A DNA stretch of 41,890 nt from a virus. Below, piece after piece: positions 1-41,890 of the stretch. Below the pieces are notes generated by a model. The model saw nothing but the letters and a program-made list of their open reading frames with translations, was not told the origin of the DNA and searched no databases. Made by a program: the position numbers and the translations under genes. The stretch is taken from positions 1 to 41,890 of the IMG/VR virus record IMGVR_UViG_3300034110_000364. One strand, 5' to 3'. The stretch's first letter is position 1. Each line of letters opens with the position of its first letter.

Positions 1-127
1 CGCGTGATTGGCGGACTGCATGCGGTCTGGTGTCTGTTTGATGTGCACTCAACGGACGGACGCCTTGACGGATACACGCTTGAAGCACTCGATGACCTGA
101 TCGGTTTTCCAGGCTTTGGCGCTGCAA
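1..127. repeat. Direct repeat at left end (copy of 41764-41890)
   Basis: Bases 1-127 are identical to the last 127 bases of the window. The repeat lies inside the coding sequence of the replication protein that is interrupted by the contig ends. Joining the two copies restores one open frame of 267 codons. A length of 127 equals a common maximum assembly k-mer, so this is best read as the overlap left when a circular genome is assembled, not as a biological terminal repeat. Confidence 0.97.
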
Positions 128-714
128 TGGCCACCGTTGGATGGCTTGAAGATGATGGCGAATCCCTCTGTACGCCACGGTTTGACGAGCACAACGGCCA
201 GTCTGCCAAGCGCCGCGCGATGGAGACAGAGCGCAAGCGAGAAGCCCGCAAAGTGTCCGCACCCGATGCGGACAAAGTGCGGTCCAGAGAAGAGAAGAGA
301 AGAGAAGATACTTCTTCACTACGTTCAGAAGTAGAGCCCGCATCGCCGCAACGCGGCTCACGCCTGCCCACCGATTGGCAATTGCCTGACGAGTGGGCCA
401 CCTGGGCAACACAAACCCGGCCCGACCTGAATCCGCTGGAGACTGCCCAGCGCTTTTCCGACTACTGGCACGGCGTCGCTGGTGCCAAGGGCCGCAAGGC
501 CGACTGGCTGGCCACCTGGCGCAACTGGGTGCGCAACGAAAAGCACGTCGTCCGCCAACCGCAAGCACGCGCCGAATCGTTTTACGAGCGCGACAAACGC
601 CTGAAGGCCCAAGAGGTAGCGAAGTTCGCCCCCGGTATCGCGGCCAAAGCACCGGCTGGTTTTGATTTCATTGAAGGAGGGGTGAGCGATGTCACTGCCA
701 TCGAAAGCAATTGA
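1..714 (+). CDS. DnaT-like / O-type phage replication protein (5' part at 41674)
   Basis: This is the larger part of a replication protein whose first 30 codons lie at 41674-41763; the whole product is 267 residues. The N-terminal half (MAGDWIKMRVDLATSPKVV..., then IGGLHAVWCLFD) is the winged-helix-like domain common in phage O-type initiators. A charged linker rich in Arg, Glu and Lys follows. The C-terminal part, from LPTDWQLPDEW to WLATWRNWVR, resembles the DnaT DNA-binding domain, which helps place the replicative helicase. It is directly downstream of cro and overlaps the next gene, a P-like helicase-loader candidate, by 26 bases, which matches the lambdoid cro-O-P order. Assignment rests on recognised sequence style and position. 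Confidence 0.8.
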   Translation, partial: RVIGGLHAVWCLFDVHSTDGRLDGYTLEALDDLIGFPGFGAAMATVGWLEDDGESLCTPRFDEHNGQSAKRRAMETERKREARKVSAPDADKVRSREEKRREDTSSLRSEVEPASPQRGSRLPTDWQLPDEWATWATQTRPDLNPLETAQRFSDYWHGVAGAKGRKADWLATWRNWVRNEKHVVRQPQARAESFYERDKRLKAQEVAKFAPGIAAKAPAGFDFIEGGVSDVTAIESN

Positions 715-1159
715 TCGGCTGTTTGATCGGCTGATGGCCACCTACGGCAACGAGTGGCTTAACCGTTGGCAAGGCCTTGATGGCCAGGCCGTCAAGAGTT
801 TGTGGGCACATGAGCTGTCCGCCTATGCCAACCGCTTGGAAGCGCTTGCCTGGGCGCTTGAGAACCTGCCGCCACGTGCGCCAAACGTCATCGAGTTCAA
901 GCACTTGTGCCGACAAGCACCCCTGCCTGAAGCGCCAAAGCTGCCCGAGCCCAAGGCCGACCCCGAGCGGCTGAAGCGTGAGCTGTCGAAGCTGGGCGAA
1001 ATCCGCGCCAAGGCCGTGGCCAGCACGACAGTGGATCACAAGGCATGGGCGCGCCGCATCGTGGGCCGCTTTGATGCCGGTGACAAGGTGAACCCCTTCA
1101 CGCTGCGCTTTGCTCGTGACGCCCTGCGCATGCACCTGACTCCAGAGGGTGAGGCGTGA
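689..1159 (+). CDS. Lambda P-like replication protein (helicase loader candidate)
   Basis: The product has 156 residues. Residues 15-70 contain a Trp-rich helical segment followed by LPPRAPNVIEFKHLCR. This resembles the lambda P family pattern in which a helical region ends in a proline-rich turn and an F..-C-R motif. The C-terminal half is charged and helical, with WARRIVGRF and LRFARDALR. It follows the O/DnaT-like gene with a 26-base overlap, the usual place for a helicase loader. The start has GAAGGAGG (674-681) upstream, a strong ribosome binding site. The function is inferred from position and weak similarity; it could be another small replication accessory protein. Confidence 0.6.
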   Translation: MSLPSKAIDRLFDRLMATYGNEWLNRWQGLDGQAVKSLWAHELSAYANRLEALAWALENLPPRAPNVIEFKHLCRQAPLPEAPKLPEPKADPERLKRELSKLGEIRAKAVASTTVDHKAWARRIVGRFDAGDKVNPFTLRFARDALRMHLTPEGEA

Positions 1160-1398
1160 CATGCCCGCAGTGCGAATCATCGAAACAACGGCCGCTCAGT
1201 GGGGCGTATTCGTTCAAATGCGTCGCGTGCTGTGCGCGTCTGGTGCTGTCAGCACATCCCGACAAGAGGCAAGCGGGCGCGATGCTGGCAGCGATAGCCA
1301 GATTTCCAGGAAGTCCTGGCCGGGCCGAGGTGTTGGAGTGCGTGGCCCAATCGCTGACGAAACTCCTCTCAGCCGCGCAGAAGTCCACCACGGTCTGA
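1156..1398 (+). CDS. Small zinc-ribbon-like protein
   Basis: This 80-residue product starts with GTG sharing the GTGA junction with the previous stop codon; AGGGTGAGG lies just upstream. The N-terminus has CPQC (residues 3-6) and, about 15 residues later, CVACC, a spacing typical of a four-cysteine zinc ribbon. The remainder is helical and contains no recognised domain. An overlapping frame starting at 1149 is open as well, but it lacks the cysteine pairs and does not form the tight stop/start junction used by most genes here. The role is unknown; small zinc-binding proteins are common in the nin-like region after phage replication genes. Confidence 0.6.
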   Translation: MTCPQCESSKQRPLSGAYSFKCVACCARLVLSAHPDKRQAGAMLAAIARFPGSPGRAEVLECVAQSLTKLLSAAQKSTTV

Positions 1399-1411
1399 CG
1401 AGGTGCCTGCT

Positions 1412-1813
1412 GTGAGCGACAAACGCACATTCATGCTGGTGCACCCGCAGGCCCGGGCCAATGCCGTGGTGGCTGTGAAGCAAGCCCCCGACGGCTATGC
1501 CGTGACGATCCGGGAGCCAAACCGCACCCTGGACCAGAACGCCGCCCAGTGGCCAATCCTGGAGGCATTCAGCGATCAGCTGCTTTGGCCGGTCAATGGC
1601 CAGATGGTCAAGATGACCGCCGAGGAATGGAAGGACGTGCTGACGGCCGCATTTCAACGCGAGACCGCGCGCCTGGCCATGGGGCTCGATGGTGGCGTGG
1701 TGATGCTGGGCCAGCGCACCAGCAAGTTCGGCAAAAAGAAGTTTGGCGAGTGGCTGGAGTTCTTGAACGCCGTGGCCGCCCAGCGTGGCGTGACCTTTGG
1801 GGTTGCCCAATGA
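1412..1813 (+). CDS. ninB: NinB-family recombination protein
   Basis: The product has about 133 residues and contains the NinB signature: TIREPNRTLDQNAAQWPIL near the first third, then MTAEEWKDVLTAAF and a C-terminal segment with GQRTSKFGKKKFGEWLEFL. NinB (Orf) of lambda binds ssDNA/SSB and acts in RecBCD-independent recombination with the phage annealing protein; a Bet-like protein and an SSB are encoded on the opposite strand here. GTG at 1412 is chosen because ACGAGG (1398-1403) sits 8 bases upstream; GTG at 1403 would add three residues. Its end overlaps the next start by ATGA. Confidence 0.88.
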   Translation: MSDKRTFMLVHPQARANAVVAVKQAPDGYAVTIREPNRTLDQNAAQWPILEAFSDQLLWPVNGQMVKMTAEEWKDVLTAAFQRETARLAMGLDGGVVMLGQRTSKFGKKKFGEWLEFLNAVAAQRGVTFGVAQ

Positions 1814-2112
1814 AAGGCCGCACCCCCACCAAAGCCGAGCGCGAGCTGCACAACCGCATGGCGAGTTTGGGCTGCGTTGCCTGCCGCATTGACGGCCATT
1901 TCACCGAGCTGGTGAGCATCCACCACATCGACGGGCGCACCAAGCCCGACGCACACAAAAAGGTTTTACCCCTATGCGGACCGCATCACCAACACGACGA
2001 CACCGACCCAGCGGGCCGAATTGGTGTGCATCCGTACAAAGCCCGGTTCGAGAACCAATACGGCACGCAGCAAGAGCTTTTGGGGGTGTGTTTGGAGTGG
2101 CTGGGCAAATGA
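1810..2112 (+). CDS. Ref-like RecA-dependent nuclease / HNH-type recombination enhancement protein
   Basis: This 100-residue protein contains CVACRIDGH, then ISIHHIDGRT-like HHIDG (here SIHHIDGRTKPDAH), then LPLCGPHHQH and GRIGVHPYKARFE. These are the conserved elements of the Ref family of phage P1, a RecA-dependent HNH-type nuclease: the Cys pair plus LCGPHH probably bind zinc and the HH pair probably forms the active site. It starts at ATG 1810, overlapping the NinB stop by four bases. It sits in a nin-type cluster with NinB and RusA, supporting a recombination or repair role. A frame extension upstream to 1549 is open but runs antiparallel to no signal and inside NinB, so it was not used. 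Confidence 0.8.
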   Translation: MKGRTPTKAERELHNRMASLGCVACRIDGHFTELVSIHHIDGRTKPDAHKKVLPLCGPHHQHDDTDPAGRIGVHPYKARFENQYGTQQELLGVCLEWLGK

Positions 2113-2339
2113 CCCGAGACCTGGACCTGGACGAGTTCCCTGTGGGCACCCGCGTGCGCACGCCCACCGGCCGCGTGGGCACCGTGATCAAGCACCGGGG
2201 CCATGAATCAAAGCTGGATCACTTCCAGCGCGTGACCGTGCAACTGGACGAGGGCACCAAGCATGACCTGGTAACCCTGCAGCCGCACCTGTTAACCAAA
2301 AATCCACCGGACAGCGATCCGGTGCCAACAATCCAATGA
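2109..2339 (+). CDS. Hypothetical phage protein, SH3-like
   Basis: The product has 76 residues and starts at an ATGA overlap with the preceding nuclease gene. The sequence FPVGTRVRTPTGRVGTVIKH, followed by a strand with VTVQLDEG and DLVTLQPHLL, has the short beta-strand pattern of an SH3-like or KOW-like barrel. I know no function. It belongs to the tightly packed ninB-rusA block and ends in an ATGATG junction with rusA, so it is certainly co-translated with it. Confidence 0.6.
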   Translation: MTRDLDLDEFPVGTRVRTPTGRVGTVIKHRGHESKLDHFQRVTVQLDEGTKHDLVTLQPHLLTKNPPDSDPVPTIQ

Positions 2340-2686
2340 TGCAAGCAGTAACCCGAATCGTTCTACCTTGGCCACCCACCGGACTGAGCCCCAACGCCCG
2401 AAACCATTGGGCCAAAGTCGCCAAGCTGAAAAAGCTGTACCGCGAGCAATGCGCCTGGCAGGCCAAAGCGCAAGGGGCCAAGCCCCTGCAGGCCGACAAG
2501 CTGCACCTGACGCTGACGTTTCACGCGCCAACCAGGCGGGCCTACGACTTGGACAACGCCCTGGCGCGCATGAAGTCGGGCCTCGATGGCCTGGCCGACG
2601 TGCTGGGAGTGGATGACAGCCGCTGGGCGCTGACGATCCAGAAGGCCGAGACCATCGGCGGGCATGTGGTGGTTGAGGTGGCATGA
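2336..2686 (+). CDS. rusA: RusA-family Holliday junction resolvase
   Basis: The 116-residue length matches RusA. The N-terminus has LPWPPTGLSPNARNHWAK, the typical RusA substrate-loop region, followed by TLTFHAPTRRAYDLDNALARMKSGLDGL, which holds the aspartates of the catalytic site (YDLDN and GLDG), then DDSRWALTIQK. RusA is a dimeric endonuclease that cuts four-way junctions made during recombination and resolves branched replication products before packaging. It overlaps its neighbours on both sides by four bases. It complements NinB and the leftward Bet/exonuclease pair. Confidence 0.88.
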   Translation: MMQAVTRIVLPWPPTGLSPNARNHWAKVAKLKKLYREQCAWQAKAQGAKPLQADKLHLTLTFHAPTRRAYDLDNALARMKSGLDGLADVLGVDDSRWALTIQKAETIGGHVVVEVA

Positions 2687-3084
2687 AAAAGAACCGCAAA
2701 CCCACCGGGATGCACCCGCTTATGAAGCAGGCCGTGCGCGCCAAATGGAACGCCGAGGCCGTGCTGGCGCAGATTCACGCCCTGACAGGCCAAGACCGCG
2801 AGAAGTTGCTGGCCCATGGGTCCGTGCTGTTCTTCGTGGCCAGCGCCTGCGCCATTCACTTGGGATGGAAGGGCGACGAGCCAGATGCGCGCATTGTTCG
2901 CGCTTCGGTCAATGCCCTGGATGACTTGGCCCAGCGCAAAGACATCACCGACCAGGACAGAGGATCACTGCGCGCCGGGATGATGGCCAGCCACCGGATC
3001 ATCGAAATCACCCCGCCCGACGTGGTGGACGAGGCGGCCATCCTGTACGACCAGCACAGCCGAACATGGAAGGGGTCACGCTGA
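2683..3084 (+). CDS. Conserved phage hypothetical protein
   Basis: The 133-residue protein has a basic N-terminus (MKKNRKPTG) and is otherwise mainly helical. It lacks cysteines after the start and has no recognised catalytic motif. It begins at an ATGA overlap with rusA and ends in a TGATG junction with the small terminase gene, so it links the recombination block to the packaging block. In other phages this slot is often filled by an antitermination or nuclease-related protein, but nothing visible supports that here. Confidence 0.5.
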   Translation: MKKNRKPTGMHPLMKQAVRAKWNAEAVLAQIHALTGQDREKLLAHGSVLFFVASACAIHLGWKGDEPDARIVRASVNALDDLAQRKDITDQDRGSLRAGMMASHRIIEITPPDVVDEAAILYDQHSRTWKGSR

Positions 3085-3668
3085 TGGCCCGCCCGTCAAA
3101 ACTGAGTCCCGAGCAGTGGCAGGAAATCGAACGCCGACTGTCTGCCGGTGAAGGTGCGTCGGCTCTGGCCCGTGAGTTTGGAATCAGCCCCGCGTCCATT
3201 TCTGTACGTGTTAGTAAAGTTTCTAAAAAGGTTTCAGAAACTGCCTACAAGTTGGCCGAAGCTCAGACAGCACTGGCTGAGTTGCCTGTGCCGCAGCAAT
3301 ACGCCGCCGTGAGCCTGGCCGAGAAGTTGAGGGCGATCAGCACCAGCTTGGCCAACGCCGCCGAGCTGGGGGCCAAGACAGCGCACCGGCTGCACGCCTT
3401 GGCCAATGCCGAAGTGGGGAAGGTGGACGACGCCGAGCCGTTGAGTTCAAAGAGCATTGAAGCGCTGAAGGGTGTTGGTGTGCTCACCAAGCTGGCAAAC
3501 GATTCATCGGCCATCGCCGTGAACCTGCTGAACGCCAACCGCGACACCGTGAAAGAGGCCAACAAGCCGACCGAGACCGAAGCGCCCAAGGGCGTGCTGG
3601 TTGTGCCCGGCGCCATGAATGAAGGCGATTGGGAAAAGATGATGGCCAAGCAAGGGGGCAGCGCTTGA
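3084..3668 (+). CDS. terS: Small terminase subunit candidate (N-terminal HTH)
   Basis: The product has 194 residues. Residues 1-48 (MARPSKLSPEQWQEIERRL, then ALAREFGISPASISVRVSKV) form a clear helix-turn-helix, as expected for the DNA-recognition domain of a small terminase. The middle and C-terminal parts are Ala-rich helices suited to oligomerisation, and the end (VLVVPGAMNEGDWEKMM) is a typical tail that contacts the large subunit. ATG 3084 is chosen because AGGGG at 3071-3075 gives good spacing; an upstream ATG at 3066 lacks it. It lies directly before the large terminase. It should bind the pac or cos site. Confidence 0.75.
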   Translation: MARPSKLSPEQWQEIERRLSAGEGASALAREFGISPASISVRVSKVSKKVSETAYKLAEAQTALAELPVPQQYAAVSLAEKLRAISTSLANAAELGAKTAHRLHALANAEVGKVDDAEPLSSKSIEALKGVGVLTKLANDSSAIAVNLLNANRDTVKEANKPTETEAPKGVLVVPGAMNEGDWEKMMAKQGGSA

Positions 3669-5050
3669 CGACACGCTGGGCCCCACTGCCTGGCGCGCAG
3701 TTTCAATTCCTGACGTGCCCGATCTACGAGGCACTGATGCACGGCACCCGTGGCGGTGGCAAGACCGACACGCTGCTGATGTCCTTCGCCCAGCACACGG
3801 GCAAAGGCTTTGGCCAGCACTGGCGTGGCGTGCTTTTCCGCCTGACCTACCCGCAACTGGCCGACGTGGTGGCCAAGAGCCGCCGCTGGTTCTCGCAGTT
3901 TTTCCCCGAGGCCAAGTTCAACAAGGCCGATTACTACTGGGAGTGGCCCACCGGGGAAATGCTGTTCTTCAGGTACGGCGCGACTGAGGACGATTACTGG
4001 AACTACCACGGCCACGAATACCCGTGGCTTGGCTTTGAGGAATTGACCAACTGGCGCGACCTGAGCTTTTACGAGTCGATGCAGTCCACGTGCCGGTCAT
4101 CATTCCCCGGCATGCCCCGCATGGTGCGCGGCACCTGCAACCCATTCGGCAAGGGCCACGGTGCGGTGAAAGAGCGCTTCAAACTGGGGCAGGGGGGTGT
4201 GCCATCGGGCCACGTCATCCGCGAAGAAGGCGAGAAGCCCCGGGTGGCCATCCGGTCCACCATCTACGAAAACAAGATTCTGCTGGCCAATGACCCGGAT
4301 TACCTGGCCACGTTGGAAGGCCTGAAGGACCCGAACAGGCGCAAGGCCTGGCTGGAAGGCGACTGGGACATTCACGTCGGCTCATTCCTGGAGGGCGTGT
4401 GGGACGCCAAACGCCATGTAGTGCAGCCCTTTGCCATCCCGGCCAACTGGAAGGTGTGGAAGTCGATGGACTGGGGTTATGCCCGCCCTTATGCCTGCTA
4501 CTGGATGGCCATGGACCCGGACGGCGTGCATTACATCTGGCGCGAGCTGTACGGCATGGGCGAGAAAGCCAACGAGGGCAGCCGCGAAGACGCCGCCAAG
4601 GTGGCCCGCAAGATCAAGGCGATGGAGGAACACGACGAGCGCCTGGGCTACGAGTACCGCATGAACCTGGCCGACCCGGCCATCTTCAGCAAGATCGGCG
4701 CTGACAGGTCAATTGGCCAGATATTCCGCGAGACCGGCGTGAAGTGGCAAGAGGCATGGAACGCCAAGGGCTCACGGGTCAACGGCGCGCAGGAAATCAT
4801 CCGCCTGCTGGCCGAGGACAAGCTGAAGGTGTTTTCCACCTGCAAGCACTGGATCAGGACCATCCCCGGCCTGCCGCCATCAGACGACAACCCCGAAGAC
4901 GTGGACACCGACGCAGAGGACCACGCCTGGGACGCCACGCGCTACGGAATCATGCGCCGCCGTCGCAACCCAGACGCCGAACAAATATCCGACGACCCCG
5001 AGGAACCGACTTACAAACATGACGATGACACGTATCACCTGAAAGTGTAG
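3665..5050 (+). CDS. terL: Terminase large subunit (DNA-packaging motor)
   Basis: The product has 461 residues. The ATPase domain shows Walker A GTRGGGKT (residues 27-34), Walker B LGFEE (122-126) and the coupling motif region GTCNPFG (157-162). The RNase H-like nuclease domain begins near residue 267 with SMDWGYARPY (likely metal-binding Asp269) and ends with an acidic cluster DAEDHAWDATRYG. It drives DNA into the prohead and cuts it. I chose TTG at 3665, overlapping the terS stop as TTGA, because AGGGGG at 3653-3658 lies six bases upstream; the upstream in-frame start at 3629 would bury 12 codons in terS. TTG starts recur in this genome. Confidence 0.93.
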   Translation: MTTRWAPLPGAQFQFLTCPIYEALMHGTRGGGKTDTLLMSFAQHTGKGFGQHWRGVLFRLTYPQLADVVAKSRRWFSQFFPEAKFNKADYYWEWPTGEMLFFRYGATEDDYWNYHGHEYPWLGFEELTNWRDLSFYESMQSTCRSSFPGMPRMVRGTCNPFGKGHGAVKERFKLGQGGVPSGHVIREEGEKPRVAIRSTIYENKILLANDPDYLATLEGLKDPNRRKAWLEGDWDIHVGSFLEGVWDAKRHVVQPFAIPANWKVWKSMDWGYARPYACYWMAMDPDGVHYIWRELYGMGEKANEGSREDAAKVARKIKAMEEHDERLGYEYRMNLADPAIFSKIGADRSIGQIFRETGVKWQEAWNAKGSRVNGAQEIIRLLAEDKLKVFSTCKHWIRTIPGLPPSDDNPEDVDTDAEDHAWDATRYGIMRRRRNPDAEQISDDPEEPTYKHDDDTYHLKV

Positions 5051-5054
5051 AGCC

Positions 5055-7358
5055 ATGGACATGGAAGAAAAACCCGAGAACCCCAACGGCTACCGCGAGG
5101 CCCCTGAAAAGGACGAGCTGGCGGAGAAGTGGGGCAAGCGCATCGCCAGTGCCCGCTCGCATTGGGACAAGTTTCACAAGCGCGTGAAGCAAAACCGCCA
5201 GACCGTGGCCGGTTTTGACTGGAGCAAAGACCCGAAGACCAAAGACTTCTACAAGCTGCGCGCCAACCTGATCCAGGGCACGATCACCGCGATCCTGCCC
5301 AGCATCTACGCTCGCAACCCTGAGATTTCAGCCGTGCCGCTGCACAAGGCCGACAACCTCAAGCTGCTGTGCAAGACGCTGGAGACCGTGACTAACCGCC
5401 ATTTGGACCGGGCCGACCTGAAGGGCCGGGGCAAGTCCACGGTGCGCAGTGCGCTGACCAGCTCATTCGGCGTGGTCAAGGTCATGTACCAGCGCGACAT
5501 CAAGCAAGACCCGATCATTCAGGCGCGCATCAACGACACCCAGGACAACATTCTGGAAATCGAGCGCGTCATGGCCGACCTGGACGACCCGGACCAGCGG
5601 GCCGACATGGAAGTCAAGCAGGCCGAGCTGAACCAGTTGATGGCGTCGCTCAACGAGCAGGTGGAAATCACCGCCGCCGAGGGCTTGGTGATCGACCGGG
5701 TGATGACCGACAACATCCTGATCGACACCAGCGTGTGCGAGTTCTGGGACTACAAGAGCGCGGGATGGATTTGCCAGATCGTGCCCATGAAGAAGTCAGA
5801 GGCCGAGGCGACCTACAAGATCAAGCTGGACAAGGCCAAGGCCTACCACGACAGCACCAAGACAGCCAAGAGCGACAACCGCTTTGCCAGCGCGTCATCG
5901 AGCCTGGAAGAAGACCAACAGATCGCCATTCTGGAAATCTGGGACAAGACCACCCAGCGGGTCTACACAATGGCCGAGGGCTGCGATTACTGGCTGCGCG
6001 AACCCTACGCCCCGCCCAAGTCCGGCGAACGGTGGTTCCCGTTCTTCCTTTTGCCTTTCCAAGTGGTGGATGGCCAGTTTGTCGGCCCGAGCCTGGTTGA
6101 CCTGACCGAGCGCCTGCAGGACGAGCACAACGAAGCCCGCGACCGCTTCAACAAGCACCGTGACCTGGCGCTGCCTGGCTGGATTGCAGGCGGCGACATC
6201 AGCGAAAAGACCATCAAGCGCTACACCGACAGCGAGCTGGGCGAAATCACCATTCTGGACACCGAGGGCAAGCCGCTGAACCAGGTGATCATGCCCCGCC
6301 AGCACCCGCCCATCGACCCGCAGGTGTACGACACCACCGCCGTGCGCTACGACTGGGAGCAGGTCACCGGCTTGCAAGACGCCGCACGCTCCAGCGTGGT
6401 CAAGCCAAAGACGGCCACCGAGGCCAGCATCATGCAGCAAAGCCTATCTGGCCGCGTGAGCGAGTTCCGCGACCAGGTAGAGGACTGGCTTCAGGAAATC
6501 GCGCAGTTTGCCGCGCAGATTCTTTTGATGGAGCTGACGCCCCAGCAAGTCGAGCGAATCATGGGGCCCAGCGAGGTGCAGGTGATCGACACCCAAGCGG
6601 GCAAGATGGAAGCGCAGGTGAAGACCTACGACTGGCCCGAGCTGTCCCGCGAAGAAGTGTTCGACATGATCGAAATGCGGATTGTGGCGGGCACCACGGG
6701 CGCACCGGACAAGCTGGAGCAGCAAGAAAACTGGGGCAAAACCCTGCCCGTCGTTCAAGGCCTGGTCACCCAGATCATGCAAGTGCGGGCAACAGGCGGG
6801 GACGCCGAGCCATTGGTGAACCTGCTGCGCGAAACCCTCAAGCGCTTTGACGAGCGCGTGAACGTCGAGGACTACATCCCCAAGGCCGCAGAACAAGGCG
6901 CACCGCAGGGCATCCCGCAAGAGCAAGTGCAGCAAATGGTCGAGCAAGCCAAGCAAGAGGGCATGGAAGCCGGGGCCGAGGACGCCAAGCTGCAACTGGA
7001 CCGCGAGCGCCTGGAAGCCGAGAAGGCCGACAAAGCCGAGCGCCTGGCCATGGACAAGCAAACCCACTTCGCCAACCTGCGCACCCAAGGCATGAAGCTG
7101 GGCGAGGACGAAAACGGCGAGACCAGCATGACCACCGACGCCGACGAGCTGGCCGAGCGTGACCAGGTGCTGATCCAGGCAGTGTCAACGCTTGGCCAAA
7201 TGATGCAGCAAATGCAGCAACAGACGGTCTTGATGCAGCAACAGACCGCCCAGCTTATGCAGGCCATGCAAGAGCAGACCGTGCAAGCCATCAACGCCCC
7301 CAAGCGCGTGGTCCGTGACGCCCAAGGCCGCGTGGCAGGCGTGGAGGTGGTGCATTGA
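5055..7358 (+). CDS. Portal protein
   Basis: The product has 767 residues, a normal size for a podovirus portal. The core includes FYKLRANLIQGTITAILPSIYARNP near residues 65-90, the FGVVKVMYQRD segment, and the crown-side WFPFFLLPFQVVDGQFVG region, typical of this head-to-tail connector family. Residues from about 620 on are an acidic, Lys/Glu-rich coiled coil, and the last 60 residues are very Gln-rich (QQMQQQT repeats). The portal forms the dodecameric ring at one capsid vertex where the terminase docks and the adaptor and tail proteins attach. It directly follows terL and comes before the scaffold and capsid genes. Confidence 0.9.
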   Translation: MDMEEKPENPNGYREAPEKDELAEKWGKRIASARSHWDKFHKRVKQNRQTVAGFDWSKDPKTKDFYKLRANLIQGTITAILPSIYARNPEISAVPLHKADNLKLLCKTLETVTNRHLDRADLKGRGKSTVRSALTSSFGVVKVMYQRDIKQDPIIQARINDTQDNILEIERVMADLDDPDQRADMEVKQAELNQLMASLNEQVEITAAEGLVIDRVMTDNILIDTSVCEFWDYKSAGWICQIVPMKKSEAEATYKIKLDKAKAYHDSTKTAKSDNRFASASSSLEEDQQIAILEIWDKTTQRVYTMAEGCDYWLREPYAPPKSGERWFPFFLLPFQVVDGQFVGPSLVDLTERLQDEHNEARDRFNKHRDLALPGWIAGGDISEKTIKRYTDSELGEITILDTEGKPLNQVIMPRQHPPIDPQVYDTTAVRYDWEQVTGLQDAARSSVVKPKTATEASIMQQSLSGRVSEFRDQVEDWLQEIAQFAAQILLMELTPQQVERIMGPSEVQVIDTQAGKMEAQVKTYDWPELSREEVFDMIEMRIVAGTTGAPDKLEQQENWGKTLPVVQGLVTQIMQVRATGGDAEPLVNLLRETLKRFDERVNVEDYIPKAAEQGAPQGIPQEQVQQMVEQAKQEGMEAGAEDAKLQLDRERLEAEKADKAERLAMDKQTHFANLRTQGMKLGEDENGETSMTTDADELAERDQVLIQAVSTLGQMMQQMQQQTVLMQQQTAQLMQAMQEQTVQAINAPKRVVRDAQGRVAGVEVVH

Positions 7359-7489
7359 AACGCCTACTCAAGATGCTGGCGCGCTACATGCGCGAGAAAC
7401 GCAAGCCCGAGGGTTACGGCGGCATGCCCAACCCCAAACAGAAACCCGCCCCCAACGATGAAGTGCCCAATGGGCAGGAGAAGAAGTAA
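7355..7489 (+). CDS. Small basic hypothetical protein (44 residues)
   Basis: A short gene of 44 codons starts with TTG in a TTGA overlap with the portal stop and ends in a TAATG junction with the next gene. GGAGG at 7343-7347 lies seven bases upstream of TTG, a strong ribosome binding site. The product begins MKRLLKMLARYMREKRK and ends in a Pro/Lys/Gln-rich tail. The amphipathic basic N-terminus could bind nucleic acid or membrane, but no function is known. The two overlapping junctions are the main reason to believe it is real. Confidence 0.65.
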   Translation: MKRLLKMLARYMREKRKPEGYGGMPNPKQKPAPNDEVPNGQEKK

Positions 7490-10377
7490 TGGCATTCAGC
7501 GCAGTTCTAACAGGCACAGCCCGAAGCTGCACGCTTACCAGCGGTCAGCCAACAATGACCGTATCCAGCAACACCGGCCTGGTTGTCGGCGCGACCATCC
7601 AAGGCACTGGCATCACTGCTGGCACTAAGATCACAGCGATCAGCGGCACCACGGTGACCATGAGCGCAAACGCCACGGCTGGCGGCGCTCAAAACTTGAT
7701 CTTCTCCAGCGTATACGGCTCAACATTGACCATCACGCTTTCAGCATCTGGCGATGTGGCGACATGGCAAAACGTGGTCAATGCTGGTTTCGGCACTTTG
7801 CTTGGGACAAAAAACCTTTTCTTTGCTGGTGCGCTGACGGTTGAATTTGGCAGCATCGTGGCTGGCGCTCGCTTTGATCACGAAAACTGGACGGTTGAAT
7901 GCGACACAGGCGGCCGGTTTCAATTTGACAGCGGCTTGCTTGCTGGCGAGCAGCGCGGGGGCTACGACGTTGCAGGTTCATTGCTGATTAAATCCGCTGG
8001 CCCAACCTTCATTTTCAGGAGCTTCAATAACGCATCGGCGGGCGGCTCCGGCTTGTTCAAAAATACGGGCGGATTGCTTACGCAGGGCGGCACGTTCCGC
8101 ATGCACAACCCTCGTTTTGTGCTTCGTTCTGGTACGGCAAACACGGCTTTTGCTTTTGTCTCCGTACGGGACAACATGGATGTCGAGAACCTAATCCTTG
8201 ACTACTCCGAGGCAACAGGCACAAACGCCTCTATCGGCATTGGCTACGGCACATTGTTGAACCCCAAGATCGTATTTGCAAACAGTGGCCTTGGTCGTCC
8301 AAACGCTACCGCCATTGGCAACATCATCGGTCTGCAGTTCTTGGGCTTGTTTACCGACAATCCGGGGGCAAAGTTTGCTATCCCGAACAACTACGTCATG
8401 GAGGGTTACGCACCCCAAGTGACAAGCTCCCAGAACATCGGTGGTTTTCAAGACAACACCACCGAGACATTTGCCAACATCAACCTGACTTCGCCAGGCT
8501 GGGGGCTGAACGACCTAAAAACGCGCTATCTGCGTTATGGCGGCCCAAACGAAATCCGCTTTCCCCGCTTGGTTACCTTTGAGTTCAATGACAGTACCGG
8601 CGCAAACTTGACCGGCGCAACCTTGTTCATCAAAAGCGGCGCAACAACCGTCGTCAATGCAGTCCAAGCTGGCGACTACAGCGCAAACACGCAGGCTCTG
8701 GTGCTGAATTGGGCGGCATCGGTGGCTTCGTACCGTGTGGCAAACACCATCACAGACACGATCAGCCAAGTCGCCCAGATTCGAAAGTACGGTTACGTCG
8801 AGCAGTCGACCAGTTACAGCCTGAACACTGCGTCGTATTCGCAGCCGTTCTTCATGCTGACTGACACGGCCTTGGCTGGCATCAGCGAGGCCGCAGCAGC
8901 AGCGATCACCACCGCAGGCATCAACTGGACCACCAAGACCATCACGCCAACGGCTGACCTGACGTATGACCAGATCAACGCCCGCATCGCGTACGAGCTG
9001 GCGCAAACAACCAACAGCGCACAAGTCAACCCGCGCACGGTTGTTGGCGACCGTCTGACACTTGCAACCGGCTGGACGCTGGTGGTGAACACTGGCCGCA
9101 CGATCAGCGCAGGCACAGCCATCACGTTCTTGAGCGTGCCCACCGTGACCCTGAACGGCACTGGCCGCATCACCGCCATTTACGCCAACAGCTCGGGCAC
9201 ATCCACAGCATTGGAACTGCGCAACATCAAGCCTGGCGCGTCGTACATCGCCATGAACAACGCCACCAAGGCGACCATTCTGTTCGGCACGAACGGCACG
9301 GCGAGCGCGGCTGATTACCCAATCTATTTCCCACCAGGCAGCGCAGGCTTGCAGGTCTATGTCGCCCGCAAGGGCCACGGCGATTTCATCGACTTTGAAG
9401 TCATCACGCTGGTGGCTGGGGCCATGTGGTATTCGTTCGTGGACATCCCTGACGAGGGCGTGGTGGAAACCAACAAGGCCACGGTCTTGGCGTACACCAC
9501 GCTGGAAACCAACCGCAAAATCTACGAGTACGTGAGCGCGTACCAGACGACAGAGGAAGGCATCAAGCTGGGCAACCTGGTGACCCGCGCAGGCCCATTG
9601 CTGAACTGGAGCGCCCCGTATTCGGCCAAGCTCAAGAAGGACGCGCCCGCAGTCTGGGCCAAGTCTGGCAACCTGTTCACGATCAAGGCGACTTCGCTGG
9701 ACAGCGACGCATTCACCACGCACATTCTGGTGCCACCGGCCACGATGACCGCTGACACCGACGAGATCATTAGCACCAACATCGAGGACGCGAACGGCGA
9801 CAGTTCGCTGACGGTGCGCGGTGGTGACAACCTGGGCTACAAGCTCTGGAAAGTGCCCGCCAGTCTGGCAGTGGATGGCGACCCAACCACTGGCACCTTG
9901 CTGGCCACAGTGGACCGCAACGACGTGTACCGCTTCATTGGCATCACGGGCTTCGACATCATCGGCGTGGACCAAAGCTCAGGCGTGAAGCGCCGCACCA
10001 GCATGGCCAAGGGCATTTACTCGCAGACGTTCTACGTGGGCGACGAGATTCAACTGGCCGACGAAGCGCCTCAACTGATCGAGAACAACGAGAAACTGGC
10101 AGTTTTGCAGGTTCTGACGACTGACATGCAAGAGCAGATCGAAGCCCTGCAAGCCTTGGTGAACTCATTGCCCGACGACATTCTGGCCAAACCAGTGGAG
10201 ACAGGGGCAACCGTGGCCGAGTCCCTGCGCCTGCACAACGCTGTGCTGGGTGGCAAGGTGTCGGGAGCAGGTTCCGGCATCGAGACATTCCGCGACTTGG
10301 CCGACACCAAGGACCGCCTGGTGTCCACGGTGGACAACGCAGGCAACCGCAGCGCAGAGGTGGCTGACCTGACATGA
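7489..10377 (+). CDS. Large tailspike/adhesin-like structural protein
   Basis: The product has 962 residues. The N-terminal 70 residues (TLTSGQPTMTVSSNTGLVVG, TGITAGTKITAISGTTVTM) have an Ig-like or repeat-rich beta pattern. The long centre is rich in Gly, Thr, Asn and Ser with regular short strands, suggesting a beta-helix or fibre shaft. Near the end is a coiled stretch (MQEQIEALQALVNSLPDDI), then the widespread phage C-terminal module LRLHNAVLGGKVSGAGSG...FRDLADTKDRLVSTVDNAGNR. It is probably a receptor-binding or capsid-surface protein. Its place between portal and scaffold is unusual for a spike. I see no catalytic motif. Function is inferred. Confidence 0.65.
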   Translation: MAFSAVLTGTARSCTLTSGQPTMTVSSNTGLVVGATIQGTGITAGTKITAISGTTVTMSANATAGGAQNLIFSSVYGSTLTITLSASGDVATWQNVVNAGFGTLLGTKNLFFAGALTVEFGSIVAGARFDHENWTVECDTGGRFQFDSGLLAGEQRGGYDVAGSLLIKSAGPTFIFRSFNNASAGGSGLFKNTGGLLTQGGTFRMHNPRFVLRSGTANTAFAFVSVRDNMDVENLILDYSEATGTNASIGIGYGTLLNPKIVFANSGLGRPNATAIGNIIGLQFLGLFTDNPGAKFAIPNNYVMEGYAPQVTSSQNIGGFQDNTTETFANINLTSPGWGLNDLKTRYLRYGGPNEIRFPRLVTFEFNDSTGANLTGATLFIKSGATTVVNAVQAGDYSANTQALVLNWAASVASYRVANTITDTISQVAQIRKYGYVEQSTSYSLNTASYSQPFFMLTDTALAGISEAAAAAITTAGINWTTKTITPTADLTYDQINARIAYELAQTTNSAQVNPRTVVGDRLTLATGWTLVVNTGRTISAGTAITFLSVPTVTLNGTGRITAIYANSSGTSTALELRNIKPGASYIAMNNATKATILFGTNGTASAADYPIYFPPGSAGLQVYVARKGHGDFIDFEVITLVAGAMWYSFVDIPDEGVVETNKATVLAYTTLETNRKIYEYVSAYQTTEEGIKLGNLVTRAGPLLNWSAPYSAKLKKDAPAVWAKSGNLFTIKATSLDSDAFTTHILVPPATMTADTDEIISTNIEDANGDSSLTVRGGDNLGYKLWKVPASLAVDGDPTTGTLLATVDRNDVYRFIGITGFDIIGVDQSSGVKRRTSMAKGIYSQTFYVGDEIQLADEAPQLIENNEKLAVLQVLTTDMQEQIEALQALVNSLPDDILAKPVETGATVAESLRLHNAVLGGKVSGAGSGIETFRDLADTKDRLVSTVDNAGNRSAEVADLT

Positions 10378-10775
10378 TGCACTTCGGGGCCAACCACTTT
10401 GCCGCCCGCCATTTTGCGGCGCGGCACCTTCATGGTGTGCGTGAGGCAGAGGCCAGCGGCGGTGTGTCGCTGGGCAACTTCAACTACCGGCGTGACGTCG
10501 AGCAGGTCAAGAAGTCACCGGCCAAGGTGGTGCGCAAAGCCGCCGAGGAAGTGCTGGAGTACCTGGACACGGGCGAGATTGCACTGGCCGCGATTGCAGC
10601 GCAGTCGCTGGCGGTGGCCCGGGAGTTTGTGCAGGACGTGCTGACCGCGCCCGCCATAGATGCCGAGGCGCTTCTGGCCCGTGCAGAGCAAACAAAAATC
10701 CTCGCCGCCCTGCAAGCGCTTGAACAATTGCTTGCGGATGATGAAGAAGCCATCACCGTTCTTTTGTTGAATTAA
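10374..10775 (+). CDS. Hypothetical protein with N-terminal HFxxxHF repeats
   Basis: This product of 132-133 residues starts at ATGATG overlapping the previous stop. Residues 2-21 hold a threefold HF-A-A/N pattern (HFGANHFAARHFAARHLHG), a motif known from small proteins that follow tail-associated genes in many phages. The rest is an Ala-rich helical region ending in LLADDEEAITVLLLN. It is probably co-assembled with the preceding adhesin-like protein, whose end carries the matching GKVSGAG...GNR module. No biochemical role is known. Confidence 0.6.
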   Translation: MMHFGANHFAARHFAARHLHGVREAEASGGVSLGNFNYRRDVEQVKKSPAKVVRKAAEEVLEYLDTGEIALAAIAAQSLAVAREFVQDVLTAPAIDAEALLARAEQTKILAALQALEQLLADDEEAITVLLLN

Positions 10776-10788
10776 CCAGGACTCAACC

Positions 10789-11868
10789 ATGCCACTTTGG
10801 AAACAACGCCAATTTTCCCGCCTCATGAAGCCCGCCGACGACGAGGGCGGCGACCTGGGCGGTGGTGCAAGCGCCACAGAAACCGCCATTGACGCGATCG
10901 GTGTGCAAGACGCGCCAGCCGATGACGATGCGCCAGCAGACACGCCGGCCGACACCGCGACACAAGACGACGAATCCCCCAAGCCTGGCGCACGCATGGC
11001 GGCCATGCTGGACGAGCTGACCGACGACCCTAACAAGGAATCAAAACCCGCTCAAGAAAAGCCAGCCGAGCTCGAAGCCAAGCCTGCAGAGCCCAAGACG
11101 CCCGAGGCCGAAGAAGCCGAATTGCTGGACGGCGTGAAGTCCGAGCGCGGCAAAGAGCGCATCAAGCAGGTGTTTGCCGAGCGCAAGGCATTGGAGCAGG
11201 ACATCACCGAGTTCCGCGACCTGGTGAAGTCCACCGGCATGAGCCCGCAAGAGTTCGCCCAGACGCTGGAGTTTGGCCGCCTCATGAACAGCGGCGACGA
11301 GAAGAACCTGCGCGTGGCACTGGAAATGGTCGAAGGCCAGCGGGCCATGCTGTACCAGAAGCTGGGCGTGGAAGCGCCGGGTGTCGATTTGTTGACAGGC
11401 CACGACGACCTGAAGCAAGCCGTGGACAACATGGAAATCACCCGCGAGAAGGCGGTGGAGCTGGCCAAGTACCGCAAGCAGCAAGCCGAAGTGACCCAGC
11501 GCCAGCAGGTGCAGCAGCAAAGCCAGCAAGACCAGCAACAATTCCAGCAGCAGGTGCAGCAGGCAGCCGGGTCCATGGAGGCGTATCTGGAGACCCGCAA
11601 GAACGAGGTGGACCACCCAGCTCGCATGAAGGTGATCACCGAGCACTTCAAGAATCCGGCCAACTTGCAGCAGTTCGTCAGCACCTACCGGCCCGAGCAG
11701 TGGGCGGCCACGGTGAAGATGATGTACGACAACATTCAGGTGCCACGCGCCGCAGCCCCTGGCCCGCAGCCGATCCGCTCGCGCCCTGCGAGCCTAGGCA
11801 CACCGGCCGCCAGCGCAGCCGCGCCGATTGACCGCATCGCCCAACGCATGGAAAGCATGGGGCTGTAA
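10789..11868 (+). CDS. Capsid scaffolding protein
   Basis: The product has 359 residues. The N-terminal third is acidic and Pro/Ala-rich (DAPADDDAPADTPAD and AEPKTPEAEEAE). The middle is helical, and residues 225-260 form a Gln-rich coiled coil. The C-terminus has RIAQRMESMGL, a short basic helix suited to coat-protein binding. The composition and the place immediately before the major capsid gene are characteristic of scaffolding proteins, which template prohead assembly and then leave. The start has AGGA (10777-10780) upstream. No protease domain is visible. Confidence 0.78.
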   Translation: MPLWKQRQFSRLMKPADDEGGDLGGGASATETAIDAIGVQDAPADDDAPADTPADTATQDDESPKPGARMAAMLDELTDDPNKESKPAQEKPAELEAKPAEPKTPEAEEAELLDGVKSERGKERIKQVFAERKALEQDITEFRDLVKSTGMSPQEFAQTLEFGRLMNSGDEKNLRVALEMVEGQRAMLYQKLGVEAPGVDLLTGHDDLKQAVDNMEITREKAVELAKYRKQQAEVTQRQQVQQQSQQDQQQFQQQVQQAAGSMEAYLETRKNEVDHPARMKVITEHFKNPANLQQFVSTYRPEQWAATVKMMYDNIQVPRAAAPGPQPIRSRPASLGTPAASAAAPIDRIAQRMESMGL

Positions 11869-12170
11869 ATAAAAATCCGGCAGTGTATTGACACTGCCAA
11901 ATAATTCGAGTGCCAGTTCTGCATCGTCGTGCTGACTGACTTGGAAAGTGCGTAAGCGGGGATCGACACCCGCACCAGGTTAGCCAGTACCTCGATGCAG
12001 TACACGCCGAATTTGTCGCTGCATCGAAGGGGTCGCGTCCTTCAGGACCAAGCGCATCAGATCAAGCCGTACCCGAGTCGCGCCGGGAATCTGAAGCGCT
12101 GAACACACGGATGGTCTTCGTGGACGGTGTGAAAAGGTGAATTTCAACCCTTTCATTTCGGAGCAGTGAC
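11869..12170 (+). other. 302-base non-coding leader before the capsid gene, several hairpins
   Basis: No credible gene lies here. A perfect 8-base-pair hairpin with a 4-base loop is at 11879-11898 (GGCAGTGT/ACACTGCC). It lacks a T-run on this strand, while on the opposite strand it would be followed by GGATTTTTATTT. A second perfect 8-pair stem is formed by 11993-12000 and 12019-12026 (CGATGCAG/CTGCATCG). A weaker stem is formed by 12130-12137 and 12148-12155 just before the capsid ribosome binding site GGAG (12160-12163). The region may hold a late promoter or a structured leader controlling capsid expression. I could not find a convincing -35/-10 pair. Confidence 0.6.
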
Positions 12171-13217
12171 ATGCCTATTTCAAACCAAGACTTGCAGGAG
12201 TTGGCCAAGGTTTCCTTGGACGAGTACCTGCGCAATATGCCGGTGGACCAGATCGCCACCGAGCGCCCCCTTCTGAAGAAGCTCATGAGCGGTCGCAAGA
12301 CGTTCTTGGGTGCCAAGCAGAACGTGGTCGAGAACATCCGCAAGGACTACGGCTCGAACTTCAACTGGGCCTACGGCGAAGACGCCGTGAGCTTCAACAA
12401 GCGCAACACCACAGAACAAGCCTCTTTCCCATGGCGTCGCGCCGTGGACGGCCTGTACCTGGACTATGACCGCCTGTTCGGCAACGGCATCAAGGTGCGC
12501 GAAGGCGACCGTGGTGCCTACAAGCTGGAGCAGAACGAGAAGGTCCAATTGCTCAACCTGCTGGACGAGCAAATGGAAGTGCTGCGCGAAGGCTTCATGA
12601 AGAAGCTGGACCTGGAGCTGCACCGCAACGGCACGCAGGACACTGACGCCGTGGCTGGTCTCGATGCCCTGATTGCAGTCGCTCCCGCCACTGGCGTGAT
12701 CGGCGGCTTGGATGGTGCGACTGCCACTTACTGGCGCAACAACGCCCAGACCGGCATCAGCGTGAGCACAGTTGGCACCTTGGCCACGGCCATGGAGCAA
12801 AACTGGCGCAAGTGCATCAAGAACGGCGGCTCGCCTGATTTCATCTTGGCCGGTGGCGACTTCATTGACGCCTACCGCAAGGAAATCACGGTCACCAACA
12901 ACGCCAACGCCGGTTCTGTGAAGCAACTGGACGCGGGCGTGGGTTCTGGTGTCAGCACCGGCATGTACTTCAAGGGCGTGGAAATCATCTGGGACCCCCA
13001 GTTTGAAGAACTCCAGACCCTCGAAACTGCGACCGTGAACTGGAACAAGCGCTGCTACTTCCTGAACACCAAGCACCTGAAGTACCGCGACGACGACATG
13101 GACATCGTGACGCCCGTTCGCCCCCACGACACCCTGGCCATGTACGCCATGGTGAACCTGCGTTTGGCTTTGTCGGTTAACCGCCGCAACGCCCAAGCCG
13201 TCCTGGCCATCGCCTGA
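12171..13217 (+). CDS. Major capsid protein
   Basis: The product has 348 residues. It follows the scaffold gene and is the only gene in the block with its own long leader and a strong intrinsic terminator right behind it, as expected for the most abundant virion protein. The sequence (KKLMSGRKTFLGAKQNVVENIRKD-type start, central MKKLDLELHRNG, GGSPDFILAGGDFIDAYRKE and a C-terminal RPHDTLAMYAMVNLRLALSVNRR) is of the podovirus coat type seen in many Burkholderiales phages. It has no cysteine-rich or enzymatic motif. GGAG at 12160 lies seven bases before ATG. Confidence 0.88.
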   Translation: MPISNQDLQELAKVSLDEYLRNMPVDQIATERPLLKKLMSGRKTFLGAKQNVVENIRKDYGSNFNWAYGEDAVSFNKRNTTEQASFPWRRAVDGLYLDYDRLFGNGIKVREGDRGAYKLEQNEKVQLLNLLDEQMEVLREGFMKKLDLELHRNGTQDTDAVAGLDALIAVAPATGVIGGLDGATATYWRNNAQTGISVSTVGTLATAMEQNWRKCIKNGGSPDFILAGGDFIDAYRKEITVTNNANAGSVKQLDAGVGSGVSTGMYFKGVEIIWDPQFEELQTLETATVNWNKRCYFLNTKHLKYRDDDMDIVTPVRPHDTLAMYAMVNLRLALSVNRRNAQAVLAIA

Positions 13218-13230
13218 TAGCCAGCAAGAG

Positions 13231-13254
13231 CCCCGGCCCAGCGCCGGGGTTTTT
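13231..13254 (+). terminator. Intrinsic terminator after the major capsid gene
   Basis: CCCCGGC (13231-13237), a 5-base loop and GCCGGGG (13243-13249) make a perfect 7-pair GC-rich stem, followed by TTTTT. It begins 14 bases after the capsid stop and probably reduces transcription into the following genes. Confidence 0.88.
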
Positions 13255-13273
13255 CAATCCCCTGGAGAAATCT

Positions 13274-13588
13274 ATGAGCAAGACCCATGTGCCCCTTTTG
13301 TCGGTGACGGTGCGCCGTGACGCGAACACCATCACCCCTGTCACCGTGCCCCCGCACGAAATGACCATCCTGCGCTCGATCTTCGGCAAGGAAAACGTGC
13401 AAGAAGTCGAGCAAGTCGGCACCGTTGAGCTGACCGGCAGCGAAGAACACGCCCGCCTGTCCGCCAAATACGGTGCGCAGCGCGTGGCCAAGATTTACGG
13501 CGACGACGACGGCGAACGCTTGGCCGAGCTGGTCGAGAAAAACGCCGTCAAGGCCACCAAGCCAGCCAAAGACAAAGCACCCGAGTAA
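13274..13588 (+). CDS. Hypothetical structural-region protein
   Basis: The 104-residue product contains VPLLSVTVRRDANTITPVTV, VPPHEMTILRSIFGKENV and a charged Lys/Ala/Pro tail. The pattern is mostly beta strands followed by helices. The place between capsid and fibre genes suggests a small head or head-completion protein, but nothing in the sequence fixes the function. It starts 20 bases after the terminator, with TGGAG (13262-13266) upstream. Confidence 0.6.
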   Translation: MSKTHVPLLSVTVRRDANTITPVTVPPHEMTILRSIFGKENVQEVEQVGTVELTGSEEHARLSAKYGAQRVAKIYGDDDGERLAELVEKNAVKATKPAKDKAPE

Positions 13589-13597
13589 GGAAGCACC

Positions 13598-15241
13598 ATG
13601 GCGCAGCCGCAAGCATTCAACCGCGAAACCGATTTCACTGAGCGCGATGGTGACGACACCAATCACGCCGCCATCAACAGTGAATTCGATGCGGCTGCAC
13701 TTTCGATCAACGAGATTCGGGATAACCTGGCGCTGATCCAGCGCGATGACGGAGCCCTGCAAAACGGCATCGTCACCGCTGAGTCGTTGGCCCAGTCAGC
13801 CTATGACGCGATTGCCGCGGACGTGAATGCGGCCGTGCAAGACGCGCAGACCGCTGCAGCATCGTCAACCCTGGCGGCCAACACATCCATCGCCGCACGC
13901 GATGCAGCTCTGGCCGCACAAACAGCCGCCGAAACATCGCAGTCCGCATCGGCGCTGAACGCATCCACCGCGACCACCAAGGCAGCCGAAGCCGCAGCAA
14001 GCGCCGCAGAGGCCGGGGAAAACGCAACCGCCGCCATCAACGAGGTCTATTACGGCGACTTGGCATCCGACCCAACGCTGGACCCGAACGGCGACCCCGT
14101 GGGCGTGGGTGACCTGTATTTCAACACCGTGGCCAACGAGCTGCGCGTCTACACCGGATCGCTGTGGAAGGCCGCAGGATCATCGGTCAACGGCACAAAC
14201 AACCGCGCCACCTACACCGCCACGGCAGGACAAACCACATTCGGCATCACCTACGACACCGGTTTTGTTGACGTTTACCTGAACGGCGTGAAGCTGGTAG
14301 CAGGCTCAGAATTCACCGCCAACACTGGCACAAACATCGTGCTGGCCACGGGCGCAACGGCTGGCGATACCGTGGACATCGTGGCCTATGGCTCATTTGA
14401 GCTGGCCAGTGTTTACAACAAGACCGAGGTGGATGCTGCGCTGGCGCTCAAGGCCGACGCATCCGCAGTTAGTTCTGCGCTGGCGCTCAAGCTGAACGCA
14501 GCCAACCCCAGCTACAGCGGAACACTCACGGGCGGCACAGGTGTCGTCAACTTAGGCTCTGGGCAGTTCTACAAGGATGCCAGCGGTAACGTGGGGATTG
14601 GGACGAGTTCGCCCGGATCGTCTGGCCTCACAGTCTACCGCGCTGGTAGTAGCGCAATCAGCCTAAATAACGCAGCAACCGGCACAGCTGCGGCTTCGGG
14701 GTTTCAGTCGCAGATTGGAAGCTCGGGCGAGGCGTACATCTGGAACTACTCTAATAGCTTTATCGCAATTGGAACCAACAACACAGAACGCTTCCGCATT
14801 GACTCCAGCGGTCGCGTCACGATGCCTTATCAGCCCGCGTTTCTTGCCTATCCAAGTGCCACCAGCGTTTCTGTGCCCAGCGGCGTATCGACGATATCTG
14901 GAGCATTCACAGCGCCAGTAAATATTGGGTCACATTTCAACACATCAACACGCAGGTTTACCGCCCCAATATCCGGCTCTTATTTCTTCAGTGCATGTGT
15001 CGCAACAATTGGTAGCACTGGAACTTTTGATTATTTAAGTTCTGAAATCTGGGTCAACGGATCTAGGCGAATCCAAGGCGGTTGGGATGGCGGCGGGGCA
15101 AGCTACGGAAAATCGAGCGTATCAGGTGTCATTTACTTGAACGCCAACGAATACGTGGAACTTGCATGCGAGGCCAGTAAGGCCTTCTCAGCTCAAGGAG
15201 GCTCGGCTGCAACAATTTTTTCAGGCTACTTAATCGGTTAA
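13598..15241 (+). CDS. Tail fibre with C1q-like tip domain
   Basis: The product has 547 residues. Residues 1-70 form a virion-anchor domain closely resembling the N-terminus of the collagen-like fibre at 17198: FNRETDF, HAAINSEFD, SINEIRDNLAL, DDGALQNGIVT. Residues 80-145 are an Ala-rich coiled coil. Around residues 195-265 is the common phage fibre module ATAGQTTFGITYDTGFVDVY. The C-terminal 130 residues (FTAPISGSYFFSACVATIG ... SGYLIG) match the C1q/TNF-like trimeric jelly-roll pattern, where PxSGxYxF is diagnostic. It should be a trimer that binds a host receptor. Anchor homology and tip fold are seen in sequence; receptor binding is inferred. Confidence 0.85.
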   Translation: MAQPQAFNRETDFTERDGDDTNHAAINSEFDAAALSINEIRDNLALIQRDDGALQNGIVTAESLAQSAYDAIAADVNAAVQDAQTAAASSTLAANTSIAARDAALAAQTAAETSQSASALNASTATTKAAEAAASAAEAGENATAAINEVYYGDLASDPTLDPNGDPVGVGDLYFNTVANELRVYTGSLWKAAGSSVNGTNNRATYTATAGQTTFGITYDTGFVDVYLNGVKLVAGSEFTANTGTNIVLATGATAGDTVDIVAYGSFELASVYNKTEVDAALALKADASAVSSALALKLNAANPSYSGTLTGGTGVVNLGSGQFYKDASGNVGIGTSSPGSSGLTVYRAGSSAISLNNAATGTAAASGFQSQIGSSGEAYIWNYSNSFIAIGTNNTERFRIDSSGRVTMPYQPAFLAYPSATSVSVPSGVSTISGAFTAPVNIGSHFNTSTRRFTAPISGSYFFSACVATIGSTGTFDYLSSEIWVNGSRRIQGGWDGGGASYGKSSVSGVIYLNANEYVELACEASKAFSAQGGSAATIFSGYLIG

Positions 15242-15257
15242 ACACGAGGACATCATC

Positions 15258-15539
15258 ATGCAATTCACAGTTACCCTCTCCGCAGCGGAGTACAAAGCGC
15301 TGGCTCATGTCGCAGCATCCCCTGATGACTGGATTTACAACGCCGTCCACGAGCGCTGCCGTATCGCCATTGAGGAAATCGTCGCCGCTGAAGTGCAGCG
15401 CAAGCTGGCCGCTGGCGAGCCGATCACTGGCAGCAAAGACGACATCGTGATGGCCGCTCAGATCGAGTCTGCCGCCGAGCGCAACGCGCGGGCTGAAGCC
15501 GAAGCTGCCGCCCGAGTTGAAGCACTGGAGGCCGCATGA
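15258..15539 (+). CDS. Small conserved phage protein after the tail fibre
   Basis: The product has 93 residues. It begins MQFTVTLSAAEYKALAHVA and continues as charged and Ala/Glu-rich helices (IAIEEIVAAEVQRKLAAGEPI, AERNARAEAEAAARVEALEA). Homologues with this opening are frequent next to fibre genes in phages of proteobacteria. It may be an assembly chaperone, but I know no demonstrated function. It overlaps the following membrane-protein gene by ATGA. Confidence 0.65.
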   Translation: MQFTVTLSAAEYKALAHVAASPDDWIYNAVHERCRIAIEEIVAAEVQRKLAAGEPITGSKDDIVMAAQIESAAERNARAEAEAAARVEALEAA

Positions 15540-15877
15540 GCAACGCCCTGATTTACACCGGCCTGTCTCTGGTCATCACTTACGGCCTTTACGTTTTCTA
15601 CTGCGCCGTCATGAACATCAAGCGCGTGCGCGACGCAGGCAAGTTGACGAAGCTGGGCATGGCATTTGGTTATCCCACGCTGGTAATCGGCCTGGTGCTG
15701 GACCTGCTGGTCAACGTCTTCGTGATGACGATCATCCTGCTTGAAGTCCCGCAAGAGTGGACCGTGACCAGTCGCCTCAAACGCCACAACCGAGAAAGCA
15801 CGGGCTGGCGCTTGGCCGTCGTCAAATTCTTTGAGCCGGTGCTTGATCCACTCGATCCGTCAGGCGACCACATTTAA
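15536..15877 (+). CDS. Phage membrane protein with two or three transmembrane segments
   Basis: The product has 113 residues. Hydrophobic spans lie at residues about 4-24 (LIYTGLSLVITYGLYVFYC) and 45-70 (YPTLVIGLVLDLLVNVFVM, extending into TIILLEV). They are separated by a basic loop NIKRVRDAGKLTK, and a basic cytoplasmic tail follows (SRLKRHNRES). It is clearly an inner-membrane protein encoded among fibre genes. It could be an accessory lysis or entry factor; the sequence does not decide. Confidence 0.65.
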   Translation: MSNALIYTGLSLVITYGLYVFYCAVMNIKRVRDAGKLTKLGMAFGYPTLVIGLVLDLLVNVFVMTIILLEVPQEWTVTSRLKRHNRESTGWRLAVVKFFEPVLDPLDPSGDHI

Positions 15878-15891
15878 GAACCGCAATGCTT

Positions 15892-15909
15892 AGGCCCACC
15901 GGGCCTTTC
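15892..15909 (+). terminator. Weak intrinsic terminator candidate
   Basis: AGGCCC (15892-15897), a 3-base loop and GGGCCT (15901-15906) make a 6-pair stem followed by only TTC. It lies between two genes of the fibre cluster and could be a partial terminator or an RNA-processing hairpin. Confidence 0.4.
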
Positions 15910-15931
15910 AGAACATCGAAAGGAGCCCCGG

Positions 15932-16864
15932 ATGGGCAAGGCAAGAACACTCGCAGAGACGGTATCAACAGGCGGACCCCTGAGTGATGGTGTGCCTGCG
16001 GACATTCAGGAATTTACTGCAAGCGGCACCTGGACTAAGCCCGCCTGGGCGCAGTTCGTTTTAGTCGAACTGTGGGGCGCTGGTGGCGGCGGAGGTTCAG
16101 GGCGCAGGGGCGCGACATCCACGTTTCGCGGCGGTGGCGCTGGAGGTGGTGGCGGCGCCTACGTTTCGCGTCGATTCAAGGCAAGCGACTTGGCGGCATC
16201 TGTTGCCGTAACCATTGGTGCGGGTGGCGCTGGAGCCGCAGCCATCACTACCGACAACACCATTGGCTCAACGGGCAGCCCAGGCGGCAACAGCTTGTTT
16301 GACAGTCATGCGGTTGCCTACGGCGGCGCTGGCGGACAAGGTGGATCAACGGCAAACACAAACGGCGGCGGCGGTGGTGGCGTGCTTTCAGCCGCGAACG
16401 GTACTCAAGGCGGCAATCCACGACTTTCTTCTGTCACGGCCCAGCAATTCGGTGGCGGCGATACAGGACAAGCCTCTGGATATGGGGGCGGCGGTGGGGG
16501 TGCCAGTACGGACGGCAATTTCTCTGCGGGCCTGGGTGGCTGTTCGCATCTTGGTGGAGCTGGCGGCGGTGGTGCGTCTGGTCTTAGCACCGTGAACGGC
16601 AACAACAGCGGCGGCGCTGGTGGAAGCAATGTTGGCCTGGCTGGCGGTGGTGGCACCGCTGGCACTGCAGGCGGCAGTGGCGGCGCTGGCGCAGCCTTCC
16701 AAGGCGGTGGTGGTGCTTCGTCGCTTCAAGGTGCTGCAGGCGGTACCGGTGGAGCCGGTGGCATTGCTTCCGGTGGCGGCGGTGGCGGCGCATCACTCAA
16801 CGGCACCGCATCCGGCAAGGGCGGGGACGGCGGCTCAGGCCTGGTCCGCATCTACGTCTGGTGA
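15932..16864 (+). CDS. Glycine-rich tail tip / receptor-binding protein
   Basis: The product has 310 residues. The N-terminal 35 residues ([17 protein letters not shown]) are a short anchor. [10 protein letters not shown] then opens the glycine-rich domain known from phage tail-tip proteins. About 200 residues follow with many runs of Gly ([16 protein letters not shown] and similar) separated by short variable segments, ending [10 protein letters not shown]. Such proteins form polyglycine sandwich folds whose loops contact the receptor, as in T-even gp38 adhesins; that parallel is by composition only. AAAGGAG (15919-15925) precedes the start. Confidence 0.75.
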
Positions 16865-16897
16865 GCCGACAAAATTAAATATCCATGGGAGTAGTCA

Positions 16898-17191
16898 ATG
16901 CAGGAAAAAATAAAGGCGACAAGAGCGCCTATCCGCAATTTGAAAGAGTTGGTCGCTGTGACTGAAAAACACGAAGTGACGCACCGGGAAATCTATGACC
17001 GCCTGATGGCCGTTGAGCAGAAGGTGGACAAGATCGAGACCAACACCGAGGGCATGGTGGCCGCATTCCAGGCGGCTCAAGGTGCCTTCACGGTGCTGGA
17101 GTGGATGGCCAAGGTGGCCAAGCCGCTGCTGATTGTTGTTGCGTTCATGACTGCGCTGACGGCCGCCTGGACCCACATCAAAATCAAGTGA
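16898..17191 (+). CDS. XhlA-like small membrane protein (holin candidate)
   Basis: The product has 97 residues. It has a charged helical N-terminus with a heptad pattern (EIYDRLMAVEQKVDKIETN), then FTVLEWMAKVAKPLLIVVAFMTALTAAWTHIKIK, a single C-terminal transmembrane segment with a basic end. This layout matches haemolysin XhlA-like or accessory holin proteins. It sits between two fibre genes, away from the endolysin, so a virion or entry role is also possible. The membrane segment is seen; function is inference. Confidence 0.55.
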   Translation: MQEKIKATRAPIRNLKELVAVTEKHEVTHREIYDRLMAVEQKVDKIETNTEGMVAAFQAAQGAFTVLEWMAKVAKPLLIVVAFMTALTAAWTHIKIK

Positions 17192-17197
17192 GAAACC

Positions 17198-17893
17198 ATG
17201 CAAGCACCCGCCTATAACCGCAGCAAGAACTTTCTGGAGAACAACCCGGACCGCACTGACCATGGCTCGATCAACACCGAGCTGGACAATGTGGCCGAGT
17301 CGATCAACGCGCTGCGAGATAACGCGGCCCTGCTGCAAAACGACGACGGAACACTGAAAAACGAGGTGGTCACGCTGGAAAGCCTGGCCCCTGAAGTCGT
17401 CGCTGATTTGACGGGCCCCACCGGCCCCACCGGACCACAAGGTCCAACGGGTCCACAAGGGCCGCAAGGCATCCAAGGTGTGAAGGGTGACACGGGCGCA
17501 TCGTTTGATGCTGACGCGCGTGACCTGTTCGCCAATCGTGGCTTGTATGCGCTGCAGTCCAAGGGCTTCAGCTTCCTGGCCATCGACACCGGGTTTTTGT
17601 ACTTCAAGAACTCCAACACCAGCGGCGACTGGTCTACCGGTGTGCAGTTTGGCAAGGGCGATCCGGGCGCTACTGGCCCGCAAGGACCGACTGGCCCACA
17701 AGGCCCCCAAGGTTTGCAGGGCATCCAAGGCATTCAGGGCATTCAAGGCCTGCCAGGCGATGACGGCACCGACGGCGTGGTGACCAGCATCGACACATCG
17801 CTGAAAACCGCCAGCCTGATCGGGCGCACCAGCGTAAATGCGCAGCTTCAACTGGTGTCTGGCCAGCTTCGCATTGTGCTGACCACATCCTAA
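17198..17893 (+). CDS. Collagen-like tail fibre
   Basis: The product has 231 residues. Residues 1-65 repeat the anchor domain of the C1q-tipped fibre at 13598 (YNRSKNF, GSINTELD, SINALRDNAALLQNDDG, VTLESLA). Two blocks of Gly-X-Y triplets follow: near residues 71-100 (GPTGPTGPQGPTGPQG and on) and near 154-192 (GPQGPTGPQGPQGLQGIQG and on). A 50-residue globular insert separates them. The C-terminal 40 residues probably nucleate the trimer. Phage collagen-like fibres are known to form triple helices. The short length suggests a branching or side fibre. Confidence 0.85.
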   Translation: MQAPAYNRSKNFLENNPDRTDHGSINTELDNVAESINALRDNAALLQNDDGTLKNEVVTLESLAPEVVADLTGPTGPTGPQGPTGPQGPQGIQGVKGDTGASFDADARDLFANRGLYALQSKGFSFLAIDTGFLYFKNSNTSGDWSTGVQFGKGDPGATGPQGPTGPQGPQGLQGIQGIQGIQGLPGDDGTDGVVTSIDTSLKTASLIGRTSVNAQLQLVSGQLRIVLTTS

Positions 17894-17901
17894 GGACCGA
17901 C

Positions 17902-18609
17902 ATGAACGGACTGAGCGAACGCCACCGCACCCTGGGCGACCTGATGACCGAGCTGCGCGTGCGGCTTGGCTTTGTGTCGCAGGGCAGCGCCAGCAAGAAC
18001 AACGATTTGGTGATCAAGAGCTTTTTGCAGGAGTCGCACGACTACGTTTTCAACGAGCTGCAACCGCCTGCCCAACGCAAGAAAACCATCATCCGCCTGC
18101 AAGCGGGCTCATTTTTGTACGACTGGCACAACGACGCGGACGACGAGAACATCAACCCCGGCCAGGTGATTTCGGTCTGGCTCAAAGAGTCCGACACCAT
18201 CCGCACGCCATTGAGCCAGGGCATCACCGAGAACGACCGCAGCCTGGACACGATCCGCCAGCAGCCCGAGAAGTACGACACGCTGGACGGGCAGATAGAG
18301 GTGTGGCCCATTCCCGACCAGCCGTATGACCTGTTGGTGGAATACAAGGCCGACCGCAACCGCTTTGACCGCGCCACCGATCGGCCCAGCGTGCCGGATC
18401 GCCTGGTGTTTTTGTACGCGCTGGCCACGGCCAAAGCGCATTACCGACACCCCGACGCGCAAGCATCGGCCACGGCATTTCAGAACATGCTGAACAAGGA
18501 AAAGATGAACCAGCGGGAAAACCGCCGGTACTTCATGCAGGGCGAGACCACGCGCGGCGATGCCCAGGTGGTGCGCACAGCCAACGGCGGCTACACGCTC
18601 AGGAGCTGA
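17902..18609 (+). CDS. Head-tail adaptor protein (SU10-adaptor / gp4-like)
   Basis: The product has 235 residues. The N-terminal helix LGDLMTELRVRLGF, the segment LVIKSFLQESHDYVFNELQPP, the central WHNDADDENINPGQVISVWL and PDRLVFLYALATAKAHYRHPD match the adaptor family that bridges portal and tail nozzle in podoviruses. It lies immediately before the gp10-like nozzle gene, the usual order. A C-terminal Arg-rich arm (NQRENRRYFMQGETTRG) probably docks on the portal. Confidence 0.75.
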   Translation: MNGLSERHRTLGDLMTELRVRLGFVSQGSASKNNDLVIKSFLQESHDYVFNELQPPAQRKKTIIRLQAGSFLYDWHNDADDENINPGQVISVWLKESDTIRTPLSQGITENDRSLDTIRQQPEKYDTLDGQIEVWPIPDQPYDLLVEYKADRNRFDRATDRPSVPDRLVFLYALATAKAHYRHPDAQASATAFQNMLNKEKMNQRENRRYFMQGETTRGDAQVVRTANGGYTLRS

Positions 18610-18611
18610 AC

Positions 18612-20009
18612 GTGGCGCAAATTAACTTTGACCGGTTCGACTTGGGCATTGACCTGCGCAAGGGGGCCAGTGTTTCCGACGCCAACCGCCTGCGACAAAT
18701 GAAGAACGCATTTGTCACCACGGGCCTGGCCACGCAAAAGCGCCCAGGACTGGTGAAGGTTGCAGACCTGGAAGCAGGCACCAAGGGATTGTTTGCCGCC
18801 TTTGGCAAGCTGCACACGTTCTATGGGTCCGGCACGGTCACGCACGCCAACCCGCTTTTTCAGGCCAACAAGGTCCAGTTTTCTGGCGGGGCTCAGGCGG
18901 TCACCGATGTGCCCTATGCCGACGTGTTCAACGGCTTCATTTACTGCGCCGCGCAGTACGCCAGCGGCGCGGTGGAGCATCACTACCTGGACGGATCAGC
19001 GGCCACGCACATCGCTGACGGCAACTGCCCAGACACCAAGGCAGTGATCAAGCTGGCCAGCAAGATTTTTGCAGTCGGCACAGGCATTGGTGACGTGGTG
19101 CGCTTTTGCAAGACCGGCAGCCCACGCGACTGGTCCACATCGAATGACGCGGGCTTCCTGCCCACGGGCCTGAACTCGCGCGGAGACCGATCGGCCAACG
19201 CATTGGGCATCTACCAAGGCAAGCTGGTGGTGCTTTCACGCGATGGCGCGCAGGTGTGGACCGTGGACCCGGACCCCACCAACATGAAGCTGGACACGAT
19301 TGTGGAAAACGTGGGGACAAGTTTCCCGCGCACCGTGGCCAACGTGGCGGGCGACTTGTATTTCCTGAGCGATTACGGGTTTCGCTCGATCACCACGCTG
19401 CAACTGACCAACAACCTGGCCGACGTGGACGTGGGCTCGCCAATTGACGCCCTGGTGCGGCCCGAGACCAAGGTGGCGGGCGTCAACCCCAAGAGCTTTT
19501 ACTTCTACGGCACCGGCCAGTACGTGTGCGCCATTGGTAACCGGCTGTTTGTCTACTCGATCAGCCGCACGGCCAAGATCGCCGCCTGGAGTCAGTATTT
19601 CCTGAGCCAGACGGTGGACGCCTTTGCAGAGCTTGGCCAAGAGCTTTACATCCGGTCCGGTGATTCGGTGTTCAAGCTGGACGAAAACATCAGCACGGAC
19701 GACGGCACCCAATTCGAGGTCTTGCTCGAATTGCCTTACATGAACTTCAAGAGCGCCGGGCAACTCAAGCGCATCACGGGCGTGGACCTGGTGATGGAAG
19801 GCCAGTGTTATTTCTCAGTCGGCTTTGACGTGCGAGACCCGGACGCTTTCACCCCAGAGGTGAAGGTAAAAGGCAACACCCGCCCGGGCGGGATCATCCC
19901 CGTCGAATGCTGCGGGACTGAATTCGCCCTGCGCTTTCGCAACTACGACAACAAGCCTTTCCGCCTGGATGCGGTGACCGTTTACTACGAAGTTTTGGGG
20001 CCGGTGTGA
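18612..20009 (+). CDS. P22 gp10-like tail nozzle / packaged-DNA stabilisation protein
   Basis: The product has 465 residues. It starts with GTG after CAGGAG (18600-18605). The opening FDRFDLGIDLRKGASVSDANRLRQMKNAFVTT is characteristic of this family, where LRxMxN segments recur. The middle consists of beta-propeller-like repeats (LHTFYGSG, KLVVLSRDGAQVWTVD, LYFLSDYGFRSI, LFVYSISRT). Such proteins form the tail tube end that plugs the portal and holds DNA in. The end overlaps the acetyltransferase start by GTGA. Confidence 0.78.
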   Translation: MAQINFDRFDLGIDLRKGASVSDANRLRQMKNAFVTTGLATQKRPGLVKVADLEAGTKGLFAAFGKLHTFYGSGTVTHANPLFQANKVQFSGGAQAVTDVPYADVFNGFIYCAAQYASGAVEHHYLDGSAATHIADGNCPDTKAVIKLASKIFAVGTGIGDVVRFCKTGSPRDWSTSNDAGFLPTGLNSRGDRSANALGIYQGKLVVLSRDGAQVWTVDPDPTNMKLDTIVENVGTSFPRTVANVAGDLYFLSDYGFRSITTLQLTNNLADVDVGSPIDALVRPETKVAGVNPKSFYFYGTGQYVCAIGNRLFVYSISRTAKIAAWSQYFLSQTVDAFAELGQELYIRSGDSVFKLDENISTDDGTQFEVLLELPYMNFKSAGQLKRITGVDLVMEGQCYFSVGFDVRDPDAFTPEVKVKGNTRPGGIIPVECCGTEFALRFRNYDNKPFRLDAVTVYYEVLGPV

Positions 20010-20452
20010 AGTTGCGCATGGCCACCCCTGACGACCTGCCTGCCATCGTGGTGCTGGGCCGCGTCATGCACGAAGAATCGAGTTTTGCGCCCATGGACTA
20101 CGACGTGGACCGGGTGAAGGAAACGATCAGCGATTTGATGAACAAAAGTCAGTTCGTGGTGGTGGCTGAGGATAAAAATGGGGAAGTGATCGGCGGCATG
20201 GCGGGCATGGTAACGCAAAGCTGGTTCGGCAATGACATGGTGGCCAATGACCTGGCGCTGTTCATTCACCCGGACCATCGCGGCAGCATGCTGGTGGTGC
20301 GGCTGGTCAAGACATTCGTGCACTGGGCCAAGCTGGCCGGTGCAAAACAAATTCGGCCCGGTGTGATTTCTGGAAGCAGAACCGCCGAGGCCTTGTATGA
20401 CCGATTGGGCTTCACGCGATGTGGGGCCACGTTTTGTATGGAAGGAGTCTGA
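20006..20452 (+). CDS. GNAT-family N-acetyltransferase
   Basis: The product has 148 residues. It has the GNAT order: an N-terminal strand-helix (LRMATPDDLPAIVVLG), the central strands FVVVAEDKNGEVIGGMAG, NDLALFIHPDHRGSMLVVRLV, the acetyl-CoA binding region where the usual Q/RxxGxG/A is changed to HRGSML, and SGSRTAEALYDRLGFTRCG at the end. It starts with GTG overlapping the gp10-like stop by four bases, so it is made with the tail proteins. Related enzymes sit at the same place in other podoviruses; the substrate is unknown. Confidence 0.85.
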   Translation: MKLRMATPDDLPAIVVLGRVMHEESSFAPMDYDVDRVKETISDLMNKSQFVVVAEDKNGEVIGGMAGMVTQSWFGNDMVANDLALFIHPDHRGSMLVVRLVKTFVHWAKLAGAKQIRPGVISGSRTAEALYDRLGFTRCGATFCMEGV

Positions 20453-20453
20453 T

Positions 20454-21380
20454 ATGGGCGGCGGTGGTGGCGGTGATCCAGGTGCGGCAGCACGACAACA
20501 AGAGGCCGAACGTCAAGCGCGGATTACCGCAGCGACGGACTCGATCAATGCGATCTTCAACAACCAGACGAAGACGCAGGGCACGCGGTATGTGAGCAAC
20601 CCAAGCAATAGCATTGGGATTTTTAATCGCGCCGGTGAACCGCAGCGATTGACTGCAGAAGAATACGCGGCACAAAAGGCCGCCTATGACAAAGCACTTG
20701 CCGAAAACATGAAGAACAGCGGCAACTTCGGTATGCGATCTTTTGCGATTGGCGATGACACCAATTATTCGCAAGTAACTGCAGACCAGATTACCAAGGA
20801 ACAACTCGGGTTTGATCCTTCCGCGTGGTCAACTGAAACCTACGAAACATGGGCACCTGGCGACCCAGCCAACTCGCGCGACAAGCTGTATGCCGACCAG
20901 AAAACGGCGGTGTACGACCTGAACAAGCGCGAGGTGGACCGCCAAGCCACAGAAGCCGAGCGCATGAACCGCTTTGGCTTGGCCCGCTCTGGCTTGCTGG
21001 GCGGTTCGGTCAACGTGGACAGCTTGGGCGACATTGACCGCCGAACCAACGAAGGCCTGATGCGCGCGGGTGGCATTGCCGACCAGGCAGCGGCCGACCT
21101 GAAGACGCAGGACGAGCGCACGCGATCCAACCTGATCAGCCTGGCGCAGTCCGGTATCGACACCGGCACGGCCGCACAGCAAGCCCTCAAGGGCTTGGAG
21201 GTCAACTCAGCAAACGCCGCATCGGCGCGCGCTGGCTCCACCGTGGGCAGCCTATTCAACGACATGAGCCAGGCCTACCTGATCAATCAGCAAAACCAAG
21301 GGCGTCAAGCTGGTAACCAGTACGGTGGCCAGTGGTACGGCGTTTCATCGCCAAGCCAGACTTACCAAGGCTCAAAATAA
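20454..21380 (+). CDS. Internal virion (ejection) protein candidate
   Basis: The product has 308 residues. ATG 20454 follows AAGGAG (20442-20447). It opens with a glycine run (MGGGGGGDPGAAARQQEAERQ) and continues with helical, Gln/Ala-rich regions such as YDLNKREVDRQATEAERMNRFGLARSGLLGGS and MSQAYLINQQNQGRQAG. This is the composition of internal core or ejection proteins that are injected before DNA. It is the first of four consecutive genes of that kind leading to the giant polyvalent protein. Confidence 0.65.
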   Translation: MGGGGGGDPGAAARQQEAERQARITAATDSINAIFNNQTKTQGTRYVSNPSNSIGIFNRAGEPQRLTAEEYAAQKAAYDKALAENMKNSGNFGMRSFAIGDDTNYSQVTADQITKEQLGFDPSAWSTETYETWAPGDPANSRDKLYADQKTAVYDLNKREVDRQATEAERMNRFGLARSGLLGGSVNVDSLGDIDRRTNEGLMRAGGIADQAAADLKTQDERTRSNLISLAQSGIDTGTAAQQALKGLEVNSANAASARAGSTVGSLFNDMSQAYLINQQNQGRQAGNQYGGQWYGVSSPSQTYQGSK

Positions 21381-21393
21381 AGGAGGTTGAGAA

Positions 21394-22086
21394 ATGGACC
21401 CGCTAACCATAGCGGCCCTTGTAGCGATGGTTGCAGGGGCCGGAGTTCAATACAAAGCGTCAACCGACGCCCAAGAGCGCCAACGCCGAGAAATTGAGGC
21501 AAGCCTTTCGGCCCAGCGCGACCTGCAAATGCAGGCCGAGAAAAAAGCCATGGGCGCGGCCAGTGAGTTTGAGACACCTAAGCGCGCCGCCGAGCAGCAG
21601 CAACTGGCGACCGACATCGAGCAATCCCTGATCACGCCAGTCAGCGAAAGCCAGGCCATCCGCTCCCAGCAGCAGACCACGCAGGGCGATGTGTCGAACG
21701 ACTACACCACGGCCAAGGCCGCCAGCGAGCTGGAAACCGTCAAGCAGGCCGAGCAACTGGCCCGCTTGCTGGGCAAGACCACCAGCGCCAGCCGACTGCG
21801 CATGAACGAGGGCATCCGACTGATGGACACCGGCCAGGAAGTTGACCAATTGGCCGGGTTCTCGCGTGGCCGTGCGGGGGCAGACAACATCGCCATCCAG
21901 CAGGCGGGCAATGTTGACGCTGGCCAAGTGCTTTTGGGTTCGCTGTTGCAGTCGGCTGGCACGGCGGGCTTGATGTCTGGCGCCGGTGCTGCATCAAAAG
22001 CAGGCGCAGGAAAAACCGCATTTGGCGGGGTGAACAACTCAGCCATCAACACCACGGGTGGAAACTTCGCCCGCGCATTTGCATGA
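21394..22086 (+). CDS. Internal virion protein, gp14-like candidate
   Basis: The product has 230 residues, with AAAGGAGG (21380-21387) before the start. A hydrophobic N-terminus (DPLTIAALVAMVAGAGVQY) is followed by a long Gln/Glu/Ala-rich helix (STDAQERQRREIEASLSAQRD). LLGSLLQSAGTAGLMSGAGAASKAGAG lies near the C-terminus. The pattern resembles T7 gp14-like proteins that insert in the outer membrane during ejection. Similarity is of architecture, not proven homology. Confidence 0.62.
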   Translation: MDPLTIAALVAMVAGAGVQYKASTDAQERQRREIEASLSAQRDLQMQAEKKAMGAASEFETPKRAAEQQQLATDIEQSLITPVSESQAIRSQQQTTQGDVSNDYTTAKAASELETVKQAEQLARLLGKTTSASRLRMNEGIRLMDTGQEVDQLAGFSRGRAGADNIAIQQAGNVDAGQVLLGSLLQSAGTAGLMSGAGAASKAGAGKTAFGGVNNSAINTTGGNFARAFA

Positions 22087-22096
22087 AAGTCAGCCC

Positions 22097-23125
22097 ATGA
22101 AATTCACATTAGACGCGGGCGGCGCGCAAGCGGCTGGCCAGGGCATTGGCAACCTGTTCAAGGCCTACGCCCTTGGGCCGCAAATGCGCCAGCAGGCCGA
22201 GCAAGACACGGCCTCAAAGATGGCGCAGATTTACATGAACAACATGCACGGCAACAAATACGGTGCTGAGGCCGAGGGTTTGGGCATGACCAACCGGGCA
22301 CGCCAAGCACCGATTGACAGCAGCCTGCCCGCCAACTTGCAAACCGCTTACAAGCTGTTTCAGGCGACGGGTGACACGAACATGGAGCGCTTTGCCAATG
22401 CGGGCACGGCGCTGCAAACGCAGGGCATCCGCGACCAGGCGGTGGCCAACGTCAACAACCTGGACACCATGAACCGGTTGAACACCTTGGCCAAGCCGGG
22501 CGACACGTACATGCCATACGACAACGTGGGCACGTCGGGCTATTCGCTCAACAAGACCACAGGCGCACAAGTCGAAGCCAATCCGGTCATCGCCAAGCTG
22601 TTCCAGCAAGCCGAGGGAGCGCTGGCAACCCAGCGCAATGCGGCGGCCGGTGCATCTGGTGCCGCCGCAGGCCTAAGCAATGCGCGCCGTGACCGCGTGG
22701 TGAGCGGCCTGGACAAGCCCGTGACCATCGTGGACGACGAGACCGGCCAGGCCAGCGTGACGGCACTGCCCACCCGTGGCGATCCGCGCACCATCGGCCT
22801 GGCACCAGTCAAGGGCACAGGCGCTGACGCCACCAACGCCAAAACCCGCAACGCCATCATCGCGGCCGTCGAAAAGGAAATGCCGGGCGCTGATGAAGCG
22901 ATGCTCACGGCAGAGGTGGAAAAGCGCCTGGCACGTCGCGGCATTGTCCCAACTGGAAACAAAAATCCGGCACCGGCACAAGACAAGCCAAAAATTGCTC
23001 TACCCCAGGGCTACACGTCAGACCGCGCATTGAGCGAGGCCAAGGCCGCCATCGCGTCAGGCAAAGACAGAAACGCCGTGATTCAACGGCTGCGCGACAT
23101 GGGGGTTGAACCAAAAGGACTGTAA
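22097..23125 (+). CDS. Ejection-complex protein, unknown
   Basis: The product has 342 residues. ATG 22097 lies 10 bases after the previous stop. The sequence is Ala/Gln/Asn-rich and helical, with GGAQAAGQGIGNLFKAYALG near the start and an AAAGASGAAAGLSNARRDRV linker in the middle. ADEAMLTAEVEKRLARRG and DRNAVIQRLRDMGVEPKGL are near the end. The final motif resembles those found at the C-termini of phage virion proteins before large internal proteins. It ends in a TAATG junction with the giant gene, so the two are co-translated. Confidence 0.58.
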   Translation: MKFTLDAGGAQAAGQGIGNLFKAYALGPQMRQQAEQDTASKMAQIYMNNMHGNKYGAEAEGLGMTNRARQAPIDSSLPANLQTAYKLFQATGDTNMERFANAGTALQTQGIRDQAVANVNNLDTMNRLNTLAKPGDTYMPYDNVGTSGYSLNKTTGAQVEANPVIAKLFQQAEGALATQRNAAAGASGAAAGLSNARRDRVVSGLDKPVTIVDDETGQASVTALPTRGDPRTIGLAPVKGTGADATNAKTRNAIIAAVEKEMPGADEAMLTAEVEKRLARRGIVPTGNKNPAPAQDKPKIALPQGYTSDRALSEAKAAIASGKDRNAVIQRLRDMGVEPKGL

Positions 23126-26100
23126 TGGCTGGATTGTTTGATGATGTGCCGGATACGAAAAAGACACCGGCAGCCGGGATTTTCGATGACATCCCGGGCA
23201 ACCCGGCCCCCGCCGCAAGCTGGACAGACAACCTTCGAGACATCACATCCGCAGCCCTGAAGATCGGCCCAACGGCCGTCAAGGGCGTCGCTGACTTGGC
23301 CCGCCTGGTCACGGGCGACCGCATTGGCGTGGACACGTCCAACGCCATGAAGCGCGGCATGCAGTCCTTTGACGACATCATCGCATCCGACGCGATGCGT
23401 GCCCAGCAGGCCAACGTCAATCAGGCGCTGCAGGACAAGAACGTCAGCATCACGGACCTGCCCGGCATCGTGGCGCAGAACCCCCGCGCAGCCGGTGACG
23501 CTGCCATTTCCACCGTGGGCTCGATGTTCCTGCCCACAGGCTTGGCTGTAGGTGCCACCAAGTTGCTTCCGTCTGTTGCAGTCTTGGGCGGAAAGGTGGC
23601 AGAGGTAGCGCCCAAGTTCGCGCCTATCGCAGAAAAAGTAGCCGCACTAAGCCCTGGCGCAGTCGCCACGGGCACATCAATCGGTACCGGCGCAGCGCAG
23701 AACGCGGCCGAGACCTTTGTGGACACCGAAGGCCAGGACATGGCCGACCGCTACAAGGGCGCAGGAATCAGCGGCGCGGCTTCGCTGGTGCTGGGCAAGT
23801 TGTTGGGCGGTGGTGCAGAGGGTGTCGTGGCCCGTCGCCTGGCCGGTGAAACCGGTGTGCGCGGTGCGCTGGCCATGGGCAAGTCGGCCGCCCAGACTGG
23901 CGGTAAGGAATTCGTGCAGGAGACTGGCGAAGGATCATCCAACTACGTCGGCAAGCAAGTCGCCAAGAACGAGGCCATCGACCCCAACACCATGGGCAAG
24001 CAAGGCCTGTACGGCGGCATGATCGGCCTGGGTGTCGGTGGCGTGTCCGACGTGTCCACCAACTTGGCCAACGTGGGCCAGGGCAGCGCCGAGCGCCAGA
24101 TCGCAAACGCCATCGACCAAGCGGCTCAGGAATTTGCGGACCAGGCACCGCCGCGCACCGTGCAGCAGACAGTCGCCCGCATCTTCGATGACCTGCCATC
24201 CAGCCAGGAAACCCCAGAAGCCAAGCCACTGGCCTTGCCATTTGACCCGGCCGTGCAGAACCCGCAGCCCACCATGGTGGCCGACGCCACCGGCAACGTG
24301 CGCCCGATGTCTCCCGACGAGCAACTGGCCCAGCAAGAGCTGGCCGACCGCATGGCCAGCCTTGGCCTGACGCCCGACGTGCAGCGCGCCATCGAGCAAC
24401 GCCAGCAGTCGCCAGAGTCCGGCCCCGTGTCGTCACCCAGCGACCTGATCCAGCGCCTCATGGGCACCGGCTGGCAGCCCACTGCCATTTCCAGCCAGGG
24501 CATCAACCCAGCGCCCGAGCCTGGCCTGGTGAACGCCCTCGAGCAGGACCTGGAGCAGCAATTCCAGCAAGACCTGAAAGAGGAAATCCGCGCGCGCTTG
24601 GCATCACAGGCGAAAACGGAAACCCAGGCGCAACCCGCGCCAGTGCAGGCCCCGGCCATGACACCGGAATCCGCACCAGTTTTGCAGCCTGCCACTTCGG
24701 GGATGCCCGAGGCAGGGGCCGGGGGTACCCAGCCGCCGCAGGCTGCACCCAACGACCGCTACGGCATCGACAGCACGCCATTCAGCCAAGGCGGCAAGCC
24801 GTTCAAGACCAAGCTGGCCGCGCAGAAAGCCAAAAAGCTGCAGCCCATGATGCGCGTGGTGTCCGTGCCTGGCGGATTCGCCCTGGCCGACAAGACGCCC
24901 GCGCAGCTGGCCGCAGAAGCCAAAGCCGCCAAGCGCATCCGTGGCATGAGCACGGGCAACAACGCCCCTATGTCGGTGCATGAGTTCATCGCCGCGCAGG
25001 GTGGCCTGAGCCGTTCCGTGCAGTCCGACCTGGGCATCGAGGGCAACGTCAAGATCGGCAATCGCTGGCTGTATGCCGGACCCGGCAAGGGCATGACCAT
25101 CGAGCAAGCCACCGAGAAACTGGTGGAAGCGGGCTACATCAACGACGACAGCCACAACACCGCCTACGACATCATCCGCCGTAGCGTGAATGACCCCCAA
25201 TACACGCCAGAAGGCTGGGAGCAAGTCGCAGAAGCCGAGCGAGAAGCGCAGTTCGAGGATTACCTGGCCGCCCAGCAGGACGAGCCAACCGATCCCTTTG
25301 CGCCGCTGACCCCCGAGGAATTGGCTGAGACCGGTTATAACCAGTACAACGAAGAAACCCAGGCGGAAATCCGCGCCCTGGTGGAGCAAGCCGAGGCGCT
25401 TGGCATTGACGCCGACGCCATCAAAGAAGACCTGGCCCGCTCAATGACGCAGGCCACCCAACAGGACTATGAAAATGCAGCAAAAGCCGCCCTCCAGAAA
25501 GCCATCGAAGGAAGCGATGGAAGTCGCAGCCAAGATTCTGGCCAAGAAGGCACAGAAACTGGCGCAACAGAGCAAGCCCAAGCCGAAGGGCTGACCAGCT
25601 ACACCCCGCAGGAAATCGAGCAGCGCCTGGCCAAGCTGGAGCAGGCCGAGCAAGAGCGCCAGCAGCAGGACCGCGAAGCCGAGCAACGCGCCCAGGCCGA
25701 CGCCCAGCGCGACGACTTCACGCTGACCGGTAGCAACCGTGACGCAGACGTGGCCGCCGCGCGTGGCCAGCGCGACATTTTCAGCGCGCCACCCGAAGAA
25801 ACCCAGGACGAACCAGCCACCGGCAAGATCGAGGACTTGGGCGAGAAGATCGGCGGCGCACGCAAGGACACTGCCACCAGCACCGGCCGCACTGGCCGCA
25901 CCAAGACCAAAGACGAGCGGCCAGCATGGGCCCGTCGCTTTGACGTGTCGCAAATCGTGGCCGGTGACAACGAAGGCCGCTGGACCATCCACGACAACCG
26001 CAGCAAGGACTGGATGGGCCAGCCCAAACAAGTGGGCGGCCGCGGCAACACATTCGCCACCGAGCAAGAGGCACTGGATGCCATCCCGCTGGCCGCCGTG

Positions 26101-29100
26101 TCGATGAAGCACCGCGCGGTACCGACGGGCACCAAGGGTGCAGACGGCGAATACAGCTATGAAATCTGGCGCGACATCAACGACCGCAAGCGCGTGAAGG
26201 TGGTGGATCAGACATTCCCCAGCCGCGTGGCCGCGCTGGAGTACATGGCCAAGAACGCCCAGGCCATTCTGGAAACCAATACGACGTTTGGCGAAGCCGA
26301 CCTGCCAAGACCAGACAACACGGCCCGCACAGGCGTGGCACGCCGCACGGGCGACGTGGAAGGCAAGGACTTCATGGAGACCTTTGGTTTCCGTGGCGTG
26401 GAGTTTGGCAACTGGAACAACCAGACCGAGCGCCAAGAGGTGATGAATGCCGCCTACGACGGATTGATGGACCTGGCCGAAGTGATGCAAATCCCGGCCA
26501 AGGCCATCGGCCTCAATGGCGACCTGGCGCTGGCCTTCGGTGCACGTGGCCAAGGATTGTCCAGTGCCGTGGCGCACTACGAGCGCAGCCGTGCCGTCAT
26601 CAACCTGACCAAGATGAACGGCGCTGGCGCTTTGGCGCATGAGTGGCTTCACGCCCTGGATCACTACTTTGGACGCCAAGACGGCAAAGCCTCAAGCGAG
26701 TGGCGCGTGGGAGCCGACGGCACCAAGACGTTTGACATCCAAGGCGCTGAAAACGACATGGCAAGCGGTGGCTTCAAGCGCGTCAATTCTGGCGTGCGCC
26801 AGGAGTTGCGCGACGCCTACAAGAGCGTCATGGAAACGATGTTCAGTAAGGCCGAGAAGTACGTCGAGGACACAGCAAAGGCCGACCAGTTCGTGGCCAA
26901 GTCGCGCGAAGACGTGGCCCGACGCCTGGATGCCCTGCGCAAGGACCTGTCAGAACAGAAGGACGTGCGTTACTACAAGCGCAACAACAAGCCCGCCAGC
27001 GCCGAGCAATTGGCCGAGTTTGACACCGTGGCCAAGCAGATCATGGACGGCGAGGCGCTGGAAGTGAGCCTAATGAAGGTGGAGGGCAGCAGGACCGCCA
27101 CCGGCAGCCGCTGGAGTACCGAAGCACTGGAGCGACTGAGCGCCATTTACAAGGCAGTGCGCGGCCGCAGTGGCTTTGGTTCTGGCGATCAGACCGGTGT
27201 GATGGACAGCCTGCGCGGCGACATGACCCGCTACAGCCAGCGCCTGAAGATGCTGGCCGAAGCGCAAGCGGGCGACGAAAAGACCAAGCGCGTGCCAACC
27301 GAGTTCGCCATGAGCGCCAAAGAGCTGGACCAAGGGCGCGGGGAAGACTACTGGACGACACCGCACGAAATGGCCGCGCGTGCTTTCCAGGGTTACGTCG
27401 AAGACAAGATTGCAGCGCAAGGCGCACGCAGTCCGTTCCTGAATTACGCGCCTGAAAACGCCGGAATCTTGACACCCTGGGGAGCCAAGCGCCCGTACCC
27501 GTATGGGAAGGAGCGCAAAGCCATCAATGAAGCGTTTGACGCCTTCGTGTCGGTGCTGCAGACCCGCGAGACTGACAAGGGCGTGATGCTGTACGACCTG
27601 GCCCGCCGCCAGCAAGGCAACCCGTTTGAACGCCTGCCCGAGAAGGCCCAGGCCAACATGCGCACCCGGCTGGATGCTTTGGCTACCCGGCTTGGCGATG
27701 GCGCGATCACAGACGACCAGTATGCCAAGGGCGCGCAGGATGTTCTGGAGCAAGTCGCCCAAGTCACTCAGCGCCGCGTCAACCGTGGGCCTGACTGGGT
27801 ACAAGAGCGCCTGATTCGAGCCAAGCGCAAGGGCGAGCTGGAAGCCGACACGGTGGACTTTGCGCTGTGGGCATTGTCCAAGAACCCGGCCATGGCCAAC
27901 GACCTGGCGGTGCTGGTTTCTGACACCAAAGAGCCGGCAGCGGGCGACTACAACCCCGCCACCGAAACCATGCGGCTGTTTAAGAGCACGGCCAGCGAGA
28001 CCACGGCGGTGCATGAAATCCTGCACCACACCGAGCGGATGATGCCGCCCGAGGTGCAAGCGGGCATTTTGCGCGAGTACAACGAAGCATGGGGCAGCGC
28101 CTACAAAAAGGCCGACAACCAAGTGAAGGGCCTAATGCGCGACATGCTGGTGGCCGCAGCCGGGGACAAGAAATCCATGGACCGCGTGGTGAATGCGTTT
28201 GCCGACGGCACGCTGGACTACGACCTGCATTATTCGCTGTTCAACCCCAGCGAGTTCTGGGCGGTCAAGGCTTCGGACATTCTGGCCAAGCGCTACGAGG
28301 TCAAGGGCTCATGGGTGGGCCAGGCCAAGCAGTGGCTGCGCGAGCTGGTTCAATTCTTGAAGGCCAAGCTGGGCATGCAGTCGGACGCGCCGATTTTGAA
28401 GGCGCTGGAGGCTGTGCTGAAAGGCGACGGCACCAAGTTCAGCAAGGACATTTTGGCCGACGCTGAAACCGTCAACGACATGGCGCCAACCGACACCCTG
28501 CGCATGATCCCCAAGAACCCGAACGGCCAGCAAAGCGCAAACAATGGCTGGACCGTGCCCGAGCCCGGCACGATGGACAACGCCATCCGCGCGATTCAGA
28601 ACAACAAGATCGACATGAAGCGCGTGCGAGATTCCATTGCCGAGCGCTTTGGCAAGGTCAACGAAGACGCTGACGCCTACCTGAACGAGGAGCTTTACCA
28701 CGGCAAAGTGGCCGCCCGCGTCGAGTCCGTCTACAACGACAGCGTGGAGCCGATCCTGGCCAAGATCGCCGTGGCAGGCAAAAACGTCGGCGTGACCATG
28801 AACGACGTGAACCAGTACCTGCACGCCCGCCACGCGCCCGAGCGCAACGCTGCGATGAAGGCGATCAACCCGGACATGAAGAATAACGAAGCCCTGTCCG
28901 GCATGAGCAACCAAGAGGCGGCCAAGGTGATGGCCGACTTCACCGCTGCAGGCAAGGACAAGGCGCTGGCGCTGATCGCCAAGGATGTGGACCAGTTGCT
29001 GACCAACACCCGCACCGACTTGGTGGCCGACGGCCTGGAGGACGCTGGCGTGGTTCAAGCCTGGGAGTCGGCTTACAAGCATTACGTACCGCTGCAGCGT

Positions 29101-31176
29101 GACATTGGCTCAAGCGGCACGCCCAAGGGCATGGGCTTCAGCGTGCGCGGCCCTGAGTCCAAGCGCGCCATGGGCTCCAACAAGGAAGTGGTGAACATCC
29201 TGGCCAACATCGTGGCCCAAGCCGAGACCGCCGCGATCCGCGCCGAGAAGGCAACCGTGGGCCGCTCGCTGCTGGCCATGGCCCGCCAGTACCCGAACCC
29301 TGATTTCTGGACCGTGGACAAGGCCCCAACCAAGCCGCGCATCAACAAGGACACCGGCCTAGTGGAGCGCAACGCCGTGGACCCGTTGTATCAGACGGCC
29401 GACAACGTGATCATGGTGAAGGACTACGGCCAAGAGCATTTCATTGTCTTCAACCAGAAGAACGAGCGCGCCATGGCCGTGGCCAAGTCCATGAAGAACC
29501 TGGACATCGCGCCGATGAACAAGATTCTGGAAGTCGCCAGCAAGGGCACCCGATTCTTGGCTTCGCTGCTGACCCAGCGGAACCCGCTTTTCTGGCTGAC
29601 CAACTTTGCCCGCGACGTGCAGGGCGCAATGCTGAACCTGGAAGGCACCGAAGCCGAAGGCCTGCAGCGCCAGGTGATGGCCAACATGCCCAAAGCCTTC
29701 AAGGGTATGCACTCGCTGGTGCGCGGTGAAGGCACTGGCCAATGGGCACGCTACGCCAGGGAAATGCAGGAGGCTGGCGGCACCACCGGCTACATGCAGG
29801 CCTTCGAGAATTCGGACGCCCGCATGAAGGACCTGAAGGCGGAAGTGGCCAAGATGCAGCAAGGCAAGGCCGACCCGCGCCGCCTGGCCCGCATGACGCT
29901 GGAATTTGTGGACGACTACAACGACATCATCGAAAACGCGGTGCGCTTGTCGGTGTTCCAAGCCGCGCGAGAAGGTGGTGCGTCAACCACCAAGTCGGCC
30001 AGCATCGCCAAAAACATCACGGTCAACTTCAACCGCAAGGGCAATCTGATACCGCCGATCAATGCGCTTTACATGTTCTTCAACGCCAGCGTGCAGGGCA
30101 CGGCGCGACTGCTGCAAGCCACTGCCACCAGCAAGACCGCCCAGGCGGCCGTCGGCGGCATCGCCGTCATGGGCTTCATGCTGGACATGCTCAACCGCAT
30201 GGCGGCCGGTGATGACGACGAGACCAAGCGCAACCGGTACGACCTGATCCCCGAGTTCGAGAAATCGCGCAACTGGATTTTCATGAATCCAATGCGCCCG
30301 GGTGAATACGTCAAGGTGCCGCTGCCACTGGGCCCCCACGTTTTCCACAACGCTGGCCGCCTGCTGTCGGACGCGATCAACCGCAAGGACGCGCGCAACG
30401 CTTCGGAGTACGGCTGGAGCATCGCGGGCATTTTCCTGGACGCCTTCAGCCCACTGGGAGCCGCGTCTTCTACTGGCCAACTTATTGCGCCCAGTGTGTT
30501 GGACCCGGTGGTGCAGCTCACTGAAAACAAGTCATTCACGGGCGCGCCGGTTTACAAGTCGGCCGACCGCTTCGGCAAGACCGACCCCAAACCGGCTTAC
30601 ACCCGCTACTTTGAAAGCACGCCTGACGTGTGGAAAGGCGCATCGCGCATGCTCAACGACATGAGCGGTGGCGACAAGGTGAAGCCGGGCATGGTCAACA
30701 TCGAGCCCGACATCATGAAGCACGTCTTTTACACGCTGACCGGTGGCCCTGGCCGCACGCTGGACCAGGCCATTGACGCGACCCAGGCCGGTGCCCGTGG
30801 CAAAGAGCTGACCGTGAACCGCGTGCCATTGGCCAGCCGCTTCTACGGTGCCAACGACGACCAGCAACGCGAGCGCGCCTACTACGACGACCGCAAGCGC
30901 GCGGGCGATGCCAAAACCCAGTTCGACTACTACATCAAGCAGGGCCGCATGGACCTGGCCAAGGAAGTGGCGAAAGAGCTGGGCGACGGCGACGAGGCCA
31001 AAGGCCGCAAGCAAATGCTGGAGTTCTCGCGCGCCGAGAAGTCAGTGCGCAAAATCAACGGCGAAATCCGCCGCCAGATGGAGCGCGACGACGACGGCGA
31101 TGCCAAGGCTGAACAGCTCAAGGCCCTGCGCCAGCGCCGCGTGCGTGTGATGTCGGACGCCTTGGACGAAGAATAA
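23125..31176 (+). CDS. Giant polyvalent ejection protein with LPD1-type and second HExxH metallopeptidase motifs and LPD38-like region
   Basis: The product has 2,683 residues, the largest gene here. The N-terminus repeats FDDVPDTKK/FDDIPGN-type motifs (again IFDDLPSSQET near residue 352) and has small hydrophobic segments. Residues about 1090-1190 match the large-polyvalent-protein domain 1: GVEFGNWNNQTERQEVM, LALAFGARGQG, VINLTKMNGAGALAHEWLHALDHYF, with HEWLH at 1172-1176. A second zincin motif HEILH is at 1630-1634, in a different context (ETTAVHEILHHTERMM). Residues about 2135-2420 (NPLFWLTNFARDVQGAML, PINALYMFFNASVQGTARLL) are LPD38-like. The rest is Gln/Ala-rich coil. It is probably packed in the capsid and injected, then processes cell wall, itself or host proteins. 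Confidence 0.85.
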   Translation: MAGLFDDVPDTKKTPAAGIFDDIPGNPAPAASWTDNLRDITSAALKIGPTAVKGVADLARLVTGDRIGVDTSNAMKRGMQSFDDIIASDAMRAQQANVNQALQDKNVSITDLPGIVAQNPRAAGDAAISTVGSMFLPTGLAVGATKLLPSVAVLGGKVAEVAPKFAPIAEKVAALSPGAVATGTSIGTGAAQNAAETFVDTEGQDMADRYKGAGISGAASLVLGKLLGGGAEGVVARRLAGETGVRGALAMGKSAAQTGGKEFVQETGEGSSNYVGKQVAKNEAIDPNTMGKQGLYGGMIGLGVGGVSDVSTNLANVGQGSAERQIANAIDQAAQEFADQAPPRTVQQTVARIFDDLPSSQETPEAKPLALPFDPAVQNPQPTMVADATGNVRPMSPDEQLAQQELADRMASLGLTPDVQRAIEQRQQSPESGPVSSPSDLIQRLMGTGWQPTAISSQGINPAPEPGLVNALEQDLEQQFQQDLKEEIRARLASQAKTETQAQPAPVQAPAMTPESAPVLQPATSGMPEAGAGGTQPPQAAPNDRYGIDSTPFSQGGKPFKTKLAAQKAKKLQPMMRVVSVPGGFALADKTPAQLAAEAKAAKRIRGMSTGNNAPMSVHEFIAAQGGLSRSVQSDLGIEGNVKIGNRWLYAGPGKGMTIEQATEKLVEAGYINDDSHNTAYDIIRRSVNDPQYTPEGWEQVAEAEREAQFEDYLAAQQDEPTDPFAPLTPEELAETGYNQYNEETQAEIRALVEQAEALGIDADAIKEDLARSMTQATQQDYENAAKAALQKAIEGSDGSRSQDSGQEGTETGATEQAQAEGLTSYTPQEIEQRLAKLEQAEQERQQQDREAEQRAQADAQRDDFTLTGSNRDADVAAARGQRDIFSAPPEETQDEPATGKIEDLGEKIGGARKDTATSTGRTGRTKTKDERPAWARRFDVSQIVAGDNEGRWTIHDNRSKDWMGQPKQVGGRGNTFATEQEALDAIPLAAVSMKHRAVPTGTKGADGEYSYEIWRDINDRKRVKVVDQTFPSRVAALEYMAKNAQAILETNTTFGEADLPRPDNTARTGVARRTGDVEGKDFMETFGFRGVEFGNWNNQTERQEVMNAAYDGLMDLAEVMQIPAKAIGLNGDLALAFGARGQGLSSAVAHYERSRAVINLTKMNGAGALAHEWLHALDHYFGRQDGKASSEWRVGADGTKTFDIQGAENDMASGGFKRVNSGVRQELRDAYKSVMETMFSKAEKYVEDTAKADQFVAKSREDVARRLDALRKDLSEQKDVRYYKRNNKPASAEQLAEFDTVAKQIMDGEALEVSLMKVEGSRTATGSRWSTEALERLSAIYKAVRGRSGFGSGDQTGVMDSLRGDMTRYSQRLKMLAEAQAGDEKTKRVPTEFAMSAKELDQGRGEDYWTTPHEMAARAFQGYVEDKIAAQGARSPFLNYAPENAGILTPWGAKRPYPYGKERKAINEAFDAFVSVLQTRETDKGVMLYDLARRQQGNPFERLPEKAQANMRTRLDALATRLGDGAITDDQYAKGAQDVLEQVAQVTQRRVNRGPDWVQERLIRAKRKGELEADTVDFALWALSKNPAMANDLAVLVSDTKEPAAGDYNPATETMRLFKSTASETTAVHEILHHTERMMPPEVQAGILREYNEAWGSAYKKADNQVKGLMRDMLVAAAGDKKSMDRVVNAFADGTLDYDLHYSLFNPSEFWAVKASDILAKRYEVKGSWVGQAKQWLRELVQFLKAKLGMQSDAPILKALEAVLKGDGTKFSKDILADAETVNDMAPTDTLRMIPKNPNGQQSANNGWTVPEPGTMDNAIRAIQNNKIDMKRVRDSIAERFGKVNEDADAYLNEELYHGKVAARVESVYNDSVEPILAKIAVAGKNVGVTMNDVNQYLHARHAPERNAAMKAINPDMKNNEALSGMSNQEAAKVMADFTAAGKDKALALIAKDVDQLLTNTRTDLVADGLEDAGVVQAWESAYKHYVPLQRDIGSSGTPKGMGFSVRGPESKRAMGSNKEVVNILANIVAQAETAAIRAEKATVGRSLLAMARQYPNPDFWTVDKAPTKPRINKDTGLVERNAVDPLYQTADNVIMVKDYGQEHFIVFNQKNERAMAVAKSMKNLDIAPMNKILEVASKGTRFLASLLTQRNPLFWLTNFARDVQGAMLNLEGTEAEGLQRQVMANMPKAFKGMHSLVRGEGTGQWARYAREMQEAGGTTGYMQAFENSDARMKDLKAEVAKMQQGKADPRRLARMTLEFVDDYNDIIENAVRLSVFQAAREGGASTTKSASIAKNITVNFNRKGNLIPPINALYMFFNASVQGTARLLQATATSKTAQAAVGGIAVMGFMLDMLNRMAAGDDDETKRNRYDLIPEFEKSRNWIFMNPMRPGEYVKVPLPLGPHVFHNAGRLLSDAINRKDARNASEYGWSIAGIFLDAFSPLGAASSTGQLIAPSVLDPVVQLTENKSFTGAPVYKSADRFGKTDPKPAYTRYFESTPDVWKGASRMLNDMSGGDKVKPGMVNIEPDIMKHVFYTLTGGPGRTLDQAIDATQAGARGKELTVNRVPLASRFYGANDDQQRERAYYDDRKRAGDAKTQFDYYIKQGRMDLAKEVAKELGDGDEAKGRKQMLEFSRAEKSVRKINGEIRRQMERDDDGDAKAEQLKALRQRRVRVMSDALDEE

Positions 31177-31209
31177 AAATCCGCCGCACCCGCTGACACG
31201 CCAAAGAAT

Positions 31210-31235
31210 GGGGGCATCTAAAAGGATGCACCCCC
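31210..31235 (+). promoter_or_regulatory. Hairpin directly before the endolysin start codon
   Basis: GGGGGCATC (31210-31218) pairs with GATGC plus CCCCC (31225-31235), with A31230 bulged and a TAAAAG loop. The start codon follows the stem immediately at 31236. The likely ribosome binding site AAAGGA (31221-31226) is in the loop and the first pairs of the 3' arm. Folding would hide it, so translation of the endolysin may be delayed. There is no T-run, so this is not a terminator. Confidence 0.55.
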
Positions 31236-31724
31236 ATGAACAAATCCATTGAACCAGCTTGGATGCTGGAAGCACGCAGGCACATCGGCGTGCGTGAAAT
31301 CCCCGGCGTAAACCACCACCCGCTGATCGTTCGTATGTGGAAAGCGATCAGGCGCGGCGGCATCAAAGACGACGAAACACCTTGGTGCGCGGCCTTTGTT
31401 GGCTTCTGCCTGGAGGGCGTCGGGATCGTTTCGAGCCGCTTTGAGTCTGCCCGCTCTTACTTGACCTGGGGACAGCCGATTCGTGAGCCGCAGCACGGCT
31501 GCATCGTTGTCATGGACAGAGATGGCGGTGGGCATGTGGGTTTCTTGACTGGCGTGACGAAAGAAGGATGGCTACTGGTTCTCGGTGGCAATCAGGGCAA
31601 CGAGGTCAACATCCGGGCATTCCCAAAAAACCGTGTGACCGGCTACCGATGGCCTCATGCCGTGCCGCTACCGTCGTTAGCCGTGGCGGTTGACGATGCA
31701 CCTGCAACCACAACGGAGGCCTGA
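31236..31724 (+). CDS. Endolysin, NlpC/P60-CHAP type (TIGR02594-like)
   Basis: The product has 162 residues. It has the papain-like layout: WMLEARRHIGVREIPG start, then DETPWCAAFVGFCL with probable catalytic Cys51, GGGHVGFLTG with probable catalytic His100, and LGGNQGNEVNI with Asn119 completing the triad. This family cleaves peptide bonds of peptidoglycan. There is no signal peptide or transmembrane segment, so it needs a holin, which is encoded by the next gene starting one base after its stop. The C-terminal 20 residues are a Pro/Ala-rich tail. Confidence 0.87.
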   Translation: MNKSIEPAWMLEARRHIGVREIPGVNHHPLIVRMWKAIRRGGIKDDETPWCAAFVGFCLEGVGIVSSRFESARSYLTWGQPIREPQHGCIVVMDRDGGGHVGFLTGVTKEGWLLVLGGNQGNEVNIRAFPKNRVTGYRWPHAVPLPSLAVAVDDAPATTTEA

Positions 31725-32240
31725 ATGGACCCGATCAGCATTGCCTTCGGGCTCGCGCAGTTTGCGCCTCAGATCATCAAGTGGATCACCGGCAGCGACA
31801 AGGCAGCCGACGCCGCCGAGAAGGTGGTGGCCATCGCTGAGACCGTCACCGGCCGCACCGGGCCCGACGCGCTCGATGCGCTGAAAGCCGATCCGTCTCT
31901 GGTGCTGCAGTTTCGCCAGGCCGTGATGGTCAACGAGACCGAGCTGGACAAGGCGTATCTGGCCGACCGTGCGGATGCGCGCAAGCGCGACACCAAGTTC
32001 ATTGAAACGGGCAAGCGCAACGTGCGCGCCGACTTGATGTTCTTGCTGGCCGTGATTGTGACGTGCGGCCTGGTCTGGGTGGTGTGGAAGGACCCAGGCA
32101 TCAACGAGTATGTGAAGGGCATCTTCACCCTGGTGCTGGGCCGCTTCCTTGGCTACCTGGACAACATCTACAACTTCGAGTTTGGCAGCACCCGGTCAAG
32201 CAAGACCAAGGACAGCACCATCGAAAACCTGACGCGGTAG
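31725..32240 (+). CDS. Holin, GTA/3TM type
   Basis: The product has 171 residues. It starts immediately after the endolysin stop with GGAGG (31715-31719) upstream. The N-terminal region (PISIAFGLAQFAPQIIKWITG) and the middle (AEKVVAIAETVTGRTGPDALDAL, DARKRDTKF) have the conserved pattern of the 3TM holin family first named from gene-transfer agents. MFLLAVIVTCGLVWVVW (about residues 105-121) is a strong membrane segment, and GIFTLVLGRFLGYLDNIY a further amphipathic one. It would permeabilise the inner membrane and release the endolysin. No spanin gene was recognised nearby. Confidence 0.82.
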   Translation: MDPISIAFGLAQFAPQIIKWITGSDKAADAAEKVVAIAETVTGRTGPDALDALKADPSLVLQFRQAVMVNETELDKAYLADRADARKRDTKFIETGKRNVRADLMFLLAVIVTCGLVWVVWKDPGINEYVKGIFTLVLGRFLGYLDNIYNFEFGSTRSSKTKDSTIENLTR

Positions 32241-32376
32241 CGACCCGCCTTCATGCCCGCGAAAGCCACGCGGGGCGCTGGGGCGGAAATACCAGCGCGG
32301 GAACCTGCCAGGGCGGCCCTGGTCATGGCCGGAGCCGATACCGCAGGCGGATGTGCTTTGGCATAGTCGGAATCCG
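32241..32376. other. Convergent gap between holin and integrase, hairpin-rich
   Basis: No gene is supported here. A 6-pair inverted repeat CCCGCG/CGCGGG with a 7-base loop (near 32257-32275) and CCAGGG/CCCTGG with a 3-base loop (near 32308-32322) are visible. Neither has a T-run, so they may be bidirectional factor-dependent stops. A 70-codon leftward frame from TTG at 32380 crosses the gap but runs antisense into the holin and looks like chance. Confidence 0.5.
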
Positions 32377-33435
32377 TCAACCCTGCAGCGCATCCCAGCG
32401 ACGGTGCACATCCTCTGGCCGGATGTGCGTGTAGCGCCTGAGCTGTGCCCAGTTCGTATGCCCTGACACCTGGGCCACTTCCTCAATCTTCAAGCCACCC
32501 CAAAAAAGTTGCGTGATGCCGGTGTGGCGCAGGTCATGGAATCGCAGGTCCGCGATCTTGGGCATGCCGGTTTCTGCGATCCGGTCCCGTGCGCGCTCAA
32601 AAGCCGCGGTCATTGAGTCGGTGTCATACGGAAAAATTCGCTCGTCCAGCTTCGGTATCTGGTCAAGCAGGGTGAAGGCTTGGCCAAGCAGAGGCACGGT
32701 CTGGTTGTTGCCAATTTTCTGGCGCGGGTGCTTCACGTCGCGGATCAGGATTGTGCGGCGCTTGTAATCCACGTCAGCCCAGCGGATGCGCGTGAGTTCG
32801 CCAGCACGGCGGGGCAGGGCCAGGGCCATTTTGTAAACCAGCGTCATGTCGATGCTGGTCTGGTGGTGGTGGTTGCGGCGCTCGAACTCTGCCAGCAAGG
32901 CGGCTTCTTCTTCGTCGTCCACCAGGCGGATCACTTCGCGCGACTTGCCGATGGCCCCGGCTTCCTTCAGCTTCTTGATGGCCAAGTCCACTTGCGACGG
33001 GTCTACCTGGATGCCGTGGGCATACGGTGCCGCGTGCACGGCGGCCGACAAGGGCGACAAGTTGGACAGGATCGTGGCCGGGCCAGCGCCTTCGGCTTTT
33101 CGCCTGACCACAAAGTCGGTGATGTCCTTGGCCGTCAGCTCGTCCAGCTTGATCTTGTGGAAAGCCTGGGCGGTGGTCTCATGGTTGAACACGGTGGACC
33201 GGCCCAGCGGCCTGAGCTTCTGCTGGTAAGCCAAGTGCTCCAGGATCAGCTCGCCCACGGTCATGGACCTGGTAGGCGCGCCGTCCTTCTTTACCTTGGC
33301 TTCGAGCCGTTCGGCCCACGACCTGGCCATGGCCTCGGTAGGGAAGGTCTTGGACTCGCTGAATACAATGACGCCTGCTTTCTTGATGCGGACCTGGGCA
33401 AAGAAGACTTCGCCGCGCGGCTGGATGGATGCCAT
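32377..33435 (-). CDS. int: Tyrosine-type integrase
   Basis: The product has 352 residues. A small N-terminal arm-binding region is followed by the core-binding SAM-like domain (about residues 55-150, MTVGELILEHLAYQQKL). The catalytic domain shows Arg210 (LPRRAGELTRI), Lys235 (VKHPRQK), His300-DLR303 (FHDLRHTG), His326 (SGHTNWAQ) and nucleophile Tyr335 (RRYTHI). It makes the phage temperate by joining attP to a host site. It is the last gene of the leftward operon. AAAGGAA precedes the ATG. The attachment core cannot be fixed without the host sequence. Confidence 0.93.
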   Translation of the reverse strand: MASIQPRGEVFFAQVRIKKAGVIVFSESKTFPTEAMARSWAERLEAKVKKDGAPTRSMTVGELILEHLAYQQKLRPLGRSTVFNHETTAQAFHKIKLDELTAKDITDFVVRRKAEGAGPATILSNLSPLSAAVHAAPYAHGIQVDPSQVDLAIKKLKEAGAIGKSREVIRLVDDEEEAALLAEFERRNHHHQTSIDMTLVYKMALALPRRAGELTRIRWADVDYKRRTILIRDVKHPRQKIGNNQTVPLLGQAFTLLDQIPKLDERIFPYDTDSMTAAFERARDRIAETGMPKIADLRFHDLRHTGITQLFWGGLKIEEVAQVSGHTNWAQLRRYTHIRPEDVHRRWDALQG

Positions 33436-33449
33436 GGGGGTTCCTTTCT

Positions 33450-33774
33450 TGATGCACCAGACAGAAAGAAACGCGGTGCATCAGCACCCCTATGATGCAC
33501 CATTTGATGCACTCGACGCCAGGAAATACCCGGAAATGCACCGAAACGCCCGGAAATCGGGCGGGCAACACAGGGCCCAAAAATTGACAGAACCTAACCA
33601 AAATCAACAACTTACGGGGAAAATCAGCCCTTGGCGGGTATGCGTGGCCCCCATGATGGATTGGACGCACGCACCCCTAGAGGCCGCATAAACACTGGGA
33701 TTTTTTTGGGTGCCGCCTTCAGTGATGCACCGGGCGGTGCATACCGTGGTCTGAAGCTGGCCGCCAGTGCATCA
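33450..33774. repeat. Cluster of TGATGCAC(C) repeats upstream of integrase
   Basis: TGATGCACC or its complement occurs at 33450-33458 (+), 33475-33483 (-), 33493-33501 (+) and 33723-33731 (+). Near copies are at 33505-33513 (TGATGCACT), 33535-33542 (AATGCACC), 33736-33743 (GGTGCATA, inverted) and 33766-33774 (AGTGCATCA). 33475-33501 is a perfect 9-base inverted repeat with a 9-base spacer. The 336-base gap 33436-33771 has no gene; it also holds a CGCCCG/CGGGCG inverted repeat at 33547-33563. Likely recombinase arm sites or regulator sites; attP may lie here. Confidence 0.7.
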
Positions 33775-34131
33775 ATCTGCTGGAGAAAACTCCCATGGTG
33801 CCTTCGTCGCAGGCATGGGACCTTTGACTTTTTCGCTGGCCCTGATGCCCACCTGCGTGGCAAACCACCCGTGGCAGACATCGCCTTTGCGGTCGTGCTG
33901 ATGGCATAGGAATGGCACTCGTTCGACCACTGCCTTAAACACGTCCATCTGTGTCTGAAGGCACCCATTTGGCACGGTGCCAGCTCGGAACGCGCAGGAC
34001 TTGCAGCGCTCGTCAGGCTCGCCCGTGGCGGCCAAATGTTTTACCCATGGCTCGGTGATGCTCACAATTCGCTGGCCAAGGCTACGGCCCTCGGGTGACA
34101 CGCGGCTGGTGTTTTTGCAGGGATCAGTCAA
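33772..34131 (-). CDS. Cysteine-rich conserved phage protein
   Basis: The product has 119 residues. The start is TTG at 34131, overlapping the PrtN-like stop as TTTGA with AAAGGGG upstream; an earlier open frame to 34185 has no signal. The centre has CKSCAFRAGTVPNGCLQT, then PFLCHQHDRKG and VCHGW: six cysteines and several His, suited to binding zinc or an iron-sulphur cluster. Proteins with CAFR...GTxxN.C are frequent in early regions of proteobacterial phages, with no known function. Its stop codon lies within one of the TGATGCAC repeats. Confidence 0.68.
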   Translation of the reverse strand: MTDPCKNTSRVSPEGRSLGQRIVSITEPWVKHLAATGEPDERCKSCAFRAGTVPNGCLQTQMDVFKAVVERVPFLCHQHDRKGDVCHGWFATQVGIRASEKVKGPMPATKAPWEFSPAD

Positions 34132-34382
34132 ACCTGGCCCCTTTCCCAAAGCGCCTTTGCTTCGGCCTCGGTCTTGTCGATCCATGCGCCCAGCGCTTCA
34201 GCGCTGACCATCATTGGTGCCTTGCGGCTGGTGGTCAACCTGAAGGCCGGTACCGGCAGCTCGTTGCGCGCGGCTTTCTTCAGCGCTTCCTCATAGGACA
34301 GGCTGAAATATCGCTCGCAAACCTCGGCCAGGGGAATGGCTGGGGCTTTGTAAATGGACATGAGTGCAAGCGACGTGATCAT
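34128..34382 (-). CDS. PrtN-like (pyocin activator family) DNA-binding protein
   Basis: The product has 84 residues. The order MSIYKAPAIPLAEVCERYFSL, EEALKKAARNELPVPAFRL, SRKAPMMVSAEALGAWIDK matches the pyocin activator PrtN family. In these, a short winged-helix/excisionase-like fold (a YF-S-EEALKKA helix then a basic turn) binds DNA; PrtN of Pseudomonas activates pyocin genes through P-box repeats. It overlaps both neighbours by four bases. Placed two genes before int, it may be the excisionase or an activator acting on the TGATGCAC repeats; that link is inference. Confidence 0.72.
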   Translation of the reverse strand: MITSLALMSIYKAPAIPLAEVCERYFSLSYEEALKKAARNELPVPAFRLTTSRKAPMMVSAEALGAWIDKTEAEAKALWERGQV

Positions 34383-34636
34383 GCTTTTGCCTTGCTGTAA
34401 ACGTGAAAGCGCTTCGGGTTGATTTCGTGGGCCTGCTTCTTATCGCTCAGGCCTGGGATCGTGGACATGTCAATGCCAGCGGCGCGCTTGCGGTTGACCG
34501 TGGTGCTGGATGCTTTGCCGTGGTCAGCCGCTCGCTGGATTGCTTGGGCAATGGTCGAATGCCCGGCCCAGTTGAATGCGTTGCCTTGGCTTTTTGGTGT
34601 GCCATCTGGCCAGGTGTATGTCATGGTGTTGCTCAT
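34379..34636 (-). CDS. Small hypothetical phage protein
   Basis: The product has 85 residues from the ATG at 34636 (MSNTMTYTWPDGTPKSQG), with an alternative start 51 bases upstream at 34687. The shorter form is preferred because the extra codons include rare ones and have no better ribosome site. A perfect GTAGG/CCTAC stem lies just before the ATG. The sequence AFNWAGHSTIAQAIQRAADHGKASSTTVNRKRAAGIDMSTIPG has a possible DNA-binding helix. The end overlaps the PrtN-like start by ATGA. Function unknown. Confidence 0.55.
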   Translation of the reverse strand: MSNTMTYTWPDGTPKSQGNAFNWAGHSTIAQAIQRAADHGKASSTTVNRKRAAGIDMSTIPGLSDKKQAHEINPKRFHVYSKAKA

Positions 34637-34735
34637 GTAGGTGGGCCTACTCGCTGCGTCTGCGTCAGAGCTTTTGGGGCACCGCATGGGTTCTCTGTAA
34701 GGCGATCCCGCAGCATCCGCTTTCGGCCCTGAAAC

Positions 34736-35224
34736 TTACTGTGCGATGTGCCAGTCGTTGGCCAGGCAGTCGTTGACGCTTGGCACCCAGGTGCTCACGG
34801 TGTCATTGACGTTCTTGATTGCCATGTAGGCGTTGTATGGCACCAGCGCGCCTTCACCAAAGTGCGCCTTGGCTGCGCCGGTTTGCGCCGGGTAGGAATT
34901 GGCCGGGACGTGATACACAAACAGGCCTTTGCCATTCCAGCCAGCACGCGCGACACGCTCGCCGCGCTTCATCGCTTCAAGCGCCAGGCCGAAAGTCATG
35001 CCGCTGGTTGGTCCATAGGCGCGCTCAAACACGTCCTTGGGAGACCAGGACACATAGCCCTCGTACAGGTCGGTGTTGCCTTTGCCGCCGTCCAGGTACT
35101 CCACCAGATAGCCGTCGTCGGCCGGGTTCTCGTCGGCCGGCACAGTCCAGCCTCGAAAAGCGTTGTAGTCGCCGCGCGTCATGGGCTTGGCATTGATCAG
35201 TTTTACGCCGATGTATTGCTGCAT
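34736..35224 (-). CDS. DUF2829 / Tad2-family protein (predicted anti-Thoeris)
   Basis: The product has 162 residues in two parts. Residues 1-72 (YIGVKLINAKPMTRGDYN, PADDGYLVEYLDGG, GYVSWSPKDVFERAY) are a widespread phage module of unknown role. Residues 76-160 (MTFGLALEAMKRGERVARAG, WNGKGLFVYHV, STWVPSVNDCLANDW) have the conserved signature of DUF2829, the family of Thoeris anti-defence 2 (Tad2). Tad2 proteins are known to sequester the ADP-ribose-derived signals of Thoeris and related systems. The fold and role are predicted by family; the fused N-terminal module suggests added activity. It is in the early leftward operon, where such a protein should be made. Confidence 0.8.
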   Translation of the reverse strand: MQQYIGVKLINAKPMTRGDYNAFRGWTVPADENPADDGYLVEYLDGGKGNTDLYEGYVSWSPKDVFERAYGPTSGMTFGLALEAMKRGERVARAGWNGKGLFVYHVPANSYPAQTGAAKAHFGEGALVPYNAYMAIKNVNDTVSTWVPSVNDCLANDWHIAQ

Positions 35225-35245
35225 GGTGCTTCTTTCTTGCTTTGA

Positions 35246-36073
35246 TTAACGGCTGGCGTAAGCGCCAATCAGGACAGGCAGCGCGGACCCAAGGGCATCG
35301 CGCGCAAGGTCGGCAAACTCATTAGCCATTTCTTCGTCGTGCAGCTCTTGCTTGACGATGCGCAGGTTGATCGCGGGCTTGTCGCCACCGGTCAGCACGC
35401 CCAGGCGCAGGACAAACTGGCGCGATTCCAGGCCGTAGTACGGCTCGCAGTCAAAGTAAATCGTGGTCGGGATCGGCTCGGCGCTGGTGGCCTGCACCGA
35501 TTCAAACGCGCTCTTACTTGCGCTCAGGGATTGCTCGCTCGATTCCAGCTTGCGCATGGACTCGATGGACAGTTTGCGAATGGCTGCGATGGCCTTGGGC
35601 AACGTGATCGCGCCCTGGTCATTGAAGCATTGGACGTAGCCGGTCCAGTCTTCCAGGAATTCGGCGGCCTTCAGTTGGCTGATCGCCTGGCCACTGGCGT
35701 GCGCCTTCAATGCCGCATAGGCGGCCGTGCGCTTGAGCTGCACCTTAGCGCGGTTGTCGGTGTGGCCAGGATCGGCGGCGGTGCCCAGATTCAGCACGGC
35801 GGTGGCGCTCATTTCATCCGCATCGACAAACACCGTGGCACCTTCTTCGGCGTGCGCTTTGGTGTACGTCGCAAAGTCGCTCAGTGCATGGGTGCTCATG
35901 ACGCCACGGGCACGGCGGCGCTTTGGCAGGAATCGCTCAAGGTCTTCGACGTTGAATTTTTCAGGCAGTGCTACCACGGCCATCTTGTCTTTGAAGGTTT
36001 GAGTAATGGCGTCCCTGGCCTGATAGATGCCGTGGCTGTGCTGAATGGTTTCGATGGCTTCTTTGTCAAACAT
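35246..36073 (-). CDS. DUF2303 (YfdQ-like) phage protein
   Basis: The product has 275 residues. The sequence has MFDKEAIETIQ, ALPEKFNVEDLERFLPKRRR, the core THALSDFATYTKAHA, TVFVDADEMSATAVLNLG and a second half with LKAAEFLEDW, and is typical of the DUF2303 family, found beside phage recombination genes. No catalytic residues are known. It follows the conserved 117-residue protein and SSB in one operon. A role with ssDNA or recombination is plausible but unproven. Confidence 0.78.
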   Translation of the reverse strand: MFDKEAIETIQHSHGIYQARDAITQTFKDKMAVVALPEKFNVEDLERFLPKRRRARGVMSTHALSDFATYTKAHAEEGATVFVDADEMSATAVLNLGTAADPGHTDNRAKVQLKRTAAYAALKAHASGQAISQLKAAEFLEDWTGYVQCFNDQGAITLPKAIAAIRKLSIESMRKLESSEQSLSASKSAFESVQATSAEPIPTTIYFDCEPYYGLESRQFVLRLGVLTGGDKPAINLRIVKQELHDEEMANEFADLARDALGSALPVLIGAYASR

Positions 36074-36100
36074 GTTGGTGCTGCTTTCTTGTTGCTTGGG

Positions 36101-36454
36101 TTAAACGATTTCGCTTTGCTTGCCGAACAGTGGCGCTTGCGCCAGGCTCAGGGCTCCGCCTTTGCCGACGTGCAGCACGGTGGACGTTTCGACTTCTTCA
36201 CTTTGGTTGCCCATGGACGTGGGGTTGCTGAATTTCACGCCATGGGTGACGCGGACCTGGTGGGTGCCGGGGATTTTGTGGATGTCAAACACCACGGCCA
36301 CCTTGCCCTTGCGTTCGTGATCCACCACGGCAGCGGCCACGCGGGACAGGGCGGTGGACAGCATCACTTCAAACTGTCCGCCGTCCAGGTCGGTGATGAA
36401 TTCAGCCATGTCTGTTGCAGCGGCTGCGGGTCGGTTGCTTTTTTTCTCGGTCAT
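36101..36454 (-). CDS. Conserved phage hypothetical protein next to SSB
   Basis: The product has 117 residues from the ATG at 36454, with AAAGG six bases before it; an upstream ATG at 36487 would overlap ssb without a site. Features are FITDLDGGQFEVMLSTALSRVAAAVVDHERKGKVAVVFDIHKI and an end with QAPLFGKQ. It is beta-rich in the centre. It is often paired with DUF2303 proteins in phage genomes, as here. No function is known. Confidence 0.65.
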   Translation of the reverse strand: MTEKKSNRPAAAATDMAEFITDLDGGQFEVMLSTALSRVAAAVVDHERKGKVAVVFDIHKIPGTHQVRVTHGVKFSNPTSMGNQSEEVETSTVLHVGKGGALSLAQAPLFGKQSEIV

Positions 36455-36483
36455 GTTTGCCTTTCGGTTGGTTAAGGGGATTT

Positions 36484-36930
36484 TCAAAATGGGATGTCGT
36501 CGTCCATATCGTCAAAGCCTGACGGCGCGGCGGCTGGGGCTTGCTGGCGCTGGGGTGCGGCTTGGCGCTGTGCGGGTGGTGCGCTGCCCTGGTTGGTGTC
36601 GCGGCCGCCCAGCATCTTCATGGTCTCGGCGCGGATTTCGGTGGCATAGCGGTCGATGCCGTCCTTGTCGGTGTACTTGCGCGTTTTCAGCTTGCCCTGC
36701 ACGAACACCAGCGAACCCTTCTTCAGGTACTCGCCCACGATTTCCGCCAGGCGGCCAAAGACGCTGATGCGGTGCCATTCGGTTTCTTCGCGCGGCTCGC
36801 CGGTGGCTTTGTCTTTCCACTTCTCGCTGGTGGCAATGGAAAAATTGGCCACGGCTTCGCCGCTGGGCAGGTAACGCACTTCGGGGTCTTTGCCCAGGTG
36901 CCCGATGATCTGTGCTTGGTTCAAGCTCAT
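36484..36930 (-). CDS. ssb: Single-stranded DNA-binding protein
   Basis: The product has 148 residues. The OB fold occupies residues 1-110 ([65 protein letters not shown]). A Gln/Pro/Ala-rich linker and the acidic tip DDMDDDIPF, which recruits partner proteins, complete the bacterial SSB plan. It coats ssDNA during replication and works with the Bet/exonuclease pair upstream in the same operon. It overlaps the HTH gene by four bases. Confidence 0.95.
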
Positions 36931-37133
36931 GCTGCTTCTTTCTCTTTCAGGTGGTACACGGCAATGGTCTTGTTGTTGGCCAGCGTGCGGTTTTCGGTTT
37001 CGATTTCGTGACCTGCATCGCGCAGGTCTTTGATGCGGGCGGCCAAGCGGAAACAGTTGCAGCCGTTCAGGGCGTCAAGTGCTGACACTGGGCCTTTTTT
37101 CAGGGCGGCAAGAATCCACTCGGCTTGTGTCAT
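36927..37133 (-). CDS. Small winged-helix (HTH_39-like) protein
   Basis: The product has 68 residues. The pattern [44 protein letters not shown], followed by the beta wing KTIAVYHL, is a small winged-helix domain of the type seen in many phage early operons. It may regulate transcription or help load a replication protein. It overlaps ssb and the preceding gene by four bases each. Confidence 0.72.
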
Positions 37134-37387
37134 TTGCGGCGGCCTTCCTTGGTGAATTGGCTGCCGAAATCGCCCAACTTGAAGCCGTTGCGAATCTCAA
37201 AGCTGTGACGGCTGTGGATGCTGCTTATCTGGCACGCCAGGCTGTGCTTTGCCTTGGCCATGTGGCGGTCAAGCACGGTGGCGTAGAGGCGACCGGCCCA
37301 ATAACGCGGGTCTTCGTGGATGGGGGCCGATGGTGTTGGGCGGTAGCCCGTGGCCGCGTCGGCGCGGTCAAAGTACGTGTCGATCAT
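37130..37387 (-). CDS. Small hypothetical protein
   Basis: The product has 85 residues. It overlaps its neighbours by four bases at both ends (ATGA junctions), which supports translation. It contains YFDRADAATGYRPTPSAP, DPRYWAGRLYATVLDRHMAK and a basic tail (FTKEGRRK), with no recognised domain. It could be a small regulatory or DNA-binding protein. Confidence 0.5.
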   Translation of the reverse strand: MIDTYFDRADAATGYRPTPSAPIHEDPRYWAGRLYATVLDRHMAKAKHSLACQISSIHSRHSFEIRNGFKLGDFGSQFTKEGRRK

Positions 37388-38178
37388 GCTGCCCTCGCTG
37401 CAATGCTGCGTTCAGCCACGGCCATGACGCCCGGGTAAAGCTGGCCCGCCTTCTTGAATGCACGGGCTTGCGCGCCCAAGAACTTGGCGTCAGCCTGGAG
37501 TGCTTCGAGCGGTGCGGTACCGGCAGCCACGGCTTTGACCAACTCCATCAAGTTGGTCACTTCGGCGCTGTACGTCACGCGGCCGCTGATGCCGGTCACC
37601 TTGGCAGGGGCTTCAACCGCTGGGGCCATGGTCACCACTTGCGCGGTCATGGCGGTCACGGCGGCTTGTTGCTGTGCTGCTTCGGCTTCGGCCATGGCGC
37701 GCTGTGCTGCTTCCTGGTCACCGGCAGCGGCAGCGGCTTGCGCTGCTTCCTGGGCCTTGCGTGCGGCTTCCTGTTGCTCGCGTTCGATGGCGGCCAGGCG
37801 CTCACGCTCGGCGCGTGCAGCGGCTTCGGCTTCAGCGCGTGCAATGGCGGCCAGTCGCTCTTGCTCGGTGGTCCAGGTGACCATGGCGCGCTTCAGCGTG
37901 GCCTCGGCTTTGTCCAGGTATTCCTTGGGCGAACGGAACAGGTCGTTCACGGCCTTCACTGCCTGGTTGAGCGGTCCGGTGATGCTGGTGCGCTTGGCTT
38001 CGACTTCCTTTTGCAGGCCTTTGACCTGCATGAGGTCTTCGCTGGCCAGCTCAAACATGGTCGTGCTGTCGATCACGAAGTCGTTGGCGCTTGTCAGTGC
38101 GTTCTGCGCCTTGGTGGCCAGCACGATGGCGGCGCTGGCGTCGTAGGCCACGGTGTCTTGAGTCTTAATTTCAGTCAT
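37384..38178 (-). CDS. Coiled-coil phage recombination-region protein
   Basis: The product has 264 residues. The N-terminal 90 residues are helical (SANDFVIDSTTMFELASEDLM, KEVEAKRTSITGPLNQAVKAV). Residues about 105-180 form a long coiled coil very rich in Ala, Glu, Arg and Gln. The C-terminal domain GRVTYSAEVTNLMELVKAVA, then PGVMAVAERSIAARA, is common to a family that sits beside phage exonuclease/annealing genes. No catalytic residue is apparent. It may act as a structural partner in recombination. Confidence 0.65.
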   Translation of the reverse strand: MTEIKTQDTVAYDASAAIVLATKAQNALTSANDFVIDSTTMFELASEDLMQVKGLQKEVEAKRTSITGPLNQAVKAVNDLFRSPKEYLDKAEATLKRAMVTWTTEQERLAAIARAEAEAAARAERERLAAIEREQQEAARKAQEAAQAAAAAGDQEAAQRAMAEAEAAQQQAAVTAMTAQVVTMAPAVEAPAKVTGISGRVTYSAEVTNLMELVKAVAAGTAPLEALQADAKFLGAQARAFKKAGQLYPGVMAVAERSIAARAA

Positions 38179-38181
38179 AGG

Positions 38182-38775
38182 TCAGTCCTTGAAGTTAGGG
38201 GTGATGGAGTTGCGCGCGCACCAGTTGCGCAGCGTCAGAAGGGAGGCGAACACCGGGAAATCGGCCGGGTCGGTGTAGGGCTTAGCCACATAGGTGCCGT
38301 CGGCCTTGAGCTGCACGGCCATGCGTTTGGCGTGTGCGTTGCCATCGGCGTGGGCATAGGCGGACAGTTGAGGGCCGACGCTGGGGTAAAGCTGGGCGGT
38401 GCTCTTGATGTCCACCACGGTCAGGTCACCCTTCACGTTGCCAATGCGGTCAGGCGTGCCCGCGTAATTCATCGTGGGGTGGTAAACCGGCTTTTCGATC
38501 ACCGTCCACTCCACCGCATAGTCGGCGCTGAATTTGCGCCAGGCCTGCAGGTAGGGCACCAGTGCCGGGTCCAGCGCTGCCTCGTTCAAGTCGCCCAGGT
38601 CGTCCAGCTCGCAGGCCAGGTGCACGGCCTTGCCGAAGTTGCTGGCGGCTTCCAAAACATGCGGCGGCACGCGGTCAAAGTTGGTCAGCGGGGCCAAGAT
38701 GCTGGTGACACCCGGCACCACGTTGCCGCCGAAGCGGTACGTGTGCGTGGCCTCGTCAAAAGTCAGCACGCTCAT
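38182..38775 (-). CDS. PD-(D/E)XK exonuclease (RecE/YqaJ-type partner of annealing protein)
   Basis: The product has 197 residues. The nuclease motifs are visible: GKAVHLACE with His52, Glu94 (TVIEKPVYHP), the catalytic Asp109 in YAGTPDRIG, and VVDIKST with Asp122 and Lys124, followed by QLSAYAHA. This is the PD-(D/E)XK fold of phage 5'-3' exonucleases that resect DNA ends for the annealing protein. It overlaps the Bet-like stop by four bases, as expected for a two-component recombinase. The length is close to small family members. Confidence 0.85.
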   Translation of the reverse strand: MSVLTFDEATHTYRFGGNVVPGVTSILAPLTNFDRVPPHVLEAASNFGKAVHLACELDDLGDLNEAALDPALVPYLQAWRKFSADYAVEWTVIEKPVYHPTMNYAGTPDRIGNVKGDLTVVDIKSTAQLYPSVGPQLSAYAHADGNAHAKRMAVQLKADGTYVAKPYTDPADFPVFASLLTLRNWCARNSITPNFKD

Positions 38776-39677
38776 GCCAGTGCATCCTTCAGTGCCGTAA
38801 AGCCGTCCTTAGTCAGGCCGTCGAGCGTTTCGCCTACATCCAGGCCAGCCAAGTGGCGGGCTTCGGCCACGGTGATGCCCTTGGCCACGATCTTCTTGTT
38901 GATGTAGGCGACTTCGCCCACGGTGGCCGGTGTGCCGTCAGTTGCCTGCTGGGGCTCGGCCTTCGGCTGGGCATCGCTCACTGGTTGCTCGGGCGCAGGC
39001 TTGCGCGCTGGCATGGACACGGCGGGCTTGCGGCCGGTGATTTCGCCCGTGTCGCCGTCGATGGTGCTGGCGTCGTATTCGTGCAGGGCCTTGCCCGCCA
39101 TTTCGTCGGCGGTGGGCTCGCTGCCAATCTCGGGGAATGCTTTGCGCAGTGCCTGGGCTTCGGCGCACTTGGCGATCTGGCCATAGGGGCGCTTGGTCCA
39201 CATCGCATTGGGCGCGACGCTCTTTTCTTGGCCGCCTTTGGTAGCGTAGTTTTCTTTCCAGAATTCCTTGGCCGTGAAGTCCACGACTTCGCCCGATGCC
39301 AGGCGGCGCTTGACGGTGACGCGACACCAGGCTGGGAAAGTGATTTGTTGGCCGCCGATTGCTTCGGTCACGTCGGGGCCAAACTCGGGTTCTGTCACGC
39401 CAGCGCAGCCGGTGCGCGCGGCCTGGGTGCGATACAGGCCAATGCCTGGCATCACCACGTCGCGCATCATCTTGCTCTTGCTGTCCCACATGGGCACGAT
39501 GTGCACGGGCTTTTGCATGGGGTCCAGGCCGGTAGCCTTGCAGTAGCCCAGCACCATCTTGATGGCGTTGACGCTGGCACCTGGGTACAGGCTGGTGGCC
39601 AGCACTTCGATCAGCTCGCCCTCGCTCATTTGCAGCGCTGGCAGTGCGCTGGCTTCTTGTTTGGTAATTGCGTTCAT
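38772..39677 (-). CDS. bet: Bet/RecT-type ssDNA-annealing recombinase
   Basis: The product has 301 residues; ATG 39677 is chosen because earlier codons are unlike the family and the ATG has GAG nine bases upstream. Residues 14-60 contain LIEVLATSLYPGASVNAIKMVLGYCKATGLDPMQKPVHIVP, the diagnostic opening of the lambda Bet family. The core continues with GIGLYRTQAARTG, the strand FPAWCRVTVKRRLASGEVVDF and KCAEAQALRKAFPE. The C-terminal 100 residues are a variable Pro-rich linker and a small helical domain (AHEWLH-free). It pairs with the exonuclease behind it for strand annealing recombination. Confidence 0.9.
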   Translation of the reverse strand: MNAITKQEASALPALQMSEGELIEVLATSLYPGASVNAIKMVLGYCKATGLDPMQKPVHIVPMWDSKSKMMRDVVMPGIGLYRTQAARTGCAGVTEPEFGPDVTEAIGGQQITFPAWCRVTVKRRLASGEVVDFTAKEFWKENYATKGGQEKSVAPNAMWTKRPYGQIAKCAEAQALRKAFPEIGSEPTADEMAGKALHEYDASTIDGDTGEITGRKPAVSMPARKPAPEQPVSDAQPKAEPQQATDGTPATVGEVAYINKKIVAKGITVAEARHLAGLDVGETLDGLTKDGFTALKDALA

Positions 39678-39691
39678 GTTGAAAATCTCGG

Positions 39692-39958
39692 TTATCGAAT
39701 GAGGGCCACGGTCATGGCGCTGATGAACATCACGGCCACGCACAAAAGAAGGGCGCGGGCCAGGTGTTTAAGCTCACGGCGCCATGAGGCACCGCGCAGG
39801 GGTTCGGCGGCTTGCATGCGCTTGCCGACTTTGGCCACGTCAGCAGGTACGCAAGTGCAGGGGTAGCCGCTGGCGTCGTAGCCGGTGCCAAAGCAGTGCG
39901 GGCATTTGCGGGCAGGGCAATCGCGGCCCTGGTTGCATTCGTAGTCGCAGCAGTTCAT
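39692..39958 (-). CDS. Cys-rich small membrane protein
   Basis: The product has 88 residues. Start ATG 39958 overlaps the previous stop (ATGA) with GAGGGACG upstream. The N-terminal half is a zinc-knuckle-like region with nine Cys (MNCCDYECNQGRDCPARKCP, FGTGYDASGYPCTC). The end is a single transmembrane helix (ALLLCVAVMFISAMTVALI). Short proteins with NCNQGRDCPAR-type starts occur in many temperate phages near the recombination genes. Function unknown. It is third of three overlapping small membrane-protein genes after PL. Confidence 0.68.
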   Translation of the reverse strand: MNCCDYECNQGRDCPARKCPHCFGTGYDASGYPCTCVPADVAKVGKRMQAAEPLRGASWRRELKHLARALLLCVAVMFISAMTVALIR

Positions 39959-40059
39959 TGGTCGTCCCTCGCTGCAAAGCAAAGGGCGGCAGTCACCAGG
40001 CCAGCGGTTGCGCCGATCAACATGCAGACAAAGCCAAAAGCAAGGACTGAAATGGTCAT
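39955..40059 (-). CDS. 34-residue membrane protein
   Basis: A short gene between two overlapping ATGA junctions. The product is one hydrophobic span, SVLAFGFVCMLIGATAGLV followed by TAALCFAARDDQ. It has no ribosome site of its own beyond the preceding stop, so it is translated by coupling. Role unknown. Confidence 0.6.
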   Translation of the reverse strand: MTISVLAFGFVCMLIGATAGLVTAALCFAARDDQ

Positions 40060-40190
40060 GCGGCGAACTCCTCAGGCGAGACAGAGCTGCCAACGATCCA
40101 GAGGACCAGCAAAAGAACCATGACGGCGGGCCAGAACCAGAAAGGTCGGCCAAGGCGCACATACAGGTTTTCGAGTAAGTAAGGGGACAT
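40056..40190 (-). CDS. 44-residue membrane protein, first gene after PL
   Basis: The product begins MSPYLLENLYVRLGRPFWFW and has a hydrophobic span AVMVLLLVLWIVGS near residues 22-36. It is preceded by AGGAG (spacing about six), the best ribosome site in the leftward operon. It starts about 130 bases after the promoter and overlaps the 34-residue gene by ATGA. Its position as the first gene expressed after induction or infection suggests an early host-interacting role. Confidence 0.62.
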   Translation of the reverse strand: MSPYLLENLYVRLGRPFWFWPAVMVLLLVLWIVGSSVSPEEFAA

Positions 40191-40324
40191 GTTCACTCCT
40201 GTGTGTTTCATTCATCACGTCCAACGCTTCGGAACACCGTTCCTAGACCCGCCCCTGCGTCCTTTCAGCTTCGGCCACGTATCGCTTGGCCTTGGTCGTC
40301 TTGGTTGAACTTGTGATGAACTGA
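40191..40324 (-). other. 5' leader of the leftward (PL) transcript
   Basis: About 130 bases between PL and the first leftward gene. A GGAACACCGTTCC inverted repeat (near 40240-40252) is visible; it could be an RNA hairpin or an antitermination/nut-like element. No gene is supported here. Confidence 0.45.
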
Positions 40325-40353
40325 ATTAAACCATAGTTCATGATGCAAGTCAA
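40325..40353 (-). promoter_or_regulatory. Leftward early promoter PL
   Basis: On the minus strand, -35 TTGACT (40353-40348) and -10 TTTAAT (40330-40325) are separated by exactly 17 bases, each one base off the sigma-70 consensus. Two operators overlap it, one on each hexamer. It drives the small membrane-protein and recombination operon and should be repressed in the prophage. Confidence 0.88.
40329..40338. promoter_or_regulatory. Operator OL1 (AACCATAGTT)
   Basis: Overlaps the PL -10 box. On the minus strand it reads AACTATGGTT, identical to the operator at the PR -10 box (41450-41459). Likely binding site of repressor and Cro. Confidence 0.8.
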
Positions 40354-40361
40354 CCATGGTT
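40352..40361. promoter_or_regulatory. Operator OL2 (AACCATGGTT, perfect palindrome)
   Basis: Overlaps the PL -35 box. Perfect 10-base palindrome, 23 bases centre to centre from OL1, the same spacing as the pair at PR. Confidence 0.82.
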
Positions 40362-40373
40362 AAGCGAATGACG

Positions 40374-40398
40374 AAAAAAAACCCGCCGAAGCGGGTTT
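40374..40398 (-). terminator. Intrinsic terminator of the repressor operon
   Basis: On the minus strand, AAACCCGC and GCGGGTTT make an 8-pair stem with a TTCG tetraloop, followed by a T-run (40381-40374). It ends the leftward repressor transcript before PL. A strong, typical rho-independent terminator. Confidence 0.93.
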
Positions 40399-40416
40399 GT
40401 CTTGGTGCTTGAGTTC

Positions 40417-40737
40417 TTACGGCTTTGTCGCTTTTGGCAAGTCGTCAAACAGGCCGACCTGTTTGTCTGTCTGCTCTTGTTGTCGAGCCATCGGCTTGCC
40501 CTGGGTTTTTTCGATCAGTCTTGCCAGCTCTCTTTCGCTGCAAATGTCGCGCAGGTCTGCGTATGCGCGATGCGCTCCGTTTGCGGCCTGCGCTGCTTTG
40601 GTGAGGCACGATTCCAGCGTTTCATGCGTCGCCCATCGCCAGCCAAAATAGCCAACATTGACCAGGACAACAACAACCAAAACGATTGTCGAGTTGCGTT
40701 TCATTTCACGGTTGTATGCCGGGCTGTTGGTTTCCAT
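40417..40737 (-). CDS. Small membrane-anchored protein made with the repressor
   Basis: The product has 106 residues from ATG 40737; ATG 40740 overlaps the repressor stop by four bases but lies only two bases after AGGAGG, so the second ATG, five bases away, is favoured. NSTIVLVVVVLVNVGYFGWRW is a transmembrane helix near the N-terminus. The rest is a soluble helical domain with a Cys pair (SCLTKAAQAANGAH, DICSERELARL) and a charged tail. It is transcribed with the repressor and so expressed in the lysogen, the profile of a superinfection-exclusion or lysogenic-conversion protein. That role is inference. Confidence 0.65.
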   Translation of the reverse strand: METNSPAYNREMKRNSTIVLVVVVLVNVGYFGWRWATHETLESCLTKAAQAANGAHRAYADLRDICSERELARLIEKTQGKPMARQQEQTDKQVGLFDDLPKATKP

Positions 40738-41399
40738 CATTTCCTCCTGTACTTCCTGACTTCCACCATTGTGCCAACAATGTGAATTGGCACCTGGTCG
40801 GACCTGATGCTGGGGTAATCCGGGTTGAGCGGCACCAGCTCAAACACCGGGTCGCCCTGGTCATTGATTGAGCGCAGCCGGTACTTTTTAAACGTGGCTT
40901 CGTCTTCCCCGTTCTTGGCCACCACATAGTCGCCAGGCTGGGGCCGGATGTCCGGGTCGATGATGACCCGATCCCCTGGGCTGAAGTCCGGCAGCATCGA
41001 ATCCCCTTTGATTTCAAGCGCAAAAGCTCCTTCGGATAGTTCCAAGTCAGTCATCAACCAGTCGTGTGCATCGTTCGGCTGGAAAGCGTCTACTGCGCCC
41101 GCCCAGTGCCCGGCGTGAACATAGCTGATTAAGGGGATCTGCTTATGACCGATTTGGGCGGATGAAACATTGCTTTTGTCCTGGACAAATTGACCCGTTT
41201 CACCCGTGGCCAGCCACTCGGCTGACACGCCCAGCAGGTTTGCGGCCTTTTGATTGTTGGCCGCTGTAAACGCCTTGGTCTTTCCGTCCAAAGCCTTCTT
41301 TGTAGCCTGGTAGGAAATGCCCAGGGCGTCCGCAAGCATCTGGGTCGTCATCCCAGACTGCTTCAGAGCCAGTTTTAAACGTTCGCTGTAATCAACCAT
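40737..41399 (-). CDS. cI: CI-type repressor with S24 self-cleavage domain
   Basis: The product has 220 residues. The N-terminal HTH (RLKLALKQSGMTTQMLADALGISYQATKKALDGK) binds operators. The hinge has Ala96-Gly97 (VHAGHW), a likely RecA-stimulated cleavage site. The S24 domain has Ser134 in KGDSMLPDF and Lys171/172 in ATFKKY, the Ser-Lys dyad. It would maintain lysogeny and be inactivated after DNA damage. Its ATG lies inside a perfect AACCATGGTT operator and there is no Shine-Dalgarno sequence upstream, suggesting a leaderless message and strong self-regulation. It overlaps the following membrane-protein gene. Confidence 0.92.
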   Translation of the reverse strand: MVDYSERLKLALKQSGMTTQMLADALGISYQATKKALDGKTKAFTAANNQKAANLLGVSAEWLATGETGQFVQDKSNVSSAQIGHKQIPLISYVHAGHWAGAVDAFQPNDAHDWLMTDLELSEGAFALEIKGDSMLPDFSPGDRVIIDPDIRPQPGDYVVAKNGEDEATFKKYRLRSINDQGDPVFELVPLNPDYPSIRSDQVPIHIVGTMVEVRKYRRK

Positions 41400-41403
41400 G
41401 GTT
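41394..41403. promoter_or_regulatory. Operator on the repressor start codon (AACCATGGTT)
   Basis: A perfect copy of the palindrome contains the repressor start codon (complement of 41397-41399). Binding here would block repressor transcription at its start, an autoregulation site. Partly forced by the ATG, but the flanking AAC and GTT are not. Confidence 0.68.
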
Positions 41404-41408
41404 GCAAT

Positions 41409-41414
41409 CGTATA
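41409..41414 (-). promoter_or_regulatory. Repressor promoter -10 candidate (PRM)
   Basis: TATACG on the minus strand, nine bases before the repressor ATG. No good -35 lies 17 bases upstream, as is usual for promoters activated by the repressor bound next to it. The transcript would begin within about 1-4 bases of the ATG. Confidence 0.45.
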
Positions 41415-41426
41415 CCCTATTATTTG

Positions 41427-41436
41427 AACAATGGTT
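41427..41436. promoter_or_regulatory. Operator OR (AACAATGGTT)
   Basis: One base different from AACCATGGTT. It overlaps the PR -35 box exactly as OL2 overlaps the PL -35 box. Confidence 0.75.
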
Positions 41437-41463
41437 GCTTTTTGTCATGAACTATGGTTTAAT
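41435..41463 (+). promoter_or_regulatory. Rightward early promoter PR
   Basis: -35 TTGCTT (41435-41440), 17-base spacer, -10 TTTAAT (41458-41463). The segment TCATGAACTATGGTTTAATT is identical in PL. Transcription should begin near 41470, the first base of the cro ATG. Confidence 0.82.
41450..41459. promoter_or_regulatory. Operator OR (AACTATGGTT)
   Basis: Overlaps the PR -10 box and is 23 bases from its partner, the same geometry and sequence as OL1 in PL. Confidence 0.8.
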
Positions 41464-41469
41464 TGTGAC

Positions 41470-41670
41470 ATGAGCAACATAACCAAGACCGACGCCATAG
41501 CCATGCTAGGCGGCTCCACCAAGAGCGCTGCCCAGGCAATTGGCTGCACCGTGCAGGCCGTACACAAGTGGCCTGATGTTCTTTCACCTCGAATCGCTGA
41601 CCGAGTAGTCGCGGCTAAAACCCGACTGCAAAAGCCACGCAAGCGCAAGGCGCAAACAGAAAGCGCCTAA
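41470..41670 (+). CDS. cro: Cro-like repressor (P22_Cro family)
   Basis: The product has 66 residues. The helix-turn-helix is SNITKTDAIAMLGGSTKSAA, then QAIGCTVQAVHKWPDVLSPRIADRV, matching the P22-type Cro pattern (K-DAI--LGG-T--A-AIG----AVHKW). A basic tail follows (KPRKRK). The ATG lies seven bases after the -10 box, with no Shine-Dalgarno sequence, so the message is probably leaderless. An upstream in-frame ATG at 41431 lies before the promoter and is excluded. Cro should bind the same operators and favour lytic growth. Confidence 0.88.
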   Translation: MSNITKTDAIAMLGGSTKSAAQAIGCTVQAVHKWPDVLSPRIADRVVAAKTRLQKPRKRKAQTESA

Positions 41671-41673
41671 GTC

Positions 41674-41890
41674 ATGGCTGGCGATTGGATAAAGATGCGC
41701 GTGGACTTGGCCACAAGTCCAAAGGTTGTCCGCATCGCGTCCGCATTGCGTGCGGACAGGTTGCGCGTGATTGGCGGACTGCATGCGGTCTGGTGTCTGT
41801 TTGATGTGCACTCAACGGACGGACGCCTTGACGGATACACGCTTGAAGCACTCGATGACCTGATCGGTTTTCCAGGCTTTGGCGCTGCAA
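41674..41890 (+). CDS. DnaT-like / O-type replication protein, 5' part (continues at 1)
   Basis: ATG 41674 lies three bases after the cro stop. The product starts MAGDWIKMRVDLATSPKVV, the typical opening of the phage initiator family, and the frame continues through the repeat into the left end of the contig (position 4 onward repeats 41767 onward). The complete gene is 41674-41763 joined to 1-714, 267 residues. See the entry at 1-714 for domains. Confidence 0.82.
   Translation, partial: MAGDWIKMRVDLATSPKVVRIASALRADRLRVIGGLHAVWCLFDVHSTDGRLDGYTLEALDDLIGFPGFGAA
41764..41890. repeat. Direct repeat at right end (copy of 1-127)
   Basis: This is the second copy of the 127-base terminal overlap. 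It begins with CGCGTGATTGGCGGACTG and ends with GGCGCTGCAA, exactly as in 1-127. Removing one copy gives a circle of about 41,763 bp. Confidence 0.97.

Follow-up and report, generated by a model that had tools for sequence, protein, structure and literature searches.

The window, i.e. the whole stretch of 41,890 nucleotides of viral DNA analysed here, contains on its minus strand an open reading frame at positions 34,736–35,224, which was confirmed as genuine and with exact coordinates. It starts with an ATG at 35,224, ends with a stop codon at 34,736, and codes for a protein of 162 residues that belongs to the PHROG 872 family. Reading of the sequence placed a probable ribosome-binding sequence, AAGAAAGAAG (35,229–35,238, minus strand), 5' of the ATG, and located the start of the gene 21 bp past the stop of the preceding DUF2303 gene. 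The minus-strand order up to this point is RecT, a PD-(D/E)XK nuclease, a gene without family match, more small ORFs, SSB, phrog_204, and DUF2303. The two-module Tad2 gene is followed by an ORF of 102 residues (34,379–34,687), a PrtN-like gene (PF11112; 34,128–34,382), and an ORF that was recognized from its sequence as integrase-like (32,377–33,435). Upstream of two small ORFs and of this integrase, a single reading frame of 2683 residues occupies positions 23,125–31,176 and far exceeds the other genes in length.

The original prediction had placed the Tad2 gene between the DUF2303 and PrtN-like genes. This is correct for the DUF2303 side; on the PrtN side the 102-residue ORF intervenes, for which no relative was found in Pfam, PHROG or PADLOC. 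The PrtN-like gene is an excisionase according to PHROG (phrog_1300) and lies beside the integrase-like ORF; the name pyocin activator is probably misleading here. Furthermore, no additional defence or anti-defence family was recognized among the scanned neighbours of the Tad2 gene, and neither an Acb4-family (PF13876) nor a crAss001_48 domain gave a match anywhere in the window. Because an Acb4-family gene is absent and the PrtN-like gene resembles an excisionase, the anti-defence cassette suggested for this stretch is not supported; the corresponding partners were seen in relatives only.

The protein consists of two parts. Pfam assigned residues 76–160 (34,745–34,999, minus strand) to the Tad2-like family PF11195, formerly DUF2829, with E = 2e-23 and 83.1 bits compared to a cut-off of 25; the domain comprises about residues 74–161. 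PADLOC and NCBIfam gave no match to the 162-residue protein. PHROG 872 spans its entire length (E = 6e-63), and the two-part layout is therefore an established phage family, listed by PHROG without a function. Among 50,697 phage records, 360 matched the protein, and coverage reached 80% or more in 94 of these; examples are Acidovorax phage AP1 (70%), the Escherichia phages Louie and Kapi1, and gp49 of coliphage N4. The same layout was found in bacterial genome contigs of Burkholderia, Janthinobacterium, Enterobacter, Campylobacter, Clostridia, Rikenella and Chitinophaga, which presumably are mostly prophages. The fusion of the module to Tad2 is thus not peculiar to the phage of the window.

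Residues 1–72 (35,009–35,224, minus strand) make up the N-terminal module, a separate unit with a beta-alpha-beta-beta-alpha arrangement that is predicted to fold on its own; the model of the module alone had a pLDDT of 91.1. Nearly invariant are G6, K8 and the motifs GYLVEYxDGG, SWSPK and FExAY. The mean column identity of the module is 74% (33 relatives), compared to 53% for the whole protein (54 relatives). The module had no Pfam match and no relative in the PDB, by sequence or by fold, which agrees with the 72-residue module of unknown role that had been described as fused to Tad2. We found no description of it in the literature; the coverage of papers on ModTad2 and His-ADPR and on sponge diversity was incomplete, and an earlier mention is possible. 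In two phage records, proteins with this module are labelled as Dec. A kinship with the capsid decoration protein Dec of phage L/ST64T was rejected: hhalign gave a probability of 0.3%, and Dec did not occur among the fold matches.

An AlphaFold2 monomer model of the complete protein, which was built from 54 window and locus sequences, had a mean pLDDT of 93.8. All 24 fold matches in the PDB with E ≤ 0.001 were Tad2/AcrIIA7 chains, and the top match was 9eib, i.e. ModTad2 with His-ADPR (TM 0.80 of target, 50% identity). The sequence search in the PDB yielded Tad2/AcrIIA7 proteins only, with 94.9 bits for ModTad2 versus about 46–59 bits for the rest. Both results bear out the DUF2829/Tad2 signature that had been assigned to the C-terminal half, the first by way of the proposed comparison of a structure prediction with Tad2. 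According to a review, the gcADPR pocket of Tad2 is located between the loops beta1-beta2, beta3-beta4 and beta4-alpha3 and the helix alpha3 (PMC12043709). In the window protein, the beta1-beta2 loop corresponds to RAGWNGKG (residues 93–100; 34,925–34,948, minus strand); in SPO1 Tad2 this is one of the loops said to line the ligand pocket (PMC12043709). In 54 relatives, R93, G95, W96 and G98 are invariant, and N97, K99 and G100 are conserved to at least 94%. The beta4-alpha3 loop and the start of alpha3, WVPSVND (residues 146–152; 34,769–34,789, minus strand), likewise belong to the pocket-lining stretches; W146 and S149 are invariant across the 54 relatives. The beta1-beta2 and beta4-alpha3 loops and alpha3 hold some of the most conserved residues of the domain, with the pocket being assigned by segment.

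ModTad2 from a Myroides odoratus prophage (PDB 9eib, 8v3e) shares with the window protein the Tad2 domain and its fold; it comprises 88 residues and lacks the N-terminal module. The module is likewise missing in SPO1 Tad2 (Gp34.65; 8sme, 8smf) and HgmTad2/AcrIIA7 (8kbi), which have the family, the fold and the GWNGK loop in common with the window protein at about 35–38% identity. The ligand of ModTad2 is the His-ADPR of type II Thoeris, whereas that of SPO1 Tad2 is the gcADPR of type I (PMC13299392).

The most common setting of the module is N-terminal to Tad2. It also exists as a stand-alone protein of 69–78 residues (phiEaP8 gp22, HHBS14_1, JELG-KS1), is fused to PF13876 in either order, for example C-terminal to an Acb4-family protein in locus L166, and is joined to crAss001_48 (PF21825) in some phages. 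In L027, a single reading frame contains the module, Tad2, PF13876 and crAss001_48. Fusions of Tad2 and crAss001_48 without the full N-terminal module occur in L079, L080, L197, L214, L223 and L232, and crAss001_48 might likewise have a counter-defence role. The family PF13876 corresponds to Acb4: the Acb4 protein of SPO1 sequesters CBASS signals, and 3'3'-cGAMP was bound by each of the eight homologues examined (PMC11722364). The Acb4 and Tad2 sponge families have no known structural homology (PMC11722364), and the module therefore joins two sponge families of this kind. The Acb4 family (9e4w) itself binds CBASS cyclic dinucleotides with a fold unrelated to Tad2, and is a recurrent neighbour of module-Tad2 genes. 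A separate Acb4-family gene was present in 18 of 91 distinct, well-flanked loci (about a fifth). In the fetched flanks of module-Tad2 genes, 42 distinct loci had a separate PF13876-like gene; in 40 of these it was located at most 450 bases away on the same strand, 21 times upstream and 19 times downstream. Taking one gene in five as adjacent, a rough chance value of 6e-26 results, which is indicative only because the loci are related to each other.

For 170 distinct module-Tad2 proteins, the mean pairwise identity was 61% in the module versus 45% in the Tad2 half. The module was at least 85% identical in 360 pairs, and in 169 of these the identity in Tad2 was below 50%. Part of this sample was retrieved with the sequence of the module itself, which favours module conservation, and pairwise DNA comparisons therefore carry more weight. 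For example, L007 and L109 are 96% identical over 600 bases upstream and 95% identical in the module, compared to 60% in Tad2. In this pair, and likewise in L005/L104 and L084/L163, the sequences agree closely across the module and the first helix of Tad2; identity then drops to 23–57% from about base 290 to base 450 and is back at 73–100% at the end of the gene. The module and the DNA beside the exchange are mostly 90–100% alike in these related phages. Most of the Tad2 pocket falls within the replaced stretch. The counterpart of this stretch in the window protein comprises about residues 97–150 (34,775–34,935, minus strand); the exchange itself was seen in the three pairs of relatives, which do not include the window phage. 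Since one module serves both types of pocket, it is unlikely to set the ligand choice. As judged from these comparisons, the proposal that the module alters the choice of ligand is probably not correct: near-identical modules carry very different pocket segments.

Taken together, we consider it probable that the gene encodes a counter-defence protein of the Tad2 family, a sponge with His-ADPR as the likeliest ligand, combined with a separate module whose own function is probably also directed against host defence. The C-terminal domain would most likely form a Tad2-type tetramer with pockets between the protomers. These pockets would sequester an NAD-derived signal, most plausibly His-ADPR, that a Thoeris system generates through its TIR protein, and the ThsA effector would stay inactive. 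The N-terminal module would be a separately folding domain that acts as an interchangeable partner of Tad2, Acb4 (PF13876) or crAss001_48, or on its own. It most likely provides a second counter-defence activity, and may bind another signal or engage a host defence protein. The argument for an activity of its own is one of association, because the module has no characterized relative; its partners point to counter-defence. The original prediction was thus right in describing a two-module member of the Tad2 family whose first module is of unknown kind, whereas the type of signal, the cassette and the role in ligand choice had to be corrected.

The correction of the signal concerns the claim that the protein traps cyclic ADP-ribose-type signals. 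The assignment to the Tad2 family holds; the ligand of the closest characterized relative, ModTad2, is His-ADPR rather than a cyclic ADP-ribose. Pairwise scores of the window Tad2 clearly favour ModTad2, with 96 bits compared to 62 and 53 bits. Moreover, V150 and the WxPSV motif are common to the window protein and ModTad2, whereas SPO1 Tad2 and HgmTad2/AcrIIA7 contain a Q instead of the V (WxxSQ). The alternative that cyclic dinucleotides or isomers of cyclic ADP-ribose are the ligands in place of His-ADPR, and that the domain is directed against CBASS or type I Thoeris, has to be taken seriously, even if we rather doubt it. Some Tad2 proteins accept cyclic dinucleotides as well as gcADPR, and an insertion is said to hold the cyclic dinucleotides (PMC12043709); according to alignments, this insertion is shorter in the window protein than in HgmTad2/AcrIIA7. 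A tree of Tad2 domains left the window protein untied to ModTad2: the branch point of ModTad2 was unsettled, and its nearest rows by path were outside the group of the window. Because this tree, with its 90 columns, did not settle the position of ModTad2, the ligand call is a moderate prediction only. An anti-Thoeris sponge is the best prediction for the window Tad2, and the ligand, demonstrated as His-ADPR for ModTad2, is probably the same here, as scores and motif suggest. A search for ThsA_Macro in 44 prophage-bearing genomes gave no match and was uninformative, because the controls gave nothing either. It is very improbable that the protein is an anti-CRISPR (AcrIIA7). Two solved relatives were deposited as AcrIIA7 or as inhibitor of type II CRISPR-Cas, and relatives in several phage records are named anti-CRISPR protein. 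However, the deposited AcrIIA7 structure 8kbk contains 1',2'-cADPR and cGG, and the AcrIIA7 label and the sponge activity therefore belong to one protein family; in addition, ModTad2 as the nearest solved relative is no anti-CRISPR.

A phage housekeeping function, such as that of an early-gene regulator with a likeness to Tad2 that is unrelated to counter-defence, would fit the gene's place in an early operon alongside RecT, SSB and DUF2303 and a weak PHROG match to the transcriptional regulator family phrog_643 (E = 2e-4). We regard it as improbable, since the exchange of the pocket segment and the association with Acb4 genes resemble an arms-race gene. Less remote, albeit still unlikely, is a module that serves purely as a scaffold, has no target of its own, and helps the sponge to assemble, to be stable or to be expressed. 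Its high conservation and its linkage to sponge domains of differing folds agree with such a role. On the other hand, the stand-alone modules suggest that it is not just a scaffold, and so do its C-terminal position in L166 and the fusions of Tad2 and crAss001_48 that manage without it (L079, L080).

Under the preferred reading, a sponge combined with an active module, one uncharacterized domain ties together two unrelated sponge families, anti-Thoeris and anti-CBASS, and both the module and crAss001_48 are predicted to act in counter-defence. What is new here is the module, whose sharing between sponge families suggests an undescribed building block of counter-defence. The exchange of the pocket segment between otherwise similar phages would be the footprint of an arms race over signal chemistry. 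A more far-reaching version, to which we give somewhat less than an even chance, sees in the module a novel domain with a counter-defence role of its own, which would probably act as an additional sponge or as a decoy for a sensor of the host. Phages would then build multi-valent anti-defence proteins from at least four parts (module, Tad2, Acb4 and crAss001_48), and would swap the ligand-binding core of Tad2 in step with changing host signals while the module is retained.

A test ground in a classical laboratory phage is offered by gp48 and gp49 of Escherichia phage N4. N4 gp49 has the same two-module layout as the window protein (44% identity over 98%), and the adjoining gp48 matches the Acb4 structure 9e4w with E = 9e-4. 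In contrast to N4, which is a lytic podophage, the window contains no Acb4-family gene. The papers searched gave no function for gp48 or gp49. Both the module-Tad2 gene of N4 and the stand-alone module gene of phiEaP8 lie next to the gene for the virion RNA polymerase.

A weak fold match had pointed to a RyR/Tad2 fusion in Yersinia phage TG1, which was dismissed as no Tad2 domain was found in TG1. At L074:4498-5495, two Tad2-domain genes of differing sequence adjoin each other in a single phage contig, and only one of them includes the module. At L167:2711-3043 and L105:2717-3022, the module is joined to two more C-terminal parts without Pfam relatives. In Vibrio phage 1.183.O (L174:2723-2917), it is combined with a small, probably helical family (phrog_1761/phrog_5120). 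The Acb2/Tad1 hairpin (PF24729) was rejected as an identity for this tail, as it gave no match while the T4 control matched, and hhalign gave 0.1%. In many phages, the phrog_1761/phrog_5120 family is also encoded by genes of its own, with 368 matching records.
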